Positions 1-64,000 of a DNA stretch of 64,000 bases are shown here, one piece after another. This DNA is from Halarcobacter sp. (GTDB lineage Bacteria > Campylobacterota > Campylobacteria > Campylobacterales > Arcobacteraceae). The notes below the pieces were generated by a model. It was not told the origin of the DNA and made no database searches. It saw nothing but the letters and a program-made list of their open reading frames with translations. The translations under genes were made by a program, and so were the position numbers. Numbering within the stretch: the first letter of the stretch is position 1; each line of letters begins with the position of its first letter. The stretch is from positions 248,001-312,000 of the forward strand of contig NZ_OY781470.1 in the NCBI RefSeq assembly GCF_963676935.1. Reading direction: 5' to 3'.

Positions 1-447
1 TTAAAAATTATTGAAGAAGCAAAAGAGCTTGGAGTTAAACTATATCTACCTGTTGATGTTGTAGCAGCAGAAGCTTTTGATGCAGAAGCAATTGCAAAAC
101 TTGTAACAGTGCAAGAGATACCTGAAAGTTGGATGGGACTTGATATTGGACCAGCAACTGCTCAACTATTTAGATTAGCTTTAGGTGATGCAAATACAAT
201 TCTTTGGAATGGACCAATGGGTGTATATGAGATGGAAAAATTTGCAAAAGGTAGTACAAGAATCTCAAACACAGTAGCTCAATCATACGCAACAACAGTT
301 GTTGGTGGTGGAGATACTGCTGATTTAGTTAGAGTAACTGGAGATGAAGAGGATATGACATTTATCTCAACAGGTGGTGGTGCATCACTAGAATTAATTG
401 AAGGAAAAGTTTTACCAGGTGTTAAAGCTTTAGTTTTAGAGGATTAA
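1..447 (+). CDS. pgk: Phosphoglycerate kinase, C-terminal part (cut by window edge)
   Basis: Glycolytic and gluconeogenic enzyme that transfers phosphate between 1,3-bisphosphoglycerate and ADP in the cytoplasm. The frame is open from base 1, so the start lies outside the window and only about 148 residues are seen. They match the nucleotide-binding C-terminal domain: the [11 protein letters not shown] region, [20 protein letters not shown], the glycine-rich [11 protein letters not shown] and the closing [15 protein letters not shown] motif are all typical. It ends two bases before tpiA, so the two glycolytic genes are very probably one transcript. No damage is visible in the part present. 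Confidence 0.97.
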
Positions 448-449
448 TT

Positions 450-2124
<1,675 letters not shown>

Positions 2125-2135
2125 TTAAATAACTG

Positions 2136-2179
2136 AAGTTTTAAATTTAAATTCCTAAAGAATTTAGATTTAAAATTTT
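2136..2179. other. Fold-back just upstream of lysA
   Basis: A roughly 20-base arm (2136-2154) ending aaatttaaattc is followed, after the loop ctaaa, by the arm gaatttagatttaaaatttt (2160-2179). They pair with about two mismatches and are almost pure A/T. The hairpin ends 20 bases before the lysA start. It could be a weak terminator for the upstream operon or a leader structure of lysA. Confidence 0.45.
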
Positions 2180-2198
2180 AAAAAAGTATAGGAAAATT

Positions 2199-3407
2199 AT
2201 GAGTATAAACTTTAAAGAATTAGCAAATAAATATCAAACACCTTATTATGTGTATGATTTTGATTATATTTCAAATCAATACAATGAATTAAAAGGGGCT
2301 TTTAAAGCTAGAAAATCACTTATTGCGTATGCAGTTAAAGCAAATTCAAATTTATCTGTTATTAAACATCTTGCGAATCTTGGAGCGGGTGCGGATTGTG
2401 TTAGTATTGGTGAAGTTAAAAGGGCATTAAAAGTTGGAATTGCACCTTATAAAATCATTTTTTCTGGTGTTGGAAAAATTGACGATGAGATTATACAAGC
2501 ATTGCAATTAGATATTTTAATGATAAATGTGGAAAGTTCAGCGGAGCTTGATAGGGTTGAACTTATTGCAAAAGAACTTGGAAAATGTGCCAGAATATCT
2601 ATAAGAGTTAATCCAAATATTGATCCTCAAACCCATCCATATATTTCAACAGGGTTACATGAAAATAAATTTGGTGTTGATATTGATACAGCAAAAAGGA
2701 TGTATATTCAATGTAATAATTCTGAAAATCTTGATCCTGTTGGTATTCATTGTCATATTGGGTCTCAATTAACTCAATTATCACCAATAAAAGAGTCGGT
2801 TAAAATCATTGCAGATTTAGTAAGAAACCTAAAAGCTATTAAAATAGAGCTTTCATTTATGGATATTGGTGGTGGATTAGGAATCATTTATGAAGATGAA
2901 AAACTAATTGATACAAATGAATATGCACAGTCAGTATTAGAAACTATGTTTGGTCTTGATATTACAGTTGTTTGTGAACCAGGAAGATTTATGGTTGGAA
3001 ATGCAGGTACATTTGTAACAAAAGTATTATATGAAAAAGTAAATGGTGAAAAAAGATTTGTTATTGTAGATGGAGCAATGAATGATTTAATCAGACCATC
3101 TTTATATAATGCCTATCATAAGATTGAAGTTTTAAATGATAATAAAGAGTTTAGTGATTGTAACTTAGTTGGTCCAGTTTGTGAAAGTGGTGACTTCTTT
3201 GCAAAAAATGTTGAACTTCCAAAAACAGAACACAATGATTTAGTTGCAATTTATAGTGCAGGGGCATATTGTTTTTCAATGGCAAGTAACTATAATACAA
3301 GAGGTAGAGTTGCTGAGATTGCAATTGAAAATGGGCAAGATAGACTTATTAGAAAAAGAGAAACTTTTGAAGATATTATAGCTTTAGAAGAGGAGTTTAT
3401 AAAATAA
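2199..3407 (+). CDS. lysA: Diaminopimelate decarboxylase
   Basis: PLP enzyme that makes lysine from meso-diaminopimelate. The 402-residue protein has the alanine-racemase-like barrel with the PLP lysine in AYAVKANSN, the HCHIGSQ motif, the glycine-rich DIGGGLGI, the EPGRF phosphate-binding motif, and the C-terminal GPVCESGDFF and YSAGAYCFSMASNYN active-site motifs. It is preceded by an AT-rich fold-back, and the SD-like tagg-aaa lies just before the ATG. Together with the dapB seen at 40293 it covers two steps of the DAP/lysine route. The downstream HAD gene follows almost immediately. Confidence 0.97.
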   Translation: MSINFKELANKYQTPYYVYDFDYISNQYNELKGAFKARKSLIAYAVKANSNLSVIKHLANLGAGADCVSIGEVKRALKVGIAPYKIIFSGVGKIDDEIIQALQLDILMINVESSAELDRVELIAKELGKCARISIRVNPNIDPQTHPYISTGLHENKFGVDIDTAKRMYIQCNNSENLDPVGIHCHIGSQLTQLSPIKESVKIIADLVRNLKAIKIELSFMDIGGGLGIIYEDEKLIDTNEYAQSVLETMFGLDITVVCEPGRFMVGNAGTFVTKVLYEKVNGEKRFVIVDGAMNDLIRPSLYNAYHKIEVLNDNKEFSDCNLVGPVCESGDFFAKNVELPKTEHNDLVAIYSAGAYCFSMASNYNTRGRVAEIAIENGQDRLIRKRETFEDIIALEEEFIK

Positions 3408-3411
3408 ATTG

Positions 3412-4191
3412 ATGAATAAAGGTTTTTTTATAGATGTACAAGGTACTTTAATCGATGACATTGATAAAAGTCCAATAAAGGGTGCCTGTGAATTTATATC
3501 ATATTTAAATAATAAAAACATACCTTATGTTGTAATTACTAATAATAGTAAAAATAAGAGTGAAGATTTTATTGAAGAGTTAAAGCAAAAAGGTTTTGAT
3601 ATAAGAAATTATATTGACCCTTTTTATATTTTAAAAGAGGTTTTAAAAAATAAAAAAATTGCTGCATTTGGTACAGAAAAATTTTTAGAGGTCTTAATCT
3701 CAATGGGATATAAAATTGATTTTGATGATTTTGAATCTTTGATTGTATCTATTAGAGAAGATTACACAAATGAAGATTATTCAAAAATGATTGAATGTGC
3801 ATTAAAAACAGATAACTTAATTGCAATGCATGGTACATCTATTTATAGCAAAAATGGGAAAAGGTATCCAGGTGTTGGAGCAATTATGAGTATGGTTAAA
3901 TTTGCAGTTAATAAAGATTATCAAATTGTTGGTAAGCCTAGTTTAAGTTTCTATGAAAAAGCAAGAAAATTGATTAATTTAGATTTTAAAGATATTACTG
4001 TTATAAGTGATGATATGATTGGTGATTTACTTGGGGCACAAGAGTTAGGTATGAAAACAAATTTAGTTTTAAGTGGAAAAACTAGAACAAAAGAAGAGAT
4101 TGTTAATACTCTTGAAAAAGATAACTTACCAAATGAAATTTTTAATGATATGAGTGAAATTTTAGAAAGTTTAAAAAAAGGTATAGTATGA
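3412..4191 (+). CDS. HAD-IIA (NagD-like) family protein with altered motif I
   Basis: A 259-residue HAD-superfamily protein, counting from the ATG at 3412; a TTG at 3409 is a less likely start. The N-terminal motif I reads FFIDVQGTL, so the nucleophile Asp8 is present, but the usual second aspartate (DxD) is Gln10. Motif II is present as VVITNNSKNKSEDF, the motif III lysine lies in VGKPSLSFYEKA, and the motif IV aspartates in VISDDMIGDLLGAQELG. It is cotranscribed with lysA and overlaps pheA by four bases. The substrate is unknown. The DxQ change may weaken or alter phosphatase activity. Confidence 0.8.
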   Translation: MNKGFFIDVQGTLIDDIDKSPIKGACEFISYLNNKNIPYVVITNNSKNKSEDFIEELKQKGFDIRNYIDPFYILKEVLKNKKIAAFGTEKFLEVLISMGYKIDFDDFESLIVSIREDYTNEDYSKMIECALKTDNLIAMHGTSIYSKNGKRYPGVGAIMSMVKFAVNKDYQIVGKPSLSFYEKARKLINLDFKDITVISDDMIGDLLGAQELGMKTNLVLSGKTRTKEEIVNTLEKDNLPNEIFNDMSEILESLKKGIV

Positions 4192-5255
4192 GTGAAAAGG
4201 GTTTAAAAGAGTTAAGAGATAAGTTAGATTCTATTGATAATGAGCTTTTAAAACTTATAAATGAGAGAATGGAAATAGTTCATCAAGTTGGAGTATTGAA
4301 AGCACATAGTGGTGGAGCTATTTATAGACCAGAAAGGGAAAAGGCTATTATTGATAGGCTAGATACTTTAAATAATGGAAAACTAAATAGAAAAGCTATT
4401 GAGGCACTATTTTTAGAAATATTTGCAATATCAAGAAATATTGAATTACCAGAAAATATTGCTTTTTTAGGACCTGAAGGAAGCTTCACTCATCAAGCAG
4501 CAGAAACAAGATTTGGGGCAATGAGCTCATATATATCTATAGGTTCTATTAAAGGTGTATTTAGAGAAGTTAGTACAAAAAAAGCTAGATTTGGAGTTAT
4601 TCCAATAGAAAACTCTTCAAATGGTATAGTAAGTGATACTATAAATTGTCTAAGCACATATAATTTAAAAATTATTGCAGAAGTAGTTTTAGATATTCAT
4701 CATACTTTAGCAACAACTTGTGATAAGGTTACTGATATTAAAAGAATCTATTCAAAAGATATAGCTTTTGAACAGTGTCATAGTTTTTTAGAAAACTTTG
4801 GTTTAGATGAGGTTGAACATATTCCTGTTGAATCTACAACAAAAGCTGCAAAACTAGCATTAAATGAACCAAATAGTGCTGCAATTTGTTCTCATGTTGG
4901 AGCAAAAATTTATAATCTTCCAATCTTATTTGAAAATATTGAAGATAAAGATAATAATAAAACTAGATTTTTTATAGTAAGTGATTTTGAAAATGCACAG
5001 TCTGGAAATGATAAAACATCAATTTTAGTAAAATTCCCTAATACACCAGGTGCATTAGTTGATTTTCTATTAGATTTTAAGAATGAAGGTATAGATTTAA
5101 CAAAAATTAAATCTCATATTGTTGAAGGTATTTCTATTTTCTTTATTGATTTTAATGGTCATAAAGATGATGAAAATATAAAAAGGATTTTTAATAAACA
5201 TAAAGATAGTATTAAATTCTTAGGATCTTACGTAAAAGAGGTTGATGATATTTAA
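4188..5255 (+). CDS. pheA: Chorismate mutase / prephenate dehydratase (P-protein)
   Basis: Bifunctional enzyme of phenylalanine synthesis: chorismate to prephenate to phenylpyruvate. Residues 1 to about 85 form an AroQ-type chorismate mutase (LRDKLDSIDNELLKLINERM). The prephenate dehydratase domain runs from FLGPEGSFTHQAA to about residue 270 and includes the IPIENSSNGIVSDT and NKTRFFIV motifs. A C-terminal ACT domain (SILVKFPNTPGALVDFL) probably senses phenylalanine. Its length of 355 residues is normal for the three-domain form. It overlaps the HAD gene by four bases, which indicates translational coupling. Confidence 0.95.
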   Translation: MSEKGLKELRDKLDSIDNELLKLINERMEIVHQVGVLKAHSGGAIYRPEREKAIIDRLDTLNNGKLNRKAIEALFLEIFAISRNIELPENIAFLGPEGSFTHQAAETRFGAMSSYISIGSIKGVFREVSTKKARFGVIPIENSSNGIVSDTINCLSTYNLKIIAEVVLDIHHTLATTCDKVTDIKRIYSKDIAFEQCHSFLENFGLDEVEHIPVESTTKAAKLALNEPNSAAICSHVGAKIYNLPILFENIEDKDNNKTRFFIVSDFENAQSGNDKTSILVKFPNTPGALVDFLLDFKNEGIDLTKIKSHIVEGISIFFIDFNGHKDDENIKRIFNKHKDSIKFLGSYVKEVDDI

Positions 5256-5265
5256 AGAAAAGTAA

Positions 5266-5313
5266 CTCGTTGCTTTCTTTAGAGATAGCTTGTCTATCTT
5301 GGAGAAAGAAGTT
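5266..5313. other. Fold-back in the pheA-hisC gap
   Basis: Within the 106-base gap, agatag (about 5283-5288) pairs with ctatct (5294-5299) around the loop cttgt. Outside them ctttct (about 5273-5278) pairs with agaaag (5303-5308). The resulting hairpin of about 45 bases has an internal loop. It lacks a terminal T run, so it is not a classic terminator. Its cgttg and cttgg ends recall the middle of the element at 1978-2124, but this similarity is weak. Confidence 0.4.
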
Positions 5314-5361
5314 ATAAGTATAAGGTTCCATTCAAAATAGGGACTATTTTTAAGGAATAAA

Positions 5362-6483
5362 ATGAAATTTAATAAAGTATTAGATAATTGTAAAATATAT
5401 GAAGCTGGAAAGCCAATAGAATTAGTAGTTAGAGAATATGGTGTTGATACAAAAGATATTATAAAACTTGCTTCAAATGAAAATCCTTATGGAACAAGTC
5501 CAAAAGTTATTGAAAAGATAAAAGAATTATCAAAAAATATGTTTATGTATCCTGATGATTCCATGTATGAGTTAAAAGAGGCTTTAGCAACAAAATACAG
5601 TGTAGAGAGTCAAAATATAATTGTTGGTGCAGGAAGTGATCAAATTTTAGATTTTTTAATAAAAGCAAAATGTGATGAAAATTCTAAAATACTTATGGCA
5701 AAAACAACTTTTGCAATGTATGAAATATATGGTAGACAAACAGGATGTACTATTTTAAAAACTGAAGATGCTATGCACAATTTAGAACAATTTGAGCAGA
5801 TGTATAATGAACATAAGCCAGATATGGTTTTCTTATGTTTACCAAATAATCCATTAGGTGAATGTTTAGATAGAGAAGATGTATATAACTTCTTAGCAAA
5901 AGTAGATAAAGAGACATTAGTTGTAGTTGATTGTGCTTATATGGAATATGCTTCATATAAAGATGCAAAAAAAGCAATAGAGCCTGCTGATTTAATAGAA
6001 AAATTCCCAAATGCAGTCTATTTAGGAACATTTTCTAAAGCATATGCTTTAGGTGGGATGAGAACAGGTTATGGTATTGGTCAAGTTAATTTGATTAAAA
6101 CTTTATATAAAATTAGACCACCATTTAATATTACAACTTTATCTTTAGCTGCAGCTATTGAAGCTTTAAAAGATGAAGAGTTTGTAAATGAGTGTATTAA
6201 GTTAAATTTTGATGAAATGAAAAGATATGAAGAGTATGCTAAAAGAAAAGAGTTTTCTTATATTGATAGTTATACAAACTTTATTACAATGAAATTTGAT
6301 AATAAATATATCTCTTCAGATGTTGCACAAAAACTTTTAGAAAGAGGTGTAATTGTCAGAGATTTAACAAGTTATGGAGTAAATGCAATAAGAATAACTA
6401 TTGGAACACAAAAACAAAATACAAGAGTATTTAATATCTTAGATGAAGTTTTAGCTTTATTAGATAAACAAGAGAATTTATAA
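5362..6483 (+). CDS. hisC: Histidinol-phosphate aminotransferase
   Basis: Fold-type I PLP aminotransferase of histidine synthesis, 373 residues. Recognisable parts are KLASNENPYGTSPKV near the N-terminus, the VGAGSDQILDFL helix, LCLPNNPLGEC, VVDCAYMEYA, and the PLP lysine in GTFSKAYALGGMRTGYGIG. The C-terminal small domain ends with the VNAIRITIGT arginine motif. An SD-like aagga lies just before the ATG. In epsilon bacteria HisC-like enzymes may also act on aromatic substrates, and its position after pheA would allow that, but this is inference. dxs follows after six bases. Confidence 0.94.
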   Translation: MKFNKVLDNCKIYEAGKPIELVVREYGVDTKDIIKLASNENPYGTSPKVIEKIKELSKNMFMYPDDSMYELKEALATKYSVESQNIIVGAGSDQILDFLIKAKCDENSKILMAKTTFAMYEIYGRQTGCTILKTEDAMHNLEQFEQMYNEHKPDMVFLCLPNNPLGECLDREDVYNFLAKVDKETLVVVDCAYMEYASYKDAKKAIEPADLIEKFPNAVYLGTFSKAYALGGMRTGYGIGQVNLIKTLYKIRPPFNITTLSLAAAIEALKDEEFVNECIKLNFDEMKRYEEYAKRKEFSYIDSYTNFITMKFDNKYISSDVAQKLLERGVIVRDLTSYGVNAIRITIGTQKQNTRVFNILDEVLALLDKQENL

Positions 6484-6489
6484 TTTATT

Positions 6490-8292
6490 ATGGAAATAAA
6501 AGATAAAAATTTAGAAGAATTAGAAACAATTTGTTCAGATATTAGAAATAGAATTATTGATGTAGTATCAAGAAAAGGTGGACATTTTTCTTCAACACTA
6601 GGTGCTGTTGAATTAACAGTTGCTATGCATAAAGTGTTTGATGTAAAAAAAGACCCTTTTATTTATGATGTATCACATCAATGTTATCCTCACAAACTGA
6701 TAAATGGAAGATGGGATGAATTTGAAACTATTAGACAATTTGGTGGTTTAAGTGGTTTTACAAAACCTAAAGAGTCCGATGCAGATTATTTTGTAGCAGG
6801 GCATAGTTCAACATCTATCTCTTTGGCAGTGGGTGCAGCTAAAGCTATAAAGCTTAAGGGTGAAGATAGAATCCCAGTTGTTATGATTGGGGATGGTTCT
6901 ATGACAGCAGGAATGGTTTATGAGGCATTAAATGAGTTAGGAGATAGAAAATATCCTGTTGTGATAATCCTTAATGACAATGAGATGTCAATAGCTAAAC
7001 CTATTGGTTCTATATCTAAATATTTATCAAAAATATTAGCAGGTAAATTCTATCAAGGCTTTAGAGATAGAGTTGATAGAAATATTGTGCAAAAATTGCC
7101 AAGTGGCGCAACTTATATAGCTAAAAAAATTGAAGAGAGTATGAAGCTAATAACTCCTGGAATAATTTTTGAAGAGATGGGTGTGGATTATATTGGACCA
7201 ATTGATGGACATGATCTTGAAGAGGTTATTGAAACTTTAGAGATAGCAAAAGGTATAAATAAACCTGTAATTGTCCATGCAAGAACAGTAAAGGGTAAAG
7301 GTTATAAACATGCAGAAGGTCAACAAGAACATTGGCATGGTGTAGGCCCTTTTAATGTAGAAGATGGAACTTTTGCTAAAAAAGCATCCGCAAAATCAGC
7401 TACAGCAGTATTTGCTGATGCTTTATTAGATTTAGCAAGAAAACATGAAAATGTAGTTGGTGTAACAGCAGCAATGCCAAGTGGTACAGGTATTGATAAA
7501 CTTATGAAAGAGTTTCCTACTAGATTTTGGGATGTAGCAATTGCTGAACAACATGCAGTTACTTCAATGGCAGCTATGGCTAAAGAGGGTTTTAAACCTT
7601 TTATTACAATTTATTCAACATTTTTACAAAGAGGTTTTGATCAAATAGTTCATGATGTTTGTCTTTTAGGATTACCTGTCGTTTTTGCTATTGATAGAGC
7701 AGGAATTGTAGGAAATGATGGAGAGACCCATCAAGGTGCCTTTGATATCTCATATTTAAGGTTTTTACCAAATATGATACTTTGTGCTCCAAGAGATGAT
7801 AAAACTTTAGAATACTCTTTAGAATTTGCATATGAAGCAAATAAACCCTGTGCAATAAGATACCCAAGAGGAGCTTTTGCTAACTTGCCATTTGAAGCTA
7901 GTAAATTTGAGCTAGGGAAGGCAGAACTTCTAAAAGAGGGAGAATCAAATAAACTATTTATTGGTTATGGTGCAGGTGTAAACAGAGCCTGTGAAACTGA
8001 AAAACTTCATAATGATGACATCGCTATATTAGATTTAAGATTTGTAAAACCTTTAGATGAAGATACTTTAAAATCTTTAGCCTGTAAATATAATGATTGG
8101 TATATTTTTAGTGATTCTCAAAAACAAGGTGGAGTAGCAAGTGCTATTTTAGAGTTTTTAAATAAAGAAAAAATCTGTGTGGATGTTACATCTTTTGAAT
8201 ATGAAGATAAGTTTATTGAACATGGTGATACAAAAAAAGTTGAAGAGAGTTTAGGATTAAATCCTAATCAATTAGTTCAAAAGATAAAATAG
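6490..8292 (+). CDS. dxs: 1-deoxy-D-xylulose-5-phosphate synthase
   Basis: TPP-dependent first step of the MEP isoprenoid pathway, joining pyruvate and glyceraldehyde 3-phosphate. The 600-residue chain is near the family length. Visible motifs are HVAGHSSTSIS-type VAGHSSTS, the TPP-binding GDGSMTAGMVYEALN ending at ILNDNEMSI, the pyrimidine-domain AIAEQHAVTSMAAMA, and DRAGIVGNDGETHQGAFD. The pathway partner ispE is at 47331. The TAG stop lies in a hairpin shared with the convergent secretin gene. Confidence 0.97.
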   Translation: MEIKDKNLEELETICSDIRNRIIDVVSRKGGHFSSTLGAVELTVAMHKVFDVKKDPFIYDVSHQCYPHKLINGRWDEFETIRQFGGLSGFTKPKESDADYFVAGHSSTSISLAVGAAKAIKLKGEDRIPVVMIGDGSMTAGMVYEALNELGDRKYPVVIILNDNEMSIAKPIGSISKYLSKILAGKFYQGFRDRVDRNIVQKLPSGATYIAKKIEESMKLITPGIIFEEMGVDYIGPIDGHDLEEVIETLEIAKGINKPVIVHARTVKGKGYKHAEGQQEHWHGVGPFNVEDGTFAKKASAKSATAVFADALLDLARKHENVVGVTAAMPSGTGIDKLMKEFPTRFWDVAIAEQHAVTSMAAMAKEGFKPFITIYSTFLQRGFDQIVHDVCLLGLPVVFAIDRAGIVGNDGETHQGAFDISYLRFLPNMILCAPRDDKTLEYSLEFAYEANKPCAIRYPRGAFANLPFEASKFELGKAELLKEGESNKLFIGYGAGVNRACETEKLHNDDIAILDLRFVKPLDEDTLKSLACKYNDWYIFSDSQKQGGVASAILEFLNKEKICVDVTSFEYEDKFIEHGDTKKVEESLGLNPNQLVQKIK

Positions 8293-8308
8293 TAGTTAAA
8301 AACTACTA
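8290..8308. terminator. Bidirectional hairpin shared by dxs and rcpA
   Basis: The bases tagtagtt-aaa-aactacta form a perfect 8-base-pair stem with a 3-base loop. The left arm begins with the dxs stop TAG, and the right arm ends with the mirrored TAG stop of the secretin gene on the other strand. It is AT-rich and has only short T runs, so termination may be partial. Confidence 0.6.
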
Positions 8309-9820
8309 TTCATATCCTAAGATTTCATTAATTCTTTTTTGTTGTCTTTCTTTTGGTGTTAGTTGTTTTTGAGTATTGATTTTAGTAGCAGATTTTTTTT
8401 CTTTTACTGATTCAGTAGAATCTTTTTCATCATTAATAAAAACCTCTTTTTTATATTTCGAAGTGTTTAATATTTTATCTTTCGTATTTTGATAGAGTGT
8501 ATTTTGATTATTATTTGAAGGGTCTACAATTTCAGGTGTGATAAAAAATACAAGTTCACTTTTACCCTCTTTGAAAGCTTTACTAGTAAATATAAAACCA
8601 AGTATAGGAATATCACCTAAAAATGGTATTTTATCAACATCATATGAGTTTTCATTACTTACAAGACCACCTAAAACTATAGTAGCTCCATTTTTTGCTA
8701 ATACATTGGTTACAATTTCTTTTTCTGTAAAACTTGGTATATCATCAACCATATTTGTCCAGTCAATTTCTGTCGAACTTGTTTTTAATTCTAAATCAAC
8801 ATAATTATTTTTCATTACATTCTTAGCTTTTATATCAAGTTGAAGTCCATATTTAACCTCTTCTAAATCAGTTGAAGGAATACCCTCTGCTGTTGTTGTT
8901 TGTGTTTTAATTCTTATAGTTCCCCCAGCATGGAAAGTTGCTTCTTTATTTTCCAAAGTTATTAACGTTGTTTCATCCAAAATGTTTGCAACACCTTCTG
9001 ATTCTAAATATTGTAGTATCATTGAAGTATTAAAATTCTGACTTAAAAAGTTTGCAGCACTAGTAAGCCCCCCAGTTAGAGTCAATGCATTAGACATAAT
9101 TTTATCAAGGGCACCAGTTATATCACCATTAAGTTGTGAAATATGACCAAATTCACTAGATGGATAATAAGTATATTCCCCTTCTTTTTCTTCGGTTGTT
9201 GCATAGTTTCTAACAGAAACAGCCCAATTATTTTTTAAATCTATACCATCATCATTATTTATTTCAACTGCATAAAGTTTAACACGAATCATTTTTGAGG
9301 GAGTTGATGTTTCAATCATATCAACAAGCTTTTCTTCAGTTTTAATACCAGCTTTTTTAAAGGTATCAATTACTAAATCTTTTTCTCTATAATCTTTTAC
9401 ATAACCTTTTAAAATAATTGTATCATTTGCTTGTTCAACAATTAAGTTTGGATAAGTAGCTTTTACAATGGAAATAATTGTATCTAGATTTTGCATAATA
9501 CTAAAGTTTATATGGATTGAATCTCCATTTTCTAGGGTTACTATTGCCCCCTCATTACCAATGTTTTTACCCAATATTTTTAGTTTTGTTAAGGGAGCTT
9601 CAAGACTATCTATAAAATCAGCACTTATATTTTCGCTATTCGTTAATTGGATATTTTTAATTCTAGAATCAAATATCAAAGTTCTATAATTATTAAGTGG
9701 TAAATATATTGTACTATCATGAAAATCTTTTTGATATATCACTTTATCATTAATATCATATGCAAAACTAAAAGATGTTGTGCATAAAAATAAAAATAAA
9801 ACCTTAAAAAAATACTTCAT
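8306..9820 (-). CDS. rcpA: Tad/Flp pilus outer-membrane secretin (RcpA/CpaC type)
   Basis: Forms the outer-membrane channel of the Tad pilus. The 504-residue protein starts with a signal peptide (about 1-20, ending SFA-Y). A BON-like region follows around residues 115-165 (TIILKGYVKDYREKDLV), then a secretin domain with ITLENKEATFHAGG, the long VGLQLDI-type strand region, and the signature VDKIPFLGDIPILGFIF near residue 410. After the secretin domain comes a charged Lys/Gln-rich tail of about 60 residues. It is the last gene of the Tad operon, ten bases after the TadE-like gene, and converges on dxs. Confidence 0.92.
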   Translation of the reverse strand: MKYFFKVLFLFLCTTSFSFAYDINDKVIYQKDFHDSTIYLPLNNYRTLIFDSRIKNIQLTNSENISADFIDSLEAPLTKLKILGKNIGNEGAIVTLENGDSIHINFSIMQNLDTIISIVKATYPNLIVEQANDTIILKGYVKDYREKDLVIDTFKKAGIKTEEKLVDMIETSTPSKMIRVKLYAVEINNDDGIDLKNNWAVSVRNYATTEEKEGEYTYYPSSEFGHISQLNGDITGALDKIMSNALTLTGGLTSAANFLSQNFNTSMILQYLESEGVANILDETTLITLENKEATFHAGGTIRIKTQTTTAEGIPSTDLEEVKYGLQLDIKAKNVMKNNYVDLELKTSSTEIDWTNMVDDIPSFTEKEIVTNVLAKNGATIVLGGLVSNENSYDVDKIPFLGDIPILGFIFTSKAFKEGKSELVFFITPEIVDPSNNNQNTLYQNTKDKILNTSKYKKEVFINDEKDSTESVKEKKSATKINTQKQLTPKERQQKRINEILGYE

Positions 9821-9830
9821 TATGAAACTC

Positions 9831-10268
9831 CTATTCTGTGTATGTTATAGTTAGTGTACATGTAACTGTTCCTGAGCCACTTTCGTTGAAAACTGCTCGC
9901 CTACTAACAATTTGTTGATCATAAAAAGATACTCCACTAGCTAATTGAGTGGAGAAAATAACTTGATAATTTGGTGGAACAATTGAGTTATCAGTATTAC
10001 AAACAACATCACCTGCAGCCACTACATCTATACCATTTACTGACATATTATTAACTCTTGTTACAAAATCATTTATAGTAATAGCACCTGTACCATTAGT
10101 AGAGATTAATCTAGCTCCATAATCACTTATAGCATCCATATTATCTTTCACCCTAGCGATTTTTGAATAATTAATAACAAAAAAGAAAAAAGTAACAAAA
10201 CCTATAAACATTACCATCCATAGTAATATATTTTCAATATAAGCTTTTTTCAAATCTTTTTTTTTCAT
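9831..10268 (-). CDS. TadE-like minor pseudopilin
   Basis: A 145-residue protein with a very short basic N-terminus, then a 20-residue hydrophobic helix (about 14-34, ILLWMVMFIGFVTFFFFVI), then a polar domain. This layout is that of TadE/TadF minor pilins. The N-terminus KKAYIEN aligns with the EKGAMDK of the Flp pilin and the RKAFIDQ of the large adhesin-like protein in the same locus, which suggests cleavage by the same prepilin peptidase. Two cysteines (in VVCNTD and TVTCTLT) could form a disulfide in the exported domain. The start overlaps the rcpC stop by four bases. Confidence 0.7.
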   Translation of the reverse strand: MKKKDLKKAYIENILLWMVMFIGFVTFFFFVINYSKIARVKDNMDAISDYGARLISTNGTGAITINDFVTRVNNMSVNGIDVVAAGDVVCNTDNSIVPPNYQVIFSTQLASGVSFYDQQIVSRRAVFNESGSGTVTCTLTITYTE

Positions 10269-11416
10269 TTTTTCAATTCTTTATATTCAGAAAAAGATAT
10301 CTCTTTTACATCTTTTTTATTTACATAACTACCATCACATAAAATATACCAATTTGGTTGTATTTTAGATCTGCTAACATATGACATTATATAATTTTTA
10401 TGTATCTTACTGTTGATTTTTGCTCTATATGATGGTTTATTTCTTAAATAAATATTATTTGATAAACCAATTAATAAATTATCAGTTTTTGAACATTCAT
10501 TTTTGTACCCTTCAGTAATAGTAGCTTCTTTAACTGTTTTTTTATCTTTATTATCTGCATAAGATATAGTAGCAGTTTTTGTAGAAATTTTATCTTTTGG
10601 ACTATACCATTTAATTGGATAAGTAGGTTTTCTATAAACTACTGGTTTAACAAGTTTTTTCTTTTTAACTACTTTTTTAGGTTTTTCTTTTTCTTTTTCA
10701 TTTTCTTCTTCAAGCTTTGATTTAACCATCCAAAGTTGTTTACCTTTATTATAATCATCAATTAGTTTTAATAATACTTTTTCTTTTATGTCAAGAACAA
10801 TTTCATTAGCTTTTACATTAACTATTTCTTCAACTTGTTGTTTTTTTACAAGTTTTTTAATTTTTTTCTTAAAAATTGCTTTTTCTGATTCTAATCCTTC
10901 ACTTAAAAAACCTAAAACTTTAATATTTTTTGCTATATACTGTACAGCATATTTATTTGTATCTTGCCCTTTGGGATAAACTGATATTATTTTTATAATA
11001 TCATTAGGTTCTAAAGAAAAGTTTGGATTTTCAAAAAGTGTCATTGACATATTGTAACTATTGTATTTAAAATCTAAAGATTTTTCTTTAATAATTTCAA
11101 TTTTATTTGAAAGTTTTTCTTTTAAAAAAGCTTCGTTCTTATATATTGTTTCTTTAGCATATTTACCAAGGATTTCTTGTTTTAACAAGGGTTTTGTTAA
11201 AACAAATTGTCTTGCAATAACAGTTTGTTTAATATGATTCTCACCAATAAGAGTATCTTTATTAATTGTGTCTTTTGCAACAAAAACGTTTACTAATCTA
11301 TTATTGTCTTTTGCAACTTTTTCTTTCTCTTTATAAAAATAGAAAGATATAGCGATTGCTGATAGTAATAAAGATACTAAAACTAAAATAACTGCTAACT
11401 GTTTGTCAAACTTCAT
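10265..11416 (-). CDS. rcpC: RcpC/CpaB-like Tad pilus assembly protein with C-terminal SH3-like domain
   Basis: Periplasmic, membrane-anchored Tad assembly factor of 383 residues. A transmembrane helix lies at about 7-27, a SAF domain at 41-100 (VFVAKDTINKDTLIGENHI), and an RcpC/CpaB core at about 105-230. A Lys/Glu-rich linker (236-262) leads to an SH3b-like domain at about 313-375 (NIYLRNKPSYRAKINSKIHK, then NWYILCDGSYV). Ordinary CpaB proteins are about 250-300 residues and lack this tail, which may contact peptidoglycan. It lies between tadC and the TadE-like gene. Confidence 0.82.
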   Translation of the reverse strand: MKFDKQLAVILVLVSLLLSAIAISFYFYKEKEKVAKDNNRLVNVFVAKDTINKDTLIGENHIKQTVIARQFVLTKPLLKQEILGKYAKETIYKNEAFLKEKLSNKIEIIKEKSLDFKYNSYNMSMTLFENPNFSLEPNDIIKIISVYPKGQDTNKYAVQYIAKNIKVLGFLSEGLESEKAIFKKKIKKLVKKQQVEEIVNVKANEIVLDIKEKVLLKLIDDYNKGKQLWMVKSKLEEENEKEKEKPKKVVKKKKLVKPVVYRKPTYPIKWYSPKDKISTKTATISYADNKDKKTVKEATITEGYKNECSKTDNLLIGLSNNIYLRNKPSYRAKINSKIHKNYIMSYVSRSKIQPNWYILCDGSYVNKKDVKEISFSEYKELKK

Positions 11417-11425
11417 ACTTTTCCT

Positions 11426-12277
11426 TTACATTCCTAAACCTAATTCTAATTCACCAGCCATCATAGGGAAAATTATAAATGCTCCTAATGCTGGTAAAAC
11501 AAATACAAATAAAACTAAAATCAGATACATATTAAGAGTATTAACTTTACCTTTAATTTTATAAAATTTTTCTTGCCTCATCTCATCTGATTGGGTAGAA
11601 AATATATTCTTAACTCCAATTCCTGCTTCTTCACTCAATATTAAAAAATCTACAATTTTTCCTAAATCATCAGAGTCAACTCTTCTTTTTAAATTTTCAT
11701 AAGCTTTTTTTGTTGTGTAATTTGTCATCTCATATTCCAATATGGCTATCTCTTTTAATAACTCCTCATCTAAGATACCATGTGCTCTAGTTGATACTGT
11801 AAAAAAAGCGTTTTTTAAACCACCACCAGCCTCTAAAATTACATTAATTAAATCTAAGAAAACACCTAGATCATTGTTTATTTTTTCTGCTCTTTCATTT
11901 TTTGATATATAAATATATATCTTCCCTCCAAAAATTATTAATAGTATACCAATTATTATGCCAATAACACCAATTAAGGTATTAAATAGTATAGGAAAAG
12001 ATATACCAATAATTAATCCAATTAAAGCAAAGACAAGTTTACCTTCATTGTATTCTTTTTTAGTTAGACCTGCTTGAATTAATTTAAAATAGAATTCTTT
12101 ATCATCCTTTTCATCTGAACTTTTATTTTTTACATCTTTTTGCTGATCGATGATTGCTAAGGCATCAAGTTTTGATAATTGTACAATTTGTTTTTTTTGT
12201 CCTTGTGAATCGTAAATATACCATGCTGCAATAACTATAACTATAACTATAACAGGTAGAAAAAATATTAAATCCAT
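11426..12277 (-). CDS. tadC: Tad pilus inner-membrane platform protein TadC
   Basis: One of the two T2SS-F-like polytopic proteins that couple the TadA ATPase to pilus assembly. The protein has 283 residues, with an N-terminal helix (3-19), a paired helix block at about 84-126, the conserved cytoplasmic T2SSF region (VFLDLINVILEAGGGLKNAFFTV and LGKIVDFLILSEEAGIGVKNIF), and a C-terminal helix near 245-270. The start overlaps the last base of tadB, which implies coupled translation and a TadB-TadC pair. Confidence 0.88.
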   Translation of the reverse strand: MDLIFFLPVIVIVIVIAAWYIYDSQGQKKQIVQLSKLDALAIIDQQKDVKNKSSDEKDDKEFYFKLIQAGLTKKEYNEGKLVFALIGLIIGISFPILFNTLIGVIGIIIGILLIIFGGKIYIYISKNERAEKINNDLGVFLDLINVILEAGGGLKNAFFTVSTRAHGILDEELLKEIAILEYEMTNYTTKKAYENLKRRVDSDDLGKIVDFLILSEEAGIGVKNIFSTQSDEMRQEKFYKIKGKVNTLNMYLILVLFVFVLPALGAFIIFPMMAGELELGLGM

Positions 12278-13206
12278 TATTTAACCTTAGTTAGTAGATT
12301 GTTTACAAATAAACCAAATGCAACCCAAACTGCAATAAAAAACATTTGAATCTGACCTTCATTACTTCCAAAAAAATGTCTATCTAAAACACCATTTAAT
12401 GAACTATCCATCATCTCATAAGTAAAAATTACCAGTCCTATAATCATGTAACTACCAACTTTTATCTCTTTTGTTGATGAAGTAATCTCTTGTTTTATTT
12501 CCCCTTGATCATGAAGTGTTTTTCTTAGTTTTTCTAATGTATTAGAAAACTTACCTCCTGATTGTCTACCAATTGAGATAGTTAGATAAAAAATTCTTAA
12601 TTCTTTTGACTCAACTAATTTAAACATTTTTTCAAAAGCTTTATTTTCACCAATAATATCTTTTTCCATAAGATAGATATTAAAAGTATCTTTTGTAAAT
12701 TTAGATTTTGAAGTCATAACAGCTTTAGTTAGTGATTGTTCAAATCCTACACCACTTTTCATCATACTAGTAACTTTATCAATAATTACTTTTAGTCCAT
12801 AATTAAACTCTTCTTGTCTATTTGAAATAATTTTTTTCAAAACTAAAAGTGGGAAAAAAGCAAATACAATCCAACTAATTGCGAAGACAACAGGATTTGT
12901 AATAGCAAAATTTACAAATGTTGCGGCTAGAAAACCAAAGCCTATTGATATAAATATAAAAATTGGTTCGGAAAGAGGAGATAAAAATCCTGCATAAGAA
13001 AGTTTTTTACCTAACCAATTTCTATCTTTTTTAAATAAACTATTTCTTTTTTTTGCTTCAGCTAAAATCTCATTTTGATCATTTGATAATTTTTTAATAA
13101 TTTTATTTTGTTTATTAAAATTTATTAAATAGTTATATATTAATACAATACTAGTTATTGTTAAAATTGGTATAACTGCTGATAAAATAAGAAATTGAAT
13201 ATCCAT
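12277..13206 (-). CDS. tadB: Tad pilus inner-membrane platform protein TadB
   Basis: The 309-residue T2SS-F family partner of TadC. It has an N-terminal helix (about 5-25), two central helices (about 82-125), the cytoplasmic T2SSF motif VTSMMKSGVGFEQSLTKAV and LTISIGRQSGGKFSNTLEKL, and two C-terminal helices. The gene starts two bases after the tadA stop and shares its last base with tadC. In the Tad machine TadB and TadC form the inner-membrane platform for pilin extraction. That assignment rests on order and domain pattern. Confidence 0.88.
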   Translation of the reverse strand: MDIQFLILSAVIPILTITSIVLIYNYLINFNKQNKIIKKLSNDQNEILAEAKKRNSLFKKDRNWLGKKLSYAGFLSPLSEPIFIFISIGFGFLAATFVNFAITNPVVFAISWIVFAFFPLLVLKKIISNRQEEFNYGLKVIIDKVTSMMKSGVGFEQSLTKAVMTSKSKFTKDTFNIYLMEKDIIGENKAFEKMFKLVESKELRIFYLTISIGRQSGGKFSNTLEKLRKTLHDQGEIKQEITSSTKEIKVGSYMIIGLVIFTYEMMDSSLNGVLDRHFFGSNEGQIQMFFIAVWVAFGLFVNNLLTKVK

Positions 13207-13208
13207 TC

Positions 13209-14828
13209 CTAATAATCCCTACTTATTTTTTGGAAATGTGGCCATTTATGGAATAGTTTTGGATCATTTCTTAAGAAAATATCTAAAAATTCATCTTCCC
13301 ATCCACACATTTTGTTTGGTAAATCTTTTTCTAATTCTTCTATTAACATTGACCTTGGCATTTCAAACTCTTTATCAAAAATAGAAAGATCAATATCTAC
13401 TCCAAACATATTCATTTGAGAAACAGTTCTAGTTGGAGTTGAAACAACTTCAAATGTTCCTTTTGTTTTAGTCATATCACTTGTATCTCTCTTAAATTCA
13501 AAGATATTGTTTAATGAAACAACTGTACCATCTTCAATTCTTTTTTCAACTTCTGAAACAGTGATAACTTTTCTTGTTCCATCAGGGAATCTAACTAATT
13601 GAATGATAATATCAATAGCTGAAACTATTTGTGCCCTAATAAAATTAATATTAGCACTAGGTCTCGCTTCTAAATACATGTTTTCAATTCTAACTAAAGC
13701 TTCTTTTGTATTATCAGCGTGGACTGTAGTCATTGAACCAGGATGCCCTGTATTCATAGCATTAAGCATAACTACAATCTCTCCACCTCTACACTCCCCA
13801 ACTATGATTCTTCTTGGAGATGACCTAAGAGCAGATCTTAATAAAAAATCAAGAGTTATAGCACCTTTCCCCTCTTCATTTGCCATTCTTGCTTCATATT
13901 GTCTAATAGAATTACAAGGCATTTGGGGTTGCATCTCTTTAGTATCTTCAATTACCATAAGTTGTTCATTTGGATCTATAAACCTTGTCATGGCATTTAG
14001 AAATGTAGTTTTACCACTTGATGTACCCCCTGACACAATCATATTACATTTACCTTTAGCAATTTTTAGTAAAAAATAAGCCATTTTGTAATCCATTTGC
14101 CCAGAATCAATAAGTGATTCTAGTAATAATGGCAAGTAATTGAATTTTCTTATTGTTACGCAACTTCCATTATTTGCTGCAATGGGAGGAATTTGAACTT
14201 CTACCCTTGAACCATCTTGTAGTTTACTAGACATAATAGGGTGAGCTTCATCGATTTTTCTATTATTTTCAGCTAACATTTTATCTATAATTTTTCTTAA
14301 TTCATCTTCACTTCTAAAAGTAAAAGGTGTTCTTACAGTTTTACCTTTATAGATAATATCTATATAATCTTTTGTATTTATAATAACATCATTTAATCCA
14401 TCTTTTGCAATATCAAAAATAGTTGTTATTGGCCCATATCCAACTATATTGTTTATAATAAATTCTTTTATCTCTTCTAAAATATCTTTTGGTAATTTAC
14501 TTGCTTGTTTAAAAGATAAAATAAATTCAGGTAAAACTTCTTCTAAAGAATCTCTAACTATTTTTTTATCAGATTTTAAATTTATCATAAAAGTATCATT
14601 TATCTCATATGCTATATTTAATAATTTCTCATTCAAATAAATTTTTGGAAAATCTAGAATTTGATTTTCTGCTTTTTTTCTTTTTACTTTTTCAATTTTC
14701 TCTTCAATATTATCTTCAAAAACAATTTCTGATTCATCTTTTTCTTCTTCTTCATTATACGCAAAAGATTGTTTTTTTATCTCTTTCTTTTGTTCTTCTT
14801 CAGTAATAAGATTTCTTAAATTTCTCAA
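13209..14828 (-). CDS. tadA: Tad pilus assembly ATPase TadA/CpaF
   Basis: Cytoplasmic VirB11-like secretion ATPase that powers Flp pilus assembly. Its length of 539 residues is longer than common TadA because of an acidic/lysine-rich N-terminal segment (about 10-55). The nucleotide site is complete: Walker A GGTSSGKT at 267-274, the Asp box (VIEDTKEMQ), Walker B-like RRIIVGECRGGE, and the His box GHPGSMTTVHADNT. TadZ ends two bases upstream and tadB starts two bases downstream. This gene is the firmest marker that the locus is a Tad system. Confidence 0.95.
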   Translation of the reverse strand: MRNLRNLITEEEQKKEIKKQSFAYNEEEEKDESEIVFEDNIEEKIEKVKRKKAENQILDFPKIYLNEKLLNIAYEINDTFMINLKSDKKIVRDSLEEVLPEFILSFKQASKLPKDILEEIKEFIINNIVGYGPITTIFDIAKDGLNDVIINTKDYIDIIYKGKTVRTPFTFRSEDELRKIIDKMLAENNRKIDEAHPIMSSKLQDGSRVEVQIPPIAANNGSCVTIRKFNYLPLLLESLIDSGQMDYKMAYFLLKIAKGKCNMIVSGGTSSGKTTFLNAMTRFIDPNEQLMVIEDTKEMQPQMPCNSIRQYEARMANEEGKGAITLDFLLRSALRSSPRRIIVGECRGGEIVVMLNAMNTGHPGSMTTVHADNTKEALVRIENMYLEARPSANINFIRAQIVSAIDIIIQLVRFPDGTRKVITVSEVEKRIEDGTVVSLNNIFEFKRDTSDMTKTKGTFEVVSTPTRTVSQMNMFGVDIDLSIFDKEFEMPRSMLIEELEKDLPNKMCGWEDEFLDIFLRNDPKLFHKWPHFQKISRDY

Positions 14829-14830
14829 TT

Positions 14831-16417
14831 TTATTCCTTATTTAAAAATGAAAATATACTTTTTTTAGCTTTTTCTTTAGAAGTAGTTTCACTTATAAAT
14901 TCTTTTGTTTTAAGGATATCTTCTAAAGTTTTTACAAATGGTGAATCTTGCGAAATTTGAGAAGCTAGTTCACAATAATTCCAACATTTACCTAAAGTTT
15001 GATAATCATTTGGAATCTTTAGATAACTTAACTTATCTTCCTTACTACTTGTATTCATTATAGAGTCAAAATCGGAAGATGAAATTTCATTTAATGAATT
15101 AACTCTATTTACTATAAAATTAACTTTATCCTTTAATCCAGCTCTTTTCATAAGTGAATAAAAAGTTTTAAGTTTAGATACATGAGGAAGAGTCATCTCT
15201 GTTAAAACCCAAATCTCATTTACTAAATCATAAATAGTACTTTTAAGTGATGTTGCATCAGATATACCTGCATCTATAATAATATAATTAAAATGCTCAC
15301 TAGCTTTTAAAATATAATCCAGCATCTTCTCTATAAATATTTCTTTTTCAAGTATATCTCTATCAATATGTTTTTGGATACCATTTATTCCATAAAAATT
15401 TTCTCTTATTTTTACAAGTCCTACTTCCATATTTTTTTTTATATCAAAATCATTCATATTTACTAAATCAATAATTGAATAGTTTGGTATGGGATTCTGA
15501 GATAAAAATAGATTACTAATAGCTTTTGTTGTAGCTAAATCTATAAATAGTACATTTTTTGATGGATTATTTCTTGCAATAATATCTGCTGCATTCATTG
15601 AAATAGTTGTTGCTCCAGTTCCCCCGGAAATTCCACTTACTGCAATAATTTTGTTATCATATTTATTTTTATTAATTAGTTTATATTTAGTTTCTAATAT
15701 TATATTTTTTATAAGTTCAGGAGAAAATTCATCTATTGAAACATAATTTTCAATATTTAGTTTTCCACAGGTTAGTGAAAGATTATGATTATTTGGGCCA
15801 ATGACTATAATAAACTCATTGAATTTTCTTAAAAGTTCACTATCATCATTTATTAATTCACCATTTTGTATTGTATAGATAATAATATTTTTTGAGTTTT
15901 TCATATTTAGAATATCAGAAATTTTTGTAATATCATAAATAACATTTATCTCTGCATTTAATAAAATATCCAAATTTGTTTGTAGTTTATTTGCAAATTT
16001 TGTTGTGTTTTTATCTGTTACTATAAATATATTTAATGGAGTATTTTGAGATAGTAAATCTTTTTCAATCTCAAATATTTTTCTTAGTGCAATTCTTGAT
16101 TTTTTTAATAACTCTTTTAATACTTGTCTATACCAAATTTTTCTATTAAATGTAAGTTTACCAAAGATTATATCTCCATCTTTTAATATTATAGAGTATT
16201 TATTATTTATAAAATTAATATCATCTTCTATTACTTCATATCCATTTACAGTAAAACCATAAATAAAATTGTTATATTTAAAATCATATTTTAAAAAAGT
16301 AAGTTTTTGAATGTTTGAGATTAGTACAAATAGTTGTAATATCTCAATTACATTCTCTTTTCTAATATCTAAAGCACCTTGAATATTTGAATATTCTTGA
16401 TATGTTTTATAATCCAT
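14831..16417 (-). CDS. tadZ: Tad pilus localisation ATPase TadZ/CpaE
   Basis: MinD/ParA-family protein that positions Tad machines. The 528-residue chain has an N-terminal region of unknown fold (1 to about 125), a receiver-like domain without clear phosphorylation motifs (about 128-250), and a ParA-like ATPase from about 258. The deviant Walker A reads SGISGGTGATTISMNAAD, with no lysine in the usual GKT position, as in several TadZ proteins. DAGISD later marks the switch region. It lies between the adhesin-like gene and tadA. Confidence 0.88.
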   Translation of the reverse strand: MDYKTYQEYSNIQGALDIRKENVIEILQLFVLISNIQKLTFLKYDFKYNNFIYGFTVNGYEVIEDDINFINNKYSIILKDGDIIFGKLTFNRKIWYRQVLKELLKKSRIALRKIFEIEKDLLSQNTPLNIFIVTDKNTTKFANKLQTNLDILLNAEINVIYDITKISDILNMKNSKNIIIYTIQNGELINDDSELLRKFNEFIIVIGPNNHNLSLTCGKLNIENYVSIDEFSPELIKNIILETKYKLINKNKYDNKIIAVSGISGGTGATTISMNAADIIARNNPSKNVLFIDLATTKAISNLFLSQNPIPNYSIIDLVNMNDFDIKKNMEVGLVKIRENFYGINGIQKHIDRDILEKEIFIEKMLDYILKASEHFNYIIIDAGISDATSLKSTIYDLVNEIWVLTEMTLPHVSKLKTFYSLMKRAGLKDKVNFIVNRVNSLNEISSSDFDSIMNTSSKEDKLSYLKIPNDYQTLGKCWNYCELASQISQDSPFVKTLEDILKTKEFISETTSKEKAKKSIFSFLNKE

Positions 16418-16436
16418 TTAATCCCTTTTTATCTTA

Positions 16437-18851
16437 CTACTGTAATTCAACTATAAAATTATCTATATATAATACTTCATTTGTACTTGAAACATAGATT
16501 GATAATGATACACCAAGTATTCCATCAGAATCAGTTCTTCCTTCAAGTGAATATGATTTTGATCCATAATTAATAGATCCATAGTAATTACCAAATGATT
16601 CTCTATCAACAAGTAAGTCATTGTTTAAATAAACAGTAAAATAGTCTTGACTACTACCCCAATCTTCCCATCCACCAACAAAGTTTAAATCAAAACTAAC
16701 TGTAACATCTTTATTCGCAAAACTTGGTCCAAAATTAAAAAATCTTCCTGTTGTTTGCCAACGTTTTGTTCTTTTTGCTTGGATTTTTAATTTACCTTCA
16801 TTTGAATCGTATGAATCTCTTATCCATGAACCATATGTAGTATCAAAGCCTTCTTCATCCCTATCAAATGTTAAATTAAAAATTCGTAAATCCACTTCAT
16901 TTATTATTTTTACATTATAACTACTTGTAGTACTCTCTTTACCATCGCTTACTGTAACATTTATTGTTAAAGTACTGCCCACATATCCATTTGGTATTTT
17001 AGTATTTGATGTTATAAGACCATTTTGATTTATACTAAAATAAGAACTAACATTAGTGGTACCATTTAGATATACAGTTATTGAATAGGTTAAATTATCT
17101 CCATCAGCATCTGTAAAGTAAGGACTCACATCAAAACTATAATAGGTATCCTCTTTAACTGTACCATCGGGAATTTCACCTGCTACGGGTTTAGAATTAT
17201 TATCTGTTACTTCAATACTAAATGCTGGTAAGAAAGCTGATAGTTGACCATCTGTTACTGAAATGACAATATTTTCATATAATCCTAAATCTGAACTTGT
17301 GGGAGTTCCTATAAGTTCTCCTGAGTTTTGATTAAAAGAAAGCCAAGAGGGTTTGTTTGAAATACTAAAAGTTAGTATATCATTATCAGGATCAGAAGCT
17401 GTTGGAGTAAAACTGTAATAATTATCTATGTTTATAGTTGAAACAGGTGTACCATAAATAGTAGGTGCATCATTTACTTCATTAATAGTTACATCACAAT
17501 AACCAAACCCTACATCACCACTATTGTCTGTAGCAGTAAATGTTATCCTATCTGTACCATAAAAGTTTAATGCAGGAGTGTAAGTTAATGTTCCATTGTC
17601 ATTTATTATAGTAGTACCATTTTGGGAAGAAGCTTCTGTACTATAAATTGAACCATCTACATCAACAGCATTCCATCCTATCATAGAAGTTGGTGTATCC
17701 TCATTTATAGTTATTGGACAACCTGTAATTGTTACTACTGGATTTTGATTATTCCCACAATTCAATAAAACCACTCCATCTTGACCTACCGTAAAATCAT
17801 TTAGCCGATTAGGTACAGCTATCCTTGTACTATCTAGTACCAAGTCGTTAAAGTCTTGGTCTCCACCGCCATCTAAATCTTCCATTGAATATCTATATTC
17901 ATTATTTGGATCAGTAGTATAATCTATATCATTAGTTGGATCTAAGTCATTATTTAAACTATCTGCATATTCGATAAATTGTTGGTACTTATCATTTGCA
18001 TCTCCAGATAAATTATTTATGTAGTTGTTATAAGTATCCCAAATACTCTTAGGGATAATTTGAAAATGGGCATAATTACCATCTCCATTTAAACTTTCGT
18101 GTTCAAAATATATGTGAGTATCATTGACAGTTTTATTATTTAGTGTTACTGTAGGATTACTAGTTGCACCCATACAGTGATTCATTGTAATTGAGTCGGT
18201 AACAGCAGGATAATCATTGTAACCATTTTTAAAAGTATTGTATCCATCTGATATAATAAAAGTAAAAGTTGGTGGAGTTGTAAATTGTGAACCTATAGAA
18301 TCACCTTCATTAGGCCTTTTTGAATTTTCCAAAATTAGTTGAGGATTTTGTACGCAACCATTATTATCTAAGGTATAAGTACCAACCATATTAGTGTAAC
18401 CAGCATTTTCACCACCAAAAGTCAAGTTTACATTTAATGGAGTTGTAACTCCTTCTTGAGCAGAAAATGGACCAATTGTAAATGAATCTTTATCCATAAA
18501 CTTATACCAAAAAGTTTGGTAATCATATGCTCCAAATGTAGTTCTAATAGTGTCAGGTTGTAAATCTCCAGTTGTATCAAGCCAAGTATAATTTACTAAA
18601 CCATTATTAAGAAGAAAATTACCTAAATTTGTTTGTCTTAGAATATTATTATTTATATCTTGTGCTGTACACATATCCATTTGTAAAGCGTAATATTCTG
18701 AAATAGAGTGAGATGAAGCTCTAGCTAAAGATTGCAAATCCTCCATTTTATTTCTTATTATAGTTTCATCACTAACAGTTGCTACAAAAAATACAACACC
18801 CATTAACAAAAGAAAGCCAAAAAACATTTGGTCAATAAAAGCTTTTCTCAT
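16437..18851 (-). CDS. Large pseudopilin-like adhesin of the Tad locus (DUF4114, Ig-like and jelly-roll-like regions)
   Basis: An 804-residue protein in the TadG position. The N-terminus RKAFIDQ followed by a hydrophobic helix (about 8-26) resembles the other pilin-like proteins of the locus. Then come a DUF4114-like region (about 195-345, motif MEDLDGGGDQDFNDLVL), a cadherin/tandem-95-like domain (about 370-460), a He_PIG-type domain (about 465-548), another Ig-like domain (about 553-652), and a jelly-roll-like C-terminal region (about 655-804). DxDxD-type acidic loops suggest calcium binding. It lacks the vWA domain of classical TadG. A pilus-borne or pilus-tip adhesin is the best inference. 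Confidence 0.75.
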   Translation of the reverse strand: MRKAFIDQMFFGFLLLMGVVFFVATVSDETIIRNKMEDLQSLARASSHSISEYYALQMDMCTAQDINNNILRQTNLGNFLLNNGLVNYTWLDTTGDLQPDTIRTTFGAYDYQTFWYKFMDKDSFTIGPFSAQEGVTTPLNVNLTFGGENAGYTNMVGTYTLDNNGCVQNPQLILENSKRPNEGDSIGSQFTTPPTFTFIISDGYNTFKNGYNDYPAVTDSITMNHCMGATSNPTVTLNNKTVNDTHIYFEHESLNGDGNYAHFQIIPKSIWDTYNNYINNLSGDANDKYQQFIEYADSLNNDLDPTNDIDYTTDPNNEYRYSMEDLDGGGDQDFNDLVLDSTRIAVPNRLNDFTVGQDGVVLLNCGNNQNPVVTITGCPITINEDTPTSMIGWNAVDVDGSIYSTEASSQNGTTIINDNGTLTYTPALNFYGTDRITFTATDNSGDVGFGYCDVTINEVNDAPTIYGTPVSTINIDNYYSFTPTASDPDNDILTFSISNKPSWLSFNQNSGELIGTPTSSDLGLYENIVISVTDGQLSAFLPAFSIEVTDNNSKPVAGEIPDGTVKEDTYYSFDVSPYFTDADGDNLTYSITVYLNGTTNVSSYFSINQNGLITSNTKIPNGYVGSTLTINVTVSDGKESTTSSYNVKIINEVDLRIFNLTFDRDEEGFDTTYGSWIRDSYDSNEGKLKIQAKRTKRWQTTGRFFNFGPSFANKDVTVSFDLNFVGGWEDWGSSQDYFTVYLNNDLLVDRESFGNYYGSINYGSKSYSLEGRTDSDGILGVSLSIYVSSTNEVLYIDNFIVELQ

Positions 18852-18876
18852 TGTGAAACCTTTTTATTATATTATA

Positions 18877-19314
18877 TTACATTATATTATAAATGTCCAT
18901 AAACTCGTTTATCTTTACTATAATTACAGATAAAAAAATAGCAGGAGCCATTGGAGCTACTCTTCTTTTTTTTATCTTTTGGTAATAAAGTAAAAAAATT
19001 GTTTGAACTATACCCGTTACTATTAAGAAAATTGGTATAGAAATTGGTTGTAGATATAAAGTTATTACTAAAATATATTTTATATCTCCGCCACCTAAAA
19101 TCATTTTAGGCATTAAAAGAATAATTGTAACAAAAAAAAGTAAAAATATTATTAAAATAATAAAAGAATAAATTATTAGTTTATTTTCTAGAAAACCAAA
19201 AATTATTAGAAATATTGAAAGTGTGACTATCATCACATTAGGAATTTTATATCTTGTAAAGTCTATATAAGATATAAAAAATGAAAAAATAAAAAATGAT
19301 AAATGAAAAATCAT
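18877..19314 (-). CDS. tadV: Tad prepilin peptidase TadV/CpaA
   Basis: Aspartyl inner-membrane peptidase that removes the leader from Flp and Tad pseudopilins. The 145-residue protein is the short type without the N-methylation domain. The two catalytic aspartates are in YIDFTRYKIPN (near residue 17) and GGGDIKYI (near residue 78), and several hydrophobic helices span the chain. It lies after flp, separated from it by two hairpins, and before the adhesin-like gene. Confidence 0.9.
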   Translation of the reverse strand: MIFHLSFFIFSFFISYIDFTRYKIPNVMIVTLSIFLIIFGFLENKLIIYSFIILIIFLLFFVTIILLMPKMILGGGDIKYILVITLYLQPISIPIFLIVTGIVQTIFLLYYQKIKKRRVAPMAPAIFLSVIIVKINEFMDIYNIM

Positions 19315-19322
19315 AATAGTAT

Positions 19323-19351
19323 GTAATATGAGTAAAAATTACTCATATTAC
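19323..19351 (-). other. 13-base-pair hairpin between flp and tadV
   Basis: The arms gtaatatgagtaa and ttactcatattac are perfect inverse complements around a 3-base loop. No strong U run follows on the minus strand, so it may be an mRNA-stabilising or attenuating structure that leaves more flp than tadV message. Confidence 0.6.
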
Positions 19352-19363
19352 TAAAGTAGAGTA

Positions 19364-19382
19364 TGATTAGTAAAACTAATCA
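19364..19382 (-). other. Hairpin overlapping the flp stop codon
   Basis: tgattagt and actaatca pair perfectly around aaa. The TGA stop of flp is the first codon of the hairpin on the minus strand. It lies 12 bases from the larger hairpin, so the pilin message ends in two tandem stems. Confidence 0.55.
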
Positions 19383-19580
19383 GTTACCACCATTTGCATC
19401 ATCTATTGCACCTTGTATTGCCTGACCAGCACTATCTTGTACACCAGCACTTTCATCAGTAATCCATTGGTTAAGCCCTACAACTGCACCAACACCAACA
19501 ATAACTAAAAGAAGTGTTACAAGAATTTTATCCATTGCACCTTTTTCAGACTTTAATCTTCGTTTTAAGAATTCTAACAT
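19380..19580 (-). CDS. flp: Flp-family major pilin (atypical processing site)
   Basis: A 66-residue prepilin and the probable main subunit of the Tad pilus. The leader MLEFLKRRLKSEKG is basic and ends in glycine 14; the mature form would start AMDKILV and continue into a hydrophobic helix (about 19-36). The classical Flp Glu-Tyr at +5/+6 is missing, and the first acidic residue is Asp at +3. The C-terminal part is polar and acidic. A strong aaggag lies before the ATG. It is the first gene of the locus, behind a 173-base AT-rich spacer that must hold the promoter. Confidence 0.85.
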   Translation of the reverse strand: MLEFLKRRLKSEKGAMDKILVTLLLVIVGVGAVVGLNQWITDESAGVQDSAGQAIQGAIDDANGGN

Positions 19581-19753
19581 TGTATTCTCCTTATTGATAT
19601 AGATAATTCTATCATAAAAAAGTTTTATTTTTCTTATAATTTATTTAAAAGAGTTATTTTTCTTAGAAAATTATTATTTAAATAAATTACAAAATAAAAT
19701 AAAGTTAATAATATTATTATTGTATAACTAAATAATATATTAAAAATTGATTA
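19581..19753 (-). promoter_or_regulatory. AT-rich spacer upstream of flp (presumed Tad promoter region)
   Basis: This 173-base stretch lies between maf and flp on the same strand and is almost entirely A/T. It holds the SD aaggag of flp and a tatgatagaat-like -10 candidate close to it. No sigma-54 or sigma-28 consensus was recognised. I see no gene in it. Confidence 0.35.
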
Positions 19754-20299
19754 TTATAAAAAAAGTTTCAATTTTTCTACACAAAGTCCCATTGCTGTAC
19801 TTTCATAACCTTTTACATTTAAAATATAAGGTTTGCAAAAACCTTCAACCATAATTGCACCTGCTTTGCCAAAACACTCTTTTGATTTAATGTACTCTTC
19901 TATATCTTTATCTTTAAATTTTGCAAACTCATATGTAGTAATAGAAATATCAATTAGTTCTTTCTTTTTACTTTTATATATCATACATGTAATTACTGAA
20001 GTTTTATTTCCACTTTGAAGTTTTAACATTCTTCTTGCATCTTCTTCATCTTTTGCTTTTCTAAGAAGTTGATTATTTGCAGTAACTACAGAATCAGCAA
20101 CTAATAATGGCATATCTTCAATTCCATATTTTTTTAATAATTCGTTATATTTACCTAAGGTTGCTTGATAAACAAAAGATTTTGGATTTTTGGATTTTAT
20201 GGAATCTTCATCAAAATCTCCACCATTTTGTATAAAGTCTATATTATTGTTTTTAAGAATCAGTGCTCTTGTTTGTGAATTTGAACCTAATCTAATCAC
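19754..20299 (-). CDS. maf: Maf-family nucleoside triphosphate pyrophosphatase
   Basis: Cytoplasmic house-cleaning pyrophosphatase that hydrolyses non-canonical dTTP/UTP-type nucleotides. The 181-residue protein shows the N-terminal substrate motif LGSNSQTRALIL, the ADSVV metal/catalytic motif, LRKAKDEEDARRML, and the SGNKTSVIT block, all in family order. The canonical S-x-S-x-R-R begins as SNSQTR here. It stands alone on this strand, divergent from the permease at 20375 and upstream of flp but separated from it by the AT-rich spacer. Confidence 0.88.
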   Translation of the reverse strand: MIRLGSNSQTRALILKNNNIDFIQNGGDFDEDSIKSKNPKSFVYQATLGKYNELLKKYGIEDMPLLVADSVVTANNQLLRKAKDEEDARRMLKLQSGNKTSVITCMIYKSKKKELIDISITTYEFAKFKDKDIEEYIKSKECFGKAGAIMVEGFCKPYILNVKGYESTAMGLCVEKLKLFL

Positions 20300-20362
20300 T
20301 TTGTCCCTTTTTAATGTTTATTAATTTTACCAAAGGATGAGCTAAAATGAGATAAATTTATG

Positions 20363-20368
20363 TATAAT
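20363..20368 (+). promoter_or_regulatory. TATAAT box directly before the permease start
   Basis: A perfect tataat ends seven bases before the ATG at 20375. With ordinary -10 spacing, transcription would begin at or next to that ATG, which suggests a leaderless message. It argues against the in-frame ATG at 20360, which would lie upstream of the transcript. Confidence 0.45.
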
Positions 20369-20374
20369 TGCGAA

Positions 20375-21655
20375 ATGAATACTTTGAAACTATCTGGCAT
20401 ATTTATTCTTGCCTCATTTTTAATTACACTTATTAGCTATTTTTTTAAATATGATATTTTTATTTTTGCAGGATTATTTGCATGGGTAGCTTTAATTTTA
20501 CTATTTAAGAAAATTGGAAACATAAAATTACTTATATCTTTGATATTTTTATCGATGATAATTTTTCTTTTTAGTTCATACAATAATTTTATTATTGATT
20601 ATAAAAAAGCAATACTAGTAAATCAATATATGCTGACACTTTTAATTGGAGTAGGATTTTTAAGATTAATTGCAACTCCTAAAAATGAAACATTAAAAGA
20701 GTTACCAAAAGGAGATTTATCTTTTATAAAAACATATTTAGGAGTACATCTTTTTGGTTCAGTAATAAATATGTCTTCATTGATTTTGGTTGCAGATAAA
20801 CTTTATAAAAAAGCAAAATTAACTAAACTTCAAGCTATTGTATTAACAAGAGCTTTTGCTACAGATGCATATTGGTCTCCATTTTTTGTAGCTTTTGCAG
20901 CAGTTTCTACTTATTCTTCAGGCTTTAAAGCAATTGAAGTAGTTTCTACAGGAATTATATTAGCAATTTTAGCTTTTTTTGTTACATATATTGAATTAAA
21001 AAAAACACATAACTTAAGTGAATTTAGGGGTTATCCTTTACAATTTGACACTTTAATACTACCTGTAATATTAGCTTTATTGGTTCTTATTACAAATCAT
21101 TATTACCCACATACAAAAGTGATTTTACTTATCTCTTTATTTTCTATTGCCCTAACAAGTTTGATCTTACCTTTTAAATTAGGGCTTAAAAAGGCAATTA
21201 AAAGTTTAAATTTTCATGTAACTAATGAACTTCCTAAAATGAAAAATGAAATAGGTCTTTTTCTTATTGCAGGGATGTTTGGGGTAAGTATAAGTACCTT
21301 ACTTGTTGGCTTTAATATTGAATTTCCCTTTGAAAGGTTTGATGGTCTTAGTGCTTCTATTATACTTTTGGTACAAATATTATTATCTTTTGTAGGGATA
21401 CATCCAATTATTACAATTGCAATAATTGGAAATTGGACAGGAGATATAAATCATACTTTATTAGCTATGACTTTTTTGATGGCTTGGTCAACATCCGTAT
21501 GTACTTCTCCTTTTAGTGGGGTAAACTTGACAATGCAAGCAAGATATGGCTTAAACACTTTTGAAATATTTAAAACAAATTTTCTTTATGCTTTAAAGAT
21601 GTATATCATTTGTGTTATAATCCTTTTTCTTTTAGCCAATTATCTAGGAATTTAA
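20375..21655 (+). CDS. Multi-pass membrane permease, family not recognised
   Basis: A 426-residue, strongly hydrophobic protein with roughly ten to twelve predicted helices. Charged loop segments such as ATPKNETLKELPKGD (about residue 100) and VTNELPKMKNEI separate two halves. Motifs that may be functional are GSVINMSS, TRAFATDAYWSPFF and WSTSVCTSPFSGVNL. The layout recalls ion-transporter-superfamily carriers, but I cannot name the family or substrate. The start at 20375 was chosen because of the -10 box at 20363; an in-frame ATG at 20360 would add five residues. The AEC permease follows after one base. Confidence 0.7.
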   Translation: MNTLKLSGIFILASFLITLISYFFKYDIFIFAGLFAWVALILLFKKIGNIKLLISLIFLSMIIFLFSSYNNFIIDYKKAILVNQYMLTLLIGVGFLRLIATPKNETLKELPKGDLSFIKTYLGVHLFGSVINMSSLILVADKLYKKAKLTKLQAIVLTRAFATDAYWSPFFVAFAAVSTYSSGFKAIEVVSTGIILAILAFFVTYIELKKTHNLSEFRGYPLQFDTLILPVILALLVLITNHYYPHTKVILLISLFSIALTSLILPFKLGLKKAIKSLNFHVTNELPKMKNEIGLFLIAGMFGVSISTLLVGFNIEFPFERFDGLSASIILLVQILLSFVGIHPIITIAIIGNWTGDINHTLLAMTFLMAWSTSVCTSPFSGVNLTMQARYGLNTFEIFKTNFLYALKMYIICVIILFLLANYLGI

Positions 21656-21656
21656 T

Positions 21657-22583
21657 TTGAATATATTATTAATAATTTTAGGGAAAATCTTTCCTTTATA
21701 TATAACAATACTTGCAGGCTATCTTTTAACAAGATTTTTTAAAATAAAAAGGGAACAAATAGCTTTTTTATTAGTGTATATCTTAGGACCTGTTGTTATA
21801 TTTTTTGCAGTTTTATCTATTGAGATAAATTTTCAATTGATATTTTTGCCACTTTTTATATTTTTATTTGGTACTACTATCGCTTTTTATATATTAAAAA
21901 AGTATAAAAATGAATGGAATGATGCCAGCGTTAATACCTTGGCTTTTACTTGTGGAACAGGAAACACTGGATATTTTGGTATCCCTTTAGCTATGATTTT
22001 ATTAGAACCAAATGCTGCAAATATTTTTATTTTTGGAACATTGGCTTCTTTATTATATGAAAATACTACAGGGTTTTATGTAACTGCAAAGGGAAGTTTT
22101 ACAGCAAGAGAATCTATAATGAAGATTTTAAAATTGCCATTACTTTATGCTTTTATTGCAGGAGTTATTTTTAATATACTTGGATTTAGAACACCTGAAT
22201 TTATTGTTCCATATTTTGAAAATTTTAAATGGGCTTATGGTTTATTAGGTATGATGATGCTTGGTATGGGGATGAAAGGGTTTAATATCCATGAGGATTT
22301 TGATAGAAAGTATATAAGAATCTCTTACTTTTTTAAATTTATATTTTGGCCAGGGGTTATTTTGGCAATAATATTTATAGATAAAACATTTATAAACTTT
22401 TTAAATGATGAGATATATAAAGTTATGTTTTTATTTTCAATAGTACCTTTAGCTGGAAATACAGTAACCCTAGCAGTTTTACTAAAAGCAAAACCTGAAA
22501 AAGCTTCCTTTACTGTACTTCTTTCAACTTTAATTTCTATAGTTTATATACCTGTAGTTTTAGCTTTGTATGGTGGATTTTAA
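21657..22583 (+). CDS. AEC-family (auxin efflux carrier-like) permease
   Basis: Inner-membrane transporter of 308 residues with about ten helices. The TTG start at 21657 has aggaa about seven bases upstream. The pattern LAGYLLTRFFKIKREQIA, LAFTCGTGNTGYFGIPLA and the C-terminal PLAGNTVTLAVLLKAKPEKA is that of AEC proteins, which in bacteria often export or import small organic acids such as malate. It probably forms a unit with the preceding permease. The stop codon overlaps that of the convergent NlpC/P60 gene in ttaa. Confidence 0.8.
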   Translation: MNILLIILGKIFPLYITILAGYLLTRFFKIKREQIAFLLVYILGPVVIFFAVLSIEINFQLIFLPLFIFLFGTTIAFYILKKYKNEWNDASVNTLAFTCGTGNTGYFGIPLAMILLEPNAANIFIFGTLASLLYENTTGFYVTAKGSFTARESIMKILKLPLLYAFIAGVIFNILGFRTPEFIVPYFENFKWAYGLLGMMMLGMGMKGFNIHEDFDRKYIRISYFFKFIFWPGVILAIIFIDKTFINFLNDEIYKVMFLFSIVPLAGNTVTLAVLLKAKPEKASFTVLLSTLISIVYIPVVLALYGGF

Positions 22584-23185
22584 TTAATCACTCTTTTTGA
22601 AGTCCAATAGGCTTTTTTATAAAAAGGTTTATTTAGTTTTGTAACTTTTACCCCTTTTATTGAAGCGTGCATAAACTCTCCATGTCCTATATAGATACCC
22701 ACGTGTCTGTCAATTTTTCCTGTTTTGAAAAATATTAAGTCTCCAAGTTTTAGTTCAGCTTTTTTTACTGTTTTCCCAACTTTAACTTGTGTTCTAGTAG
22801 TTCTTGGAATTTTTAAATTAAATTTTTCTTTAAAAACTTTTTGGGTAAAAGCTGAACAGTCGATACCTTTTTTTGTATCTCCCCCAAACTTATATTTTAC
22901 ACCCTTCCATTCATTATAAAACTCCATTAAGGCTGCTTCTACATGGGCTAGTTGTTTTTGTTTTTCAAGAACTTTTTTAGGTTTTTGTAAAATCTTTTTA
23001 TATTCATTGTTTGAAATAATCTCTTGGTAATCTAAATTGGTAATTAAATTCTTGTCTAAATTTGGATTTGTCTCAAGTACAGCATATTCACTCATATCGC
23101 TAGCTACTACATATTTTTGGTTATTTGATGCACAACCTGTTATAACTATTGATATTAATAAAAGTAACAATAAGTTTTTTATCAT
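22580..23185 (-). CDS. NlpC/P60-family lipoprotein (first of a tandem pair)
   Basis: Predicted peptidoglycan endopeptidase of 201 residues. The signal peptide ends in the lipobox VITGC with lipidated Cys18. A region of about 65 residues precedes the NlpC/P60 domain (about 85-200). That domain has Cys110 in GIDCSAF, His161 in RHVGIYIG and His173 in EFMHAS. It is immediately downstream of a shorter paralogue, 16 bases apart, and probably cotranscribed with it. It acts in the periplasm, cleaving stem-peptide bonds. Confidence 0.88.
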   Translation of the reverse strand: MIKNLLLLLLISIVITGCASNNQKYVVASDMSEYAVLETNPNLDKNLITNLDYQEIISNNEYKKILQKPKKVLEKQKQLAHVEAALMEFYNEWKGVKYKFGGDTKKGIDCSAFTQKVFKEKFNLKIPRTTRTQVKVGKTVKKAELKLGDLIFFKTGKIDRHVGIYIGHGEFMHASIKGVKVTKLNKPFYKKAYWTSKRVIN

Positions 23186-23201
23186 ATAAAAATGGGCTCC
23201 T

Positions 23202-23699
23202 TTAGTATAATACTCTTTTTATTTTCCAGAGATGCTTTGAATAATATGGGTTATTCAGCCTAGAGATAATAACCCCTTTTTTTGTGGATACATGCATAAA
23301 TTTTCCATTTTTTAAATATATGCCTACATGGTTTGTTTTAAATCCTGTTTTGAAGAATATTAAATCACCAGTTGCCAATTTATCTAGTTCAACCTCTTTA
23401 CCTAATTTTTTTTGTAAAGTAGTTGTTCTTGGAATATCTATAAAAAGTTGCTCTTTAAATGTTCTTTGAACAAATGCTGAACAATCTATTCCACTTTTTG
23501 AATAGCCACCATATTTATATTTTACACCTCTCCAATCTCTATATTGTGTTAGTAAATTATCATAAATTTTGTTATAATCTAAATTATTCGAGAGTTTATT
23601 ATACTTATTGTAATCAATATCTGATATAGTTTTTGTACTACATCCTTGAAAGATTAAAATTAGTGTAAAAATAATAAACTTTAAAATAAAACTTTTCAC
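23202..23699 (-). CDS. NlpC/P60-family lipoprotein (second of a tandem pair)
   Basis: A 165-residue paralogue of the neighbouring lipoprotein. The signal peptide ends in IFQGC with lipidated Cys20. The catalytic set is Cys73 in GIDCSAFVQR, His124 in NHVGIYL and His136 in FMHVS. It lacks the longer spacer between lipobox and catalytic domain found in the sister protein. The shared sequence WRGVKYKYGG versus WKGVKYKFGG and IPRTT in both shows a duplication. Confidence 0.87.
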   Translation of the reverse strand: MKSFILKFIIFTLILIFQGCSTKTISDIDYNKYNKLSNNLDYNKIYDNLLTQYRDWRGVKYKYGGYSKSGIDCSAFVQRTFKEQLFIDIPRTTTLQKKLGKEVELDKLATGDLIFFKTGFKTNHVGIYLKNGKFMHVSTKKGVIISRLNNPYYSKHLWKIKRVLY

Positions 23700-23786
23700 A
23701 AGATACCTAAGATATGAAGTTTAAAACCTTTATTTTAACTTATAGTTTCTTAAGTTCTTGAATTTAGAAAATTACAGGATATAAAA

Positions 23787-24503
23787 ATGTCAAATATTAG
23801 TACAAAGTCTATATATTTTTTGGGAGTATCTTTTTTACTTGGAATGTTTACTTTGGGATATTTTTTAACAAAAAGTGTATCTTTATATAAACAGTATGAC
23901 AGAAGTGTAACTGTTAAAGGCTTATCTCAAAAAGAGTTTAAAGCAGATATTGTTTTATGGCCTATTAAATTTGTAACTTTAGATTCTGATTTAGTAAAAT
24001 TGAATAATAGAGTTGATGAATATACTAATCTAATATTAGATTTTCTTGAAAAAAATGGAATCAAAAAGGATGAAATTACTATTCAATCCCCTTCTATTAC
24101 AGATAAACTGGAAAATGATTATTCAAATAAAAATTTTCAATATAGATATGTAGCCAATAGAGTTATTAATATATATTCAAAGGATGTAGATAAAATAAGA
24201 GAAAACATATCAAAATTAACCTCTTTAATAAATAAAGGGATAGTGTTTCGTTTTAATGATTATGATACAAGAGTAGAATATATTTTTACAAAATTAAATG
24301 AAGTAAAACCACAGATGATTGAAGAGTCTACAAAAAAAGCCAGAGAGGTAGCTATAAAATTTGCAAAAGATTCAAATAGTAAATTAGGGAAAATTAAAAA
24401 GGCAAGACAGGGACAATTCTCAATTTCGAATAGGGATAAAAACACCCCTTACATAAAAAAAGTTAGAGTGGTTTCAACTATTGAGTATTATTTAAGTGAT
24501 TAA
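23787..24503 (+). CDS. SIMPL-domain (DUF541) membrane-anchored protein
   Basis: A 238-residue protein with an uncleaved-looking hydrophobic helix at about 9-28 and a periplasmic SIMPL domain. Recognisable parts are RSVTVKGLSQKEFKADIVLWP, FLEKNGIKKDEI, the Tyr-rich strand region, and the KAREVAIKFAKDSNSKLGKIKKARQGQFSI block. The function of SIMPL proteins is not well defined; stress and cell-envelope roles have been suggested. It is monocistronic and ends in a shared hairpin with the next gene. Confidence 0.85.
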   Translation: MSNISTKSIYFLGVSFLLGMFTLGYFLTKSVSLYKQYDRSVTVKGLSQKEFKADIVLWPIKFVTLDSDLVKLNNRVDEYTNLILDFLEKNGIKKDEITIQSPSITDKLENDYSNKNFQYRYVANRVINIYSKDVDKIRENISKLTSLINKGIVFRFNDYDTRVEYIFTKLNEVKPQMIEESTKKAREVAIKFAKDSNSKLGKIKKARQGQFSISNRDKNTPYIKKVRVVSTIEYYLSD

Positions 24504-24535
24504 AAAAGATATATCCAAGAAAGGATATATCTTTT
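24504..24535. terminator. Bidirectional terminator between SIMPL and CopD-like genes
   Basis: aaaagatatatcc (24504-24516) pairs perfectly with ggatatatctttt (24523-24535) around aagaaa. The A and T ends give a U run on either strand. It lies directly between two convergent stop codons. Confidence 0.8.
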
Positions 24536-25013
24536 AGAAACCTCTTAATGTTACTCCTAAATATATAGCAACAAGACCTAAGACAATATTTATGGGAATT
24601 AAATAGTTTGCAATTGGTAAAAGTTTGCTTTTTGCTATTGGAAGTTCACCTTCATCAAAAGCTTTTTGTGCTTGTTTTCTTTTTATAAAAATTATTATAA
24701 AAATAACTGTCATAACAGTCCAAATAGCCTCTTTAGCAATTACAAAGTTGTAAAGAGGTGTTCCTTTAAATCCTAAGGCAACTATCATAATAACAGCTGT
24801 CAAAAGTAAAAGTATAATAGAAGGGATAACCATATTAAAAAATCTTCTAAGGGATTCTAATGTTCTACCTAGTTTTATTTTTGGATCATCAACCTCTTGC
24901 ATAGAGTAATGAACAGCAAATCTTATTGCTATCATTCCTCCAACCCAAATTATTGCACTAAGTACATGTAAAAAAACAATTAAACTAGAAAAGTTACTAA
25001 ATAAAGTTTCCAT
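24534..25013 (-). CDS. CopD-like / DUF2269-type four-helix membrane protein
   Basis: A 159-residue inner-membrane protein with four or five helices (about 10-28, 56-80, 88-110, 135-155). The first helix has FLHVLSAIIWVGGMIAIRF, where the histidine and the WxGG motif resemble CopD and related heme- or copper-associated membrane proteins. Its ATG lies directly next to the alaS stop, so the two are cotranscribed. I cannot decide between copper transport and an HemJ-like or unrelated role. Confidence 0.65.
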   Translation of the reverse strand: METLFSNFSSLIVFLHVLSAIIWVGGMIAIRFAVHYSMQEVDDPKIKLGRTLESLRRFFNMVIPSIILLLLTAVIMIVALGFKGTPLYNFVIAKEAIWTVMTVIFIIIFIKRKQAQKAFDEGELPIAKSKLLPIANYLIPINIVLGLVAIYLGVTLRGF

Positions 25014-27572
25014 CTATTTTAGGTTTTCCTTTACAAAGTTAAGTGCAGCTTCTTTTGCTTCTTTTATTTTTGTTATATCTTTTCCACCTGCTTGGGCGAA
25101 GTCTGGTCTTCCACCACCACCTCCACCAACGATTGGAGCAATATTTTTAATCCAATCACCAGCTTTAATAGGAGTATTTTTAGACCCAGCTACTAACATA
25201 ACTTTTTCACCTTTTGCTTGAATAAGTAAAATTGCAACTTTGTCATTACCATTTTTATAATCATCTACTAGTTTTTTAATGTCACCATTTTTAACTATAT
25301 CAACTATAATTTTTGTATCACCAATCATCTGCTCATTTATTGGAGTTGAGATTGAGTTTTGTGCTTCATCAAGCTCTTTTTTAAGATCTTTGATTTGATC
25401 TTTTAATTTTTTTATTCCAACTAGTACATTTGTATTTTTTACTTCTGCTTGTACCTCGTTCATTTTAGAGATTATATTTTTTGTATAACTTATTGCAGAT
25501 AATCCACAAACAGCTTCTATTCTTCTAACACCTGCACTAACACCTGATTCTTTTGTTATATAAAAAGAACCTATATCTTGGGTATTTCTCACATGGGTAC
25601 CACCACAAAACTCTACAGAAACATCTCCAAAATTAACTACTCTTACTACATCACCATATTTTTCACCAAACATAGCAATAGCACCTTTCTCTTTTGCTTC
25701 TTCAATAGGTAGCTCTTCAACATTACCTTTAAGTGCTCTTGCAATCATTGAGTTAACTAAATCTTCAACCTCTTCAATCTCCTCTTTTGTCATAGCTTTT
25801 GGATATGTGAAGTCAAATCTAAGTCTTGATGCATTGTTTAGTGATCCAGCTTGAGATACAGTATCCCCTAAAACCATTTTTAACGCACTTTGTAAAAGGT
25901 GTGTAGCACTGTGGTGTTTTGCAATTTCCCATCTGTTTACAACAACCGAAGTGATTTTTTCACCTTTTGTCATATCAGAGTTTTCAACTTTTACTTTAGA
26001 AAGATTTAGACCGTGAAATTTTTGAGTCTCTTTAACTATAGCAATATGATCATCATCTTCTAATGCTCCAATATCTCCCTCTTGTCCACCACTTGTAGCA
26101 TAGAATGGAGTTTTGTCAAGCATTACCCAACCAATTGAACCTTTTTCAAGTTTTTCAACTTCATTAAAATCTTCATCAAGTAAAGCAACAATTTTTGAAT
26201 TAAATGAGGTTGTATCATAACCTACAAATTCATTTATTCCATATTTTTCAATAAGAGCTTTGAAGTCTCCCTCTGTTGCACTATCTCCACTACCTTTCCA
26301 AGCAGCTTTAGCTTTAGCTTTTTGTTCATTCATTAGAGAATCAAATTTTTCAGCATCCACTTTAATACCTTTGTCTCTTAACATATCTTCTGTTAAATCT
26401 AAAGGGAAACCTTTTTCATCATAAAGTTTAAATGCAATTTCACCTGAAAATAACTCTTTTGTATTTTTTAACTCTTCATTAAATAAAGCCATTCCCGATT
26501 CAATAGTTTTAAAGAATCTCTCTTCTTCAAGAGTCATTTGTTCTTTTACATATTTTTTTTGTTCAACAAGCTCTGTATAATGAGAACCCATAATATCACA
26601 AAGTGTATCATAAAGCTCAGCCATAAAAGGTTTTCTAAACCCAAGTAAATAACCATGTCTAACAGCTCTTCTCATAATTCTTCTATTTACATAAGGTCTA
26701 CCCTCATTTCCAAAAAGAATACCTTGAGAAAGCATAAATGAGTTTGCTCTTAAATGGTCTGCAATAACTCTAAATGAACCTATGTTTTCATCATTAGCTT
26801 TTTTATTAGCTAACTCTTCTAATTTTTTAATAATTGGTTGGAAGTTTGATGAATCAAAGTTATTAAATACACCCTCTTTAATAGCAATAACCCTTTCAAG
26901 TCCCATACCTGTATCAATTGATGGCTTTGGAAGAGGAGTTAATGTTCCATCTGCACTTCTTTCGTATTGCATAAATACTAAATTCCAAATCTCTAAGAAC
27001 CTATCACCTTCTCCACCCATTTTATCTTCAGGGCCATTGAAGTGTTCTTCTCCTTGGTCATAAAAGATTTCAGAACAAGGTCCACATGCCCCCGTATCTC
27101 CCATTGACCAGAAGTTGTCTTTGTCTCCAAATCTTAAGATTCTTGATTCATTTACATATTTTGACCAAATTTCAAATGCTTCATCATCACTATCATGAAC
27201 TGTTACCCATAATTTATCAATAGATAATTCAAGATTAACTGTAACAAATTCCCAGGCATAAGCTATTGCATCTTCTTTAAAATAATCACCAAACGAAAAG
27301 TTACCTAACATTTCAAATAGTGTATGGTGACGTGCAGTGTAACCTACATTTTCTAAGTCATTGTGTTTTCCACCTGCTCTAACACAAAGTTGACAAGATG
27401 TTGCTCTTGGATTTTCAGGTTTAGGAACAGCACCTGTAAATATATCTTTAAATTGAACCATTCCTGCATTTGTGAACATCAATGTAGGGTCGTCTGGTAC
27501 AAGTGGCATAGAGGAAATAACCTCATGACCTTTATTTTTAAAAAACTCTAAATACTCTTTTCTAATATCCAT
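25014..27572 (-). CDS. alaS: Alanyl-tRNA synthetase
   Basis: Class II synthetase that charges tRNA-Ala and edits mischarged Ser/Gly. The 852-residue protein has the catalytic core ([42 protein letters not shown]), the editing domain with [13 protein letters not shown] and [10 protein letters not shown] zinc-binding motifs, and the C-terminal DHHA1 domain with [15 protein letters not shown]. The start [17 protein letters not shown] matches typical AlaS. It is transcribed away from trxA; the spacer holds an inverted aatctatc/gatagatt pair of unknown meaning. Confidence 0.98.
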
Positions 27573-27671
27573 GTAATCTATCCATATTAAATTTCTGCCT
27601 ATTCTAACTAAAAATTGATTTATGATAGATTAGGGTAGATAAAGATACAACTATATTTAAGGTTTAATAAG

Positions 27672-27677
27672 TATAAT
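27672..27677 (+). promoter_or_regulatory. -10 box upstream of trxA
   Basis: A perfect tataat lies 34 bases before the trxA ATG in the alaS-trxA spacer, leaving room for a short leader with the SD aaaagga. No clear -35 box is visible, which is common in Campylobacterota. Confidence 0.5.
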
Positions 27678-27711
27678 TTTGACTATGTACATTTAATAAA
27701 AAGGAAAAAAC

Positions 27712-28029
27712 ATGGGTAAATATGTAGATTTAACTCCTGATAACTTCGAGCAAGTTACTAGTTCTGGTGTATCATTAGTCGATTTTTGGGCTCCATGGTG
27801 CGGACCTTGTAGAATGATTGCTCCAGTAATTGAAGAATTAGCTGAAGAATTTGAAGGAAAAGCTAATATTTGTAAAGTAAATACAGATGAGCAACAAGAC
27901 TTAGCGGTTAAGTATGGAATTAGATCTATTCCAACTATTATTTTTATGAAAGATGGTGAAATTGTAGATCAAATGGTTGGTGCAGCATCAAAACAAGCTT
28001 TCGTGGATAAAATTAACTCTTTATTATAA
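27712..28029 (+). CDS. trxA: Thioredoxin
   Basis: Small cytoplasmic disulfide reductase of 105 residues. The active site WAPWCGPCRM is canonical, the cis-proline region reads IRSIPTIIFMKDGE, and the terminal helix ends KINSLL. It has its own -10 box and a strong terminator, so it is monocistronic. Its likely electron donor, thioredoxin reductase, is encoded separately at 39300 in this window. Confidence 0.97.
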   Translation: MGKYVDLTPDNFEQVTSSGVSLVDFWAPWCGPCRMIAPVIEELAEEFEGKANICKVNTDEQQDLAVKYGIRSIPTIIFMKDGEIVDQMVGAASKQAFVDKINSLL

Positions 28030-28052
28030 GAATACAATGAAAGTTTATTAAA

Positions 28053-28089
28053 AAAGGGATGAGATTTGTATCTCATCCCTTTTTTTTTA
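28053..28089 (+). terminator. Intrinsic terminator of trxA
   Basis: gggatgagat pairs with atctcatccc around ttgt and is followed by nine or more T residues. It is a textbook rho-independent terminator 24 bases after the stop. Confidence 0.92.
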
Positions 28090-28179
28090 CTAAAATTCTG
28101 AAATTGATAAAATGTCACACTAAAGCCACTTAGTTGATTTATCATTTCATTATAAAAGAATTTATAAAAAGGATATGTT

Positions 28180-29586
28180 ATGAGCAATAATGTAAAAATG
28201 GCAATTCCAATAGTAATTGCGGTTGTTGTAGCACTACTTCCTACACCAGAAGGTTTAGCAGTAAATGCACACTATTTCTTCGCAGTGTTTTTAGGAGTAA
28301 TTGTTGGGCTTATTTTGGAGCCTATCCCACCTGCACTAATAGGTTTAGTAGGTGTTGCATTTTGTGCAACTTTTGGATTAGTTGGTGAAAGTGCAAAAGA
28401 AGCAAGAAACTGGGCTTTAAGTGGTTTTTCTAATGGGGTAATTTGGTTGATTTTTGCAGCATTTATGTTTGCATTAGGGTATAAAAAATCCGGCCTTGGA
28501 AAACGTATATCTTTACTCTTGGTGAAAAAATTAGGTAAAACAACACTTGGGTTGGGTTATGCTGTAGCATTTGCTGATGGTATTTTGTCTCCATTTATGC
28601 CTTCAAATACAGCAAGAAGTGCAGGGACTATTTTCCCTATTGCGATTAACATTCCACAAATGTTTAATTCATTACCAGATAATGAACCAAGAAAAATAGG
28701 TTCATATATTTCATGGGTTGCTATTGCTGCAACTTGTGTTACTAGTTCAATGTTTTTAACTGCATTAGCACCAAACTTGCTAGCAGTTTCATTAGTTGAA
28801 AAAAATATTGGTGTTGCTATTGAGTGGGGAACTTGGTTTTATACATTAGCAATAATTATGGTACCTTTATTTTTAGCAGTACCATATTTAGCATATATAA
28901 TTTATCCACCTGAACAAAAATATTCTCCTGAAGCTCCAGCTTGGGCTGCTGCAGAGTTAGAGAAAATGGGTTCAATTTCTAAAAAAGAGATATTAATGTT
29001 ATGCTTTGGTATCTTAGCTTTAGTTTTATGGATATTTGGAAAACAAATTGGAGTTAATGGAACAGTTGCTGCAATTGCAGTACTTTGTTTATTGGTTCTA
29101 TTTAATGTAATATCTTGGGAAGATGTAATTACAAATAAAGGTGCAATCAATGTATTTATCTGGTTTGCTACTTTAGTTGCAATGGCAGGAGGATTGAAAA
29201 AAGTTGGATACTTAAAATGGGCATCTGGCCTTATTTCAAGTTGGTTAGTTGGTCTTGATCCAGTTATGATAGGTATTATATTAGTGGTATTATTTTTCTT
29301 ATTCCACTATTTATTTGCGAGTGTAACTGCACATGTTGTTGCTTTACTTCCTTTATTTTTAGGAATTTCAGCAAACCTATTACCAACTGAGATGCTTCAA
29401 CCAACTGCAATGTTACTTGTTGGTTCTCTAGGTCTTATGGGAATTATAACTCCATATGCTACAGGGCCATCACCAATTTGGTATGGAGCAGGATATATCT
29501 CTCAAGCAAAATGGTGGACATTAGGTGGAATCTTTGGGGCTTTATTCTTAGCTGCCTTAGTTCTACTTGGATTTATTATTCTTTAA
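28180..29586 (+). CDS. DASS-family di/tricarboxylate transporter (CitT-like)
   Basis: Inner-membrane carrier of 468 residues with about twelve helices. The substrate-loop motif SNTARSAGTIFPI and the matching C-terminal loop around TPYATGPSPIWYGAGYIS are those of the CitT/SODiT branch of DASS, which exchange or symport citrate, 2-oxoglutarate, malate or succinate. The first helix contains LLPTPEGL, as in CitT homologues. An SD aaaagga precedes the ATG. The two-component system that follows may control it, since its sensor has a small-molecule binding domain; this is inferred from position only. Confidence 0.88.
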   Translation: MSNNVKMAIPIVIAVVVALLPTPEGLAVNAHYFFAVFLGVIVGLILEPIPPALIGLVGVAFCATFGLVGESAKEARNWALSGFSNGVIWLIFAAFMFALGYKKSGLGKRISLLLVKKLGKTTLGLGYAVAFADGILSPFMPSNTARSAGTIFPIAINIPQMFNSLPDNEPRKIGSYISWVAIAATCVTSSMFLTALAPNLLAVSLVEKNIGVAIEWGTWFYTLAIIMVPLFLAVPYLAYIIYPPEQKYSPEAPAWAAAELEKMGSISKKEILMLCFGILALVLWIFGKQIGVNGTVAAIAVLCLLVLFNVISWEDVITNKGAINVFIWFATLVAMAGGLKKVGYLKWASGLISSWLVGLDPVMIGIILVVLFFLFHYLFASVTAHVVALLPLFLGISANLLPTEMLQPTAMLLVGSLGLMGIITPYATGPSPIWYGAGYISQAKWWTLGGIFGALFLAALVLLGFIIL

Positions 29587-29603
29587 ATCTAACTAATAAA
29601 ATT

Positions 29604-29637
29604 AAGAGAGGTCAAGCTTTTTTGACCTCTTTTTTTA
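29604..29637 (+). terminator. Intrinsic terminator after the DASS transporter
   Basis: aagagaggtcaa pairs with ttgacctctttt around a short gcttttt-type loop, followed by a T run. It separates the transporter from the sensor kinase gene. Confidence 0.9.
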
Positions 29638-29662
29638 TTTAAACTTCACTATAATATTTCTT

Positions 29663-31831
29663 ATGAAAAAATTATTTTTATTTTTAATCTTTCAATCTTT
29701 TCTTTTTGCTAATAGTTCAATATTAATTATTAATTCATATCATAAAGGATATGAGTTTAGTGATAGCATAATTAATGGAATAGAAAAAACACTTTATACT
29801 CATACTGATATTGATTTAAATATTTTATATATGGATTCTAAGAGAGTTACTTCAAAAGAGTATTTAAATAGTTTAAAAAAACTATATAAAGTCCAGTTAA
29901 AAAATAGAAAATATGATTTAATAATAGCTGTTGATAGATTTGCTTATGATTTTGTTTTAAATATTTATCATGAATTTTTTACAAATGAACCAATATTAGC
30001 TGTTGGTATTGAAAATTTTTCCCATGAAAAAGCTAAAAGTTATGGAGTAGAAGATAAAGTTTCTGCTTTACTTGAAAGAAGAGACTTACAAGGAAATGTC
30101 GATATTATTCGTACAATTTTCCCAAGTATGAATAAACTATATATTATAAATGATAAAAGTTTAAATGCTTTGCATACTGAACCACTTATAAATGAACTAA
30201 TGGATAATTTTAATGGTAGTTTTGATTTAAAATATTTAAAAGAGGATAATTTAGAAAATCTAAAAAAAAGATTTTCAAAAAAAGAGGAATCAAGTGCTGC
30301 ACTTTTTATAAGGTTTTATAAAAATACAAATGGTGAACTAAATAAAAACCAAGAGATAGCAGATTTTATAAAAGATGCAAAAATACCTATATTTGTTACA
30401 GATTCTTTATTTATTAAAAAAGGAGCAACTGGTGGAAAGGTTGTTGATTTAAATAGATTTGGTGTCACTTCTGGAAAAATGGCTTTAGACATATTAGCTG
30501 GTAAACCTCATAAGGTTTTAGTTTCTGATGATTTGTATTATATCTTTGATTCAACAAAACTAGGAGAGTTTACTCTTCCTGTTGAAGCTCTTAAAGTTCC
30601 TTATGAATTAGTAAATAAAAGATTAACCTATTATGATAAACATAGAGGATTTATCAATTTTGTTTTTACCATTTCACCTTTTTTAGTTTTTCTTATTTTA
30701 GGGCTTGTGCATAACATATATATGCGAAAACAAGTAGAAAAAGATTTAATAAGAAGAATTGAATTTGATGAAACTTTATTAAATGCAATTGAAAGCCCAA
30801 TATTTTGGCAGGATTCAAAAGGGATAATTGTTGATTCAAATAATACTTTTTGTAGATTATTAGAAGTTGAGTGTAAAGACTTATATGGAAAAAAGCTTGA
30901 TGATTTTAAAGATAATCCAAAAGTGTTAAAAGTTATAGAAGTATTAGAGAAGTATAAACAAAATGTAGATGAAAACTATGAGTTTCATTATGAAGATAAT
31001 TTTGGCAAAAATAGAATTTATCTTCTTAAACAAGAGCAATTTAAAGATAAAAAAAGTAGTGCCGAAGGATATGTAACTATTTTTACAGATATAACAAAAG
31101 AAAAAGAGATAGTTTTAGAACAACAAAAAAATAGGCAATTTGTTATTCAACAAAGTAAATTAGCTGAAATTGGTGAGATATTTTCTTCTATAGCTCATCA
31201 GTGGAAATCTCCTCTTGTAGAGATAACAGCAATAGCTCAAGAATTATTTTATACTAAAAATTGTAAAGATATAAAAGAGGATGACAGTTTTGTAAAAGAT
31301 ATTATGAATCAAGTAACTTATATGACTGATACAATAAACGATTTTCAGAAATTTATAATGCCTTCAAATAAAAAAATAAATTTTAACATAGAAAAAGCAA
31401 TAAATTCAATGTTGCAAATTGTGCATCATAATATGAAATATAATAATATAAAAATAAGCCTAAATATAGAAAAAAATACAAATCTTAATGTGTATGGATA
31501 TAAAAATGAGTTTATGCAATCATTTTTGAATATAATAAACAATGCAAAAGATGCACTTTTGAATAGAGATTATAAAGATAGAAAGATTGATATTAATTTA
31601 TTAAATCATAATAATTATCTTATTATTACTATTAAAGATAATGCAGGTGGAATCAAAGATGAAAATCCATATAAAATATTTGAACCATATTTTACTACAA
31701 AAGAGGATGGACATGGTATTGGTCTTTATATGACTAAAGTTATTATAGAAGACAAAATGGATGGACAAATTTTTGTTAAAAATGTAGAGGATGGTGCAAT
31801 GTTTACTATTAGATTAGGGCAGAAAAAATGA
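29663..31831 (+). CDS. Sensor histidine kinase with ABC-type substrate-binding sensor domain and PAS domain
   Basis: A 722-residue membrane sensor. A signal peptide (1-17) is followed by a periplasmic domain resembling the ABC-transporter substrate-binding family PF04392 (about 19-310: ILIINSYHKGYEFSDSII, IIAVDRFAYDF). A transmembrane helix (about 329-352) and a PAS domain (about 362-480) come next. The HisKA box is IAHQWKSP with phospho-acceptor His512. The ATPase has the N box NIINNAKDAL, DNAGGI and GHGIGLYMTK. The HxWKxP form places it with PAS-linked HisKA kinases. The response regulator overlaps its end by four bases. Confidence 0.9.
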   Translation: MKKLFLFLIFQSFLFANSSILIINSYHKGYEFSDSIINGIEKTLYTHTDIDLNILYMDSKRVTSKEYLNSLKKLYKVQLKNRKYDLIIAVDRFAYDFVLNIYHEFFTNEPILAVGIENFSHEKAKSYGVEDKVSALLERRDLQGNVDIIRTIFPSMNKLYIINDKSLNALHTEPLINELMDNFNGSFDLKYLKEDNLENLKKRFSKKEESSAALFIRFYKNTNGELNKNQEIADFIKDAKIPIFVTDSLFIKKGATGGKVVDLNRFGVTSGKMALDILAGKPHKVLVSDDLYYIFDSTKLGEFTLPVEALKVPYELVNKRLTYYDKHRGFINFVFTISPFLVFLILGLVHNIYMRKQVEKDLIRRIEFDETLLNAIESPIFWQDSKGIIVDSNNTFCRLLEVECKDLYGKKLDDFKDNPKVLKVIEVLEKYKQNVDENYEFHYEDNFGKNRIYLLKQEQFKDKKSSAEGYVTIFTDITKEKEIVLEQQKNRQFVIQQSKLAEIGEIFSSIAHQWKSPLVEITAIAQELFYTKNCKDIKEDDSFVKDIMNQVTYMTDTINDFQKFIMPSNKKINFNIEKAINSMLQIVHHNMKYNNIKISLNIEKNTNLNVYGYKNEFMQSFLNIINNAKDALLNRDYKDRKIDINLLNHNNYLIITIKDNAGGIKDENPYKIFEPYFTTKEDGHGIGLYMTKVIIEDKMDGQIFVKNVEDGAMFTIRLGQKK

Positions 31832-32484
31832 AAATTTTAGTTTTAGAAGATAATGAAAGATTATCGAATGTTATAAATCAGGCATTAATTGCAGAAGGTT
31901 ATAATGTTGATTGTTTTTTTGATGGAGATGATGCTTTAGATGCTTTAGGAAATGGATATTCATGTTTTATTTTAGATATTAATGTACCAAATCTTGATGG
32001 TATCTCTATTTTAGAATATATAAGATATAACCATAGTACTACTCCTGTTATCATTATAAGTTCAAATCACGATTTAGAAAAAATACAAAAATCGTATGAA
32101 AAAGGCTGTGATGATTATTTGAAAAAACCTTTTTATATTTTAGAACTTGTCCAAAAAGTTAAGAAACTTTGTGTTGTTAAAAAACAATATTTGAAATTTG
32201 ATGAAGAGTATACGTATGATTTTATAAATCATAAACTTTTCAAAAATAATTTAGAGATTGAGCTTACTAAAAAAGAGATTTTATTTTTAGGACTTTTCTC
32301 CTCAAATTTACATCATGTAGCAACATATGATGAGTTAGAGGAATATGTGTGGGAAGGGGAAGAAACTACACTTGTAAATATAAGGTCTATGATAAAAAGA
32401 TTAAGAAAAAAGCTTCCTGATGACCGTATAGTTATTGTAAAAGGTATGGGATATTCTTTAAATAAAAATGTTAGTTTATGTTAG
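31828..32484 (+). CDS. OmpR-family response regulator
   Basis: A 218-residue DNA-binding response regulator. The receiver (1 to about 115) has the acidic pocket at Glu7/Asp8, phospho-acceptor Asp50 in FILDINVPNLDG, Ser78/Ser79 and Lys100 in LKKPF. The C-terminal winged helix (about 125-213) shows the ELTKKEILFLGLF and RSMIKRLRKKLPDDRIVIVKGMGYSL signatures. It is translationally coupled to the sensor kinase. The targets are unknown; the adjacent DASS gene is the simplest candidate. Confidence 0.93.
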   Translation: MKILVLEDNERLSNVINQALIAEGYNVDCFFDGDDALDALGNGYSCFILDINVPNLDGISILEYIRYNHSTTPVIIISSNHDLEKIQKSYEKGCDDYLKKPFYILELVQKVKKLCVVKKQYLKFDEEYTYDFINHKLFKNNLEIELTKKEILFLGLFSSNLHHVATYDELEEYVWEGEETTLVNIRSMIKRLRKKLPDDRIVIVKGMGYSLNKNVSLC

Positions 32485-32489
32485 TAAAA

Positions 32490-32517
32490 AAAAGCCTTAG
32501 ATCTCTCTAAGGCTTTT
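32490..32517 (+). terminator. Terminator after the response regulator
   Basis: aaaagccttag (32490-32500) pairs with ctaaggctttt (32507-32517) around atctct. The A and T flanks let it work on both strands, so it may also catch read-through from the fumarase gene. Confidence 0.85.
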
Positions 32518-32568
32518 ATTAGGACGATTAAATTCATTTTATTAAGAAGCTTGTATGTTTTTTCTTTT

Positions 32569-32582
32569 ATTTCACCTCCTTT
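32569..32582 (-). promoter_or_regulatory. Isolated perfect Shine-Dalgarno sequence after the fumarase gene
   Basis: On the minus strand the sequence aaaggaggtgaaat lies 22 bases after the fumarase stop and matches nearly the whole anti-SD tail of 16S rRNA. No ATG, GTG or TTG follows at normal spacing; the nearest ATG is about 30 bases away and runs into the hairpin at 32490. Its role is unknown. Confidence 0.5.
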
Positions 32583-32604
32583 AATAACTAGATTAAAATT
32601 GATA

Positions 32605-34095
32605 CTAAATAGTTCTCCACTTCTGTGGCCCAGTAGTATGAATAGAGTTCCCCTCTGTGTCAACAGCAACAGTAACAGGCATATCTTTAACCTCAAATTC
32701 ATAAATAGCTTCCATTCCCATCTCTTCAAATGCTAATACTTTTGCATCTTTAATAGATTGAGAAATTAAATAAGCTGCTCCACCTGTTGCAATTAGATAC
32801 ATAGATTTGTACTCTTTAATTAAATCAATTGTTGGTTGCTTTCTTTCAGCCTTACCAATCATTCCCATGATTCCAATTTCCATCATATCTTTTGTAAATT
32901 TATCCATTCTTGTTGATGTAGTAGGTCCCGCAGGTCCAACCTTTTCATCTCTTACTGGATCAACTGGTCCAACATAGTAAATAAATCTATCTTTTAAATC
33001 TACTCCATTTGGTAATGGTTTATTGGCATTTTTATATTCAACTATTTTTTTATGAGCTGCATCTCTTGCAGTTAAGATTTTCCCACTTAATAGTAAAGTG
33101 TCACCTGATTTAAACTCTTGTAGTTTCTCTTTTGTTAAATCTTCTATATTTACTTTTTTAATAGTATCCATTGGTAATTCAATATCTGGCCATAGGTCTA
33201 AATCTGGTTTCTCAAATTTAGCAGCTCCATTACCATCTAATTCAAAATGAATATGTCTAGTAGCTGCACAGTTTGGAATCATAGCTACTGGTAATGAAGC
33301 GGCGTGACAGGGATAATCTAAGATTTTTACATCTAATACAGTTGTAATACCACCAAGTCCTTGTGCACCAATTCCTATTTTATTAATATCTTCATACAAT
33401 TTAAGTCTTAACTCTTCAACTGCATTTTTAGGTCCTCTTTCTTTAAGTTCATGAATATCCACATGACCCATTAAAGATTCTTTAGCCATAAGCATTGCTT
33501 TTTCTGGATTACCACCAATACCAATACCTAAGATTCCTGGAGGACACCATCCTGCTCCCATTTGTGCTACATTTTCCATTACCCAATCATATACACTATC
33601 TGATGGATTTAATACAGTGAATTTAGATTTATTTTCACTTCCTCCACCTTTTGCTGCAACTGTTATCTCTATTTTATCTGAGTTATCTACACTATAGTGG
33701 ATTACTGCTGGAGTATTATTTTTTGTATTTTTTCTCTCACCTGCTGGGTCACTTACAATTGAGTATCTTAGAGTATTATCTGGGTGAGTATATCCTTGAG
33801 CTACACCTGCATTGATAATATCTTCTAATTCATTTGTTATATCAAGTTGTGCTTTTGTACCTACTTTTATAAATACATTTACACTTCCTGTATCTTGACA
33901 AAGTGGTCTATGTCCCATTGCACACATTTTTGAGTTTATTAAGATTTGTCCTATTGCATTTTTTGCTGATTCACTTTTCTCTTTTTCGTATGCTTCTACC
34001 ATACCTTTTACGAAATCTTCTGGATGGTAGTACGAAATATATTGTACTGCATCTGCTATACTTTGTTTTATATCATTCTCTGTGATTGCTGCCAT
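32605..34095 (-). CDS. Fumarate hydratase, class I (iron-sulfur, single chain)
   Basis: Interconverts fumarate and malate using an oxygen-sensitive [4Fe-4S] cluster. The 496-residue protein fuses the alpha part (N-terminal, with RPLCQDTGSVNVF and GGSENKSKF) and the beta part (from about residue 320, with KILTARDAAHK, YVGPVDPVRDEKVGPAGPTTSTRMD, and the closing HTTGPQKWR). Conserved cysteines are seen in CQDTG and CPPGILGIGIGG. It follows frdB by ten bases and so joins the fumarate reductase operon, linking malate to fumarate respiration or the TCA cycle. Confidence 0.93.
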   Translation of the reverse strand: MAAITENDIKQSIADAVQYISYYHPEDFVKGMVEAYEKEKSESAKNAIGQILINSKMCAMGHRPLCQDTGSVNVFIKVGTKAQLDITNELEDIINAGVAQGYTHPDNTLRYSIVSDPAGERKNTKNNTPAVIHYSVDNSDKIEITVAAKGGGSENKSKFTVLNPSDSVYDWVMENVAQMGAGWCPPGILGIGIGGNPEKAMLMAKESLMGHVDIHELKERGPKNAVEELRLKLYEDINKIGIGAQGLGGITTVLDVKILDYPCHAASLPVAMIPNCAATRHIHFELDGNGAAKFEKPDLDLWPDIELPMDTIKKVNIEDLTKEKLQEFKSGDTLLLSGKILTARDAAHKKIVEYKNANKPLPNGVDLKDRFIYYVGPVDPVRDEKVGPAGPTTSTRMDKFTKDMMEIGIMGMIGKAERKQPTIDLIKEYKSMYLIATGGAAYLISQSIKDAKVLAFEEMGMEAIYEFEVKDMPVTVAVDTEGNSIHTTGPQKWRTI

Positions 34096-34105
34096 AATTT
34101 ACTCC

Positions 34106-34834
34106 TTATGAACCTTGTACTGTTGCAAGTTTTCTTCTCATATAGGCAATTTTATTTTGTAATGGTAAATGTTTAGGGCAAGTATCTTCACAACCTAATA
34201 GTGTCATACAACCAAAGATACCATTATCGTCACCAACTAATTCATAATAATCATCTGTTGTTCTTTCATCATGTGGGTCACATTCAAATCTTGCTACTCT
34301 ATTAAGTCCAACAGCTCCTACAAAATCCTCTTTTATAAGTTTTGTACCACATCCAGCTACACAACATCCACACTCAATACATCTATCAAGTTCGAATACT
34401 GCATCAGCAACTTCTGGTTCAATTGGTTCTTCAATAGCTGCAATATCTGTTTCTTTAGAGGTATGAATCCAAGATTCAACTCTTTTACTCATTGCATCCA
34501 TCCAAACCCCAGTATTAACTGATAAATCTTTTATTAGTTTAAATGTAGGAAGAGGTAATAAAATAATCTCATCAGGTAAATCTTTTGTTAATGTTCTACA
34601 AGCTAGTTTTGGTCTACCATTAATCATCATTGCACAACTTCCACAAATACCAGCACGACACACAAAGTCAAAGCTAAGCCCTGCATCCATTGTTTCTCTA
34701 ATTTGTGTAAGAGCAAGATAGATTGTCATACTATCTGCTTCTTGAATTTTATACTCTTGAAAATATCCTCTTAGTTTTTCATCTTTATTTTGTGGATCGT
34801 ATCTAAGAACCTTGATTGTTATTTCTCTAGACAT
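34106..34834 (-). CDS. frdB: Fumarate reductase iron-sulfur subunit
   Basis: Carries electrons between the quinone site and the flavin in quinol:fumarate reductase. The 242 residues are close in length to the Wolinella protein. The cluster ligands are visible: the [2Fe-2S] set in CRAGICGSC with a later RPKLAC, the [4Fe-4S] set in CIECGCCVAGC, and the [3Fe-4S] set around GCMTLLGCEDTCPKHLPL. The ATG overlaps the frdA stop by one base, so the two are translationally coupled. Confidence 0.96.
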   Translation of the reverse strand: MSREITIKVLRYDPQNKDEKLRGYFQEYKIQEADSMTIYLALTQIRETMDAGLSFDFVCRAGICGSCAMMINGRPKLACRTLTKDLPDEIILLPLPTFKLIKDLSVNTGVWMDAMSKRVESWIHTSKETDIAAIEEPIEPEVADAVFELDRCIECGCCVAGCGTKLIKEDFVGAVGLNRVARFECDPHDERTTDDYYELVGDDNGIFGCMTLLGCEDTCPKHLPLQNKIAYMRRKLATVQGS

Positions 34835-36816
34835 TACTCATCTCCTAATCTTACATTTTTTCTTTTATATTCATTTTGTAATTCAAATGGCATTAGTGCA
34901 TCTTGGATTTGATATCTATCTTTACCTTCTGCTTCCATTTTCTCTTTAATATCATCAACTTCTTGTTGTCTAATGGCACTTAAAGGATTCTCAATTAAAT
35001 TACCTTTTGCACCATAACCTCTAAATCCTGGAGGAATTTCCATTTTCATAATATCTAATGGCTCATACTCAACAGTTGGCATAGTGTCACCTTCTTTCCA
35101 TGAAGTAAGTGTTCTTTTTAACCAGTTTTCATCATCTCTTTTTGGATAATCTTCTCTAGTATGAGCACCTCTAGATTCTGTTCTATCTAAAGCCCCTTTT
35201 GCTACACAAAGTGCAACTTTTAACATCATTGGAACTCTGTAAGCTTCTTCTAATTCAGGGTTAGCACTTAATTGTTTATTTTTAACAGCAACATTTTGAG
35301 ATTTGATATAAAGTTCTTCTAATTCTTTAACTGCTTTAGCTAAACCTTCACCATCTCTAAAAATACCAACATAATCTTGCATGATTTTTTTCATTCTATT
35401 TTTAATTTTAAAAACATCTTCACCAATATTTTTAGATACTAACTCTTTCATATATTTTTCTTTTTCAAAAACAAATTTTTCAATAGTTTCAGTTTTAATA
35501 TCTATTTGATTTTCTATACAATAATCTGCAAAATAATTACCTACAATCATACCTGCAACTACAGTTTCTGATACAGAGTTTCCACCAAGTCTATTAAATC
35601 CATGCATATCCCAACAAGCAGCTTCACCAGCACTAAAAAGTCCAGCTAAAGTTTGTGATTCCCCTGTTGGTTTAGTTCTAATACCACCCATAGAGTAGTG
35701 TTGCATTGGGTGAACTGGTGCCCATCCTTTTTTACCTTCGTCTGCTGGGTCAATCCCTGCAAAGTATTCGCAAATCTCTTGAACATCTCTTAAGTTTTTC
35801 TCAATATGTTCTCTACCTAAAATAGAGATATCTAACCAAAGGTGTGTACCATAAGGTGATTCTACACCTTTTCCTTTTCTCATATGTTCCATCATTCTTC
35901 TTGATACAACATCTCTACTTGCAAGGTCTTTTTTCTCTGGTTCATAATCTGGCATAAATCTGTGTCCGTCAACATCTCTTAGAACTCCACCATCACCTCT
36001 ACAACCTTCTGTTAAAAGGATACCTGATGGAAAAAGTGGAGTAGGGTGAAATTGTACTGCTTCCATATTTCCAAGTTTTGCAATTCCTGTTTCTAAAGCA
36101 ATAGCGGTACCTATACCTTCACAAATAACTGCATTTGTTGTAATTTCATAAATTCTTCCATAACCACCAGTTGCGATTAAAGTTCCTTTTGCAACATAAG
36201 CTGCAATTTCACCTGAAATTAGATCTCTTACAACTGCACCATAACATCTATTATTTTGATGGATTAATGCAATTGCTTCTTTTCTATCTTCTATATTTAC
36301 ATCTAGTTTTAAAGACTCATTTGCAACAGCAAATAACATAGTATGTCCAGTTGCATCAGATGTATAACAGGTTCTCCATTTTTTAGTACCACCAAAATCT
36401 CTTGAATTGATTAAACCATGTTTATTATCATCTTCAAAAATTGTTGTTCTTTTTGTATTGATAACTGCTTCATGATTACCTTTTTTAATTCTAGTCCAAG
36501 GTACACCCCATGCTGCTAATTCTCTAATAGCTTTTGGTGCTGTTGTAACAAACATTCTTGCTACATCTTGATCACATCCCCAGTCTGAACCTTTTACTGT
36601 ATCTGCAAAGTGAACATCTTCATTATCACCTTCAGACATTTTTGCATTACCTAAAGATGCTTGCATACCACCTTGTGCTGCTGCACTGTGAGATCTTTTA
36701 ACTGGAACTAAACTTAAAACTGTTGTACTTAAACCTTTTTGAGCAGCGGCAACACCGGCTCTTAACCCTGCTAATCCACCACCAATTACTAATGCATCAC
36801 AATATTTTATTTTCAT
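34834..36816 (-). CDS. frdA: Fumarate reductase flavoprotein subunit
   Basis: Catalytic subunit of fumarate reductase, 660 residues with covalent FAD. The N-terminal Rossmann motif is [12 protein letters not shown], and the flavinylated histidine is in [11 protein letters not shown]. The capping domain and C-terminal motifs ([25 protein letters not shown] with its catalytic-region arginines) are intact. The length and N-terminus match the Wolinella/Campylobacter FrdA. The gene lies between frdC (10 bases upstream) and frdB (one-base overlap). Confidence 0.97.
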
Positions 36817-36826
36817 AATATTATCC

Positions 36827-37594
36827 TTACTTTTTAATTATTTCTATAGTATCTGTTGGATTATATTTCATTGGAATATGATCAGCTCTTTCAATACCTA
36901 TTTTAATATAAGCTAAAAGTGTAACTGCACCTAAAGTTAAGAAAAAGATACTTACATATTTTTTTGCTTTAAGCATTTTTGTTCTTGTTTCTTTTGGATT
37001 CTCTCCATCAAACCAACCCCATTTCATAGCAGCTCTATATAAACCAATAGAACCATGAAGTTCAACACAGATTAATAAAACCATATATAAAAGCCACATA
37101 TTTTCACTTACAACTCTATGTGCACTTGCATATGGCCCAATATTTTGAGGTTGGGTAAACATTATATATAAGTGAATCATTGCTACAAACATCATAATAA
37201 ATCCACTAATCCATTGAAACATCCACATTGAAGTATCTGTATGTTTCATCATTTTAGAGTGTTCTTTTATTCTTAAGTATGCTTTATATGATGTAGGAAA
37301 TTTTCTTACACCTAAAATTGCATGTACTATAAATATTGCTGTAATTACACCAACAAAAACACTAACAATAATTGGAAGTCCACCATCAAAGATAAAATCT
37401 AATTCAAACATTTTTGTTACAGTGTACATAGTCTTTTCACCAAAAAGAATTGTTGAAACAAAAAACATATGTGCCATCATAAAAATAGCAAGTAGTACAC
37501 CTGAAGCTGTAAGTGCTTTATCTAGTTTTGCAGGAATTCTACTTTTTTTACCTTCTTCATTGATGCCTGTAAAGGCCTCGATAACTTTGTCCAT
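36827..37594 (-). CDS. frdC: Fumarate reductase diheme cytochrome b subunit
   Basis: Membrane anchor that oxidises menaquinol and binds two hemes b. The 255-residue protein has five predicted helices. Four histidines at 42 (MMAHMF), 91 (IVHAIL), 141 (MIHLYI) and 180 (VELHGS) are offset by exactly two from the heme ligands reported for Wolinella succinogenes FrdC (44, 93, 143, 182). This supports a diheme quinol:fumarate reductase. It is the first gene of frdCAB-fum. The SD aaaggag lies before the ATG. Confidence 0.96.
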
Positions 37595-37719
37595 TTCTTC
37601 TCCTTTAAGAGTTTTTCTTATTTTGTAGAGAGAAGTTTACATATACAAAATGACTTTAGTGTGGTATTTAATGTAAAATTTTAATTTTTAATTTATTTTA
37701 GTACAAGCAAATGCTTGTA
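37595..37719 (-). promoter_or_regulatory. Promoter region of the frdCAB-fum operon
   Basis: The 125-base gap upstream of frdC holds the SD aaaggag and an AT-rich stretch containing tattttgtatatgtaaac on the minus strand as a weak -10 candidate. No clear FNR/CRP palindrome was recognised. Its far end overlaps the terminator of the AGCS gene. Confidence 0.3.
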
Positions 37720-37721
37720 CT
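37700..37721 (-). terminator. Terminator of the AGCS symporter gene
   Basis: agtacaagca and tgcttgtact pair perfectly around aa. On the minus strand the hairpin is followed by AT-rich bases with short T runs, and it includes the TAG stop of the symporter. Confidence 0.7.
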
Positions 37722-39042
37722 AATTTTTGAAGTATCTGTTAGTTTCTTCAGTTATAACTTTAGAAAGAAGAAGTAGGGCTATTAAGTTTGGAATCGCCAT
37801 TAAACCATTTGCAAGGTCTGAAAAATTCCATACTAGTTTTAATTCTGTCATTGCTCCAACAACAATAAAACTTACAAAAACAATTCTATAAAGTTTTATT
37901 GATTTAGAACCAAAAATATATTCAAATGCTCTTTCACCATAGTAAGACCAGCCAAGAATTGTTGAATAACCAAATAATATTGTTGCTATAACAATAACGA
38001 TTGAACCAAAATCACCTAAGAAGAAATTGAAACTTTTTAGTGTTAAATCTCCTGCACTACCACCTGTTGTCCAGATAGGAGCCATAAGAATAATAACAGC
38101 GGTCATTGTACATACAAGCAATGTATCAATAAAAGTTTGAGTCATAGAAACTAAGGCTTGTTTTACTGGGTCATCAGTTTTAGCAGCAGCTGCTGCAATT
38201 GGTGCAGAACCAAGACCTGATTCATTTGAAAATACACCTCTAGCAATACCGTACCTAATTGCTGCTGCAACAGCTGCACCTGCAAAGCCTCCACCTGCTG
38301 CAATTGGGTTAAATGCATGATAGAAAATTAAGTAAAAAGCATTACCCACTTTGTCAAAATTAGTAACAATTATTGCAAGAGAAGTAAGAAGATATATAAT
38401 AATCATAAATGGTATTAAAAAAGATGTAGTTTTACCAATTGATTTTATACCACCTATAACAACAAAAGATGTGATAATAAGTAAAACTACACCTGTAATC
38501 CATGCAGGTATATCAAATTGTGAATTAATAGCATTTGCAACAGCATTTGATTGTGTCATATTTCCTATACCAAAAGATGCAATAACAGTAAATAGTGCAA
38601 ATAAAAAAGCTAATTTATGCATCTTTAAACCATTTGCTAAATAATACATAGGTCCACCTTTATACCCATGTTTACCTTTTTCTCTATATTTAACAGCTAA
38701 AATTGCTTCGGAATATTTTGTAGCCATCCCAACTAATCCCGTAACCCACATCCAGAATACTGCACCAGGTCCTCCAAAAGTGATTGCTGTAGCAACTCCA
38801 ACGATATTACCTATACCAACAGTTGCAGCAAGTGCAGTCATTAGAGCTTGAAAGTGTGAGATATCACCTTTGGCACTTTGCTCTTTTTCAAATATAAGTT
38901 TTAGAGCATGACCTAATGCCCAAAACTGCATACCTTTTAACCTAATTGTTAAATATAATCCTGTACCAACTAATAGTATAAGCATAGGAACACCCCATAC
39001 AAAACTAGAAGCAGAAGATATAAATTTGTCTAGTGATTCCAT
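37720..39042 (-). CDS. Alanine/glycine:cation symporter (AGCS family)
   Basis: Sodium- or proton-coupled amino-acid importer of 440 residues with about ten helices. The AGCS signature is clear: ALMTALAATVGIGNIVGVATAI, GGPGAVFWMWVTGLVGMATKYSEAILAVKYR and the ARGVFSNESGLGSAPIAAAAAKTDDPVKQ block. The substrate is expected to be alanine or glycine from family knowledge. It is a single-gene unit read toward the frd operon, which follows on the same strand after a terminator. Confidence 0.94.
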   Translation of the reverse strand: MESLDKFISSASSFVWGVPMLILLVGTGLYLTIRLKGMQFWALGHALKLIFEKEQSAKGDISHFQALMTALAATVGIGNIVGVATAITFGGPGAVFWMWVTGLVGMATKYSEAILAVKYREKGKHGYKGGPMYYLANGLKMHKLAFLFALFTVIASFGIGNMTQSNAVANAINSQFDIPAWITGVVLLIITSFVVIGGIKSIGKTTSFLIPFMIIIYLLTSLAIIVTNFDKVGNAFYLIFYHAFNPIAAGGGFAGAAVAAAIRYGIARGVFSNESGLGSAPIAAAAAKTDDPVKQALVSMTQTFIDTLLVCTMTAVIILMAPIWTTGGSAGDLTLKSFNFFLGDFGSIVIVIATILFGYSTILGWSYYGERAFEYIFGSKSIKLYRIVFVSFIVVGAMTELKLVWNFSDLANGLMAIPNLIALLLLSKVITEETNRYFKN

Positions 39043-39299
39043 TATAATACCTTTATTTAGAAATTAGTATAATATCTTAAAATAAGTTAAAAAAATATCA
39101 ATAATTAATAATCAAAGTATTTCTTCAGAAGAAATGTAGTTAAATACGATAAAATTTACTAAAGGAAAAATATTATCCACAATAATAGTTTTAATTAATC
39201 TATTACTTAATTAAAATTTAGTATTATTATGCCCTTATAAAAAAGTGCATATATGGATTACATTTTTTATTTTAGTATAATAAACAAAAGGATGAATTT
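39043..39299. promoter_or_regulatory. Divergent spacer between AGCS and trxB
   Basis: At 257 bases this is the longest spacer in the window. It is highly AT-rich. It holds a small perfect hairpin atttctt-cag-aagaaat (39119-39135), a tataat at 39276-39281 as -10 of trxB, and the SD aaaagga (39286-39292) before its ATG. I see no gene here; the ATG at 39292 meets a stop after four codons. Confidence 0.5.
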
Positions 39300-40229
39300 A
39301 TGTTAGATTTAGCAATTATTGGTGGAGGTCCAGCTGGGCTTACTGCAGGTTTATACGCAACTAGAGGTGGTTTAAAAAATGTAACAATGTTTGAAATGGG
39401 TATGCCTGGTGGTCAAATTACTGGAAGTTCAGAGATTGAAAATTATCCTGGACAAGGTAATATCATGTCTGGTATGGAGTTAATGCAAAACTGGCCAGAA
39501 CAGTGTCAAAAATTTGGTTTAAAACATGAGATGAATCAAGTTTCAAAAGTTACAAAAAATGGTGATGTTTTCACAGTTACTACTGCTGATGGTAAGACTC
39601 AAGAAGCAAAAACAGTTTTACTTGCAACAGGTTCTGTTCCTAGACGTGCAGGTTTTGAAGGTGAAGATAAATTTTTTGGTAGAGGAATTTCAACTTGTGC
39701 TACTTGTGATGGATTCTTTTACAAAGGTAAAGAGGTTGCATTGATTGGTGGTGGTGATTCAGCTTTAGAAGAAGCAGTGTATCTTTCAAAAATTTGTTCT
39801 AAAGTTTATTTAGTTCATAGAAGAGATACTTATAGAGCAGCTCCTAGTACAATTGAACATATGAAAGCTTGTGAAAATATTGAAGAGGTTACTAATGTTA
39901 CTGTTGAAGAAGTTTATGGTGATATGTCAGGGGTAACTGGTCTTAAAGTAAAAAGTAAAGAATCTGGTGAAATAAGAGATTTACCAGTTCCTGGTGTATT
40001 TGTATTTGTTGGAAGAGATGTATTAAATGAGCCATTAAAACAAGATGATGGAAGTTTCCTTTGTGATACAAATGAGCAAGGTGAAATTATTGTTGATTTA
40101 AAAATGAAAACATCAGTTCCAGGATTATATGCAGCAGGTGATGTAAGAATTGATGCAGCAAAACAAGTTGTATGTGCAGCAGGTGATGGTGCAACAGCGG
40201 CAGTTGATATTATCGAATATTTAGGATAA
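39300..40229 (+). CDS. trxB: Thioredoxin reductase
   Basis: FAD/NADPH-dependent reductase of thioredoxin, 309 residues. The FAD motif is [19 protein letters not shown], the redox-active CATC is in [10 protein letters not shown], the NADPH motif is [17 protein letters not shown], and the C-terminal FAD motif GLYAAGDVR. The length is normal for the low-molecular-weight form. The SD and -10 in the preceding spacer support the start. A 63-base gap separates it from dapB. Confidence 0.97.
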
Positions 40230-40292
40230 TATCAAATTTTATTAGATTAGTAGGGTTTCTTAAAAAAGGAATCTTTTTAAAGGATAGTTTTT

Positions 40293-41063
40293 ATGATTAA
40301 TGTAGGTATTGTAGGTAGTACAGGAAGAGTAGGTTCACTTTTAATTGATGATTTGGCATTAGATGAAAATACAAATTTAAAAGCTTGTCATGTTTTTGAT
40401 GAATTAAAGAAGAGTGTTCCAGAGGGAACAGTTGTAACAAATGATATGAGAACATTATTAGATTCAAGTGATGTTGTTATTGATTTTTCAGCTCCTGTAG
40501 CTACTCAAAGCCTACTTGAAGAGGTTGTAGAAAATGGTGGTAAACCATTAGTAATAGCTACAACTGGATTTAATAAACATCAACAAAACTTACTTATTGA
40601 AGCTTCTAAAAAAGTTCCAGTATTATATGCAACAAATATGAGTTTAGGAGTTGCTGTATTAAATAAACTTGTTTCATTAGCTAGTAAAGCACTAAGTGAT
40701 TTTGATTGCGAAATTGTTGAACAACACCATAGATATAAAGTTGATTCTCCATCTGGAACTGCTTTAACACTGGCTGAACATGCTGCAAAGGCTAGAGATT
40801 TAGATTTGGATGCAGTAAGAGTTTCAGGAAGAGATGGAGTAATTGGTGCAAGAACTAAAGACGAAATTGGTGTAATGAGTTTAAGAGGTGGAGATATTGT
40901 TGGAAGACACACAGTGGGTCTATACAATGATGGAGAGTTTATTGAACTACACCATACTGCAACATCAAGAAACACTTTTTCAAAAGGTGCAATTAAAGCT
41001 GCAAAATGGCTAGTTAATCAAGAAGCTGGTTTATATTCAATTAATGACTGTTTAGGTCTATAA
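40293..41063 (+). CDS. dapB: 4-hydroxy-tetrahydrodipicolinate reductase
   Basis: NAD(P)H enzyme of the lysine/diaminopimelate pathway, 256 residues. The N-terminal nucleotide motif is GIVGSTGRVG. IATTGFNKHQQNLL and LYATNMSLGVAVL follow. The active-site motif is EQHHRYKVDSPSGTAL, with catalytic His and Lys. The SD aaagga stands before the ATG. purF begins 11 bases later. It complements lysA at 2199. Confidence 0.97.
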   Translation: MINVGIVGSTGRVGSLLIDDLALDENTNLKACHVFDELKKSVPEGTVVTNDMRTLLDSSDVVIDFSAPVATQSLLEEVVENGGKPLVIATTGFNKHQQNLLIEASKKVPVLYATNMSLGVAVLNKLVSLASKALSDFDCEIVEQHHRYKVDSPSGTALTLAEHAAKARDLDLDAVRVSGRDGVIGARTKDEIGVMSLRGGDIVGRHTVGLYNDGEFIELHHTATSRNTFSKGAIKAAKWLVNQEAGLYSINDCLGL

Positions 41064-41074
41064 GAAGGTTTGGT

Positions 41075-42421
41075 ATGTGTGCAATAGTTGGTATTTATGG
41101 TAATGATAACGCTGCAAGGTTAGCTTCTTTAGCTCTATTTTCAATGCAACATAGAGGTCAAGAAGCAACTGGTATCTCTTCATCTTGCGAAGGAAAAATC
41201 TATACTAAGAAAAATAGTGGATTAGTTTCTGAAGTTTTTACAGATGAGGCATTAAAATATTTAAAAGGTGATATGGCTATTGGTCATAATAGATATTCAA
41301 CTGCAGGAAGTGATTCTATTTTAGATGCACAACCTGTATTTGCTAAATATAGTTTAGGTGAAATATCAATTGTTCACAATGGAAACCTAATAAATAAAGA
41401 AGAAGTAAGACAAGAACTAATCGACAATGGTGCAATCTTTCAAACAGGAATGGATACAGAAAACCTTATACATTTAATAGCAAAATGTAAAGAAGGAAGA
41501 TTAAGAGATAGAATTACAAGTGCTTTAGAAAAAACTATTGGTGCTTATTGTTTTATTATTCAATCAAGAAATAAACAATTTGTTATTAGAGATAGATATG
41601 GTATTAGACCTTTATCTTTAGGAAAATTGAAAACGGGTGGATATATTGTTGCTAGTGAAACTTGTGCATTTGAATTAGTTGATGCAGAGTTTGTAAGGGA
41701 TATAAACCCTGGTGAAATGTTAATTTTCTCTAAAAAAGCTGAACCAGAATCAATTCAACTATTTGAACCAGAATTTAGACCTTGTGCCTTTGAATATGTA
41801 TATTTTGCAAGACCAGATTCAGAGATCGATGGTAAAAATGTATATAATACAAGAGAAAATATGGGTAAAACACTTGCTCAAAATGATAAATCTAACAATA
41901 TTAAAGCAGATATGGTAATTCCTGTACCTGATTCGGGTGTTCCAGCTGCTCTTGGATATGCACAAGAGAGTGGAATAGATTTTAAATATGGAATTATTAG
42001 AAACCATTATGTTGGAAGAACATTTATTGAACCAACACAAGAGATGAGAAATATGAAAGTTAAAATGAAACTTTCACCAATGAGATCTTTAATAAAAGGA
42101 AAATCATTACTAGTAATAGATGATTCTATTGTTAGAGGTACAACATCAAAAAGAATAGTTAGAATGCTTAAAGAAGCTGGTGCAAAAGAGGTTCATTTTA
42201 GAGTTGCAAGTCCAGAGATTAAGTTTCCTAATTTTTATGGAATTGATACACCTTCAAAAGAGGAATTAATTTCACATAGAATGACAAAAGATGAGATTTG
42301 TGAGTATATTGAAGCAGATTCTTTAGAGTATTTATCAATTGATGACTTAGTAAGCTCAATTGGAAATGGTAGAAACTACGCATTAGAAAGTTTTGATGGT
42401 GACTATTTCGTTACAAAATAA
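41075..42421 (+). CDS. purF: Amidophosphoribosyltransferase
   Basis: First committed enzyme of purine synthesis, transferring glutamine ammonia to PRPP. It has 448 residues. The Ntn-type nucleophile Cys is directly after the initiator Met (MCAIVGIYG), so no long propeptide is present. The glutaminase part has GHNRYSTAG and NGNL, and the phosphoribosyltransferase part has VIPVPDSGVPAALGYA and the PRPP loop LLVIDDSIVRGTTSKRIV. Its end overlaps the next gene. Confidence 0.97.
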   Translation: MCAIVGIYGNDNAARLASLALFSMQHRGQEATGISSSCEGKIYTKKNSGLVSEVFTDEALKYLKGDMAIGHNRYSTAGSDSILDAQPVFAKYSLGEISIVHNGNLINKEEVRQELIDNGAIFQTGMDTENLIHLIAKCKEGRLRDRITSALEKTIGAYCFIIQSRNKQFVIRDRYGIRPLSLGKLKTGGYIVASETCAFELVDAEFVRDINPGEMLIFSKKAEPESIQLFEPEFRPCAFEYVYFARPDSEIDGKNVYNTRENMGKTLAQNDKSNNIKADMVIPVPDSGVPAALGYAQESGIDFKYGIIRNHYVGRTFIEPTQEMRNMKVKMKLSPMRSLIKGKSLLVIDDSIVRGTTSKRIVRMLKEAGAKEVHFRVASPEIKFPNFYGIDTPSKEELISHRMTKDEICEYIEADSLEYLSIDDLVSSIGNGRNYALESFDGDYFVTK

Positions 42422-43388
42422 AACTAAAAATCAAACAAAAGAAGTACTTACTATAGGTAGGTACTTCAAAAAAAAGTTTAAAGAAAAAGTTTATAAAACT
42501 CCCATATCAATCTCAGGCTTTACTTGTCCAAATATAGATGGAAGTGTTGCAAAAGGTGGATGTACTTTTTGCGAAAATGATTCATTTTCTCCAAACCTTC
42601 AAGAAAAGAAACCGAAGTTTAAATTAAATCCAAGAGTAAATGAGAATCCTTTTTTAGATAAGCAATTAATGCAGTTAGAGATGCAATTTAATGCAACAAA
42701 ACAAAGACTTGAAAATAAGTTTGGTGCTAAGAAATATATTGTTTATTTTCAATCATTTACAAATACTTATGCTCCTTTTGAAACGTTAAAGGCTTTATAT
42801 TCAAAAGCACTTAGCTTTGAAAATGTAATAGGACTTTCTATTGGTACTAGAACTGATTGTATGACTGATGAGATATTAGACTATTTAGAAGAGTTAGCAA
42901 AAGAAAAAGAGATTTGGGTAGAGTATGGAATACAATCATTTTATGATAAAACCTTAGATAAAATCAATAGAGGCGATGATTCAGCTAACATGGTCAAATG
43001 GATTGAAAAGACTAAACAAAGAGGATTAAAAGTTTGTGGTCATTTGATATATGGTCTTCCTGATGAGACACAGGAGATGATGCTAAACTCTTTTAAAAAG
43101 ACACTTGAATTAAAAGTTGATTCAATTAAATTTCATCCTTTATATGTAGTAAAAAATACACTACTTACTAAAGAGTTTAAAAAAGGAAATTTTACTCCTA
43201 TAAGTGAAGAATTGTATGTTGATACAGTGGTTAAATCAATTAAAAATTTACCTCAAAATGTATCTGTTCAAAGAGTAACAGCTGGAATAGATGATAATAC
43301 ATTACTATCGCCATTATGGTGTAAGAATAAGCATAGACAAATTAAAAAAATAAGAGAAGCTTTGTTAAAAGAGGGATTAAAATATTAA
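42396..43388 (+). CDS. TIGR01212/YhcC-type radical SAM protein
   Basis: A radical SAM protein of 330 residues. The cluster-binding motif at the N-terminus is CPNIDGSVAKGGCTFC, with the spaced C-x11-C-x2-C seen in TIGR01212 proteins. Later parts include YFQSFTNTYAPF, IGTRTDCM, EYGIQSFYDKTLDKINRGDD and HLIYGLPDETQEMM. The substrate is unknown. I chose the ATG at 42396 because the TTG three bases earlier is less likely; either way it overlaps purF by 26-29 bases. It ends in a hairpin shared with the LysR gene. Confidence 0.88.
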   Translation: MVTISLQNKTKNQTKEVLTIGRYFKKKFKEKVYKTPISISGFTCPNIDGSVAKGGCTFCENDSFSPNLQEKKPKFKLNPRVNENPFLDKQLMQLEMQFNATKQRLENKFGAKKYIVYFQSFTNTYAPFETLKALYSKALSFENVIGLSIGTRTDCMTDEILDYLEELAKEKEIWVEYGIQSFYDKTLDKINRGDDSANMVKWIEKTKQRGLKVCGHLIYGLPDETQEMMLNSFKKTLELKVDSIKFHPLYVVKNTLLTKEFKKGNFTPISEELYVDTVVKSIKNLPQNVSVQRVTAGIDDNTLLSPLWCKNKHRQIKKIREALLKEGLKY

Positions 43389-43404
43389 GAGAAAATTCTC
43401 TTAA
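43385..43404. terminator. Bidirectional hairpin between the radical SAM and LysR genes
   Basis: ttaagagaaaattctcttaa is a 20-base near-perfect palindrome with a stem of eight or nine pairs. It includes the TAA stop of the radical SAM gene and is followed by T-rich sequence. Confidence 0.65.
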
Positions 43405-43406
43405 TA

Positions 43407-44303
43407 CTATTTAATTTTTAATAGATAATCAACTACATTTTCAATAAATGCATCATGCTTTCTATCTTTTCTATATGCAATATATAGTTTTCTTGACATT
43501 TTGTGATTACCAATTCTTGACTCAAATAAAGCTCCCGCTTTAAGTAATGATTCAATTGCATTTCTTGATACAATAGATACTGTTGGTCTTTCACTTTTAT
43601 CAGAATGTAAAACTGTTTGAACAATAGTAGTAGCACTTGTTACTTCACTTGTTACATCAAAAGTGTCACAATCTGGATAATTAGCTTTATCTAAAGATTC
43701 TTTAAAAATCAGTCTTGTATGAGAATCAGGGTTTCTACATACCCATTTATAAGATAATAAATCATCTGCTTTTGCTTTTGCTGGTAGCTCTTGATTTGAG
43801 AAAATTACAATCTCATCATCCATCCATTCTCTATAAATTATATCTTCATCAGGAATATAGTTCTCAACTAAAGCCATATCAATTTTCTTGTCTAATAAGT
43901 CTTCGATTGCTTTATGAGATACAGATACATTAATAGATACATCGTTATTGATATTCTCTTTTAGATTGTTTAAAAATCTAGGTAAAATATAATTTCCGAT
44001 AATAAATGAAGCACCAAATACAAAAGTAACATCTTTATTCATTATTTTAAGTAATTCTTTTTCACCATTATTAACACATCTTTCGATTTTTTGGGCGATA
44101 GAGTATAGCATCTGACCCTCTTTTGTAAGTCTAATACCATTTTTCTTTCTATCAACTACTTGAACATCAAGATAGTCTTCAATAAATTTCATTTGTTGTG
44201 TTACTGCAGGCTGAGAAATACCTAGTTTTGCAGATGCTTTAGAAAAAGATTTCTCTCTTACTACTGTTAAAAAAGTCTCTAATTTTGCAAAATCTGTTAA
44301 CAT
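43407..44303 (-). CDS. LysR-family transcriptional regulator
   Basis: A 298-residue regulator. The N-terminal winged helix reads LETFLTVVREKSFSKASAKLGISQPAVTQQ, followed by the linker helix and a periplasmic-binding-protein-like effector domain (about 90-290). The effector is unknown; the domain shows no strong signature of CysB, OxyR or similar. It is divergent from pcrA/uvrD with a 117-base gap. LysR proteins often control a divergent neighbour, but a helicase operon is an unlikely target, so its target may be elsewhere. Confidence 0.92.
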   Translation of the reverse strand: MLTDFAKLETFLTVVREKSFSKASAKLGISQPAVTQQMKFIEDYLDVQVVDRKKNGIRLTKEGQMLYSIAQKIERCVNNGEKELLKIMNKDVTFVFGASFIIGNYILPRFLNNLKENINNDVSINVSVSHKAIEDLLDKKIDMALVENYIPDEDIIYREWMDDEIVIFSNQELPAKAKADDLLSYKWVCRNPDSHTRLIFKESLDKANYPDCDTFDVTSEVTSATTIVQTVLHSDKSERPTVSIVSRNAIESLLKAGALFESRIGNHKMSRKLYIAYRKDRKHDAFIENVVDYLLKIK

Positions 44304-44394
44304 CTTTGGTTACCTTTTATAATTTGTAATGATAATAATAACATTTGTTTATAAATAAAAATATTAAAGAAGAGTTAATTTATTGAATTTATGA

Positions 44395-44400
44395 TATAAT
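44395..44400 (+). promoter_or_regulatory. -10 box upstream of the helicase operon
   Basis: A perfect tataat ends 20 bases before the ATG of the helicase gene, followed by the SD ggaga. It is the likely promoter of the helicase-truB-ispE-smpB run. Confidence 0.5.
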
Positions 44401-44420
44401 TTATATTTAATGGAGAGAAA

Positions 44421-46475
44421 ATGTCGGAAAATTTTTTAAACTCACTTAATGAATCTCAGCAAACAGCAGCAAAACATATTGATGGTGCACTTTTAATTTT
44501 AGCAGGTGCAGGTTCAGGTAAAACAAAAACTATTACAACAAGACTTGCTTATCTTATTTCAATAGGGATTGATCCTAGTTCAATATTAACTTTAACATTT
44601 ACAAATAAAGCTGCAACAGAGATGAGAGAAAGAGCTTACTCTATGATAGATTCGACTACAGTCAATACTCCACCTTTATTGTGTACTTTTCACAAATTTG
44701 GACTACTTTTTTTAAAGTTTCATATGAGTGAATTAGGAAGAAAAAATTCGTTTATAATTATAGATAATGATGACAAAAAAAGAATATTAAAATCAATAGA
44801 TAAAGAGATTACAACTTCACTTTTAGTTTCAGAAATTTCAAAATATAAAAATACATTATTAACACCAAGTGAAGCAAAAAGTGCAGCACAATTAAAAATT
44901 TATCAACAGATTGCAGATATTTATGAGAAATATGAAGCATACCTTTTAAAAAATAATTTAGTTGATTTTGATGACCTATTATTATTGCCTTATCTTATAT
45001 TAGAAAAAAATGATAATTTAGCAAAAGAGGTTAGTCAAAAGTATCAATATGTAATGGTTGATGAGTACCAAGATACAAATGAATTACAATATAAACTATT
45101 AAGAAAACTTTGCCACACTCATAATAACCTTTGTGTTGTTGGGGATGATGATCAATCTATTTATGGTTGGCGTGGTGCAACAATCAAAAATATATTAAAT
45201 TTTGCTGATAACTTTAAAGATACAAAAGTTGTAAAATTAGAAGAGAATTATAGATCCACAAATACAATATTAGAACATGCTAATCAACTTATTGAACATA
45301 ATAGGGATAGATTAGGAAAAAAACTTATTGGAACTAGAGAAAAAGGTGAGAGTGTAAAAGTTTATGAATCCCATGATGAAAATGAGGAAACAAGAAAACT
45401 TATTGATGATATTACTAAATTAGTGGCTAGAGGTGAATCTGCAAAAGATATTGCTATTTTATTTAGAGTAAATGCTTTGTCTAGATCTTTAGAAGAGGGG
45501 TTTAATAAAGCAGGAATCAATTATAGACTTATTGGTGGTATGAAGTTCTATGAAAGAGCAGAAATAAAAGATTTAATTGCATACTTTAGAATTCTAACTA
45601 ATTCAACTGATAATTTCTCTTTTAAAAGAATTGTCAATAAACCAAAAAGAGGAATTGGAAAAACAACTATTGATAAACTTGAAGCAAAATCAATAGAAAC
45701 TAAAAAACCAATTTTCACGATTATTGAAGAAAGTACGCCTGAAGAGCTTGCAACAATTGTCGGAAAGAAAAATTCTAGAACATTAAAAGTATTTATTGCT
45801 TCAATTATGGATTTAAGAGATATTTTAGATGAATCAAAAATGAGATTTTTAGATACTTTTGAAGATACCTTTGATTATAGAGCTTCATTTGATTCTGTAC
45901 CAGATGGATTTGATAGACAAGCAAATATAGATGAGTTCTATGGATATATTAGAGACTTTTTTATACAAAATCCACATTTAAATTTAGAAGATTTTTTAAA
46001 TGAAATAGCTTTAGAATCAGAACAAAGTGAACTAACAGAACAAGCTGTATCAATGATGAGTATTCACTCTTCAAAGGGCTTAGAGTATAAGCATATATTT
46101 GTAATAGGTTTAGAAGAGGGATTTTTCCCAATTATTGGTGATGGAAGTGATATAGAAGAGGAAAGAAGATTGGGTTATGTAGCTTTAACTAGAGCTATGG
46201 ACACACTTACATTATCTTTTGTACATTCTAGATTTTACAAAGGTAAAAGGGCAAACTTATTAAAAAGTAGATTCTTAAGTGAATCAGGACTTATTAAAGG
46301 TAGTCTTACTATTGAAAAGAACTCTGCATATAAAAAAGGTGATTTAGTTCAACACAAAATATTTGGGATGGGAAGAGTTCAAAAAGCTTCTAAAGCTGGA
46401 AAAGACTATAAACTAACAATTAATTTTGGTGGACAAAGAAGAGATATCCTTTCATCATTTGTAGAGAAAATATAA
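44421..46475 (+). CDS. UvrD/PcrA-type ATP-dependent DNA helicase
   Basis: Superfamily 1A helicase acting in DNA repair and replication fork clearing, 684 residues. Motifs in order are the Q motif LNESQQTAA, Walker A LAGAGSGKTKTITTR, TFTNKAATEMRERA, Walker B MVDEYQDTN, QSIYGWRGA, and motifs V-VI MSIHSSKGLEYKHIFVIGLEEG and RRLGYVALTRA. A C-terminal tail ending VQHKIFGMGRVQKASKAGKDYKLTINF is the Tudor-like end of UvrD/PcrA. truB starts eight bases later. Confidence 0.95.
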   Translation: MSENFLNSLNESQQTAAKHIDGALLILAGAGSGKTKTITTRLAYLISIGIDPSSILTLTFTNKAATEMRERAYSMIDSTTVNTPPLLCTFHKFGLLFLKFHMSELGRKNSFIIIDNDDKKRILKSIDKEITTSLLVSEISKYKNTLLTPSEAKSAAQLKIYQQIADIYEKYEAYLLKNNLVDFDDLLLLPYLILEKNDNLAKEVSQKYQYVMVDEYQDTNELQYKLLRKLCHTHNNLCVVGDDDQSIYGWRGATIKNILNFADNFKDTKVVKLEENYRSTNTILEHANQLIEHNRDRLGKKLIGTREKGESVKVYESHDENEETRKLIDDITKLVARGESAKDIAILFRVNALSRSLEEGFNKAGINYRLIGGMKFYERAEIKDLIAYFRILTNSTDNFSFKRIVNKPKRGIGKTTIDKLEAKSIETKKPIFTIIEESTPEELATIVGKKNSRTLKVFIASIMDLRDILDESKMRFLDTFEDTFDYRASFDSVPDGFDRQANIDEFYGYIRDFFIQNPHLNLEDFLNEIALESEQSELTEQAVSMMSIHSSKGLEYKHIFVIGLEEGFFPIIGDGSDIEEERRLGYVALTRAMDTLTLSFVHSRFYKGKRANLLKSRFLSESGLIKGSLTIEKNSAYKKGDLVQHKIFGMGRVQKASKAGKDYKLTINFGGQRRDILSSFVEKI

Positions 46476-46483
46476 AAATATAG

Positions 46484-47338
46484 ATGCAAAAAAAACTTTA
46501 TGATAATAAACAATTAAATAAATTAATTGTTGTAAATAAACCAATATTTAGAAGTTCAAACTCATATTTAAATGAGATAAAAAGAAAATATAGAAACAAA
46601 AAAGCAGGCTTTAGTGGAACACTTGATCCTTTTGCTTGTGGTTGTTTAATTGTAGCATTTGGACAATACTCAAAACTTTTTCAGTTTTTAAAAAAAACAC
46701 CTAAAACATATAAAGCAGTAGTTTGGTTAGGAGCAACATCTGAATCTTTAGATATAGAAAATATTATAGGTATAAAAGATGAAAAGAGAGTTGATAAAGA
46801 ATTAATAAAAAAAGAGATTGCAAATCTAATTGGTACACATGAATATTATCCTCCTAAATATTCAGCAAAAAAAATTGATGGAAAAAGAGCATATGAAATG
46901 GCCAGAGAAGGTAAAGATGTTGAGATGAAAAAATCGATTATGAATATATCCAACACAAAATTTATCTCTTATAGACACCCTTTTATTACTTTTGAAGCAA
47001 GTGTAAGTGAAGGTTCATATATAAGAAGTTTGGCTCAGATTTTACTTCAAAGATTAGAAAGAGAGGGAACACTTTCATTTTTAAATAGATTAAATGAGGG
47101 TGAGTTTAAATTTGAGGATGAAAAAGATTTAAATCCTATTGATTATATAGATTTAAAAGAAAATATCTATTTTGGAGATAAAAGTTACTTTGAAAATGGT
47201 AAAAAGATTCAAAAAAAATATTTTAAATATCAGGATAATGGGAAGTATCTAATAAAATTTGATACATTTTTTAGTATAATCCAGATAGAAAATGATGAGG
47301 TAAAATATTTATTAAACAAGGTTTTATTAAATGATTAA
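46484..47338 (+). CDS. truB: tRNA pseudouridine(55) synthase
   Basis: Converts U55 of the tRNA T-loop to pseudouridine. The 284-residue protein has the catalytic aspartate in GFSGTLDPFACGCLIVAFGQ and the KTYKAVVWLG, YYPPKYSAKKIDGKRAYEMAREG and EGSYIRSLAQIL motifs. The extreme C-terminus is divergent and lysine-rich and lacks a clear PUA domain, as usual for epsilon TruB. It overlaps ispE by eight bases. Confidence 0.95.
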   Translation: MQKKLYDNKQLNKLIVVNKPIFRSSNSYLNEIKRKYRNKKAGFSGTLDPFACGCLIVAFGQYSKLFQFLKKTPKTYKAVVWLGATSESLDIENIIGIKDEKRVDKELIKKEIANLIGTHEYYPPKYSAKKIDGKRAYEMAREGKDVEMKKSIMNISNTKFISYRHPFITFEASVSEGSYIRSLAQILLQRLEREGTLSFLNRLNEGEFKFEDEKDLNPIDYIDLKENIYFGDKSYFENGKKIQKKYFKYQDNGKYLIKFDTFFSIIQIENDEVKYLLNKVLLND

Positions 47339-48095
47339 AAAGTCTTATGCAAAAGTTAATATATTTTTAAAAATCTCAGGTAAAAGAGATAATTACCATG
47401 AAATTGTATCAAGATTTGTAAGGGTGCCTTCTTTATATGATGTAATAAGTTTTGATGAAGGTAGATTTGAAGATTTTACACTTGTAGGAAATTTTGGTTG
47501 TGAAACTAAAAAAAATACAATATATAAAGCTTACGAAAAGTTAAAAGATATTTCACCAAAAGTTGAAGAGTATTTTAAAAAATTTTGTGTAATAGTTAAT
47601 AAAAATATTCCTGAATTTGCAGGTCTGGGTGGTGGAAGTTCAAATGCCGCAACATTTATGCTTATGGTAAATGAAGTCTGTTCTTTAAACTTATCAAAAG
47701 ATGAATTAGCTAATATCGGAGTTCAAATTGGTGCTGATGTTCCTTTTTTTATATATGAATATGATAGTGCAAATGTCACAGGAATTGGTGAAATTGTAGA
47801 AAAATTTGATGAAGAAATTTTAGATTTTGAAATAATTACGCCAAAAATTGAGTGTAACACAGGAAAGATTTTTACAAGATTTAGAGATAAATTTTATAAA
47901 GAGATAGATAATCAATTAAAATATAAATTATTAAATTTAAAGTCAAAAGAGATTTTATCAATATATAATATAAAAGATGCAAATGATTTGTATGAACCAG
48001 CTTCGGATATTTATGAAGAGTTAAAAGAATTTGCTAAAAATGGGTATTTTTTTAGTGGAAGTGGAAGTTCATTTTTCAAGGTAAAATATGAGTAA
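47331..48095 (+). CDS. ispE: 4-diphosphocytidyl-2-C-methyl-D-erythritol kinase
   Basis: GHMP kinase of the MEP isoprenoid pathway, 254 residues. The N-terminus [21 protein letters not shown] holds the catalytic Lys and the substrate His, the ATP loop is [16 protein letters not shown], and the last motif [15 protein letters not shown] is the GHMP C-terminal signature. It overlaps truB and smpB by eight bases on either side, a tightly coupled operon. The pathway entry enzyme dxs is at 6490. Confidence 0.95.
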
Positions 48096-48561
48096 AAAAG
48101 AAGTAAAAAAAAATTTAGTATTTAAAAATAAAAAAGCTTTTCATGATTATGAAATTTTAGATACTATGGAAGTTGGAATAGTTCTTGAAGGTAGCGAAGT
48201 TAAAGCTGCAAGAGATGGAAGAGTTAACTTAAAAGATTCATTTGTAAGAATAATAAAAAATGAAGTTTTTGTATTAAATATGCATATAACACACCTTAGT
48301 ACTGCTCATACAACTTTTAGGCCTAACGAGAGAAGAGATAGAAAACTATTGTTACATAAAAAAGAGATAGAAAAGTTGTATTCTAAAGTAACAAAAGATG
48401 GAATAACTTTAGTTCCTCTTAAACTATATTTTAATTCTAGAAATATGATAAAAATGCAAATTGCAACTGCAAAAGGGAAAAAACTTCACGATAAGAGAGA
48501 AGACTTAAAGCAGAAGACACTCCAAAGAGAGGCTCAGCAAGCCTTAAAAAACTTCAAATAA
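48088..48561 (+). CDS. smpB: SsrA-binding protein
   Basis: Binds tmRNA and rescues stalled ribosomes. The 157-residue protein carries the family motifs [45 protein letters not shown] and the basic C-terminal tail [25 protein letters not shown]. It overlaps ispE by eight bases. No tmRNA gene was seen in this window. The cco operon starts after a further 144 bases. Confidence 0.96.
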
Positions 48562-48705
48562 TTAACTTAAACTTAAAAAAAAATATTTGTTATATTAGTT
48601 AAAAATATGTGTTAATTTTTTGTTAATTTTAAGTTTCTGTTGGATATGATTAGTTTGATAAGTGACAGAAAAGTGACTTGTAAAAAAATTAGTAGGAGGA
48701 GATTG
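48562..48705 (+). promoter_or_regulatory. Leader of the cco operon
   Basis: A 144-base AT-rich spacer after smpB. An in-frame ATG at 48640 exists, but it has no SD. The strong aggagga (48694-48700), five bases before the ATG at 48706, decides the ccoN start. Direct similarity around agtgaca-gaaa-agtgac (about 48661-48677) may be a regulator site; no FNR consensus is evident. Confidence 0.5.
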
Positions 48706-50172
48706 ATGCAAAACGGTGCACGAATCGAGTATGATTACTCAATTGCAAAAGCGTTTACATTTGCAACAATTCTGTTTGGTATCATTGGTTTAACGTTAGG
48801 TGTTGTACTTGCGTTTCAACTAGCATTTCCTGAGTTAAATCATTTAGCTGGGGAGTATGGTACTTTCAGTAGATTAAGACCTTTACACACAAATGGTGTT
48901 GCGTTTGGTTTTACTCTTAGTGGTATCTTTGCTACATGGTATTATGTAGGTCAAAGAGTATTAAAAGTATCTCTAAAAGAGTCACCATTTTTATTAGCAA
49001 TAGGTAAACTACACTTTTTAGTTTATTTTATTACTATTCTTTTAGCAGTAGTTACACTATTCGCAGGTATTACTACTTCAAAAGAATATGCTGAGTTAGA
49101 GTGGCCTTTAGATATTCTTATTGTTGTTTTCTGGGTATTATGGGGTATTGGAATATTTGGACTAATTGGTATTAGAAGAGAGAGAACATTATATATCTCT
49201 TTATGGTATTACATTGCATGTTTTATTGCTGTTGCAATGTTACACCTATTTAATAACTTAGAAGTTCCAACTATGTTAGTATCTGGTTATGGTTCATGGA
49301 TTCACTCTGTATCTATGTATGCAGGTACAAATGATGCCTTAGTTCAATGGTGGTATGGACACAATGCTGTTGCATTCGTATTTACTACACCAATTATCGC
49401 TATGATTTATTATTTCTTACCAAAAGAGTCTGGACAAAATGTATACTCTTATAAGTTATCTATCTTAGCATTCTGGGGATTAATGTTTGTATATTTATGG
49501 GCTGGTGGACATCACTTGATTTACTCTACTGTTCCAGATTGGATGCAAACTATGGGTTCTGTAATGTCTGTTGTTTTAATTTTACCATCATGGGGATCTG
49601 CTATTAATATGCTTTTAACTATGAAAGGTGAGTGGCAACAATTACAAACTAATACACTAATTAAATTTATGGTATTAGCTTCAACATTCTATATGTTATC
49701 AACAATTGAAGGTCCTATTCAATCAATTAAATCAGTTAATGCAATTGCTCACTTTACTGATTGGATTCCAGGTCACGTTCATGATGGTGTTTTAGGATGG
49801 GTTGTATTTATGATTATGTCAGCATTATTCCATATGGCACCAAGAATGTATGGAAGAGAGATTTATTCTAAATCATTATTAGATACACAATTCTGGTTAC
49901 AAACAACTGGTATTGTATTATACTTTACGTCAATGTGGATTGCAGGTATTACACAAGGTATGATGTGGAGAGCTTATGACGAATATGGTTCATTAGTTTA
50001 CTCTTTCATTGATACAGTAACTGTTTTACATCCATACTATACTATTAGAGCTGTTGGTGGGTTATTATACCTAATTGGATTCTTTATGTTCGCATACAAC
50101 ATGTACAAAACTGCAACTGCAGGTAGAGTGCTTGATAAAGAACCAGTAAATGCTTCGCCAGTAGCAGCATAA
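48706..50172 (+). CDS. ccoN: cbb3-type cytochrome c oxidase subunit I
   Basis: Catalytic heme-copper subunit of the high-affinity cbb3 oxidase. Counted from 48706 it has 488 residues, the usual length for Campylobacterota, and starts MQNGARIEYDYSIAKAF. A further 22-residue extension is possible from 48640 but lacks a ribosome site. Heme and copper histidines are visible in RPLHTNGVAFGF, YGHNAVAFVFTTP, GGHHLIYSTVPDW and PGHVHDGVLGWV. Twelve helices are expected. It leads the ccoNOQP operon. Confidence 0.96.
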   Translation: MQNGARIEYDYSIAKAFTFATILFGIIGLTLGVVLAFQLAFPELNHLAGEYGTFSRLRPLHTNGVAFGFTLSGIFATWYYVGQRVLKVSLKESPFLLAIGKLHFLVYFITILLAVVTLFAGITTSKEYAELEWPLDILIVVFWVLWGIGIFGLIGIRRERTLYISLWYYIACFIAVAMLHLFNNLEVPTMLVSGYGSWIHSVSMYAGTNDALVQWWYGHNAVAFVFTTPIIAMIYYFLPKESGQNVYSYKLSILAFWGLMFVYLWAGGHHLIYSTVPDWMQTMGSVMSVVLILPSWGSAINMLLTMKGEWQQLQTNTLIKFMVLASTFYMLSTIEGPIQSIKSVNAIAHFTDWIPGHVHDGVLGWVVFMIMSALFHMAPRMYGREIYSKSLLDTQFWLQTTGIVLYFTSMWIAGITQGMMWRAYDEYGSLVYSFIDTVTVLHPYYTIRAVGGLLYLIGFFMFAYNMYKTATAGRVLDKEPVNASPVAA

Positions 50173-50186
50173 GAAGGAGGTTTATT

Positions 50187-50870
50187 ATGTTTCATTGGTT
50201 TGAACAAAGACCGTTTTTCTTTTCGGTACTGTTATTTATATTCGTTGCATTTGCAGGTATTGTTGAAGTGATTCCTGATTTTGCAAAACAATCAAGACCT
50301 ACTGTTGGTACAAAACCATACAGTTTACTAGAGTTAGCGGGTAGACATGTTTATATTAAAGATTCTTGTAATGCTTGTCACTCACAATTAATTAGACCAT
50401 TCAAGTCAGAAACTGACAGATATGGTATGTATTCATTATCTGGTGAATACGCATATGATAGACCATTCTTATGGGGATCAAAAAGAACTGGTCCAGATTT
50501 AATGAGAGTTGGTAATTATAGAACTACAGATTGGCATGAAAATCACATGATGGAACCAGCATCAGTTGTTCCTGGATCAATTATGCCAGCATATCCGCAC
50601 ATGTTCTCAAACATGGCAGACTTAGATACTGCATATGCTGAAGCTTATACAGTTAAAACTGTATTTAATACACCATATGATGTAGATTTAGATGGTGATG
50701 GAAAAGTTGATGTTGCGTTAGGTGATTATGAAACAGCTATTGCTAAAGCTAAAGAAGAAGCTAAAGTTATTGCTGCTGATATGAAAAATCAAGCTGTAAA
50801 AGATGCCGTAGCTAACGGTCAAGTTCCTGAAATAGTTGCATTAATTGCATATTTAAATTCTTTAAAATAA
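50187..50870 (+). CDS. ccoO: cbb3-type cytochrome c oxidase subunit II (monoheme cytochrome c)
   Basis: Membrane-anchored c-type cytochrome that passes electrons to CcoN. It has 227 residues. An N-terminal helix (about 10-30) is followed by the heme site C61-NA-C64-H65 in DSCNACHSQLIRPF. The loop LWGSKRTGPDLMRVGNYRTTDWHENHM and the SIMPAYPHM axial Met region fit CcoO. An alanine/lysine-rich stretch near 180-215 is longer than usual. The SD aaggagg precedes the start. Confidence 0.96.
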   Translation: MFHWFEQRPFFFSVLLFIFVAFAGIVEVIPDFAKQSRPTVGTKPYSLLELAGRHVYIKDSCNACHSQLIRPFKSETDRYGMYSLSGEYAYDRPFLWGSKRTGPDLMRVGNYRTTDWHENHMMEPASVVPGSIMPAYPHMFSNMADLDTAYAEAYTVKTVFNTPYDVDLDGDGKVDVALGDYETAIAKAKEEAKVIAADMKNQAVKDAVANGQVPEIVALIAYLNSLK

Positions 50871-50879
50871 GAGGTTAAA

Positions 50880-51104
50880 ATGGATCAAGAAGCTTTACTT
50901 ACATTTCAAGGTTATGCGAAATTTTTCCTAATCTTGGCAGTATTTATAATATTTTACTCTTATGCTTACTCTATTTATAAGAGAGATAAAAAAGGTGAAA
51001 GAGATTTTGAAAAATATTCTAATATAGTACATGATGATACAGCTTCTTCTGATCCTCTCGAAAAAAGAAAAGAAGAAAAAGAGAATAAAGAGAAGGAGAA
51101 ATAA
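50880..51104 (+). CDS. ccoQ: cbb3-type cytochrome c oxidase subunit CcoQ
   Basis: A 74-residue single-helix membrane protein (helix about 12-32) in the CcoQ position, with a YAYSIYKRDKKGERDFEKYSNIV cytoplasmic start and a highly charged Lys/Glu tail. CcoQ stabilises or regulates the oxidase in other bacteria. Sequence conservation in this family is low, so the call rests mainly on position and layout. Confidence 0.85.
   Translation: MDQEALLTFQGYAKFFLILAVFIIFYSYAYSIYKRDKKGERDFEKYSNIVHDDTASSDPLEKRKEEKENKEKEK
51093..51098 (+). promoter_or_regulatory. SD that fixes the ccoP start
   Basis: aaggag seven bases before the ATG at 51106, inside the end of ccoQ. It rules out the longer frame open from 51031, which overlaps ccoQ. 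Confidence 0.7.
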
Positions 51105-51105
51105 G

Positions 51106-51996
51106 ATGAAGTCTATGGTTATAGGTGGAATTATTCTTATCATCGCTTTAATGGCAGGAACTTACTTTGTTGCAGGTGATGCTTTTGACAGCGATGATTA
51201 TATTAATAGTTTAACAATGTTAGGTGCCTTAGCAATTATTGTTATTACTGTATTTGTTGCACTTAAATATGTAAATCAAATTAAAAATGACACAGCTAGT
51301 GGTGAATTAGCTGAAGAAAAATGGGATGGTATTGGTGAGTACAAAAATCCAATTCCAACTGGATGGGGACTTGCATTTATTGGAACAATGGTTTGGTTAT
51401 TATGGTACTGGACTGTGGGTTATCCAACAAATGGTTTCTCTCAAATTGGACAATGGAATGAAGAAGTAAATGAATACAATGCAAAATTCGCTTCAAAATG
51501 GGAAAACCCATCTGAAGATACTTTAATTTCTATGGGTCAATCAGTATTTTTAGTACAATGTGCACCTTGTCATGGTGTAGATGCTGAAGGTATTAATGGA
51601 AAAGCTCAAAACTTAACTCAAAGAATTTCAAAAGAATCTGTTGAGTATGTTATTAAAAATGGTTCAAACAACTTAGTTGATGCATATCCAGCAGGTATGC
51701 CTCCAATGATGTTAACTGAACAAGCTGATATTGATGCAGTTTCTTCATATGTTGCTGGTGGATTCCAAGGTGAACAACCTGCTGCATTTGCAGTTTGTGC
51801 TGGATGTCATGGTGCAGATGGTAAAGGTATGGCTTATGTAGGTCCAAATATTAGAGAATATGATGATGCATTAGTATTATCTGTATTAACTAATGGTAAA
51901 AAAGGTCATATTGGTTCAATGCCAAGTTTCAAAGGTAGACTTAATCCAACACAAGAAAAAGCACTTGCTGCTTACATTAGAAGTATAGGAGAGTAA
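51106..51996 (+). CDS. ccoP: cbb3-type cytochrome c oxidase subunit III (diheme cytochrome c)
   Basis: Diheme cytochrome c subunit, 296 residues from the ATG at 51106. Two N-terminal helices (about 2-24 and 35-58) come first, then YKNPIPTGWGLAFIGTMVWLLWYW. Heme sites are CAPCH at 152-156 and CAGCH at 231-235. The Met ligands lie in GMPPMM and GSMPSF. A longer frame upstream (from 51031) overlaps ccoQ and lacks an SD. The stop is two bases before the next gene. Confidence 0.95.
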   Translation: MKSMVIGGIILIIALMAGTYFVAGDAFDSDDYINSLTMLGALAIIVITVFVALKYVNQIKNDTASGELAEEKWDGIGEYKNPIPTGWGLAFIGTMVWLLWYWTVGYPTNGFSQIGQWNEEVNEYNAKFASKWENPSEDTLISMGQSVFLVQCAPCHGVDAEGINGKAQNLTQRISKESVEYVIKNGSNNLVDAYPAGMPPMMLTEQADIDAVSSYVAGGFQGEQPAAFAVCAGCHGADGKGMAYVGPNIREYDDALVLSVLTNGKKGHIGSMPSFKGRLNPTQEKALAAYIRSIGE

Positions 51997-51998
51997 TT

Positions 51999-52238
51999 AT
52001 GGCTGGAAATACAGAAATGAATGATAATGAAAGAGGATTGTTTTCTTTTATGCATGGTATTACAGGTATGTTAATTGCAGTAGTTTTACTTCTAACAATC
52101 TTAGTTGTATTAGGCTACTATGCTGTAATTGTACAACAAAATGAGGCTCAAAATTTTTATAAAATTAATCAAGACCTAAGTGGTTTAAAAGCTAATAGTC
52201 CTGATAACCATAAACAATATGAGTTAGTTGGAAAATAA
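51999..52238 (+). CDS. DUF4006-like single-helix protein of the cco operon
   Basis: A 79-residue protein with a short hydrophilic start and one helix (about 19-45). NERGLFSFMHGITGMLIAVVLL and VVIVQQNEAQNFYKI-like text resemble the DUF4006 proteins that follow ccoP in Campylobacter as I remember them. A role in oxidase assembly or stability is inferred from position. The ATG follows the ccoP stop after two bases. Confidence 0.75.
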   Translation: MAGNTEMNDNERGLFSFMHGITGMLIAVVLLLTILVVLGYYAVIVQQNEAQNFYKINQDLSGLKANSPDNHKQYELVGK

Positions 52239-52248
52239 GGAGTAGATT

Positions 52249-52341
52249 ATGGATAAAATTATTTGGGTATTAATGGGTGTTATGGCAGTAGTATCTGTAT
52301 ATTTAGGTTTCTTTGATTCTGCAAGAGTGTTTGTTGGTTAA
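52249..52341 (+). CDS. 30-residue single-helix membrane peptide in the cco operon
   Basis: A short open frame MDKIIWVLMGVMAVVSVYLG continuing FFDSARVFVG, with one helix at about 4-21. It has a good SD, aaggag (52237-52242), six bases before the ATG, overlapping the previous stop. Its own TAA (52339-52341) shares its last A with the ATG of the next gene. These two couplings make it a very likely real gene. The size and position recall small subunits of heme-copper oxidases such as CcoM, but no homology could be tested. Confidence 0.75.
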   Translation: MDKIIWVLMGVMAVVSVYLGFFDSARVFVG

Positions 52342-52967
52342 TGAGAAATTATAACTTTTTAAAAGTAGCAGTATTTTCACTGCTACTTTTTTTGTCTACA
52401 AATATATATGCAAGCAAATTCATCTTAAATGATGGAGGAATAATTGACCAAAGAGCAATAGAAAAAATTGAACAAATTGGTAATGAATCTCAAGCTAAAC
52501 TGGGTGTAAATATTTATGTTTATGCTAACAAATCTCTTAATTTAGATGAAGATATCCCAACACAAGATAAAATTAAATATATAAAAGAGTATGAAACTAA
52601 AATTACTAAAGATTTAGTTAAACCTTATGTTCTTTTTACAATTGCGTTAGAGGACACTCATGTAAATTTAATTGTATCTTCAGAACTAAAAGATGTTGTT
52701 GACAAAAATGATATTTTAAACGACTATGTAGTACCATTACTTGCTTCAAAAGATAAAAACTCTTTATTTGCAAAAGCTAGTGCAGCTATATTAAATGGTT
52801 ATGCTGCAATTGCAGATATTGTAGCAGAATCAAAAAATGTAAAACTTGAAAGTAGCATAGGTAACTCAGGAAAAGTTGCAGGAACTATTTGGAAAGTATT
52901 TATGTATACACTTGTTGTAGTAGGGATTTTGCTTTATACTTTTGCTGTGCTAAAAAGAAAAAAATAG
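52341..52967 (+). CDS. TPM-domain-like exported protein with C-terminal anchor
   Basis: A 208-residue protein. A signal peptide (about 1-24, ending IYA-S) is followed by a TPM-like domain (about 28-150: ILNDGGIIDQRAIEKIEQI, QAKLGVNIYVYA, VLFTIALEDTHVNLIVS) and a C-terminal helix (about 182-203) ending in a basic tail. TPM domains have been linked to photosystem repair and phosphatases in plants; here the role is unknown. The ATG overlaps the stop of the 30-residue gene, so it is translationally coupled to the cco operon. Confidence 0.75.
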   Translation: MRNYNFLKVAVFSLLLFLSTNIYASKFILNDGGIIDQRAIEKIEQIGNESQAKLGVNIYVYANKSLNLDEDIPTQDKIKYIKEYETKITKDLVKPYVLFTIALEDTHVNLIVSSELKDVVDKNDILNDYVVPLLASKDKNSLFAKASAAILNGYAAIADIVAESKNVKLESSIGNSGKVAGTIWKVFMYTLVVVGILLYTFAVLKRKK

Positions 52968-52979
52968 GACGTTAAAATT

Positions 52980-53543
52980 ATGAAGAAAAGAAATTACTGG
53001 CCACTTTTTTTTATTGGTATATTTTCATTTGCATTTTCAATGATTATTTGGACAATTAATTCAGCAAGAAAAGTTCCTGTACACAATGATAAAAGTTTTT
53101 TAAGTTCATATCATGATATTGATAGGGATTATAATAAAATTGCAGAATCTAATATTGATTTTGAAAAGAAATACGATTTTAATTTAACAATCAATGGGAA
53201 AGTTTTTCCTTTAACTTATTCAGATATGTTTTTAGCTCAAAGAGCGATTGAGTTAAAATCAAAACATAAAGATTTATTTAAATTTGGTAAAAATAGTATA
53301 AAAATAACTATATCAGATAAAAATAGTGATATAGTTTTAAAAAATTTAGATATAAAACTTATGGTAACTGTACCAACAAATGACAGTCATACTATAAATT
53401 TAAATTCTCAAGATTTTAATTATTCACAAGATGGTTACAAAACTACATTTGAATTACCATATAAAGGTAATTGGAATATAACAGGTAGTGTAAAAATTAA
53501 CTCAGATTCAGGATATTTTTATATAAAATCAAATGCAATCTAG
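52980..53543 (+). CDS. FixH/CcoH-like cbb3 assembly protein
   Basis: A 187-residue membrane protein. The N-terminal helix is YWPLFFIGIFSFAFSMIIW (about 6-26), followed by the FixH-like segment SYHDIDRDYNKIAESNIDFEKKY and a periplasmic beta-rich domain (NLTINGKVF to the end). FixH proteins are needed for cbb3 oxidase maturation and copper delivery. The call rests on the helix, the D-Y-N-K-I motif and the position in the cco run, so it is moderate. addB overlaps its end by 11 bases. Confidence 0.68.
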   Translation: MKKRNYWPLFFIGIFSFAFSMIIWTINSARKVPVHNDKSFLSSYHDIDRDYNKIAESNIDFEKKYDFNLTINGKVFPLTYSDMFLAQRAIELKSKHKDLFKFGKNSIKITISDKNSDIVLKNLDIKLMVTVPTNDSHTINLNSQDFNYSQDGYKTTFELPYKGNWNITGSVKINSDSGYFYIKSNAI

Positions 53544-55881
53544 AACTAAATTATTAGTTTTTCCAACTTCAAGAGCAATAAGAGAATATGTAAACTCACA
53601 AAAAGAGGAAAATATTCTCTTACCATCTATAATAACAATTGATGAACTTTTTAAAAAATCACTTCTTTTTGAAAATAAAAAATATTTAGATGAAGATGAG
53701 AGATTTTTGTATCTAAAAGAAGCTGTAAAAGGTTTAGATCTAGGTGCTTTAGGTATATCTTCTAGTTTTACATATTTTATAAAACAAAGTGATTATATAT
53801 ATAGATTTTTTTTAGAATTAGCTAGTGAAAACGTAGATATAAACACTTTAGATAGTATTGATACTTATGGTTTTTACAGTGAACATTTGGAGATATTAAA
53901 ACAAATAAAAATCAATTTTTTAAATATATTAGATAGAGAAAATTTTGTTGATAGAATAAATTTTCATAAATATTACAAAATCAATAATAAGTTTATAAAT
54001 AGATATGATGAGATTGAATTGTATTTTGAAGGTTATTTTACAAAATTTGAATTTGAGATAATAAAAGAAATCTCAAAAAATAGTAAATTGATTATTGAAT
54101 TTATCTATAATGAATATAATCAAAAATCGATAGAAAAATTTATTGAGCAAGGTTTTAATTTAGAAATAAATAACAAATACAGAATAGATTTTTCAAATAA
54201 AAGTATTTTATTTAAAAAAATAATTAAAGCAAAAACTGAAAATCTAGTAGTTAAAGGTTTTAGTTCTAGAGTAAACCAAATAGCTTTTATAAAAAAATCT
54301 CTAAGTGATTTGATTACTAATGGTGTAGATGCTTCAAAAATAGCTGTAATTCTACCAGATGAAACTTTTACTAAATCTATTTCACTTTTTGATAATGAGA
54401 AATATTTTAATTATGCGATGGGACTTAATATTTACACAACTAGTATGTATAAAATTGCTGATGCAATCTATAATTATCTAAATGAAGATGAGATAAAGAA
54501 TATAAGAAATTTAGAATTTTTAGAGTGCGATAAGGCTTATATAGACAAACTATTTAAATCTAATTGGAATAATAATATCACAATAGAAATATTTGAAGAG
54601 ATAGTAGCTTATTTTTTATCAGTAGAGATAAACAAAGAATTAATAGAAAAGTTCAATGAATTAGTATATAAATTATATAAGATAATATTTTCGTATGAAG
54701 ATAAAATCATTTTAAAAGAAGCATATAAGCTAATATATCAACGTTTAGCTAAGATAACCTTGGATGATATTAATTCTGGTAAAATAACAGTAATGGGGCT
54801 ATTAGAAAGCCGTATGATTAGTTTTGAAGCAATTATAATATGTGACTTCAATGAAAGTCTAATTCCAAAAAGAAGTTTAAAAGATAAGTTTCTATCTACT
54901 AATCTAAAAAGAAAAGCTAACTTACCAACATCTTTAGATAGAGAAAATTTACAAAAATACTATTATGAAAAACTAATTTCAAATACAAAAAATGTGTATA
55001 TTTCTTATTTAAAAAATGATAATGAACAAATATCAAGATTTGCAAACATGATTTTCCCTGAAAAAATAGAAGATGTCTTGTTTGATAATAGTTACAAGCA
55101 TATATTATATAATAATTCTAAAATAGAACATTTTAATGATGATCTTGAACTTGAAATAGATTTATCATTACTTACGTGGAGTGCAAGCTCTTTAAAAGAG
55201 TTTTTAGAGTGTAAAAGGAAATATTATCTAAATCATATTTTAAAGATAAAAGAGCACGATATTTCACTTAAACCAAAAGCTTACGAGTTAGGAAATATTG
55301 TTCATAATACCTTAGAAGAGTATTATAAACAAGATATCCAAACTTATGAAGTGCTAATTAATATATTTAATAAATATAGAACAAATAATAGTTTTTTAAA
55401 TCTTGACTTAGAGATATGGAAAAGAAGGCTAAAAGAGTTTGTAGAAAAAGAGAAAAAAAGATTTGATTTTGGCTTAAATATTGTATCTTTGGAAGAGAGC
55501 TTTTTAATTGAATACGAAGGGATTAAACTAAGAGGTACAATTGATAGAATCGATAAAGTTGAAGATAATTACTATGTAATAGATTATAAAACTAGTAGCA
55601 ATTTAAAAGTGGACTCAAAAAGAGGATTTGAAAAATCAACAGATTTTCAGTTGGAGTTTTATTATGTTGCAGTAAATAAACTTTATAATACTGACAAAAT
55701 TAACGCTTACTATTATGATTTGTATGAAATGCAATTAAAAGAAGAGATTGTCTTAGATGAAAAGTTAAATTTATTAAATGAGATTTTTACAAAATTAAAA
55801 ACAAAAACAGTAAATTTTGAAAAATGCAATAATTCACAGTTGTGTCAATATTGCCAATTTAAAACTATCTGTAATAATTAA
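53533..55881 (+). CDS. addB: AddB-like PD-(D/E)XK exonuclease subunit with iron-sulfur cluster
   Basis: A 782-residue protein. The N-terminal part resembles the inactivated-helicase region of AddB, but I see no Walker A (GxGKT); it begins LLVFPTSRAIREYV. The C-terminal nuclease has GTIDRIDKVEDNYYVIDYKTS with Asp684 and Lys686. The iron-sulfur ligands are Cys560 (FLECKRKYY) and C771-x2-C774-x5-C780 at the end, the AddB spacing. It probably works with an AddA in double-strand break repair. No addA is in this window. Confidence 0.82.
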   Translation: MQSRTKLLVFPTSRAIREYVNSQKEENILLPSIITIDELFKKSLLFENKKYLDEDERFLYLKEAVKGLDLGALGISSSFTYFIKQSDYIYRFFLELASENVDINTLDSIDTYGFYSEHLEILKQIKINFLNILDRENFVDRINFHKYYKINNKFINRYDEIELYFEGYFTKFEFEIIKEISKNSKLIIEFIYNEYNQKSIEKFIEQGFNLEINNKYRIDFSNKSILFKKIIKAKTENLVVKGFSSRVNQIAFIKKSLSDLITNGVDASKIAVILPDETFTKSISLFDNEKYFNYAMGLNIYTTSMYKIADAIYNYLNEDEIKNIRNLEFLECDKAYIDKLFKSNWNNNITIEIFEEIVAYFLSVEINKELIEKFNELVYKLYKIIFSYEDKIILKEAYKLIYQRLAKITLDDINSGKITVMGLLESRMISFEAIIICDFNESLIPKRSLKDKFLSTNLKRKANLPTSLDRENLQKYYYEKLISNTKNVYISYLKNDNEQISRFANMIFPEKIEDVLFDNSYKHILYNNSKIEHFNDDLELEIDLSLLTWSASSLKEFLECKRKYYLNHILKIKEHDISLKPKAYELGNIVHNTLEEYYKQDIQTYEVLINIFNKYRTNNSFLNLDLEIWKRRLKEFVEKEKKRFDFGLNIVSLEESFLIEYEGIKLRGTIDRIDKVEDNYYVIDYKTSSNLKVDSKRGFEKSTDFQLEFYYVAVNKLYNTDKINAYYYDLYEMQLKEEIVLDEKLNLLNEIFTKLKTKTVNFEKCNNSQLCQYCQFKTICNN

Positions 55882-55888
55882 TGAATAT

Positions 55889-55921
55889 AAGTAAAACAGG
55901 TTGTTAAACCTTATTTTACTT
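55889..55921. terminator. Bidirectional hairpin between addB and prfB
   Basis: aagtaaaa-c-aggtt pairs with aacct-ta-ttttactt around a short gtta loop. It closes the long cco-addB run and the convergent prfB gene. The stem has a small internal mismatch. Confidence 0.6.
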
Positions 55922-57010
55922 ACTTGTAGCTATTAAAACATCCTCAATGACTTTAGTGATATCACCATCCAATATTGCATCAACATTTGAATATCCAATA
56001 TTGCTTCTAGTATCTTTTACTTGTTGATATGGCTGTAAAACATAAGATCTAATTTGATGACCCCAACCTATTTCACTCTTTTCTATACCATCTGCTTGTG
56101 CTTTTTGCTTTTCTAATTCAAGTTCATAAAGTCTAGATTTTAACATTTTCATTGCACTAGCTTTATTTTTATGTTGAGATCTATCATTTTGACATTGTAC
56201 AACTATGCCACTTTCTATATGAGTGATTCTAATTGCAGATTCTGTTTTATTAACATGTTGACCACCAGCTCCACTTGCTCTATATGTATCAATTCTAATA
56301 TCTTTATCTTCTATTTCTATATCAATATTATCGTCTATCTCTGGACTTACCATTACTGATGCAAAAGAGGTGTGTCTTTTTGCATTTGAGTCAAATGGAG
56401 ATATTCTAACAAGTCTATGGATTCCATTTTCTGCTTTTAAATATCCATAGGCATTTTCACCTTTTATGATAAACGAAACATCTTTTATTCCTGCTTCTTC
56501 ACCATCTTGATAATCTAAAAGTTCAACTTTAAAGTTTTGTCTTTCAGCCCATCTAAGATACATTCTATATAACATTGAAGCCCAATCTTGAGATTCTGTT
56601 CCACCAGCTCCTGGGTGTATAGAAACAATTGCATTTGAAGCATCATCTGGATTACTTAACATAACAGATATTTCAGTGCTTCTAATTAGTTCTTCTAAAT
56701 CAGGTGCTTCCTCATATAACATCTCAATAGTCTCTTCATCATTCTCTTCTGTAGCCATTTGGTATAGTTCATTTGTACCACTTAAAGCATCATTTGCTTT
56801 ATTAAATTTTGTAAACTTTGAAAGTAATCTATTCTTTTCAATACCAACTTTTGTAGCAGTATCGACATCATTCCAAAAATTTTGATCAGCCTCAAGCTTT
56901 TCAATCTCTTTTAGTCTTGAAGAAAGCTCTTTAGGCTTTAATATATTTTCAATATTTTCTAGTTTCTTATTTAAAAGTTTAAGAAGTTCAGAGTATTCGT
57001 AAGCATCCAT
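55916..57010 (-). CDS. prfB: Peptide chain release factor 2
   Basis: Recognises UGA and UAA stop codons and releases peptides. The 364-residue protein has the SPF codon-recognition motif in [17 protein letters not shown] and the catalytic GGQ in [16 protein letters not shown]. The frame is uninterrupted from [16 protein letters not shown], so the programmed +1 frameshift of many prfB genes is absent. It is followed closely by nothing on the same strand downstream except the shared hairpin. Confidence 0.96.
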
Positions 57011-57013
57011 AAG

Positions 57014-57667
57014 TTACTTAGATTCCTCTTGCTCTTTTTTATCTTCTTTTGGTTTTAAAGATTTTATATAAGAATAAACATTTTTTATATCAGTACTAGT
57101 CATACTTTTAGCATAAGGTCTCATAAGAATTGCTCTACCTCTATCATATTCTCCAATAACATAATCTCTAATTGATAATTGCATATCTTGTAAAGATAGC
57201 TCAATCAGTGGTCTTGAAGTATTATAAGCTTTTTTATCAGCCTTTTCTCCGTGACATTTTTGACAAGTACTTATATAAAGTTTTTTACCACTTTTTGACA
57301 TTCTTTGAATAGCTTCTTGTTTTTTAACAATTATCTCTTTCTTTTTTCTTTCTTCAAGTTTTTTTAGTATTCTTTGTTCTAATTTTTCTTCACTTATTGT
57401 AGCTGATACAGCAGGTTCATCTTTTTTAAAAATATAGATAAAATTATTACCATTTTCACTTTTTTGTATATTTATATCTTCTACACTCCATCCTTCACTT
57501 TTCATATCAATAACTGATTTACTTGATGAACATAGTCCACCATCAAGAGGTGTTGATTCAATTTGTGACATTGAAGAAAAATTTTCTTTAAAACACATTG
57601 TTGTTTGGGCTAATGCAAAAGTTGATGTTATTAAGCTTAAAGCAGTAATAGTTTTTAGAAGTCTCAT
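57014..57667 (-). CDS. Exported monoheme cytochrome c with N-terminal Cys-rich and coiled-coil extension
   Basis: A 217-residue periplasmic protein. A signal peptide (about 1-20, ending ALA-Q) is followed by a region with two cysteines (25 and 46) that may pair, then a charged Lys/Glu coiled coil (about 92-122), then a cytochrome c domain with C135-QK-C138-H139. A Met in ILMRPYAKSMT could be the axial ligand. The tail is charged. It could serve the cbb3 oxidase or another reductase. It ends four bases before prfB, so the two are cotranscribed. Confidence 0.8.
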   Translation of the reverse strand: MRLLKTITALSLITSTFALAQTTMCFKENFSSMSQIESTPLDGGLCSSSKSVIDMKSEGWSVEDINIQKSENGNNFIYIFKKDEPAVSATISEEKLEQRILKKLEERKKKEIIVKKQEAIQRMSKSGKKLYISTCQKCHGEKADKKAYNTSRPLIELSLQDMQLSIRDYVIGEYDRGRAILMRPYAKSMTSTDIKNVYSYIKSLKPKEDKKEQEESK

Positions 57668-57741
57668 TATTATCCTTTTAAATTAAAAAAGATATTTTAT
57701 CATAAAATTACTTACTAATGATTTTTAAAAATAAAAAAGGC

Positions 57742-57779
57742 AAAAAAAAAGAGTTAGAAGCTTTCGCTTCTAACTCTTT
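57742..57779 (-). terminator. Strong intrinsic terminator of the porin gene
   Basis: aaagagttagaagc pairs perfectly with gcttctaactcttt around tttc. On the minus strand a run of T residues follows. The porin stop codon lies about 30 bases upstream. Confidence 0.92.
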
Positions 57780-57809
57780 ATGAGTTTAGTATATCTACTA
57801 AGTTTCAAA

Positions 57810-59093
57810 TTAGAAAGAGTATTTTAACTCAATTCTAAATTTGTCACTTTCTTGTTTAGCAGTAGCACCAAAAGTTTTTAATTCTCTTTCATACATTGAG
57901 TAGTAAGAAGAGATTTTGAAGTTTGAACTCATTTGGTAAGCAGCTTCAACTAAGATTTCTTCTTTTTCTTCGTCAGCAGCTTTTACCATATAGTTGAATG
58001 GTAATGTTGTTGTATCAACTGCTCTTTCATCAGAATCAGAGTTAGCATAAGTTAAACCGAAAGTATATTTATCAATTGCAACTTCACCACCTAAGTAGTA
58101 TGCACTAGCATCAGAATCATCACCGATTTCGATTTGCTCAAAGAACCACTCAGAAGCAGCATCACCAGTAGCGTTATCAATAGAAACTCTGTTTAATCCG
58201 AAGTCATTGTTATCACCAGTTACAGCATAACCAGCTTTAACAGTGAACATTCCAAATGTAGCATCTAAGTCAAGTTTAGTTAACTCAGCATCATTATCTG
58301 CTCCAAATATTGGTGCAGCCGCTCCTACAGTTAACGGTACTGTAGCATTTTGAATATGAGAATCAACTTCTAAATCTGTGTGCATAAAAGAAATATTAAC
58401 TGGTCCTAAAGAACCTGCTAATTTTAATGAGTAACCATCTAATGCATCTTCAACATCTGCATACCATAATTCAGCGTTAACTGGTCCTAAAGAAGCTAAA
58501 ATAGCAGCTTCAATTGCATCTTTACCATCTAACCAATCTGGATCGATATATTGAACAGTACCTTGTGCATTTGCAACAGTTGTAGCTACACCACCAGAAG
58601 TTACATCATGGTTATTGAAGTAACCAGCAGCGAATGTAAACATATCTCCAACTGGAACTAAAGCAACGATACCAGTACCTTCAGCATCATCAACCATTGG
58701 TCCAGGGATATCTTGTTTACCAGCCATGATTGTAGCATATGGTAATTTGAATGTAAAGTAAGCATCTTCTAATTGGATATTAGCTTTTGCATCACCAGTT
58801 GAATCAGTTAAATTAGCAGCAATATCAATTTTTGCATTGAAAGTAGTAATATCATTTACTGGAACTACAGCATTAACTTCAACATCATAATCATTTAATT
58901 GATCATTAGCAGTAGTAACGTTTGATTTAACTCCACCAATAGTAGTAGTTGCGTTGATGTCATCAAATCTGTATCTTGCCATACCAGAAATTTCAACACC
59001 TTTGATAGCTTCAGTTAAAGAAGCAGCGTTTGCAGAAGTCATACCAGCTACTGCAACAGCAGCTACTAAACTCATTTTTGCGAATTTTTTCAT
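57810..59093 (-). CDS. Major outer-membrane porin (Campylobacterota MOMP-like)
   Basis: A 427-residue porin. The signal peptide (1-23) ends TSANA-A and is followed by SLTEAIKGVEISGMARYRFDD, a typical first beta-strand start. Alternating strands with aromatic girdles run to the C-terminal KFRIELKYSF ending in Phe, the outer-membrane insertion signal. The porin is acidic and rich in alanine and asparagine. It has a long 5' leader with GC-rich patches and a very strong terminator, consistent with high expression. It is monocistronic. Confidence 0.88.
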   Translation of the reverse strand: MKKFAKMSLVAAVAVAGMTSANAASLTEAIKGVEISGMARYRFDDINATTTIGGVKSNVTTANDQLNDYDVEVNAVVPVNDITTFNAKIDIAANLTDSTGDAKANIQLEDAYFTFKLPYATIMAGKQDIPGPMVDDAEGTGIVALVPVGDMFTFAAGYFNNHDVTSGGVATTVANAQGTVQYIDPDWLDGKDAIEAAILASLGPVNAELWYADVEDALDGYSLKLAGSLGPVNISFMHTDLEVDSHIQNATVPLTVGAAAPIFGADNDAELTKLDLDATFGMFTVKAGYAVTGDNNDFGLNRVSIDNATGDAASEWFFEQIEIGDDSDASAYYLGGEVAIDKYTFGLTYANSDSDERAVDTTTLPFNYMVKAADEEKEEILVEAAYQMSSNFKISSYYSMYERELKTFGATAKQESDKFRIELKYSF

Positions 59094-59289
59094 TTGTTCT
59101 CCTAAATTTCGAAATTTTAATCAGTTAACCGGACGCGCGAACAATCTATAGTAAATATACTTAGATACTTTTCCGGATGACCGTTGGACAAATTTTACAG
59201 AAGTAAAAATAAAAGTTTTCTTAAAGTGGTTTAAAAGATTAGGAAAGATGGGTTTTTTAAGCTAAATTTAACATAAAATAGAAAATTAT
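59094..59289 (-). promoter_or_regulatory. Porin leader and promoter region with local GC-rich patches
   Basis: The 196-base gap contains a strong aggag before the porin ATG, the palindrome aaatttcgaaattt (59104-59117) next to it, and two GC-rich segments, aaccggacgcgcgaac (about 59126-59141) and tccggatgaccgttgg (about 59173-59188), in an otherwise AT-rich background. ccgga/tccgg can pair between them. This may be a structured leader. Confidence 0.45.
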
Positions 59290-59607
59290 TTATTTGTTTG
59301 AAATAGAAACTATACAATTTGTTAAAATATTAGGTTTTGAAATATTTATCTTAAGTTTTTTTAATTTATATTTATTTTTTAAAAAAGTTTTCAAATAAAG
59401 TATAGCATCTTCGATAAGAGCAAATTTTTCCTTTTTCATTATGTCTTCTATATTTTTAGCAACTTCAGCATAATCAATAAAAGTAGAAGAATCTTTAAAT
59501 TTGTATTTAAAAGAGAGATTAATTAAAACTTTTTGTTCTTTTTTTCTTTCAAAGTCAAGTATCCCAATAATACAATAAAAGGATAAGTTGTTGATAGATA
59601 TTTTCAT
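59290..59607 (-). CDS. folB: Dihydroneopterin aldolase
   Basis: Small folate-pathway enzyme of 105 residues. The N-terminus ISINNLSFYCIIGILDFERKKEQKVLINLSF matches FolB: a tyrosine/histidine-bearing first strand, then GIxxFER and the VxINL strand. FIDYAEVAKNIEDIMKKEKFALIEDAILYL covers the catalytic helix. The usual Lys is in a more diverged C-terminal part (NISKPNIL). It follows plsY on the same strand after 50 bases that hold a weak terminator-like hairpin. Confidence 0.85.
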   Translation of the reverse strand: MKISINNLSFYCIIGILDFERKKEQKVLINLSFKYKFKDSSTFIDYAEVAKNIEDIMKKEKFALIEDAILYLKTFLKNKYKLKKLKINISKPNILTNCIVSISNK

Positions 59608-59629
59608 ATTATAAAATTATTTTCATTTT

Positions 59630-59669
59630 TATATAAGTTTTGAAAAAAAAGTTAAATTTATATAACTTT
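59630..59669 (-). terminator. Weak A/T hairpin after plsY
   Basis: aaaaaaaagtta pairs with taactttttttt across a short loop, overlapping the last codons of plsY. It may cause partial termination before folB. Confidence 0.4.
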
Positions 59670-60281
59670 TTTTTCTTCGCCTTTGATTAATCTTACAATA
59701 TTTGGAAAATGTTTATAGTAGATAATAAAAGCGATTATATAAATAGGTGCATTGCTACCTACATTTAAGCCATTATTTAAAATTATAGCTGCTAAAACTA
59801 CACCTGTTAATCCTAATAGTGAAGATAAAGATGAGATTTTTAAAATTTTCCCAAATACAATCCAAACAATTGCGCCGATTAATGTTGGTATTGGAATTAA
59901 AACTAGAAAAACTCCAAGGCCTGTCGCTACACCTTTCCCACCTTCAAGTCCTAAAAATACTGAATAACAGTGACCTAGTACAGATAATACTGCAATTGCC
60001 CAAAGAGTTGAAGCACTTGCATCTAAAGTCATAGCTATAAGTAAAACAATTGCACCTTTAAAAGCATCAAGGATAACAGTAGCAATACTTAATTTTTTTG
60101 CTAAAGAGGGATTTGTCTCTTTTACAACTCTTAAAACATTTGTAGCTCCAATTGATTTACTTCCACTCTCTTTTATATTTACACCTGCAAAAATATTTGC
60201 TAAAAGAAGACCAAAAGGGATTGAACCAGCAAGATATGCAAAAAGATAAAACAGAATATTAAAGTTAAAAAGAAAATCCAT
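59658..60281 (-). CDS. plsY: Acyl-phosphate:glycerol-3-phosphate acyltransferase
   Basis: Inner-membrane enzyme that makes lysophosphatidic acid for phospholipids. The 207-residue protein has five helices and the motifs AGSIPFGLLLANIF, GSKSIGATNVLRV, VLGHCYSVFLGLEGGKGVATGLGV and ILNNGLNVGSNAPIYI. The length is normal. The gene is divergent from nadA across a 120-base spacer. folB follows on the same strand. Confidence 0.95.
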   Translation of the reverse strand: MDFLFNFNILFYLFAYLAGSIPFGLLLANIFAGVNIKESGSKSIGATNVLRVVKETNPSLAKKLSIATVILDAFKGAIVLLIAMTLDASASTLWAIAVLSVLGHCYSVFLGLEGGKGVATGLGVFLVLIPIPTLIGAIVWIVFGKILKISSLSSLLGLTGVVLAAIILNNGLNVGSNAPIYIIAFIIYYKHFPNIVRLIKGEEKKVI

Positions 60282-60401
60282 ATAAAACCTTGTATTTTTT
60301 TGTATTTAATTTTAGTAAGTGGATTATAACTAAAATTTTGTTATATTCCCATTTAATTTAAATAATATGATTTGATAAATTTTTAACTCAAGGTATAAAA
60401 A

Positions 60402-61391
60402 TTGAACTTAAAAGAAGAGATTTATAGATTAAAAGAAGAGTTAGATGTTACACTTGTAGCACACTTCTACCAAAGAGACGAAGTTTTTGAGTTAGCAGAT
60501 ATTACTGGTGACTCACTTGAATTAGCAAAAAAAGCAAAAGAGACAACTTCAAAATATATTGTATTTTGTGGAGTTGGTTTTATGGGTGAAAGTGTAAAAG
60601 TTTTAAGCCCTGAAAAAACAGTTTTAATGCCAAAAGTTGCCTGTTGTGCAATGGCACGAATGATTGATGAAGGTTATTATGAACAAAACCTTAAGATGAT
60701 AAATGATGCGGGAATACCAAACGAAAATATACTTCCAATAACATATATAAACTCAAGTGCAGCAGTAAAAGCAAAAGTTGGACAAATGGGTGGTATGGTT
60801 TGTACCTCTTCAAATGCTTATAAGATTATTGAAAAAGGTTTAGAATCTGGCAAAAAAATATTTTTTGTTCCTGATAGATGTTTAGGACAAAATTTTGCAA
60901 AATCATTAAACCTAAAATCAGCAGTTGTTGGAGATGGAAGTGATTTAAATGAAGCAGATGTTATATGTTATAATGGTTTTTGTTCTGTACATCAACTTTT
61001 TACAGTAGATGATGTTGAGTTTTACAAAGAAAAGTATCCAGACATATTAGTAGCAGTTCATCCAGAATGCGATCCTGCTGTTTGTGATGCAGCTGATTTT
61101 GTTGGTTCAACTTCTCAACTTATAAAATATATAAAAGAGTTGCCACTTGAACAAAAAGTTGCAGTTGGAACTGAATTTAATATGGTAAATAGATTAAGAG
61201 ATAAAAATACATATATATTAAGTTCTACAAAACCTGAATGTCCAACAATGAACGAAACAACATTAGAAGATGTATATAAAACTTTAAAATCGATTGAAGA
61301 TAATAATATTAGTGAAGAAACATTAATAAAAGTAAATGATGATGTAATCAAATGGGCAAAAGTTGCACTAGAGAGGATGCTTGAGATATGA
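60402..61391 (+). CDS. nadA: Quinolinate synthase A
   Basis: Iron-sulfur enzyme that condenses iminoaspartate with dihydroxyacetone phosphate in NAD synthesis. It has 329 residues and a TTG start at 60402 preceded by caaggt. The fold is seen in TLVAHFYQRDEVFELADITGDSLELA, CGVGFMGESVKVL, FVPDRCLGQNFAKSL, VHPECDPAVCDAADFVGSTSQ and the C-terminal ECPTMNETTL. Cysteines in FCGVGF, HPECD and PECPTM are candidate cluster ligands. nadC overlaps its end by four bases. Confidence 0.96.
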   Translation: MNLKEEIYRLKEELDVTLVAHFYQRDEVFELADITGDSLELAKKAKETTSKYIVFCGVGFMGESVKVLSPEKTVLMPKVACCAMARMIDEGYYEQNLKMINDAGIPNENILPITYINSSAAVKAKVGQMGGMVCTSSNAYKIIEKGLESGKKIFFVPDRCLGQNFAKSLNLKSAVVGDGSDLNEADVICYNGFCSVHQLFTVDDVEFYKEKYPDILVAVHPECDPAVCDAADFVGSTSQLIKYIKELPLEQKVAVGTEFNMVNRLRDKNTYILSSTKPECPTMNETTLEDVYKTLKSIEDNNISEETLIKVNDDVIKWAKVALERMLEI

Positions 61392-62209
61392 TTAATATTA
61401 AGAAATTTGTTAAAAATGCCATTATTGAAGATAATGGTAGAGGAGACCTTTTTTATGATGTGGCTCCAAAGGGAAGATTTAAAGCAAAAGCAATTGCAAA
61501 AGATGATGGTATTTTAGCAGGTGAACTTTATGCTAAAGCTTTGGCAAAAACTGAAAAATTTGATTGTAAGTTTTTAAAGCATGATGGCCAAATATTAAAA
61601 AAAGGTGATGTTATTGCTATATTAGAAGGGAAAGCTTCAATCCTTTTATCTAGTGAAAGAACATTTTTAAATATGTTACAACATGCAAGTGGAATTGCTA
61701 CTATGGCAAATAAATTTGCATCTAAGATTGAAGATTTAGATGTTGCTTTACTTGATACTAGAAAAACAAGACCTCAGTTAAGAGATTTTGAAAAATATGC
61801 AAGTAGAGTAGGTGGTGCTATAAATCATAGACTTGGACTTGATGATTGTTTAATGTTAAAAGATACTCACTTAAGAACAATTACAGATTTAAAATCATTT
61901 ATAAGAGATGCTAGAAAAAGAATCTCTTGGGTAACAAAAATTGAGATTGAGTGTGAAACTTTTGAGCAAGTAAAAGAAGCTATGGAAGCTGGTGCTGATA
62001 TTATAATGTGTGATAATATGACTCCACTAGAAATAAAAGAGGTAGTTAAGTTTAGAAATGATGTACATCCTCATGTTTTATTAGAAGCATCTGGGAATAT
62101 ATCATTAAATACTGTTAGGGATTTTGCTTTAACAGGAGTTGATGCTATTAGTAGTGGAAGTATAATTCATCAGGCAACTTGGTTAGATTTTTCAATGAAA
62201 TTTGACTAA
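61388..62209 (+). CDS. nadC: Nicotinate-nucleotide pyrophosphorylase
   Basis: Converts quinolinate and PRPP to nicotinate mononucleotide, the step after NadA. The 273 residues include RTFLNMLQHASGIATMA, LLDTRKTRPQLRDFEKYASRVGGAINHRLGLDD, IEIECETFEQ, MEAGADIIMCDNMTP and LEASGNISLNTVRDFALTGVDAISSG. The length is normal. It is translationally coupled to nadA, so the pair forms the NAD unit. Confidence 0.97.
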   Translation: MINIKKFVKNAIIEDNGRGDLFYDVAPKGRFKAKAIAKDDGILAGELYAKALAKTEKFDCKFLKHDGQILKKGDVIAILEGKASILLSSERTFLNMLQHASGIATMANKFASKIEDLDVALLDTRKTRPQLRDFEKYASRVGGAINHRLGLDDCLMLKDTHLRTITDLKSFIRDARKRISWVTKIEIECETFEQVKEAMEAGADIIMCDNMTPLEIKEVVKFRNDVHPHVLLEASGNISLNTVRDFALTGVDAISSGSIIHQATWLDFSMKFD

Positions 62210-62247
62210 TTTACAATTGGTTAATAAAAGTTAGGCATACTAAAAAT

Positions 62248-63237
62248 ATGAAAAAAGATTTTATTCTAAATAACAAGATAAATATGACAAACTTTTCAAA
62301 AGCTTTACAATTAATTGAAAGTAGTAGATATATTTTGATTATAACACATGTTAATCCTGATGCAGATTCTATCTCTTCAGCTTTAGCTTTATCAAATCTA
62401 TTGTATGAAAATAAGATTAAACATAAAGTTTTTAATGTAAGTTCAGATTTACCTAGAAATTTAGATTTTATCAGTAGGTTTGACAAAATGACAGATCAAT
62501 TACCAAAATTTTATGATTTGGTTATATCTTGTGATTGTGCATCTAAAAAAAGATTTGGTTTTGAGATTGATGATTCAATCCCTTTAATAAACTTTGATCA
62601 TCATGCTTCAAATGATAATTTTGGAACAATAAATTTAGTTGATCCTATGAAAAGCTCAACGGCAGAGATTGTATACGATTTTTTTAGATTCAATGGTCTT
62701 TATATTACAAAAAATAGTGCTACTGCATTATATGTAGGTATTTATGATGATTCCTTAGCTTTTTCTTTAAATAGATGTGATGAATTGACTTTTGAAAAAG
62801 TTAATCATTTAGTAGAGTTTGGAGCAAGTCCATCAGATATCGCTAATAAAATAAAAAGAAGAGATTCTTTAGCAAAATATAGAATAATCCCAAAAGTCTT
62901 AGAAAGTTTAGAACTTTATAATGAGGGGAAAGTTGCAACAATATATGCAAAAGATGAATGGTTTAAACAAACAGGAGCTCATAATAGAGATTGTGAAGAA
63001 GCATTAAATATGATTATGAGAATTCAAATTGTAAAAGTTGCTTTATTTGTTAGAGTAGTAAATGGAGTCAGTAGAATAAGTCTTAGATCAAAGGATAAAA
63101 TTGATGTAAATAAGGTAGCCTCAATATTTGGTGGCGGAGGTCATACAAATGCGGCTGGGTTTTCAATAGATTCAATAGATATAGAAAGTGTAAGAAAAAG
63201 AGTTTTAAAGGAAATACTTGAGACGACAAAAGAATAG
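62248..63237 (+). CDS. DHH-family phosphoesterase (NrnA-like)
   Basis: Probable nanoRNase/pAp phosphatase of 329 residues. The first DHH motif is HVNPDADSISSALAL, the second DFDHHASN, and the C-terminal DHHA1 domain ends with FGGGGHTNAAGFSI. The start at 62248 has only a weak SD, and an in-frame ATG at 62284 is also possible. NrnA proteins degrade short RNA and 3'-phosphoadenosine 5'-phosphate in the cytoplasm. The next gene starts inside its last codons. Confidence 0.9.
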   Translation: MKKDFILNNKINMTNFSKALQLIESSRYILIITHVNPDADSISSALALSNLLYENKIKHKVFNVSSDLPRNLDFISRFDKMTDQLPKFYDLVISCDCASKKRFGFEIDDSIPLINFDHHASNDNFGTINLVDPMKSSTAEIVYDFFRFNGLYITKNSATALYVGIYDDSLAFSLNRCDELTFEKVNHLVEFGASPSDIANKIKRRDSLAKYRIIPKVLESLELYNEGKVATIYAKDEWFKQTGAHNRDCEEALNMIMRIQIVKVALFVRVVNGVSRISLRSKDKIDVNKVASIFGGGGHTNAAGFSIDSIDIESVRKRVLKEILETTKE

Positions 63238-64000
63238 TTTATTAAATATAGTTTTCGGATTAGTTTTAATTTTAATAATAGCTGGAGGAGGATTTGTTTA
63301 TTTTTCTCCATTATTTGAAAAGCAACCTGCAAAAATAGTTCTGAATAGTTCAGGATTTTGGAATCTAAAAGATTCATTATCTGTTGATCTTTTTGATAAA
63401 AGTGGAATTAAATCTTATAAAATATATTATAAGTCTGGAAATAATATAGAAAAACTTTCTGAGAATACTATCTCTGCAAAACAAGAAAAAGTTGTATTAA
63501 ATATTAAACCTTTACCTCTTAGACCAAATATAAAAGAGGTAACTATTGCAATAGAGGTTTATGATAATTCTTTTTGGAATTTTTTCCAAGGAAATAAATC
63601 TTATAAAGAATACAAATTAAGTATAGATAAAAAAAGACCCTTAGCTAGAGTTATTTCTAATTCTTACAATATTAAAAGGGGTGGAAGTGCCGCTTTAGTT
63701 GTTGAAGTTAGGGATGAAAATTTAAAAGATAAATATATCACTTTTAACAATGAATATAGATTTGAATTAATTCCATATTTAAAAGAGGGGTATTATGCTG
63801 CAATTATTGCTTGGCCAATTGATATAAAGTTTGATGAATTTAGTAGAGTAAACTTAGTTGCTATTGATCAAGCAAATAATGAAACAACAACAAAAGTACC
63901 TTTTTATATAAAAGATTTAAAAATCAAAAATGATAAATTAACAATTAGTGATAACTTTATTAATAAAGTATCTATTCCTGTACTTCAAAAAAGTGATTAT
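63218..64000 (+). CDS. Membrane-anchored M23-peptidase-like protein, N-terminal part (cut by window edge)
   Basis: Open from a TTG at 63218 (SD aaagga eight bases upstream) to base 64000, so 261 residues are seen and the end is missing. A basic start LRRQKNSLL leads to one helix (about 9-29) and then a periplasmic beta-rich part. It resembles the N-terminal region of the Campylobacterota M23 peptidases of cell-shape pathways as I recall them. The catalytic domain would lie to the right, so the call is tentative. It overlaps the DHH gene by 20 bases. Confidence 0.5.
   Translation, partial: MRRQKNSLLNIVFGLVLILIIAGGGFVYFSPLFEKQPAKIVLNSSGFWNLKDSLSVDLFDKSGIKSYKIYYKSGNNIEKLSENTISAKQEKVVLNIKPLPLRPNIKEVTIAIEVYDNSFWNFFQGNKSYKEYKLSIDKKRPLARVISNSYNIKRGGSAALVVEVRDENLKDKYITFNNEYRFELIPYLKEGYYAAIIAWPIDIKFDEFSRVNLVAIDQANNETTTKVPFYIKDLKIKNDKLTISDNFINKVSIPVLQKSDY

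Follow-up and report, generated by a model that had tools for sequence, protein, structure and literature searches.

A divergent Tad pilus operon of Halarcobacter sp. whose pilin-type proteins share an acidic residue at position +3

Few residues of type IV filaments are as conserved as the glutamate at position +5 of the mature subunit, whose ascribed role (charge pairing, docking, hydrogen bonds) has been argued from a few systems. The locus described here, part of a 64,000-nucleotide stretch of Halarcobacter sp. DNA (NCBI RefSeq GCF_963676935.1, contig NZ_OY781470.1, positions 248,001 to 312,000; ‘the window’), encodes three pilin-like proteins in which that glutamate is gone and an acid stands at +3. 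What is the displaced acid for? A first-pass annotation took it as the mark of a variant specificity in the local TadV prepilin peptidase; our analysis points elsewhere, making it more likely that an acid lying two residues closer to the cleaved end than in textbook pilins alters the packing of subunits rather than their cutting.

Ten co-directional genes on the minus strand, running from 19580 down to 8306, make up a Tad (type IVc) pilus operon (Table 1). The solved structure closest to its extension ATPase is CpaF (E 2.6e-69, 237 bits; archaeal FlaI scores 120 bits), the two adjacent PF00482 proteins with one such stretch each are the two single-motif halves of the platform, and PF01478 lies over cut-off within 145 residues, i.e. 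a short peptidase without the N-terminal domain of PilD. The CpaB and TadZ calls come from matches below curated cut-offs, aided by place in the operon. Gene order is conserved across the Arcobacteraceae-type loci, with the exception of L070, where the large gene is absent between tadV and tadZ.

Table 1. Genes of the Tad-type operon, listed from position 19580 of the window downwards (slash, predicted cut)
Gene or product	Length (aa)	Coordinates	Strand	Basis and features
flp, predicted major pilin	66	19380..19580	-	site KG/AMDK, acid at +3, no E5-Y6
tadV, short A24 prepilin peptidase	145	18877..19314	-	PF01478 over cut-off; IDFTRYKIPN and GGGDIKY
large tip-pilin candidate	804	16437..18851	-	site KA/FIDQ; helix, beta core, cadherin-like, jelly-roll
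tadZ-like	528	14831..16417	-	P-loop AAA_31-type domain, below curated cut-offs
tadA, extension ATPase	539	13209..14828	-	TTG start as listed; PF00437; CpaF structures; tree
tadB, platform half		12277..13206	-	T2SSF
tadC, platform half		11426..12277	-	T2SSF
cpaB/rcpC-like	383	10265..11416	-	SAF/ChapFlgA region, below curated cut-offs
TadE-like, putative minor pilin	145	9831..10268	-	site KA/YIEN; hhalign to canonical TadE
secretin	504	8306..9820	-	PF00263, E 1.5e-40

The operon reads as a complete but divergent Tad system. With the canonical Tad/Flp pilus (Caulobacter Cpa, Actinobacillus Tad and the canonical loci L094-L102 of other Campylobacterota) it shares the ATPase type, the half-platforms, the TadZ-like and CpaB-like proteins, the secretin, a short A24 peptidase, a short Flp with a class III leader and a putative TadE-like minor pilin. 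The Tad pilus is a known kind of machine, and the departure here lies in its subunits: no pilin has E5-Y6, the acid is at +3, and Flp and the TadE-like protein are missed by Pfam. Its TadA, moreover, belongs to a clade of its own, and neither Pfam nor NCBIfam recognises a TadD, TadF or TadG among the ten operon genes; these may be hidden by divergence, and the 804-residue protein may substitute for TadG.

The three sites stand in the sequence as first annotated, namely EKG/AMDKILVTLLL in Flp, KKA/YIENILLWMV in the TadE-like protein and RKA/FIDQMFFGFLL in the 804-residue protein; the small residue at -1 and the acid at +3 are common to all three and conserved in the lineage to which the operon belongs (lineage A, below). 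When the 60 non-overlapping ORFs of the window were scanned for a basic N-terminus, G/A, an acid and then 14 hydrophobic residues, the acid fell at +3 in four and at +5 in none, three of the four being the operon pilins, with Flp scored as a +2 match too. The remaining ORF, at 36827-37594, encodes a membrane subunit of succinate dehydrogenase/fumarate reductase, and we regard it as a chance match.

To place the operon among its relatives we used TadA, for which matches at E 1e-40 or better were present in 27/104 genomes of the family, 7/149 of an order sample and 23/397 of a phylum sample, nine of these last 23 being of canonical type (~40% identity). A tree of 56 sequences divides into lineage A (Arcobacteraceae type, 26), B (other Campylobacterota, 5), C (f16 group, 6), D (canonical Campylobacterota, 9) and E (plasmid, 10). 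A long branch with 100/100 support separates lineages A, B and C together from D and E; support is 98/97 for A, 98/100 for C and only 83/72 for B. The best plasmid TadA among the matches listed is 39.9% identical, and a search of plasmids with Flp gave no match; that the A/B/C clade occurs only in Campylobacterota is thus a statement on this sample, outside relatives having been sought in plasmids and solved structures.

Classical Flp was said to have Glu-Tyr at +5/+6, and so it does: E5-Y6 is present in all 19 canonical Flps (the same phylum supplies nine, and plasmids of alpha-, beta- and gammaproteobacteria and one actinobacterium the other ten) and in 0/37 tabulated Flps of lineages A, B and C. 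Counted with patterns that presuppose the motif, an aspartate at +3 (G/A[MI]D) is found in 28 of the 29 lineage A Flp ORFs; the 29th, a second copy in L064 (12247-12405, MDRIL), has no small residue before it and is untabulated and counted as a miss, the motif being kept in the second copies of L010, L013, L014, L025, L062 and L069. Counted likewise, the TadE-like proteins have the acid in 30/30 cases (lineage A 26/26, all with [AG]/x[IV][DE]; lineage B 4/4), and the large proteins in 20/26, divided as 20/23 in lineage A, where the pattern is [AG]/x[ILV][DE] with Asn (L013, L062) or Gly (L024) as exceptions, and 0/3 in lineage B, where all three have Val. Sites were placed by pattern in the L015 TadE (A/YIEQ) and the L065 large protein (A/IIDQ); the L032 Flp is truncated by a contig end, and L016, L026, L029 and L033 are short contigs in which at least one pilin gene is missing. 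The TadE/TadF-like proteins of canonical loci have E5 in most cases, and set against these the acid at +3 across the lineage A pilins indicates, at the level of sequence, that where the acid sits is a property of a system's pilins taken as a set.

The sister lineages depart from this scheme. Positions one to seven of the B and C Flps, which read G/[VI]NGV and G/[ML]SGV, contain no acid. Within a single lineage B operon (L028, L031) the TadE-like protein has the acid at +3, but the Flp (G/VNGV) and the large protein (A/VIVP or A/MIVP) do not; in lineage C, the TadE-like protein has none near the site, the short equivalent of the large protein reads A[IFL]VP, and the acid is absent from all three pilins. 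Two observations belong here which count against an assembly role: the acid is missing from 9/9 B/C Flps, so this clade can apparently build a filament without one, and the N-terminus of the lineage A Flp is conserved in general, A1, V7, L9 and L10 being as invariant as D3, so conservation alone proves no special role.

Flp and the TadE-like protein escape the standard family models. Pfam Flp_Fap (PF04964) exceeds its cut-off in 0/24 lineage A/C genomes versus 9/9 canonical (D) genomes, and since this model misses them, Tad loci in relatives of Arcobacter have probably been annotated too rarely; PHROGs gave no match for any of the three operon pilins, and a search of the open-licence literature for Arcobacter with Tad pili and Flp found nothing. 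Profile comparison does show a remote similarity, hhalign to canonical Flp giving E 2.1e-5 and a probability of 77% for lineage A and E 9.9e-8 and 94% for B/C, each a single comparison. The TadE-like protein, which has no Pfam TadE match, aligns with a canonical TadE set at E 1.3e-5 and a probability of 80%, the alignment covering residues that follow the processing site; for its lineage C counterpart the figure is a weak 56%, making that protein a TadE only tentatively. The model of the operon's TadE-like protein comprises a helix (residues 6-58) and then a beta domain, with Cys90 and Cys137 invariant, and compared with solved structures it gave no Foldseek match below E 0.4 and a best VIA Z of 5.1, an uninformative value.

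The 804-residue protein had been proposed as a pseudopilin, and this pilin-type identity is likely: its homologues have a basic leader, A or G at -1 and a hydrophobic N-terminal helix in 26/26 cases, the helix of the window protein is predicted over residues 2-57, and the gene adjoins tadV. Working from the N-terminus onwards, the model (mean pLDDT 79; pTM 0.41, leaving the domain arrangement unsure) follows this helix with a beta-rich core, a cadherin-like region (366-652; for 366-651 the VIA Z reaches 13.0, at rmsd 9) and a terminal jelly-roll (655-804). The latter resembles a MAM domain (136 residues aligned with Z 12.9 and rmsd 3.1) as well as carbohydrate-binding modules (CBM27 at Z 11.0 and rmsd 3.7), a likeness of fold that shows no ligand. 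Homologues of 314-464 residues end after the helix and the core, some of them showing a weak DUF4114, and five are of ~800-850 residues (that of the window and those of L061, L012, L014 and L064), with Ig/cadherin-like domains in 4/4 scanned. By analogy with KilN and TadG, the reading we favour is a tip pilin of modular build whose adhesin can be exchanged. The account of Myxococcus Kil (PMC12075869) describes Tad pili tipped by several minor pilins in complex, their variable domains being large, the KilN/TadG-type subunit likewise joining a pilin helix to a C-terminal part that is large and variable, in the company of smaller minor pilins; where Kil has the L-M-N trio, the present operon has one TadE-like and one large protein, with cadherin-like and jelly-roll parts and a predicted place at the tip.

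Putting these elements together, Flp would form the filament as major pilin and the TadE-like protein would join it as a minor one, with the 804-residue protein, a large pilin bearing an adhesin on a cadherin-like stalk with the jelly-roll at its end, sitting at or near the tip. The class III leader of each would be cut behind a Gly or Ala, with the neighbouring TadV as the most likely enzyme, and the +3 acid would stand in for Glu5 in the buried polar contact that adjacent subunits make close to their N-termini; cleavage, the enzyme, the tip position and what the acid does are all predicted. PMC11067988 has Glu19 and Tyr20 of the Caulobacter pilin (+5/+6) bonding neighbouring pilins at the filament core and, citing Tomich 2006, being crucial for assembly and not for expression or processing; that of PMC10191384 describes a salt bridge from Glu5 to the N-terminus, and a tip subunit without Glu5. 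If the acid serves such a contact, all core-inserting subunits should carry it and a tip-capping large subunit should need it least. Here it is the large protein that loses the acid, and most of the canonical TadG N-termini that we read lack E5. A Tad filament in which the acid contact of the core has moved, with the +3 acid acting in assembly and the large protein as tip adhesin pilin, is on balance the reading we lean towards.

Departure from the E5-Y6 rule is known elsewhere: the Gram-positive Flp-like pilins described in PMC3244431 lack Tyr6, and here Glu5 has gone too, with the acid at +3. For such an acid in Tad pilins, no description was found in the titles and abstract openings listed from the open-licence literature. 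It is a reasonable conjecture, somewhat short of an even chance, that an entire Tad lineage within the Campylobacterota has left the Glu5 rule, its Arcobacteraceae branch building the core on a +3 acid in all inserting subunits, the sister branches doing without an acid in the major pilin, and the subunits having changed as a set. With the acid displaced in all subunits, and sister operons lacking one in the major pilin, the role of Glu5 becomes testable by comparison; if the conjecture holds, the clade is a natural test of what that residue is for.

The alternative that survives best, unlikely as we judge it, is that the acid was inherited with the lineage and has no role of its own, a short polar N-terminus (D-K, E-N, D-Q) simply marking the end of the membrane helix, or aiding insertion, once Glu5 had been lost. 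The acid-free Flps of the sister lineages, the tolerance of N, G and V in the large protein and the equal conservation of adjacent Flp residues all fit this picture; inheritance does not, however, readily explain why three non-homologous proteins hold D or E at one position, or why second Flp copies retain it even where identity across the mature residues compared falls to 26%.

An acid acting in assembly would be compatible with a second proposal, namely that PilD cuts the minor pilins instead of, or besides, TadV; this we consider rather improbable. A24 peptidases number two per genome in the 24/24 lineage A/C genomes searched, one of them of PilD size. The genome of the window has eight PF07963 pilins over cut-off, which read as A, G or S / F-x-x-x-E; their short leaders (MRKA/F) are similar to those of the operon, and the large-protein leader MRKA/F in particular resembles MRKA/FSLIE and MKKA/FSLME. 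These pilins differ in having Glu at +5 (FSLME, FTLIE) and are presumably PilD substrates, whereas the Tad pilins of the operon have no PF07963 match. In PMC12075869 the Myxococcus Tad peptidase, KilA, is tied to some of the tips and not to others, a further point in favour. Against it, tadV sits in the operon itself, and Actinobacillus TadV is needed for maturation of Flp1, TadE and TadF, to go by the title of Tomich 2006 as cited.

A third possibility concerns the register of Flp. The leaders of A and B/C Flps align at Gly, with A carrying one extra residue between cut and helix: scored without gaps, the helices match only at a shift of one residue (2.65 versus 0.06), and B/C Flps compare best with canonical ones at zero shift, weakly (0.61 versus 0.56 for the next). 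Chaining the two alignments would put D3 near canonical position 2 rather than 5, about one helical turn before Glu5, a weak inference which for what it is worth counts against an assembly role; as for a two-residue deletion, which may still be how E5 became D3, the ungapped scores did not favour a shift of two and aligning the profiles returned the register of the cleavage site instead. Were Flp cut one residue later (KGA/MDK), its acid would lie at +2, +3 would be common only to the two minor pilins, and the shared site would be an artefact of alignment. The Ala after Gly is indeed invariant (28/28 tabulated lineage A Flps), the helix offset pairs the M of KGA/M with the +1 residue of B/C, and Ala is at -1 in most minor pilins; the later cut is nonetheless distinctly improbable, given that the leaders align at Gly (KSEKG with KSQKG), that -1 is Gly in all other Flps (28/28, B/C plus canonical) and that Ala at +1 is common among canonical Flps (5/19).

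The original proposal, that the local TadV has changed specificity with the +3 acid as part of its recognition site, has the shared operon of tadV, flp, TadE-like and large-protein genes and the clade-specific TadV residues of A/B/C on its side, but we think it very improbable: the acid varies among the substrates of a single lineage B operon, which counts against recognition, +3 is N or G in 3/23 lineage A large proteins, B and C share the clade-specific residues yet have acid-free Flps, and PMC11067988 separates processing from assembly. The predicted covariation of TadV with the pilins amounts, in this set, to a single lineage split, which looks the same under specificity and common descent. 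Judged by their sequences, the clade differences in TadV do not track the Flp acid. TadV gave no match to solved structures at E 1; its GGGD occurs in 30/30 A/B/C sequences and also in 3/6 plasmid TadVs paired with E5 pilins, which also speaks against a variant specificity, and its first aspartate was read in the 25 sequences whose N-terminal stretch matched the pattern. The clade-specific features are a PxxPA near the C-terminus and the residue after GGGD[IL][KR], for which A/B/C have Y or F and the six D sequences found have L.

The large pilin-type subunit, our tip-pilin candidate, is not encoded once in every Tad locus compared: relative L022 carries two such genes in tandem, possibly alternative tips, each with an A|[FV][LI]DQ site (the bar marking the predicted prepilin cut), and in relative L070 tadV directly adjoins tadZ, the tip pilin being either absent or encoded elsewhere. 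In lineage C (the f16 group; L074 and L092), the equivalent of the large protein is only about 91–93 amino acids long, comprising the pilin helix and little else. The gene after it encodes a distinct protein of ~590 amino acids with a Sec-like N-terminus, the L074 copy of which returned no match in a Pfam scan; perhaps pilin and adhesin are here divided between two genes.

Placement of flp also varies: in lineage B (a small group from other Campylobacterota) it is not ahead of tadV but beyond the gene for the secretin, and is read from the opposite strand. The second Flp copy of relative L064 retains MDRIL and the helix; it lacks the Gly/Ala cut site, and a common start codon was not found in frame upstream. 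It is either a decayed copy or a product without a leader.

Cys90 and Cys137 of the TadE-like protein are invariant (27 of 27 aligned TadE-like proteins), and probably form a disulfide within the beta domain.

Elsewhere in the window, two adjacent lipoprotein-like proteins resemble one another; by eye, we take both to be NlpC/P60 hydrolase-like.

Coordinates of the features discussed
Feature	Locus	Position	Strand	Setting
Tandem large pilin-like genes	L022	186-3189		ahead of tadZ
Operon without large pilin gene	L070	7866-9920		between tadV and tadZ
Large-protein equivalent and next gene, lineage C	L074	5662-7722		
Large-protein equivalent and next gene, lineage C	L092	9123-11188		
flp, lineage B	L027, L028, L031		-	beyond secretin
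Second Flp copy	L064	12247-12405	-	
TadE-like protein	window	9831-10268	-	
Lipoprotein-like protein	window	22580-23185	-	adjoins next
Lipoprotein-like protein	window	23202-23699	-	adjoins previous

Follow-up and report, generated by a model that had tools for sequence, protein, structure and literature searches.

A putative modular Tad tip pilin of Halarcobacter and its co-segregation with the secretin and a small partner pilin

What does an 804-residue protein that joins a pilin-type N-terminus to adhesin-like domains contribute to a Tad pilus, and where on the fibre would it act? The question is raised by an open reading frame at positions 16437..18851 on the minus strand of the window, a 64,000-nucleotide stretch of a Halarcobacter genome that consists of a single contig of 3.1 Mb. 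The frame has an ATG start and no internal stops. Its product is 85% identical to the nearest relative over the full length (80–87% for each domain), and because this identity extends from end to end we consider the ORF a conserved gene; a chance ORF or frame artefact is thereby ruled out. Relatives were collected by whole-genome searches together with an alignment of TadZ, and the named relatives of the Tad locus are mainly Arcobacter, Halarcobacter and Aliarcobacter MAGs. No relatives were retrieved from the species genomes by a single-sequence search or from phage records by a further search, and viral contigs searched with TadZ gave no matches. With a probability of about 0.7, we assign the gene to the modular Tad minor pilins of the TadG/KilN/CpaL kind, presenting a putative lectin-like adhesin at the pilus tip.

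The gene lies in a compact operon whose members all point in the same direction, on the minus strand. Upstream of it are the genes for the 66-aa major pilin Flp (19380..19580), which is conserved in related loci, and for a 145-aa TadV-type prepilin peptidase (18877..19314; Peptidase_A24, Pfam E 1.5e-9). Downstream follow a TadZ/CpaE-like ATPase, recognized by a weak AAA_31/CbiA match and its conserved position (14831..16417), the TadA ATPase (13209..14828; T2SSE 3.3e-44, TIGR03819 4e-66), the platform proteins TadB (12277..13206; T2SSF 7.2e-7) and TadC (11426..12277; T2SSF 1.4e-7), a CpaB/RcpC-like protein with a TIGR03177 match below cut-off (10265..11416; 2.8e-6), a TadE-like small minor pilin of 145 residues (9831..10268) and the secretin that forms the outer-membrane gate (8306..9820; Secretin 1.5e-40). 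Flp is present in nearly every complete related locus. In classical tad loci, tadG comes after tadE/tadF. Here the gene sits between tadV and tadZ, as it does in nearly all related loci, so that the sequence-only reading was loose in assigning it to the TadG position; the exception is G051, in which it is found ~5 kb past the secretin end of the locus. Close to the operon, at 22580-23699, we observed a tandem pair of adjoining NlpC/P60 peptidase genes. The locus of G020 carries an insertion-like 460-residue ORF between tadB and tadC (L069 11674-13056), and its tadC is without the first 33 residues.

The first 130 residues of the 804-aa protein (18462..18851, minus strand) constitute what we call the stem: a K-A-F-I-D-Q leader motif, a helix spanning residues 2-57 and the start of a beta-rich, pilin-like head. 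The stem is kept in all 25 family members and is the best-conserved part of the family. An N-terminal motif of the type K-[AG]-x-[IVM]-[DE]-[QNK]-[ILMVF] occurs in 20/29 Flp, 22/23 TadE-like and 18/24 stem proteins; it is absent from the 384 further sequences compared in these loci, 218 other ORFs and 166 machinery proteins, a contrast that is descriptive because the pattern was derived from these same pilins. Profiles of the stem and of the TadE-like proteins align over 54 columns with an E-value of 5e-7. Motif and profile match together suggest, at the level of sequence, that Flp, TadE-like and stem proteins share one peptidase and one fibre. The pilin-like N-terminus that had been read from the sequence is thus borne out by the helix in the AlphaFold model and by the motif held in common with the other pilins. 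The leader motif departs from the usual G-X4-E pattern in having its acid at +3, and the stem has alanine at -1. The cleavage region of Flp, here and in related loci, likewise places its acid at +3 (KG-AMDKI), where a glutamate at +5 would be usual; the spacing in the tip pilins and the TadE-like pilins is that of Flp. Neither PF13400 (Tad) nor PF07811 (TadE) was matched above cut-off in the genome or in the 25 family members.

How closely the stem is tied to the Tad system was apparent from its distribution. At a threshold of E <=1e-45, the family profile found a stem homologue in exactly 27 of 104 family genomes, namely those with this Tad system (defined by a TadA match at E <1e-200), and in none of the 77 genomes without it; as the genomes are related, these 27 co-occurrences are not independent events. 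Within the genus the distribution is patchy, TadA and the stem gene being both present in 11/16 genomes and both missing from 5/16. The pilus linkage claimed at the outset accordingly stands, on the operon and on 27/27 genomes; the protein is hardly giant, 804 residues being large for a pilin only. Because the stem is present wherever this Tad system is, it is itself taken to be the TadG-type tip pilin. To describe the protein as replacing TadG is therefore misleading, since only the passenger differs, and a TadG-type tip with another passenger is the better wording.

Beyond residue 130 the family proteins vary, and three passenger classes are found behind one stem. Most loci carry a short form with a total length of 314-361 residues. 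A medium form, in which the stem is followed by a DUF4114-type region (366-468 residues), occurs in G006, G007, G013, G014, G057, G091 and G101, and the long Ig/jelly-roll form (804-846 residues) in five genomes (G000, G015, G012, G008 and G002). Additional stem proteins are encoded as a tandem pair in G101, by two off-locus genes in G008 and by one gene each in G050, G056 and G057. The off-locus stem-bearing pilin genes, among them L083 450-2638 (G008), L146 (G057), L147 (G050) and L149 (G056), may provide alternative tips.

The passenger of the 804-aa protein includes a probable DUF4114 region at residues 263-342 (17826..18065). In this protein alone, the PF13448 match (residues 263-339) remains below cut-off, at 19.8 versus 27 bits; the assignment is upheld by 7 of 25 homologues that match the family (best E 1.2e-5) and by an acidic signature of the EDLDGGGDQDFND type that is retained in the long forms. 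Next come three Ig/cadherin-like domains, each supported by Pfam, the AlphaFold model and fold matches: domain 1 at residues 367-452 (17496..17753; Big_9 at 368-447, E 2.6e-19), domain 2 at 459-550 (17202..17477; He_PIG at 463-548, E 3.1e-12) and domain 3 at 551-652 (16896..17201; Cadherin_4 at 545-611, E 2.8e-10), all three Pfam matches being above cut-off. The full-length model (mean pLDDT 76.9) consists of the helix, a beta-rich stem and body with strands at 86-174 and three well-predicted sandwiches at 367-653; its domain arrangement is unreliable, as pTM is 0.39. Fold matches to the sandwiches include many cadherins and, in the staphylococcal adhesin SraP, the cadherin-like repeats (Z 11.6 over 174 residues, rmsd 5.0). 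No vWA match was found by Pfam in the 804-aa protein or among the 25 family members. Of the features noted from the sequence, the three Ig-like domains and the missing vWA domain were thus recovered, and the DUF4114-like region is supported through its homologues.

Residues 655-804 (16440..16889) form the C-terminal domain. A separate model of the C-terminal 160 residues, built on an alignment of only three sequences, is of moderate confidence (pLDDT 64, pTM 0.65) and all-beta, with 11 strands. It resembles the jelly rolls of MAM, CBM4, CBM22, CBM27 and ephrin-receptor domains (Z 10-11.3, rmsd ~3.2), the matches covering 125-144 of the 160 modelled residues. The jelly-roll-like C-terminus of the sequence-only reading therefore agrees with the predicted fold. 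By sequence, the family profile matched no solved structure, and the C-terminal domain alone gave antibody matches at chance level only. With moderate confidence, we regard the modelled domain as a jelly roll of the CBM/MAM type and, at most, as a putative carbohydrate binder.

The C-terminal domain recurs in large ORFs (~900-4400 residues) of other genomes, including two with Ig/cadherin repeats, L131 3-5990 (G087) and L126 1-3567 (G050). In the L131 ORF, which is open-ended at 1995 residues, a DUF4114 match above cut-off occurs together with Big/cadherin repeats and an AFP_2 repeat of the antifreeze type. Such ORFs thus have the C-terminal domain, DUF4114 and Big_9/cadherin in common with the 804-aa protein; unlike the latter, the large ORFs lie outside the Tad locus and the pilin stem was not detected in them. 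It follows that the passenger modules are common to the pilus protein and to large surface-type proteins.

Does the rest of the machine change along with the passenger? We compared the five long-class genomes with three medium-class genomes that belong to the same genus and have a complete locus, so that the following rests on eight genomes of one genus. For Flp, TadV, TadZ, TadA, TadB, TadC and CpaB, identity between the classes is about the same as inside the long class. Secretin identity is 63% inside the long class versus 46% between classes, and for the TadE-like pilin the values are 48% and 39%. Of the 26 ways to split the eight genomes, division by tip class comes out on top when either the secretin or the TadE-like pilin is considered, and takes ranks between 6th and 22nd with TadA, TadB, TadC, TadZ and CpaB; this split was chosen after the proteins had been seen, so a fresh sample is needed. 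The long class forms a single clade in the trees of the secretin (100/100) and the TadE-like pilin (99/98). It is not one clade in the concatenated TadZ/A/B/C tree, with a borderline AU p of 0.038 on a smaller core set, and the stem alone recovers it in only 15% of bootstraps. Class-specific stretches of the secretin comprise residues 27-186, which would correspond to its periplasmic N-domains, and 304-381, within the secretin domain.

Species ancestry as the cause of this pattern was ruled out by alaS (AU p 0.0022) and dxs (AU p 0.004), both of which reject a clade of long-form genomes and group G012 with its medium-form relatives. In G012, Flp, TadV, TadZ, TadA and TadB are nearer to medium-form loci; its tip stem (best identity 49 versus 36%), TadE-like pilin (53 versus 43%) and secretin (68 versus 48%) are nearer to long-form than to medium-form loci. 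Simple linkage we judged insufficient, because the two co-segregating blocks are separated by five genes, from tadZ to cpaB, that follow neither of them. The pattern is broken by G091, which pairs a DUF4114 tip with a different secretin lineage. At the sequence level, the co-segregation of long tip, TadE-like partner and secretin within the genus suggests a matched tip-gate set. That tip classes are exchanged as such a three-gene set, with motor and major pilin staying in place, as the tip complex docks in the secretin, is a tentative proposal to which we give slightly less than even odds. In the literature, covered incompletely, we did not find this co-segregation reported, and found little on Tad pili in Arcobacteraceae; it may be the part of our analysis that specialists do not expect.

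On the computed domains, linkage, co-occurrence, shared motif and co-segregation, we propose the following route for the 804-aa protein. TadV would trim a short leader at the K-A/F-I-D-Q motif, and helix and stem would then join the small TadE-like pilin, the likely tip partner, in a priming complex under which TadA/B/C extend Flp. With Flp extended beneath it, the complex would leave the secretin first and end at the tip. For Kil, CpaL and type IVa tips, tip-first extension primed by a complex of minor pilins has been published as a model (PMC12075869, PMC12607857). The three Ig/cadherin domains may serve as a spacer, and DUF4114, probably in a calcium-dependent manner, and the terminal CBM-like jelly roll would contact the ligand, for which a surface glycan is the likeliest candidate; in Myxococcus, the DUF4114 of the pilus protein PilY1.1 has been implicated in calcium-dependent exopolysaccharide use (PMC9109919). 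On this view the stem would be the invariant part used for docking, specificity would be determined by the passenger, and within the genus the tip would be swapped together with a matching partner pilin and secretin. For CpaL, the tip has been proposed to operate via the secretin (PMC12607857), an idea that the co-segregation fits.

Other roles for the protein have to be weighed against a place at the tip. The Tad machine might act as a secretion device; the protein would then be an adhesin linked to a pseudopilin, either released from the cell or retained on its outer surface, and no part of a pilus tip. Type II-like machines export proteins via secretins, and large non-pilus ORFs do contain DUF4114, Ig and C-terminal domains; what the family conserves most is nevertheless the pilin-type N-terminus with the stem, and hardly any complete locus is without Flp, and we regard secretion as highly improbable. 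An inner-membrane assembly factor, which would keep its C-terminal domains in the periplasm and aid pilus assembly, is conceivable in that an uncleaved N-terminal helix would anchor the protein in the membrane and TadG itself is little characterised (PMC12307814). Ig and CBM-like domains, however, typify exposed adhesins, the passenger is highly variable and the machinery is not, and the N-terminal motif of the stem is also that of Flp, all of which makes this role quite improbable.

The sequence-only reading had left tip and shaft side by side. As a modular pilin along the shaft, the protein would decorate the fibre in many adhesin copies without capping it; it possesses the required kind of helix and stem, and a flexible linker could allow a modular pilin within the shaft (PMC8179133). 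A 670-residue passenger would nonetheless be bulky on a fibre of 66-residue Flp subunits, and proteins of this kind occupy the tip in the models of KilN, TadG and CpaL (PMC12075869, PMC12607857). We therefore consider a shaft location unlikely and a tip adhesin the best reading.

Modular pilus tips are already known. Comparison of natural tip swaps that are accompanied by a matching secretin and partner pilin supplies evidence for an interface between tip and gate, of the kind suggested for Caulobacter CpaL and CpaC (PMC12607857), and the two class-specific secretin segments are named candidates for it. Carrying on a pilin adhesin modules that also occur in large surface-type ORFs is, moreover, a possible route by which marine Arcobacter-type bacteria alter their attachment targets.

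The closest parallels are the TadG-type/KilN tips of Myxococcus (PMC12075869), large Tad minor pilins with a pilin-like base, a variable C-terminal domain, small partner pilins and extra paralogues in some genomes; the additional stem proteins described above recall their alternative Kil tips. Our protein differs from them in its passenger of DUF4114, three Ig domains and a jelly roll, in the single small partner pilin seen in the locus, in a stem without a PF13400 match and in the position of the gene between tadV and tadZ. Caulobacter CpaL (PMC12607857) likewise fuses a Tad pilin-like module to a large adhesion-type module, with a proposed tip complex and secretin link, but has a vWA domain with a MIDAS, which we did not find in the 804-aa protein. 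In Streptococcus sanguinis PilB/PilC (PMC8179133), too, a functional module is grafted onto a pilin, and He_PIG (PF05345) is among the frequent passengers of modular pilins (PMC8179133); these proteins belong to Gram-positive type IVa pili and differ in pilin family and in modules (vWA, lectin). Finally, the DUF4114 of Myxococcus PilY1.1 and PilY1.2 (PMC9109919, PMC13190605) has a Ca-binding signature and is proposed to bind polysaccharide; it, too, sits on a pilus-associated adhesin, in that case a non-pilin with a C-terminal beta-propeller from type IVa pili.
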